Positions 1 through 13,445 of a stretch of 13,445 nucleotides of DNA are shown one piece after another; position 1 is the stretch's first letter, and the number at the start of each line of letters is the position of its first letter. The DNA comes from Spirochaetaceae bacterium. GTDB taxonomy: Bacteria; Spirochaetota; Spirochaetia; Treponematales; Breznakiellaceae. A program made the translations under genes and the position numbers. Location: positions 1-13,445 of the forward strand of contig JAITKD010000224.1 in assembly GCA_031278575.1 (NCBI GenBank), in the 5' to 3' direction. Below the pieces are notes generated by a model, which saw nothing but the letters and a program-made list of their open reading frames with translations, did not search any database and was not told where the DNA came from.

Positions 1-1
1 G

Positions 2-382
2 GATATTCTTTCCTTCTGCAAACTGACGGAAGGCCCGGATCTTGTCCGGTATGTCCACCATGACGCGGACAAGGCCAAAATCGCCGCCCTGGCCCCGGTG
101 GTTACCGCGGCGGCCCGGACAGGGGACCCCCTAGCCCTGGACAGTCTCCATACCGGCGCGGCGGAACTTGCCCTGCTGGTAAGAAGCGTCCTGGCCCGGT
201 CGCCCTGGATCACCCGCCGGGAACTGGTTCTGGCGGGGGGCGTCATGGAGCATGATGAAATACTGGGGGGGAAACTGCGGGCCATTCTGGCGGAGGAATT
301 TCCCGGCCTGACGCTCCAGGAGCCCCAGGGAACCGCCCTGGAGGGGGCCTGCATCCTGGCCCGGGAGCAGGCCGGCGTTTAA
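2..382 (+). CDS. BadF/BadG/N-acetylglucosamine-kinase-type ATPase, C-terminal part
   Basis: The reading frame is open from the window edge to a TAA, giving the last 126 residues of a longer protein whose start lies outside. The segment has the pattern of the ASKHA sugar-kinase-like family (BadF/BadG/BcrA/BcrD and GlcNAc kinase): a KAKIAALAPVV stretch, an AARTGDPLA helix, an AAELALLV helix, and then the ELVLAGGVM strand-turn that forms the adenosine-binding part of the fold. It ends with a GTALEGACILAR helix, as these proteins usually do. Family members phosphorylate amino sugars such as N-acetylglucosamine or, in the Bad/Bcr branch, drive electron transfer in acyl-CoA reductases. With no iron-sulfur cysteines in the visible part, a cytoplasmic sugar kinase is more likely. 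The substrate cannot be told from this piece. No terminator hairpin was recognised directly after it. Confidence 0.8.
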   Translation, partial: DILSFCKLTEGPDLVRYVHHDADKAKIAALAPVVTAAARTGDPLALDSLHTGAAELALLVRSVLARSPWITRRELVLAGGVMEHDEILGGKLRAILAEEFPGLTLQEPQGTALEGACILAREQAGV

Positions 383-795
383 AGCCGCCCTCATATTTAC
401 GCAATTAAGACTTATCCGGGAATAAGACCAGGACAAGATTTTGCCAAATAATTACGGTGTGCCGTATGCCCCCGCCTTTCCGTGCCGACGGTACGTTCGC
501 CATCATCCGCGTTTTGCCGTTCCCGGCCCCCGTATCTCATCACCGCGCGACAGGCATTCCTGCCGCATCCGCCTGAAAAGACCGGATAAGTTTGTATTTC
601 TTTTCTTTATCCCTTATAATTGTATTATCGGTATGTTTAGTCTCATGAAGATACCCAGGAGTAAGTTCGAGGTAAGCGCGAGCCGAAGGTTCGCCGGGAG
701 ATGGAATCCGCCTTCCGGGGCGCCATGCGAAAAGTTGTAAAAATTGTTCGAGAATCAGTGTTTTGGGGATTATATTTGTCCGGACGGAGCCTTAT
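383..795. other. Non-coding gap before the DUF6941-like gene
   Basis: This stretch of about 410 bases has no convincing gene. An open frame at 441-740 has a TTG start, no ribosome-binding site and a composition unlike its neighbours. The gap holds a promoter candidate (592-620) and a small imperfect hairpin around 672-688, whose CCGAAGG core resembles the GAACC-TYC-GGTTC hairpins seen at 5539 and 11312. The part between the promoter and the gene would form a leader of roughly 170 bases. Confidence 0.5.
592..620 (+). promoter_or_regulatory. Promoter candidate upstream of the DUF6941-like gene
   Basis: A TTGTAT box at 592-597 is followed after exactly 17 bases by a perfect TATAAT at 615-620. 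The same pair of hexamers with the same spacing occurs in front of clpC on the other strand. The surroundings are AT-rich. It lies about 175 bases before the gene, so it implies a long leader or a different, closer start site. Confidence 0.4.
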
Positions 796-1182
796 ATGAA
801 AGTTGAGATTTTTACTTTTTGTGATTTTGCCCAAGAAAACAGCGGCAAACTTACTATTGTTGGGACCTTTGATACGATTGTTTCTAAGAATTTCCCCTGT
901 ATTCATCCCCAATTATCGGTGGTTCTCCGGCTGCGTTTTGATATATGGGAATTTTCCAATCATACGTTTAGGATTGAAACCAGGGATTTAAACGGGGAAT
1001 TAAACATGGAAACCATATCGGGTACGGTGGAGGTTAAGGGGGTGGGAAACGCCACCGCCGTCTCCCACTTGGTTTTTTCCATTTCCAATCTGCAATTCAA
1101 AAGCAGCGGGATGGTTAATTTTGTGTTGTATGTGGACGATAGGGAACTTACCTCAATACCCCTCTATATCAGGAAAAGCTAA
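796..1182 (+). CDS. DUF6941-like small cytoplasmic protein of unknown function
   Basis: A protein of 128 residues counted from the ATG at 796, which has a GGACGGAG ribosome-binding site at 782-789. An upstream in-frame start at 763 would add 11 residues without a comparable site. The N-terminus MKVEIFTFCDFAQ, then GKLTIVGTFDTI and IHPQLSVVLRLRF, and the C-terminal TSIPLYIRK all match my memory of the DUF6941 family. These are small beta-rich proteins found in many bacteria and have no assigned function. No signal peptide, membrane helix or catalytic motif is visible. The gene stands alone on the plus strand and converges on aroC with only 7 bases between the stop codons. There is no space for a separate terminator between the two. 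Confidence 0.7.
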   Translation: MKVEIFTFCDFAQENSGKLTIVGTFDTIVSKNFPCIHPQLSVVLRLRFDIWEFSNHTFRIETRDLNGELNMETISGTVEVKGVGNATAVSHLVFSISNLQFKSSGMVNFVLYVDDRELTSIPLYIRKS

Positions 1183-1189
1183 TTTCCGG

Positions 1190-2314
1190 CTATACCCGGG
1201 CGCTGCGGTTTAACAGGACGAGGTCCGCCAGGACCAGGGCGGTCATGGCCTCCACCACCGGTATGGCCCGGGGGACAATACAGACATCGTGGCGCCCCCG
1301 GATAACCAGGTCCCGAACCGTACCCTGCCGGTCAAGGGTCCGCTGTTTTTTTGATATGGAAGGAACCGGCTTAAAGGCCGTCCGGAATTCCAGGGGGGAA
1401 CCGGTGGATATCCCCCCCAGGACCCCCCCGGCATGGTTGGTCTTAAAATCCAGGGCCGGTACCCCCGGGGGAAGGCCGCTCCGGGCGGCCCGGGGGGGGG
1501 CGGGTTCGTCGTTATTGTCCGACCCCCGGCCAAAAGCGGCGGTAAAACCGCTTCCCAATTCCACCCCCTTGACCGCCCCGATGGAGACCATCGCCCCGGC
1601 GATCCGGGCGTCGAGCTTGCCGAAAACCGGATCCCCGAGTCCCGGCGGCAGGCCCGTAACCATACAGGTTATCACCCCTCCGGCGCTGTCCCCCTGGTTT
1701 CTTAGGTTTTCTATTTTTTCCAGGATCCTTTCGGCGGTTTCCCGGTGAGGCACCCCCAGGGGGTTCCCCGCCGCTTCCGCATAATCAAAACCGGGATCCC
1801 CCGGACCCGGCGCCTGGATCCCCGCGGCGGCGGAGGTCCAGGCCCGGATGAGGATGCCTTCTTCGGCAAGGAATGCCTTGGCCGCCGCCCCCGCCGCCAC
1901 CCGCCCCACCGTTTCCCGGCCGGAGCTTCTCCCGCCCCCCCGGTGGTCCCGGATGCCGTATTTGGCCTCCCAGGGCCAGTCCGCGTGGCCCGGCCGGTAC
2001 AGGTCCTTGAGTTCATCGTAATCCCCGGAACGGTGATCTTTGTTCCGCACCAGGATGGCGATGGGGGTTCCCAGGGTTTTCCCCTCAAATACTCCGGAGA
2101 GGATTTCCGGCTCATCCGCCTCGGCCCGGCCGGAAGCGGCCCCCAGGCCCTGGGGACCTCCTCCGGGCCGGCGGCGGCGCAGTTCCCGGGCAATGTCCTC
2201 CGTTTTCAGGCTTACCCCCGCGGGACAGCCGTCCACCAGGACGCCGCAGCCGGGTCCGTGGGATTCCCCAAAGGTAGTGATGGTAAAAAGGGTCCCAAAA
2301 CTGTTTCCGCCCAT
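1190..2314 (-). CDS. aroC: Chorismate synthase
   Basis: This enzyme converts 5-enolpyruvylshikimate-3-phosphate to chorismate, the last step of the shikimate pathway, using reduced FMN. The 374-residue length is normal for the family. The first signature GESHGPGCG is at residues 16-24, the RRRPG substrate loop at 47-51, RPGHADW at 107-113, the phosphate and FMN-binding RGGGRSSGRETVGR at 125-138, and GSDNNDEP plus HAGGVLGGISTG further on. The C-terminal RHDVCIVPRAIPVVEAM matches the third signature. It is a bacterial monofunctional enzyme with no flavin reductase domain. It starts 9 bases after the stop of the PfkB kinase, with a modest AGAAGA ribosome-binding site that overlaps that stop. It is therefore probably translated from the same transcript. 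No other shikimate gene is present in the window. Confidence 0.97.
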   Translation of the reverse strand: MGGNSFGTLFTITTFGESHGPGCGVLVDGCPAGVSLKTEDIARELRRRRPGGGPQGLGAASGRAEADEPEILSGVFEGKTLGTPIAILVRNKDHRSGDYDELKDLYRPGHADWPWEAKYGIRDHRGGGRSSGRETVGRVAAGAAAKAFLAEEGILIRAWTSAAAGIQAPGPGDPGFDYAEAAGNPLGVPHRETAERILEKIENLRNQGDSAGGVITCMVTGLPPGLGDPVFGKLDARIAGAMVSIGAVKGVELGSGFTAAFGRGSDNNDEPAPPRAARSGLPPGVPALDFKTNHAGGVLGGISTGSPLEFRTAFKPVPSISKKQRTLDRQGTVRDLVIRGRHDVCIVPRAIPVVEAMTALVLADLVLLNRSARV

Positions 2315-2323
2315 GATAATCTT

Positions 2324-3283
2324 CTAGCGTCCCAGGGCTTCCACTTCCGCCAGGGAAGGGGGGTCCGCCCCATGCCGGGAACAGACCAGGGACGCCGCCT
2401 TGTTGGCAAAAAACAGGGCCTCATAAAGTTCCTTTTTCGTAAAGGAGCGGAGCCCTTCCCGGGACATTTTTCCCTTCCGCTCCAGCCAGGAGAGGAAGGC
2501 CCCATGAAAGGTATCCCCGGCGCCTATGGTATCCGCCACAGGCAGATCCACCACCGGGGCGCTGACATCCAGGACCGTCCCGCCCTCCTCCAGGAGCAGC
2601 GCCCGGGCCCCTCCGGCGCCCATGGTGGTAAGTACCATCCGGGGGCCCATGGCAAGGATCTTCTCCAGGGATTTTTCCTGACCCAGGCCGGGATAAATAA
2701 AATCAAAATCCGCCTTGGAGATTTTTGCGATGGTTGAAGCCGCCACCCAGCGTTCAAAACGTTTTACATAAGCATCCCGGTCCCGGATCATAAAGGGCCG
2801 TATATTGGGATCCAGGGAAATAACCGGCCCCTGGGGGGCGCTTTCCCGGAAGATCAGGGTTTCTATGGCGGAAGCGACCGGTTCCATGGTCATGGAAATG
2901 GAACCAAAAAGGATACAGCGGATCTCCGGGGGCAGGGCGGGGGGCAGATCCCCGGGGTTCAGGGATGAATCCGCGCTTCCCTGGGTATAAAAAATATAGG
3001 CCGGTTCCTTGCCCGGCTCAAGTCTAACAAAAGCCAGGGTGGAATTCTCCCCGGAACGGATGATCAAATCGGTACCCACGGCGTCTTGGGAAAGCCGGCG
3101 GACCAACATTTCCCCAAAAAAATCCGTGGAAAGCCTGCCCAAAAACCGGACCGGCGTACCCAGCCTGCCGATGGCCACCGCGGTATTGTAGGGACTTCCC
3201 CCGGGACGGGGAATAAATCCATCCTCACCGCCGGACGGGGCGGGAATCATATCAATCAGGGCTTCTCCGCAGCATAAAATCAT
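2324..3283 (-). CDS. PfkB-family carbohydrate kinase, probably fructokinase
   Basis: A 319-residue ribokinase/PfkB-fold sugar kinase. The N-terminal MILCCGEALIDMIP strand is followed by the GGSPYNTAVAIGRLG substrate-binding signature at about 28-42. The second family signature, DTIGAGDTFHGAF, lies at 251-263 and contains the catalytic aspartate D257 and the anion hole. SLDPNIRP at 156-163 is also typical of fructokinases. The likely reaction is ATP-dependent phosphorylation of fructose or a similar sugar in the cytoplasm, but specificity within this family cannot be read safely from sequence. Translation starts at the ATG at 3283 behind a strong AAGGAG site. The gene is followed after 9 bases by aroC, so the two are probably cotranscribed. 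It is preceded by a hairpin at 3367-3397 that resembles the one in front of MCP1. Confidence 0.88.
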   Translation of the reverse strand: MILCCGEALIDMIPAPSGGEDGFIPRPGGSPYNTAVAIGRLGTPVRFLGRLSTDFFGEMLVRRLSQDAVGTDLIIRSGENSTLAFVRLEPGKEPAYIFYTQGSADSSLNPGDLPPALPPEIRCILFGSISMTMEPVASAIETLIFRESAPQGPVISLDPNIRPFMIRDRDAYVKRFERWVAASTIAKISKADFDFIYPGLGQEKSLEKILAMGPRMVLTTMGAGGARALLLEEGGTVLDVSAPVVDLPVADTIGAGDTFHGAFLSWLERKGKMSREGLRSFTKKELYEALFFANKAASLVCSRHGADPPSLAEVEALGR

Positions 3284-3366
3284 AAAAAACTCCTTGGATT
3301 GGGGCTAAACAATCCCCCGGAACCGAAAGTCCGCGCTAACCAAGTCCGGGATTAACTCAATCATAA

Positions 3367-3397
3367 GGGAACCCAGCCAGGGTTTCCGGAGGTTCCC
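3367..3397 (-). repeat. Inverted repeat upstream of the PfkB kinase, related to the MCP1 leader hairpin
   Basis: The arms GGGAACC and GGTTCCC form a 7-bp outer stem. An alternative inner pairing of GGAAACCC with GGGTTCCC (one mismatch) is also possible. Read on the minus strand, the left arm begins GGGAACCTCCGGAAACCC, close to the GGGAACCTTTGGAAACCC at the start of the MCP1 leader hairpin. It lies between the MCP1 stop and the kinase start, so it could be a terminator for the first, a leader element for the second, or both. No long T-tract follows (TTATGATT). Confidence 0.5.
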
Positions 3398-3435
3398 ATA
3401 ACACCAAGAATGAAAAAAACGAATAAACCGGCCCA

Positions 3436-5259
3436 CTATTCCATTTTAAACTTGGATACTTCCGCCGCCAGGGCATTGATGTGTTCTTTATTCTGGGAAC
3501 TGATTTCGTTTACCCGGAATACCGCCGCGTTAATCTGTTCAGTTTCGGCGGTTATATCATGTATCCCCCTGGATATCTCCTGGGTTACCAGTTCCAGGTT
3601 TTTACTTTCTTTAATAACCCGCTCACTACGTTCCATCATTACCGTGGAACTTTGTTTTACATTTTGGGTAAGCGCATTAAGATTTCTAATGGCATCCAAG
3701 ATTTGTTTACCCCCCAGACCCTGTTCCTCCATGGAGGAGCGGATACTGGCCTCCTGTACCGACACGGTTTGTACCGAACTATCAATAAGCTCGAACTTCT
3801 CCAAAACGATATTGGTGGACTTGGTTATCTTGTCTATAGATTCCTTTATCTTTTTAAGTACGCCGCTGATAATTTTTGATTGATCACTTGAACTTTCCGC
3901 AAGTTTCCGGATTTCATCGGCTACTACCGCAAAGCCTTTTCCTGCCCCCCCGGCATGGGAAGCTTCAATAGCGGCGTTCATGGCCAGCAGGTTGGTCTGG
4001 CTGGCTATGGTCTGCATTACCCCATTGATCTGCAGAAGCCCCTCGGATTCCCGGGCAATTTCCTGAATGTCCGCGGACACCGTTTGAAGGCTTGTCCGGC
4101 CCTCTTCCGATGAGACCGTAAGGCGGTTCACATTATCCGTATTTTTTACCAGCGTTTGGGTAACCGATTGGATATTGGCAAACAGTTCTTCTATGGCGCC
4201 GGAAGCTTGAGTTACGCTTTCGATCTGCATCTCCACGTTGGTACTCATCCGATCGATATTATGGGTTACCTGTTCCATAGCAGCGGTAGTTTCCTCGACC
4301 GAGGCGCTTTGATCGATGGCCTGATTTTTAAAATTTTGGATGTTGGCGGTAATCTCCTGAAGCGCCTCGGCGGTTTGGGACATATTTTCCGCCAGTTCCG
4401 AACCAATATAAAAAAGTTTATTGGTGCGTTCTTTTATGGCCGCCACGGCATGACGTATTTTTTCCAGGGTCTGATTAACGTAATCCGCCATGATCCCTAT
4501 TTCGTCCATCTTGCCCGTATTGATCCGGGTCGTAAGATCCCCATCCCCTTCGGATATTTCCCTGAGAATACGGCTTACCTGGGTAAGACGGTTGAAAGCC
4601 CTCCGCAAAAACAACAGGAATAATCCCAGGCCGGCAAGCACAAACACAACACTCATCACGATCCGTTTGATAGTATGACTTTGCAGGGTAATAATAAGCG
4701 CTCCCGCGTCAAAATCCACCCCGGCAATCCCCACCATATCCCCCCGGGAATTGAGAATAGGGGTATAAACGGAGAACAGCCAGCCCCATTCACCCTGGTC
4801 CACAAAACCGCTATACTGGGATTGTTTGGTTTCCCAGGTTTTCCGAAACGCGGAATCATAATCAGCGATGTCTTCTTCGGACCCCAGGGGAGAAAAAATT
4901 TCCGCATCCTCCGGAGGGGCGCTGCCGTCGATAATAAAACGGTAGATATCACCCGACATTGGGGCCATGGTATAAAGATAACGGGCAGCGGTGTTGCTTT
5001 TCAGTTCCAACAGCCGCCTCCGGGTTGTCTCGTAGAAGGGATCTTCTTTATCCAGGGTGTTACAGAGTCTCGCAAACTGATCCCCGTCCACAAGTTTGGC
5101 GGCCTGTTCAACAATCACCATCCCCTGGTGAGAAAATATGTTGGAAGCTACGGCAACATTTTCCTTGATGGTCATAATCGTAATCACGGTTATGACGACA
5201 ACCTCAAAGATAAAAAAAAACAAGACGAGTTTGGCTTTAAGGGACATGATTTTTCTCAT
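3436..5259 (-). CDS. Methyl-accepting chemotaxis protein (MCP1)
   Basis: A transmembrane chemoreceptor of 607 residues counted from the ATG at 5259. The frame is open to a TTG at 5331, but that part encodes the leader hairpin. An ATG at 5247 is the alternative start. Membrane helix 1 is at about 9-31, followed by an extracytoplasmic sensor of about 165 residues ending in [12 protein letters not shown], a Cache-like pattern. Membrane helix 2 is at about 200-219, a HAMP linker at 220-270, and then a long coiled coil. The hairpin tip that contacts CheA and CheW ([18 protein letters not shown], then [15 protein letters not shown]) lies at about 416-454. The C-terminus ends in KFKME with no CheR-tethering pentapeptide. 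It signals ligand occupancy to CheA and so to the flagellar motor. It lies downstream of the paralogue MCP2, with which it shares nearly the whole signalling domain. The ligand is unknown. Confidence 0.95.
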
Positions 5260-5292
5260 TTTTGCCGCTGCCTTGATCAGAAAAATTTTAGG

Positions 5293-5338
5293 AATAAAAG
5301 GAACCTCTGGAAACCCAACCGGGGTTTCCAAAGGTTCC
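5293..5338 (-). promoter_or_regulatory. Strong hairpin with T-tract in the MCP1 leader (attenuator or 5' stabiliser candidate)
   Basis: The arms at 5300-5316 and 5322-5338 pair over 17 positions around a five-base loop. The single non-Watson-Crick position is a G-U wobble only when read as minus-strand RNA (it is A-C on the plus strand), which supports function in the MCP1 direction. On the minus strand the stem is followed at once by TTTTATT, as in an intrinsic terminator. The hairpin begins where the start site of the promoter at 5342-5373 is expected and ends about 40 bases before the MCP1 start. Confidence 0.65.
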
Positions 5339-5341
5339 CTT

Positions 5342-5373
5342 ATTATAAAACCAACTCCATCGCGTTATGTCAA
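5342..5373 (-). promoter_or_regulatory. Sigma-70-type promoter for MCP1
   Basis: On the minus strand a perfect TTGACA (5368-5373) and a perfect TATAAT (5342-5347) are separated by 20 bases, longer than the usual 17. TTTATA, two bases upstream, would give 18 bases. The predicted start site falls at the first bases of the hairpin at 5300-5338. Confidence 0.55.
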
Positions 5374-5513
5374 GAGAGCGGATATAAAAACCGGATTTTT
5401 AAATTCTCCAACGAAGAATCCGGGACTTGCCCCAAGCGCTTCATTGCCGAACAAATCTTGTAATTTCTCGTTAACCAAACGCTATTGACGCGCCTCCGCG
5501 GAGCAGCGCATGG

Positions 5514-5550
5514 ACCTTCGGTGGTGAACCTTCGGTGGTGAACCTTCGGT
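5514..5550. repeat. Tandem repeat, 14-base unit, about 2.6 copies
   Basis: The unit ACCTTCGGTGGTGA occurs at 5514-5527 and 5528-5541 without mismatch, followed by a partial third copy (ACCTTCGGT) at 5542-5550. The last copy merges into a TGAACC-TTC-GGTTCA hairpin. The repeat is non-coding. Confidence 0.85.
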
Positions 5551-5570
5551 TCAATGGGGTATTAAACCGG

Positions 5571-5613
5571 AAAAAACAGGGAGCTGTTCCAAAACATCAG
5601 TTTTGGAACAGCT
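5571..5613 (-). terminator. Intrinsic terminator of MCP2
   Basis: A perfect 14-bp stem with arms AGCTGTTCCAAAAC (5582-5595) and its exact complement (5600-5613) closes a four-base loop. It lies about 30 bases beyond the MCP2 stop. On the minus strand a run of six T follows after a short CCCTG stretch, so the T-tract is slightly displaced. Confidence 0.65.
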
Positions 5614-5641
5614 TGGATTAGCGGAAAACCCGGACTATGCG

Positions 5642-7855
5642 TTAATCCTCAACTTTAAATTTCGAGACTTCCTTTACCAGGACGTTGATGTTTTCCTTGT
5701 TCTGCCCGCTGATGGAATTCACCCGGTCAACCGCCACGTTGATCTCATCCGCCCCGGTAGCCATCTCGTTCATCCCGTTGCTTATCTCCTGGGTTACTAT
5801 TTCCAGGTTTTTGCTTTCCTCTATTACCTGCCGGCTCCCCTCAAGCATCTCCTCGGAACTGCCTTTGACCATCTGGGTAACCTCGTTTAACTGCCCGATA
5901 GCTTCCAGGATCTGTTTGCTCCCCGCGCTTTGTTCTTCCATGGCGTTCCGGATATTTTCTTCCTGATCCGATACGGTCCTGACCCCGATGTCTATGGCTT
6001 CAAATTTGTTAAGAACGCTGTTAGTGGATTTGGTTATCTTGTCGATAGAATCTTTGATCTTTTTGAGTACCGTGCTGATGGTCTTGGACTGTTCCCCGGA
6101 ATTCTCCGCCAGTTTTCGGATCTCATCGGCCACCACGGCGAAGCCCTTCCCCGCTTCTCCGGCGTGGGCAGCCTCAATCGCCGCGTTCATGGATAAGAGG
6201 TTGGTCTGGCTGGCGATATTTTCCATCACCGCGTTGATCTCCAAAAGCCCCTCGGACTCCCGGGCGATCTCCTGGATGTCCGAGGCCACTTCCTGAAGCC
6301 CCGATCGCCCCACTTCGGAGGCATCTATCAGTTCATGGACATTGCCGGCGTTTTTAACCAGCGTTTGGGTAACCGATTGGATATTGGCAAGCATTTCCTC
6401 AATAGCCGAGGAGGACTGGGCGACACTGTTGCTTTGACGGTCCACATGGTTCTTGAGTTTATCGATGTTGATGGTGATCTGTTCCATGGTTGCGTTGGTT
6501 TCGGATACCGAGGAGGACTGATTGATAACCCGGCCCTTGATGCTCTGGATATTGGCGGTAATCTGGTTGACGGCCGAGGCGGTTTCGGCCATGCTACCGG
6601 CAAGTTCGTTCCCAATATCAAAGAGGTTGACGGATTGATTCTTGATGACAATCACCAAATTCCGGATTTTCTCCAGAGTCGCATTAAAGTACCGGGCCAT
6701 GTCGCCGATTTCGTCCTGGGAATGGATCGCCACCGTTTTGGTAAGGTCCCCTTCGCCCTCGGATATATCCTTGAGGGTACTGGCCACCTTGACAATTGGT
6801 TTGGCGACTCTCCCGGCAACCAGGAAGATGATCGCCGCCGTGACAAGCGCCGCAAGCACCCCCGAGATGAGGGTAAAGAAGGTTAGGGCGGTAACTTCCT
6901 CCAGGATGATGTCTTTTTCCGTACCCAACATCAGGGACCAGCTCGTACCGGTTTCACCGATGAGAAAGGGATAGAGGATGAGTTCCAGATTTTTTTTGAG
7001 GATTTGGGAATATACGGAGAATCTTATTTGTTCCCCCCGCAGTATCGCATCCTGGGCCGCGTCGATATACCCGGCGTAGAGTTTGCCTTGCGCCTCCTTG
7101 ATGGATTTCCCGATATGTTCATCGGCATAACTGGCGATAACCGTGCCGTTATGGGAATAAATCGTCATGGCGGAAATATCCCGCAAGGCCGTATTATTGA
7201 TGAGCTCGTTTACCACCGGCTGCAAATAGGACATATTGATATTCACCCCTATCCGGCCTACCACCTCATTGGTCCTGCGGTGAATCACCGGTACGGTGAT
7301 CTTGGTCGTATTGATCATTTTACCGGCTATAACCGTGGCTTCCGGATCGTAGATTATATCCTTCCGGGCGTTTTCTCCGGTAATATCACGCATAACCGCC
7401 GCCACGTTGTCATAGGTGAAGTGTTCGACTTCCCCGGAACGCCGGGTATACCAGTTGGCCCACTGACCGGTTTCGGTATTACCGACGCTTCCCGCAAAGG
7501 CGGCGTCCATACCGAAATCGATGGTATTGGGTTTAAAAACCACGAAAAGGCCGACCATCCGCTCTTCGGATCGTAAAATTGATTCCATAAACTGATCATA
7601 AAGGGTCCGCTGTCTGCCCGTATCGGTCTTGTCAAAATCAGCCATGGTATCGGCCAGGGTCTGGACGGTGCGGATATAGGCATCATACCGTATCTGAATG
7701 AGCTTGGCCTGTTCCGATGCCAGCCGTTCCTGGCTTATCATTGAGGTATCCATCTGCAAAAAAGACGCGCGGTTTAACAAAATGATAGATATGGCCGCCA
7801 TAATGATGACTACTACTGAAATAACAATAATACTTAATCGGTATTTTAGTTTCAT
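5642..7855 (-). CDS. Methyl-accepting chemotaxis protein with large dCache-like sensor (MCP2)
   Basis: A transmembrane chemoreceptor of 737 residues. The ATG at 7855 is chosen because GAGGAAGG sits just upstream and MKLKYRL leads into membrane helix 1 (about 8-27); a TTG eight codons earlier lacks such a site. An extracytoplasmic region of about 290 residues follows, with the two-lobed features of a dCache_1 sensor: a long N-terminal helix, a VVFKPN strand, the [15 protein letters not shown] segment, [14 protein letters not shown] between the lobes, and [11 protein letters not shown] in the second lobe. Membrane helix 2 is at about 323-346 and HAMP at 347-400. The CheA/CheW hairpin tip ([18 protein letters not shown], then [15 protein letters not shown]) lies at about 545-583. 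dCache domains typically bind amino acids or other small metabolites; the ligand here is unknown. No CheR pentapeptide ends the protein. Confidence 0.96.
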
Positions 7856-8218
7856 AATCCTTCCTCGTACAAAAGACAAATAACCCCTTTCAAAATCACC
7901 GGTTCATGGGGGGTCTTTGAGCTATTAATCCGATTATGGGGATATGAATGTACGGCGGTACAACAAAATCAATCAGCAATCTATAGGCAGAATAATACAG
8001 CAGGCAAAATCAATAGAACCAAGCATAAAATGAGCAGTAATCCTTTACAGTACAACGAATTATAAACCACTATCAAAACACATTCTTTCCGTAACTAATA
8101 AAACAGATCCAAAATTACCCTATCGGGACTATTACCTCACTCTTAATAATAATCATTTTTTTATTTTCCGTCAAGAGTTCGGGGGTAAACAGGCGGATGA
8201 ATGGGGGCCCACAGGGCG
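7856..8218. other. AT-rich spacer between clpC and MCP2
   Basis: About 360 bases without a gene, clearly more AT-rich than the coding parts. It must carry the MCP2 promoter. On the minus strand a perfect TATAAT lies at 8059-8064, but no good -35 box sits 16-18 bases away. A weaker TTGGTT/TATTAT pair with 19-base spacing follows it. A 14-base palindrome (TGTAC-GGCG-GTACA, 7949-7962) could be an operator. No convincing clpC terminator and no sigma-28 (flagellar) promoter were recognised. Confidence 0.4.
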
Positions 8219-10816
8219 TTAAAACCTGGAATTGTTGAGGATCATCAGGGAATCGGTTTGCCTTACCGGCTCTTTCCCGGCATCTTCTTTGGGGATGGCC
8301 TTGGGCTTTAAGCTTATTTTTCCCTCCCGGCCTTCGGCAATAAAGACGGTTCCCCGGGGATAATCCCCCTCCAGGATCAAAAGCGACAGGGGGTCTTCCA
8401 GCTCCTTCTGGATGGTCCGGCGCATGGGCCGGGCGCCGTATTTGGGGTCCCAACCCTTTTCCGTCAGGATCCGCCGGGCCGCGGGGAGGATCCTGAGTTT
8501 ATACCCCTGTTCCGCCAGACGGCAGGACAGTTCCTCCGCCTGAATGTCCAGGATGGCCTCCACCTGTTTTTCGTCCAGGGCATGAAACACCACCACATCG
8601 TCCAGGCGGTTAATAAATTCGGGGTTGAAGAGCCGGCGCAGTTCCGAAAGGGCCGCGGCTTCGATTTCCCCAAGGCTCATGATCCCCGTATCGGAAGAAA
8701 ACCCCAACCGGGAATCCCGGGAGATTTCCCGTACCCCGGCGTTGCTGGTCATGATGATCACCGTATTCCGAAAACTCACCGTATGCCCCAGATTGTCCCG
8801 GAGTTCCCCCTCTTCCAGTACCTGGAGGAGGAGGTTAAACACATCGCGGTGGGCCTTTTCGATCTCATCAAAAAGCACCACCCGGTAGGGGTTACGGCGG
8901 ATCCGCTCGGTCAGGGTTCCCCCCTCCTCATAGCCGATATACCCCGGGGGAGCCCCCACCAACCGGGAGGCGTTGTGCTTTTCCATAAAGTCCGACATAT
9001 CGATCCGGACCAGGGAATCCTCGCGGCCGAAGAGGTATTTCGAAAGGCTCTTGGCCAGGAGCGTTTTCCCCACCCCGGTAGGTCCCAGGAATATAAAGGA
9101 ACCTATGGGCCGGGAATGGCTGGATATCCCCGCCCGGGACCTGCGGATGACCGAGGCGATCCGTTTAACCGCATTATCCTGGCCCACGAGGGATTTATGA
9201 AGTTCCTCCTCCATGTTGAGGAGGCGTTTGGATTCCTGTTCCTCAAGGCGGGTAAGGGGGACGCCGGTGGCTTCCGCCACTACCCGGCGGATATCCCCCT
9301 CATCTACCGCCACCCATTCGTTTCCCGCCGCCCGTTCCCAGGCGTCCCGGGCGGTTTCCAGGCGGATCCGCAAATTCCGCACCTTGTCCCGAATCCCCGC
9401 CGCCCGTTCATAATCCTGGACCGTTACCAGGACGCTTTTTTCGTCGGTTAATTGCCGTATTTCAAGCTCAATATCGGCAATTTCCGGGGGCTGGGCGCTG
9501 TATTCCAGCTTCCGCATGGCCCCGGCTTCATCCAGGATATCTATGGCCTTATCGGGCATAAAGCGGCCGATGATGTACCGCTGGGCCAGCCGTACCGCGG
9601 CATAAACCGCTTCCGGGGTGTAATGTACCCGGTGGTGATCCTCGTAATATTTTTGGATCCCCCGAAGGATCTCCAGGGTTTCATCAAAACCGGGTTCTTC
9701 CACCAGAATAGACTGAAAACGCCGTTCCAGGGCGGCGTCCTTTTCAAAATGTTTACGGTACTCCGCCAGGGTGGTGGCGCCGATACATTGGACATTCCCC
9801 CGGGAAAGGGCGGGTTTGAGCATATTTGACGCGTCAATGGTCCCTTCGGCGCCCCCCGCGCCGATGATGGTGTGGATTTCGTCGATAAAGAGGATCACAT
9901 TCCCCGCCTGGACAATTTCCTTCATGATTTTTTTGAGCCGTTCCTCAAACTCCCCCCGGTATTTGGTCCCCGCCACCACCGAACCCATGTCCAGAGAAAG
10001 AATCCGCCGGCCCGCCAGGGCATCGGGCGCATCCTCCCCCGCCAAAAACCGGGCCAGCCCCTCCACAATGGCGGTTTTCCCCACCCCGGGCTCTCCCACC
10101 AGAATCGGGTTGTTTTTAGTCCGCCGGGCAAGGATCCGTACCGCCCGGTCAATTTCTTTACGCCGCCCCACCACGGGGTCGAGTTTTCCCGCCTTTGCCT
10201 GACCGGTAAGGTCCCGGGAAAACTCATCCAGGGTTGGGGTAAGGACGGGATAATTAACCGGGACGGGCCTGCCTCCACGGATAACGGTATGTTCCCGGGC
10301 TTCGTCTTCTTTACGGAGAAAATAGGGCTGATACCCCTCAGGATAACGGTATTCCCCGTCGTCATGGGAAGCCGTCCGGCGGTTAAAATTGGTCTGCACC
10401 ACCACCCGGAGCATATCCGCGTCAAGGCTCCGCTGGTACAGGTAAATATGGATCGGGGAATTCTGCTCCCGCATGGCGGCAAACAGGAGGTGTTCGGTGC
10501 CGAGATAATCATTTCCCATATTCCGGGCTTCCTCCCCGGCCGCGTCCAGCATGACCTTGGTCCGTTTCGCGGGGGGCACATCCCCATGGAGCAGGGAGCC
10601 GGGCATCCGGGGGATTTCGTTTTCCAGGGAATGCCGGAACTCCAGCAGATCGATTTTGAGGTACATCAGGGCTTTACAGGCGATCCCCGCCCCCTCCCTG
10701 AGAAGGGAAATAATAATATGTTCCGGCAAAAGTTGATCCGAATTATACCGGCGAGCCTCTTCCTGCGCGTCAATATACAACAACCGTTGCGCCCGTTGGG
10801 TTAATCCTTTTATCAA
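8219..10816 (-). CDS. clpC: ClpC-type AAA+ chaperone, ATPase subunit of Clp protease
   Basis: This is an 865-residue hexameric unfoldase that feeds proteins to ClpP. The order is a double Clp_N repeat at 1-145, AAA-1 with Walker A GEPGVGKT (241-248) and Walker B VILFIDE (307-313), a middle segment with a UVR-type motif (about 455-490), and AAA-2 with Walker A GPTGVGKT (578-585), pore loop GYIG (625-628) and Walker B VVLFDE (646-651). An LGF loop at 704-706 matches the [LIV]-G-[FL] ClpP-docking tripeptide. The short middle region with UVR and the LGF loop point to ClpC and away from the disaggregase ClpB. Translation starts at a TTG at 10816 behind a GGAGG site, and MIKGLTQRAQRLL aligns with the usual ClpC start. 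The tail after about residue 835 is poorly conserved. It has its own promoter at 10878-10906, flanked by two dyads. Neither clpP nor mcsA/mcsB is adjacent. Confidence 0.96.
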   Translation of the reverse strand: MIKGLTQRAQRLLYIDAQEEARRYNSDQLLPEHIIISLLREGAGIACKALMYLKIDLLEFRHSLENEIPRMPGSLLHGDVPPAKRTKVMLDAAGEEARNMGNDYLGTEHLLFAAMREQNSPIHIYLYQRSLDADMLRVVVQTNFNRRTASHDDGEYRYPEGYQPYFLRKEDEAREHTVIRGGRPVPVNYPVLTPTLDEFSRDLTGQAKAGKLDPVVGRRKEIDRAVRILARRTKNNPILVGEPGVGKTAIVEGLARFLAGEDAPDALAGRRILSLDMGSVVAGTKYRGEFEERLKKIMKEIVQAGNVILFIDEIHTIIGAGGAEGTIDASNMLKPALSRGNVQCIGATTLAEYRKHFEKDAALERRFQSILVEEPGFDETLEILRGIQKYYEDHHRVHYTPEAVYAAVRLAQRYIIGRFMPDKAIDILDEAGAMRKLEYSAQPPEIADIELEIRQLTDEKSVLVTVQDYERAAGIRDKVRNLRIRLETARDAWERAAGNEWVAVDEGDIRRVVAEATGVPLTRLEEQESKRLLNMEEELHKSLVGQDNAVKRIASVIRRSRAGISSHSRPIGSFIFLGPTGVGKTLLAKSLSKYLFGREDSLVRIDMSDFMEKHNASRLVGAPPGYIGYEEGGTLTERIRRNPYRVVLFDEIEKAHRDVFNLLLQVLEEGELRDNLGHTVSFRNTVIIMTSNAGVREISRDSRLGFSSDTGIMSLGEIEAAALSELRRLFNPEFINRLDDVVVFHALDEKQVEAILDIQAEELSCRLAEQGYKLRILPAARRILTEKGWDPKYGARPMRRTIQKELEDPLSLLILEGDYPRGTVFIAEGREGKISLKPKAIPKEDAGKEPVRQTDSLMILNNSRF

Positions 10817-10856
10817 CTACCCTCCCCCATCAATCGAATAATACGACATACATCCG

Positions 10857-10876
10857 AAATAAACACCGGTTTATTT
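10857..10876. promoter_or_regulatory. Dyad at the clpC transcription start (operator candidate)
   Basis: A perfect 8-bp inverted repeat, AAATAAAC and GTTTATTT, around a four-base centre. It begins one base past the -10 box of the clpC promoter, so it covers the expected start site. A repressor bound here would block initiation. It does not resemble CIRCE or the CtsR heptamers. Confidence 0.5.
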
Positions 10877-10877
10877 A

Positions 10878-10906
10878 ATTATACTATACCCGGTTATACG
10901 ATACAA
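10878..10906 (-). promoter_or_regulatory. Sigma-70-type promoter of clpC
   Basis: On the minus strand TTGTAT (10901-10906) and a perfect TATAAT (10878-10883) are exactly 17 bases apart. The expected start site near 10871 gives a leader of about 55 bases before the TTG start codon. Confidence 0.7.
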
Positions 10907-10907
10907 G

Positions 10908-10922
10908 GGAACATTTTGTTCC
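10908..10922. promoter_or_regulatory. Dyad directly upstream of the clpC -35 box (operator candidate)
   Basis: A perfect 6-bp inverted repeat, GGAACA-TTT-TGTTCC, lies one base upstream of the -35 hexamer, where an activator or repressor could contact polymerase. It has GAAC-N5-GTTC and not the GAAC-N4-GTTC of Gram-positive LexA boxes, so it is not called an SOS box. Confidence 0.45.
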
Positions 10923-10969
10923 ATCAACAGTTTTACCTTTACCAGGATTTTCCCGGTAATAGGGGCGCA

Positions 10970-10991
10970 TTTCCGGCGCAAGCGCCGGAAA
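10970..10991. repeat. REP-like GC-rich palindrome
   Basis: The arms TTTCCGGCGC and GCGCCGGAAA are exact complements with two bases between them. With only two bases it is more likely a cruciform or protein target than a simple RNA loop. It resembles the GC-rich palindromes that accompany RAYT genes in other bacteria. Confidence 0.65.
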
Positions 10992-11016
10992 CCGGGCTTT
11001 CCGGGGCTCCGCTCCG

Positions 11017-11039
11017 GTCCCGGCGCCGTGCGCCGGGAC
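11017..11039. repeat. REP-like GC-rich hairpin
   Basis: The arms GTCCCGGCGC and GCGCCGGGAC are exact complements around a three-base loop. The core CCGGCGC is shared with the palindrome 26 bases to the left. No T-tract follows on either strand, so it is not a standard terminator. Confidence 0.65.
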
Positions 11040-11182
11040 TGCTTCGCACCCCTCCAATCCCTTGCGCTTTTCGTACCCGGCGGCTTTTTCGGCAATTATA
11101 GGCCGTTAAACGTAAAATTGCCGTTGTTCCATAAATAATCTAACCTAAAAAGGCCGGATTTCAAAATAAAATTCTAACCCTA

Positions 11183-11528
11183 ATGAGCCTCCGCGGAACA
11201 AGCTCGAAGCAAACTTGCTTGCCGGTATCTTAAACCTTGCGTTGGTCTGAACGGAGGCTCGTTCGATAGGAAGTTTATTAGGGCATAGCCCTTTTTGGGA
11301 TAATACCCCGTCGAACCTCCGGTTCGCGCTTGCCCTAACCGTGACCCGCTAAAAATTTTACGGGGTATTTTTAGGAAAACGCTGATTAACTTGACGCTCA
11401 TCGCGTTTCCCTAATGTATTTGCTCATTTCATTGCGCAAATACAACGTTAAAGTAGCGCCGATTTATTCTCGATTGAATAAATCAGTGCTTCCTTAGCGG
11501 AATTTGTTCGGAATTTGAAATTTCCGAA
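11183..11528. repeat. Chain of inverted repeats (structured RNA or REP cluster candidate)
   Basis: Seven inverted repeats cover about 345 bases. GAGCCTCCG (11185-11193) pairs with CGGAGGCTC (11252-11260). TTAGGGCA (11278) pairs with TGCCCTAA (11331-11338). AATACCCCGT (11302-11311) pairs with ACGGGGTATT (11360-11369), and inside that lies CGAACC-TCC-GGTTCG (11312-11326). TTAGGAAAACGC (11371-11382) pairs with GCGTTTCCCTAA (11403-11414) with one mismatch. TGTATTTGC (11415) pairs with GCAAATACA (ending 11444). GATTTATTC (11461) pairs with GAATAAATC (ending 11484). A near-palindrome starts TTCGGAA at 11507 and ends TTCCGAA at 11528. Some pairings (11278/11331 and 11302/11360) are mutually exclusive or pseudoknotted. 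Confidence 0.65.
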
Positions 11529-11572
11529 TGTTTTACTAAAGCAAAATCGCGGATCAATCCCATATATTATCC

Positions 11573-12040
11573 ATGAGACAATTACGCATACTCAAACAAG
11601 GGGTATGGTACGAAATCCGTACCCGTATCAACAACCGGGAACCCATCTTCAGCCGGTATAAGGCCCTGGCGCTGTTCGCCCGGGTGTTCCGGCAGACGAA
11701 ACTCCGGTTCGTTTTCGAGGTTCGCGGGCTGTGTCTTGCGGACGACTGGCTAACGTTTTATATCAAGCCGGCGGATGGGCTGGAACTTCCGGTTATCATG
11801 CAGTGGCTGAAGCAGGTGTTCGCCCAGCGGTACAACCGCCTGGACGGCCGGATCGGGCATATCTGGGGGGACCGGTATGGGTCGTGGATACTGGAGGGGG
11901 AGCCGCCGCCGCCGGAGGAGGAGAGTGGAACGGGGCGGGGGGATTCGGACGCTGGGGTCAGACCCCGGTATGGGGAAACGGCGATCCAATCCGCTTTTCC
12001 CCCCATTTTCCCCTTCCCCGCCACCCCCGCGCCCGGATAA
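11573..12040 (+). CDS. RAYT-like (IS200/Y1-transposase-related) protein lacking catalytic motifs
   Basis: A 155-residue protein whose first 107 residues follow the layout of REP-associated tyrosine transposases. WYEIRTRINNREPIF matches the usual YHVxxRGNxRxxIF start. LPVIMQWLK, then RYNRLDGRIGHIWGDRYGS (86-104), match the usual LxxxMxxLKxxYxxxFNxxxGRxGHLWQxRYxS. Where functional members have MPNHVHLL, this protein reads LADDWLTF (55-62), so both metal-binding histidines of the HUH motif are replaced (D58, L60). At the likely tyrosine position it has F83. The fold is therefore probably kept without nicking activity. The C-terminal part (108-155) is proline- and glycine-rich and contains AGVRPR encoded by a perfect DNA palindrome. 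There is no clear ribosome-binding site, so start confidence is moderate. It follows a hairpin field, as RAYT genes often do. Confidence 0.75.
   Translation: MRQLRILKQGVWYEIRTRINNREPIFSRYKALALFARVFRQTKLRFVFEVRGLCLADDWLTFYIKPADGLELPVIMQWLKQVFAQRYNRLDGRIGHIWGDRYGSWILEGEPPPPEEESGTGRGDSDAGVRPRYGETAIQSAFPPIFPFPATPAPG
11954..11966. repeat. GGGGTC-A-GACCCC palindrome inside the RAYT-like gene
   Basis: A perfect 6-bp inverted repeat with one central base, read in frame as GVRP. From memory, the same palindrome is common near IS200/RAYT-type genes in several phyla. A second, imperfect inverted repeat follows (GGGGAAA near 11972 against TTTTCCCC near 12000), so the 3' end of the gene is itself REP-like DNA. 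Confidence 0.7.
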
Positions 12041-12170
12041 GCGGCGCTAAATAAGCGACGCCAATCCGCCCGGGGTTCCGTATAAACCTTCTTTTTCACC
12101 CCAGGCCGAAAACTCCCCGGGGAAAGGTCTGTCCTAAAACTGGAATATTTAAAAACATAAGGAATTTTAT

Positions 12171-12586
12171 ATGAAAACCACAAAAACAACAACCTATTTC
12201 GTATTCGGTCTCTTCCTGGCCCTCGTAGGGTCGCCTGTTTTAATCCGAATAGTACCATTTCTTCCCCCGTCAGGGAATCCGGTACCGATATCCCGGCCTA
12301 TATCGCCGGCTTTAACGATATCGACCCCTTTACCGTAACCGTTGCCGTGGGCGGCTCCTCCCGAAGTATCGCCGGGCTGGAACGAGATAAGCTGAGGCCC
12401 CATACCGGGGTCCGCAACTTCGCCCAGCTTATGGTTCTGGATACGGCCGGCAAAAAACTCATGGGCTTCGCCGAAATCCACCAGACCGATACGATTGAGA
12501 TTGACGCCCTGCCCCTGGGTAAGACCTACGCCTTCTTCCTCCTGATGGGCCATTGGAAGGGCCAAGTGCAGCAGGACGGAGCGTGA
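12171..12586 (+). pseudogene. Small lipoprotein gene with an apparent one-base frameshift
   Basis: An ATG at 12171 behind AAGGA opens a typical export signal (MKTTKTTTYFVFGLFLALVG), but this frame then leaves the coding signal and stops at about 12335. From about 12230 another frame carries on smoothly: VACFNPNSTISSPVRE, then DPFTVTVAVGGSSRSIAGL, ending QVQQDGA and TGA at 12584-12586. One additional G in the GGG at 12228-12230 would join the two as LVGVAC plus mature chain, placing a lipobox-like cysteine exactly after the signal. The rejoined protein would be about 138 residues. I recognise no function; the mature part looks like a small extracellular beta-domain. It could be a real inactivating deletion, a sequencing error or, less likely, programmed frameshifting. 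Its start lies 130 bases after the RAYT-like gene. Confidence 0.65.
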
Positions 12587-12615
12587 AGCGATCCTTTTAG
12601 CCCCGGCTTCGGGCC

Positions 12616-13098
12616 CTATTCGTATTGTTGAATTTCGTCAAAAACATACTCCAGCCGTATTCCGGCCTGGGCAAACATGGCCTCCGAGTCTCCCGCGTCC
12701 TGATAACGCCGCTGGCATACCACCCGGATGATACCGCAGTTAATAATAAGCATGGCGCAGGTTCTGCAAGGGGTCATCCGGCAGTACAGGGTGGCCCCGG
12801 CAATGGCGATCCCCTGTCTGGCGGCCTGGCAGATGGCGTTTTGTTCCGCGTGAACCGTTCTGACGCAGTGGGTGGTAACGCTTCCGTCCTCATGGACCAT
12901 CTTTTTAAACTGATGCCCCACTTCGTCGCAGTGGGGCAGCCCCGCGGGGGCGCCTACATAGCCGGTTACCAGGATCTGATGATCCTTGGCGATCACGCAT
13001 CCCGAGCGCCCCCGGTCACAGGTAGCCCGTTTGGCGATAGCGTCACAGACCTCCATAAAATATTCATCCCAACTGGGCCTTTTATACGGTTCCGTCAT
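12616..13098 (-). CDS. Deoxycytidylate (dCMP) deaminase, ComEB-type
   Basis: This is a zinc-dependent cytidine-deaminase-fold enzyme of 160 residues that converts dCMP to dUMP, the precursor of dTMP through thymidylate synthase. The zinc and catalytic signature is HAEQNAI with H83 and E85, and PCRTC with C111 and C114, followed by LIINCGI, which is characteristic of dCMP deaminases. The N-terminal RPSWDEYFMEVCDAIAKRATCDR and GRSGCVIAKDHQILVTGYVGAP also fit. H56, C58 and nearby residues may form the second zinc site seen in some family members. The ATG at 13098 has a GGAG site 8 bases upstream. The gene converges on the broken lipoprotein gene and diverges from the PfkB gene at the right edge. 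No thymidylate synthase or dut gene is in the window. Confidence 0.93.
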   Translation of the reverse strand: MTEPYKRPSWDEYFMEVCDAIAKRATCDRGRSGCVIAKDHQILVTGYVGAPAGLPHCDEVGHQFKKMVHEDGSVTTHCVRTVHAEQNAICQAARQGIAIAGATLYCRMTPCRTCAMLIINCGIIRVVCQRRYQDAGDSEAMFAQAGIRLEYVFDEIQQYE

Positions 13099-13177
13099 GA
13101 TAATTCTCCATTTAATGCAGCGGCTGGGTCAAACGGCCGGATTTGAAAGACAAACTTCGCTTGCCAAACAGCCCTAA

Positions 13178-13206
13178 AATAAACAACCCCCCAAGGGGGT
13201 TTTCAA
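13178..13206 (-). promoter_or_regulatory. Promoter candidate of dCMP deaminase with a dyad filling its spacer
   Basis: On the minus strand TTGAAA (13201-13206) and TTTATT (13178-13183) are 17 bases apart. The spacer is almost exactly a perfect inverted repeat, AACCCCC-CAA-GGGGGTT (13185-13201 on the plus strand). Spacer dyads are classical regulator sites. The same hairpin could also act as an intrinsic terminator on either strand, since it is followed by TTTC on plus and GTTTATTTT on minus. Confidence 0.4.
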
Positions 13207-13313
13207 CCTATTGTACCGGACCGGTTGTTTGTATACAGTACTTTAAGATATCCTTTTAGTTCAAGAACCCCCCGGAGTCATGGGGCTAAAAAACCTTTAA
13301 TTATGGAAATTAC

Positions 13314-13445
13314 ATGAAACCAATGGCGTATCTTTCGGTATGTATGAACCCGACGTTCCAGAAAACCCTCTGTTTTTCTTCGATAGTGGGTAATACGGTG
13401 AACCGGACCGAAACCTATCGTTTGGATATCGGCGGCAAAGGGGCA
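13314..13445 (+). CDS. PfkB-family kinase of the 1-phosphofructokinase type, N-terminal part
   Basis: The first 44 codons run off the window edge. The N-terminus reads MKPMAYLSVCMNPTFQKTL, then NRTETYRLDIGGKGA. The CMNPT strand and the RxDxGGKG substrate-binding turn about 30 residues later are characteristic of the 1-phosphofructokinase/tagatose-6-phosphate kinase branch of the PfkB family, which act on phosphorylated hexoses. The ATG at 13314 is preceded by a weak GGA at about 8 bases; the ATG three codons later is an alternative. It is divergent from the dCMP deaminase gene. The catalytic half lies outside the window, so the substrate and integrity of the gene are unknown. Confidence 0.75.
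   Translation, partial: MKPMAYLSVCMNPTFQKTLCFSSIVGNTVNRTETYRLDIGGKGA

Follow-up and report, generated by a model that had tools for sequence, protein, structure and literature searches.

Background

Nuclease-dead TnpB-like repressors are transposon proteins that were kept after the loss of catalysis; they act as host regulators and are not known as repeats of the copy number reported here. Among the Y1 transposases, proteins of class 2 (RAYTs, or TnpA_REP) have the tyrosine motif Y---NP and typically a low genomic copy number, with the exception of subclass 2.3; in-frame REPs are reported for subclass 2.4, and the copies of class 1 TnpA are highly conserved within a genome, according to the cited portions of a 2018 census (PMC6006769). 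In E. coli TnpA_REP, N119 is the third metal ligand and Y115F is a catalytic mutant, as given in excerpts of two papers (PMC6006769, PMC8266576). Sequences without the HuH and Tyr motifs were put aside as probably non-functional, in the wording of the census excerpt (PMC6006769).

Some uncultured spirochetes have tens or more copies per genome of a repeated element with a RAYT gene that lacks both motifs (the dead type, as opposed to intact relatives). One copy lies in the window, by which the whole stretch of 13,445 nucleotides that was analysed is meant. The element is like RAYTs in its Y1_Tnp core, conserved N, W/R block, and palindromes nearby and in frame, and unlike them in that the dead clade is without HuH and Y---NP, has tens of copies or more, and has a tail under little constraint; with 32 long matches, G000 (the assembly from which the window comes, 59.7% complete and 1.14% contaminated) departs from the low copy number of class 2. 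Like IS200/IS605 (class 1 TnpA), this is a multi-copy mobile element with one small ORF, an empty site and subterminal hairpins, but the dead clade has neither HuH nor Y---Q, some copies have imperfect inverted ends, and the copies are strongly diverged at synonymous sites. REPINs and MITEs likewise form intragenomic sequence populations, with inverted ends (here in some copies) and presumed catalysis in trans, but the element described here bears a gene under purifying selection. With the TnpB-like repressors it shares the retention of a transposon protein without catalysis, in a different protein family.

Among the papers listed in literature searches, none was seen to describe the dead RAYT-like clade. 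Loss of the motifs is shared by 240 of the 240 homologues inspected among the matches listed, yet, in the four genomes tested, the gene is constrained at the codon level in every nearest pair, in a class that the cited part of the survey took as non-functional (PMC6006769), and the clade poses the question of whether a transposase without catalysis can sustain a mobile element. Its members also offer naturally occurring variants with which the nucleic-acid-binding core of RAYTs could be mapped.

Loss of both catalytic motifs from a RAYT-derived protein

The ORF in the window (Table 1) is open over 155 codons, as originally predicted, and its assignment as RAYT-like was borne out by a match to Pfam Y1_Tnp (PF01797; 25.5 bits, cut-off 23), a domain also matched at E <= 0.01 by 84 of the 100 members of set A1; the NCBIfam RAYT model REP_Tyr_transpos gave only 28.7 bits, below its equivalog cut-off of 80. 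No credible relative was found by sequence search of the PDB (best E 1.3), and defence models run on two proteins gave no match.

Table 1. Coordinates of the element and its gene in the window
Feature	Position	Strand	Basis
5' end of the element (CTAACCGTGACCCGCTAAAAATTTT); some other copies have its inverted counterpart on their 3' side	11335..11359	+	
Small separate palindromic repeat nested in the 5' region of the element, with ends GGAAAACGCTGATT / AATCAGTGCTTCC	11374..11493	.	
5' subterminal hairpin CGGAATTT-GA-AATTTCCG	11509..11526	+	
ORF for a RAYT-derived protein without HUH or Tyr motif (155 aa + stop)	11573..12040	+	
Constrained core, residues 1 to ~110, retaining R5, Y13, F48, F83, N88 and GHxWGDRYxS	11573..11902	+	
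Place of HUH, occupied by W59-L60-T61	11747-11755	+	Alignment with motif-keeping relatives
Replacement C-terminal tail, little protein-level constraint in G000	11903..12037	+	
In-frame palindrome TGGGGTCAGACCCC inside the tail, tandem in some other copies	11953-11966	+	
3' end: short hairpin CCCC...GGGG, then AAAGGTCTGTCC	12099..12134	+	

Homologues were sought at E <= 1e-3 among 5.8 billion proteins, with the window protein (1270 hits) and with a member from another genus (250 hits), and the best 120 of each were inspected, giving the 240 homologues. The reference for the motif columns was a set of 37 intact relatives (36 with HxH, one with HIN). The original prediction was right that HUH had been lost, but it placed the motif at D58-W59-L60, one residue away from the true columns. 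HxH occurs at these columns in none of the 240 homologues among the matches listed (HxH is found elsewhere in five, and one has H at 59 alone), and the prediction that homologues share the change is thus upheld. The proposal that F83 is the mutated nucleophile is ruled out, as most of the 37 intact relatives likewise have F at this position (F 92%, Y 5%, S 3%). The tyrosine motif follows the WGxR block in intact relatives (Y---NP in 34 of 37, Y---N in 36 of 37), and its predicted loss was confirmed: among the matches listed, neither Y---NP nor Y---Q occurs in any of the 240 dead-type homologues, and Y---N alone is found in the tail of seven. In the window protein Y---NP is absent because the C-terminus has been replaced. 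An intact HUH and tyrosine elsewhere in the protein, the outcome named as contrary to the prediction, was not found at the sequence level.

Residues common to the dead clade and intact relatives are R5, Y13, F48, P66, L72, I75, M76, F83 and N88, and further G95, H96, W98, G99, R101 and S104, whereas W12, T17, P24, F26, R51, Q81, R86, R93 and Y102 are near-invariant in the dead clade and rare in intact relatives. Retention of N88 and GHxWGxRxxS, together with the new near-invariant R51, R86 and R93, would fit a function in nucleic-acid binding. The near-invariant residues also speak for a protein that is still a transposase, with a new active site (candidates include E23, E49, H96 and Y102) in place of HUH-Tyr, as does a multi-copy lifestyle resembling that of the G030 (92) and G026 (28) families, in which nine inspected loci keep HUH, and as does the fact that no intact RAYT was seen in G016 or G024. 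Such a replacement is nevertheless improbable, since H96 and R101 are common to intact relatives and so are not new residues, and since HUH enzymes are thought, in the cited portion of one source, to require the metal site and the tyrosine (PMC8266576).

Distribution of the dead clade

In a tree of sequences chosen from the fetched loci (104 columns, quick search, HUH columns left out), one branch with SH-aLRT support of 100 divides 20 dead from 37 intact sequences, and these data would fit one single loss of the motif in the dead clade. The nearest named records are metagenome-assembled genomes (MAGs) of Spirochaetaceae bacterium or Treponema sp. (e.g., Cd354_bin11, Nm470_bin53, Pcl387_bin163), which we take to be of termite-gut origin. 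Protein searches of family genomes indicate that the dead protein is conserved between genera. At E <= 1e-3, a match is present in 30 of 58 genomes searched (the window's own included), and intact RAYTs are among these matches. At E <= 1e-30, a threshold that the best intact relative (4.3e-26) does not reach and that excludes short pieces like those in G001 and G003, matches are present in 32 of 195 family genomes (own included), spanning 15 of 56 genera; these genomes were counted by threshold and not by one-by-one inspection of HUH. The remaining 163 of 195 have no match at E <= 1e-30, including G001 and G003, two of the four same-genus relatives, which have short weak matches only. The copy number of the dead type ranges from one to at least 66 per genome, the latter being the number scored out of 196 candidates in G016.

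Multi-copy RAYT-type families of the intact kind were encountered in G030 (92 matches) and G026 (28 matches), which are many for class-2 RAYTs. HUH is kept in nine of nine inspected loci (L083, L148, L154, L159; L079, L146, L151, L155, L160), and dN/dS is also low in these two families (4 and 5 copies compared).

Copies in the genome of the window and selection on the protein

The dead RAYT-like gene of the window is not single but one of many copies in its own genome. A protein search of G000 gave 59 matches, of which 32 span at least residues 7-89 (L011 and L028 may be one locus, judging by the G004 counterpart) and 27 of these 32 extend from the N-terminus to residue 130 or beyond. Many copies lie at contig ends, so the true numbers may be higher. 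The search reads through stops, and an in-frame stop interrupts only one of the 32 long matches, at codon 136 (counted in its own frame), in the tail; the alternative of homologues that are mostly frameshifted was not what was found.

The pairwise ratio of non-synonymous to synonymous rates among G000 copies is 0.20 (30 copies, L028 included). Omega was also calculated along nearest pairs that have no copy in common, with four-fold sites serving for the neutral expectation. L028, which lies at an error-rich contig end, and copies with <85 core codons were left out. Omega is 0.128 in G000 (15 pairs, each 0.07-0.23), 0.163 in G004 (14 pairs), 0.242 in G016 (15 pairs) and 0.297 in G013 (3 pairs), the highest single pair being 0.40. 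The core is under purifying selection in all nearest pairs compared, in four genomes, and the original prediction that the protein is under selection is well supported. Core frames were chosen stop to stop, and a copy with a core stop would therefore escape this set. Differences at the three codon positions in G000 (L028 left out) are 0.088/0.048/0.216 in the core and 0.175/0.124/0.164 in the tail, compared with about 0.26 in the untranslated regions, and those in the G016 tail are 0.266/0.241/0.323, a slight constraint; the dead core is therefore kept, and the tail much less so.

Plain decay is ruled out by the nearest-pair omega and the stop counts. A related idea is that the element is a passive non-autonomous repeat, its ORF a relic with a frame merely undecayed so far. 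Bacteria commonly have miniature repeats that are mobilised in trans, and the barely constrained tail is as such a relic would have it, but this reading is highly improbable given an omega of 0.128 in the nearest pairs of G000, along which about 29.5 core stops are expected without selection, a single stop (in the tail) among 32 long matches, and conservation of the dead protein between genera. That the copies compared are kept intact by selection suggests that the protein is useful without cutting DNA. Selection on each copy could instead reflect a role in the host, or exchange with constrained copies.

Architecture of the element

The element is about 0.7 kb long, with the dead RAYT-like ORF as its conserved gene; in an alignment of G000 copies (L026 and L028 left out on the 5' side), conservation extends from ~100 bases before the ATG to ~110 after the stop. 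Of the outer sequences, GCTAAACGTGACCCGCA is the inverse complement of TGCGGGTCACGTTTAGC. Ends are recognisable on both sides in seven of 30 loci scanned (L010, L013, L014, L017, L019, L022 and L023), many of the 30 being cut by contig ends. On the 3' side of the window copy and of L024, the scan detected no counterpart. By eye, GTTAAACGTGA / TCACGTTTAAC or close forms were recognised in two of 18 displayed G016 copies (L108 and L194), and G016 copies have a GGTCTG motif at the place corresponding to AAAGGTCTGTCC.

Subterminal hairpins are present in many copies. L028 was left out and the placements were those that paired best; on this basis, 31 to 55 of 57 copies accommodate any given one of the eight pairs in the 5' hairpin, some of these placements being poor, and for the 3' hairpin, which has four pairs, the figure is 36 to 39 of 40 copies. 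The script placed no 5' hairpin in nine of 66 copies, though L005 and L009 show one by eye. Covariation gives the hairpins modest support. Several copies also have palindromes inserted without loss of frame, around residue 27 and in the tail. The hairpins named at the outset are all present in the window, at 10970-10991, 11017-11039, 11313-11325 and 11953-11966, the last inside the tail of the ORF. The palindromic repeat nested in the 5' region of the window copy also adjoins copies L016, L018, L020, L029 and L093.

An autonomous element with the same ends was sought by searching G000 and G004 for the end pattern with up to 3 mismatches, and none was recognised. The 38 places found (23 + 15) comprise 28 that adjoin long copies, one that adjoins a short fragment, and nine others that were fetched and proved to be copies truncated at contig ends, pieces of the ends, or the nested repeat; comparison of these nine with the window, their genes being unannotated, recognised no other transposase.

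Mobility and probable exchange between copies

Flanks of 17 G000 sites were compared with the four same-genus genomes. In two cases (L012 and L024) both flanks were found on one contig, and both sites are free of the element; for the other 15, the flanks are on different contigs, or one or none was found. At L024, 726 bp in G000 corresponds to 18 bp in G004, with flanks 95-96% identical, and no target-site duplication is evident at this one clean junction. At L012, about 1.1 kb in G000, an insert that includes other repeats, corresponds to none in G004. For the reciprocal set of 16 G004 sites (the last with a short left flank only), flanks were joined on one contig of G000, G001, G002 or G003 in none. 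In G004, G002 and G001, the sequences that flank L025 on the left and L021 on the right are close neighbours (~0.5 kb apart in G004) with no element detected, an arrangement that suggests insertion followed by recombination between copies.

Copies cluster largely, but not wholly, by genome. For four pairs of G000 and G004 copies that share a site or one flank, dS of the ORF is 0.31-0.49, compared with 0.135-0.155 in three flanking genes (the upstream flank comparison of L011/L181 paired unrelated frames and was left out). The simplest reading of the raised ORF dS would be exchange between copies within each genome, although a raised mutation rate may be an alternative source. The suggestion that the gene is domesticated, in the sense of a settled single host gene, is not supported, because it moves as part of an element that has many copies and, in a sister species, an empty site, and because its copies appear to exchange sequence.

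At three sites (L021/L186, L017/L139 and L011/L181), two species each have a copy, and both copies are open over the part that was read. Together with the strong purifying selection in nearest pairs, these would agree with a function at the level of the host, in which dispersed copies give the cell a DNA- or RNA-binding protein (a regulator or a chromosome-structuring factor) and mobility is incidental. We consider this unlikely, given the patchy distribution (no match at E <= 1e-30 in 163 of 195 family genomes, even in G001 and G003 of the same genus) and a copy number that varies from 1 to at least 66 where, we reason, one gene would suffice.

Candidate sources of catalysis and the proposed function of the protein

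G002 has one intact RAYT with HUH and Y---NP, and G013 and G027 have two each (one of those in G027 cut by a contig end), whereas no class-2 RAYT was found at the thresholds used in the incomplete assemblies of G016 and G024. IS200-class TnpA is open in G003 and G016; G004 has one with a stop and a fragment, and G000 has a fragment. All these assemblies are incomplete, and absence of an intact RAYT or TnpA from any of them is therefore weak evidence. One element copy in G000 adjoins a fragment of a Y1 transposase with HVH (DHVHF) at a contig end, with stops in the match (G000:C113:5558-5755).

Co-occurrence of the dead type with intact RAYTs (G002, G013, G027) and with an open IS200-class TnpA (G016), and retention of the conserved WGxR block, are compatible with an antagonist or copy-number regulator, a dead protein that occupies the ends of elements or REPs and blocks active Y1 transposases. 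This is rather unlikely, since G016, with one of the largest families, has no intact RAYT that was seen, and by our reasoning tens of copies are unnecessary for a repressor.

We tentatively prefer, at a little under even chances, a RAYT core without catalysis that would bind nucleic acid and aid the persistence or spread of its own element, with catalysis from another enzyme. The gene codes for a core of the TnpA_REP type that has lost both catalytic motifs and would be kept as a nucleic-acid-binding protein. It belongs to a mobile element of ~0.7 kb, many copies of which have subterminal hairpins and some of which have imperfect inverted ends. The protein may bind in cis the hairpin ends of its own element, or the RNA of that element, and such binding in cis would favour persistence or spread of that particular copy. 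Strand cleavage would be provided by another enzyme, possibly an IS200-class TnpA, an intact RAYT or host recombination. It is possible, though doubtful, that this amounts to a selfish element driven by a transposase-derived protein without transposase chemistry, each copy being selected for binding of the ends or for an unrecognised chemistry, and that the clade of dead RAYTs has retained this way of life across many species.

Surroundings of the element in the window

The element region (window 10922-12582) coincides with a break in synteny, between neighbours named by eye as clpA-like and dCMP deaminase-like. These two genes are on different contigs in G001, G002 and G004, so that no empty site is readable at the window site. 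A second repeat, which starts with MKTTKTTTYFVFG... at 12171 and resembles a frameshifted small gene, is found in the interval 12142-12590, and stretches similar to it occur in three places in G004 (C67, C125 and C147).
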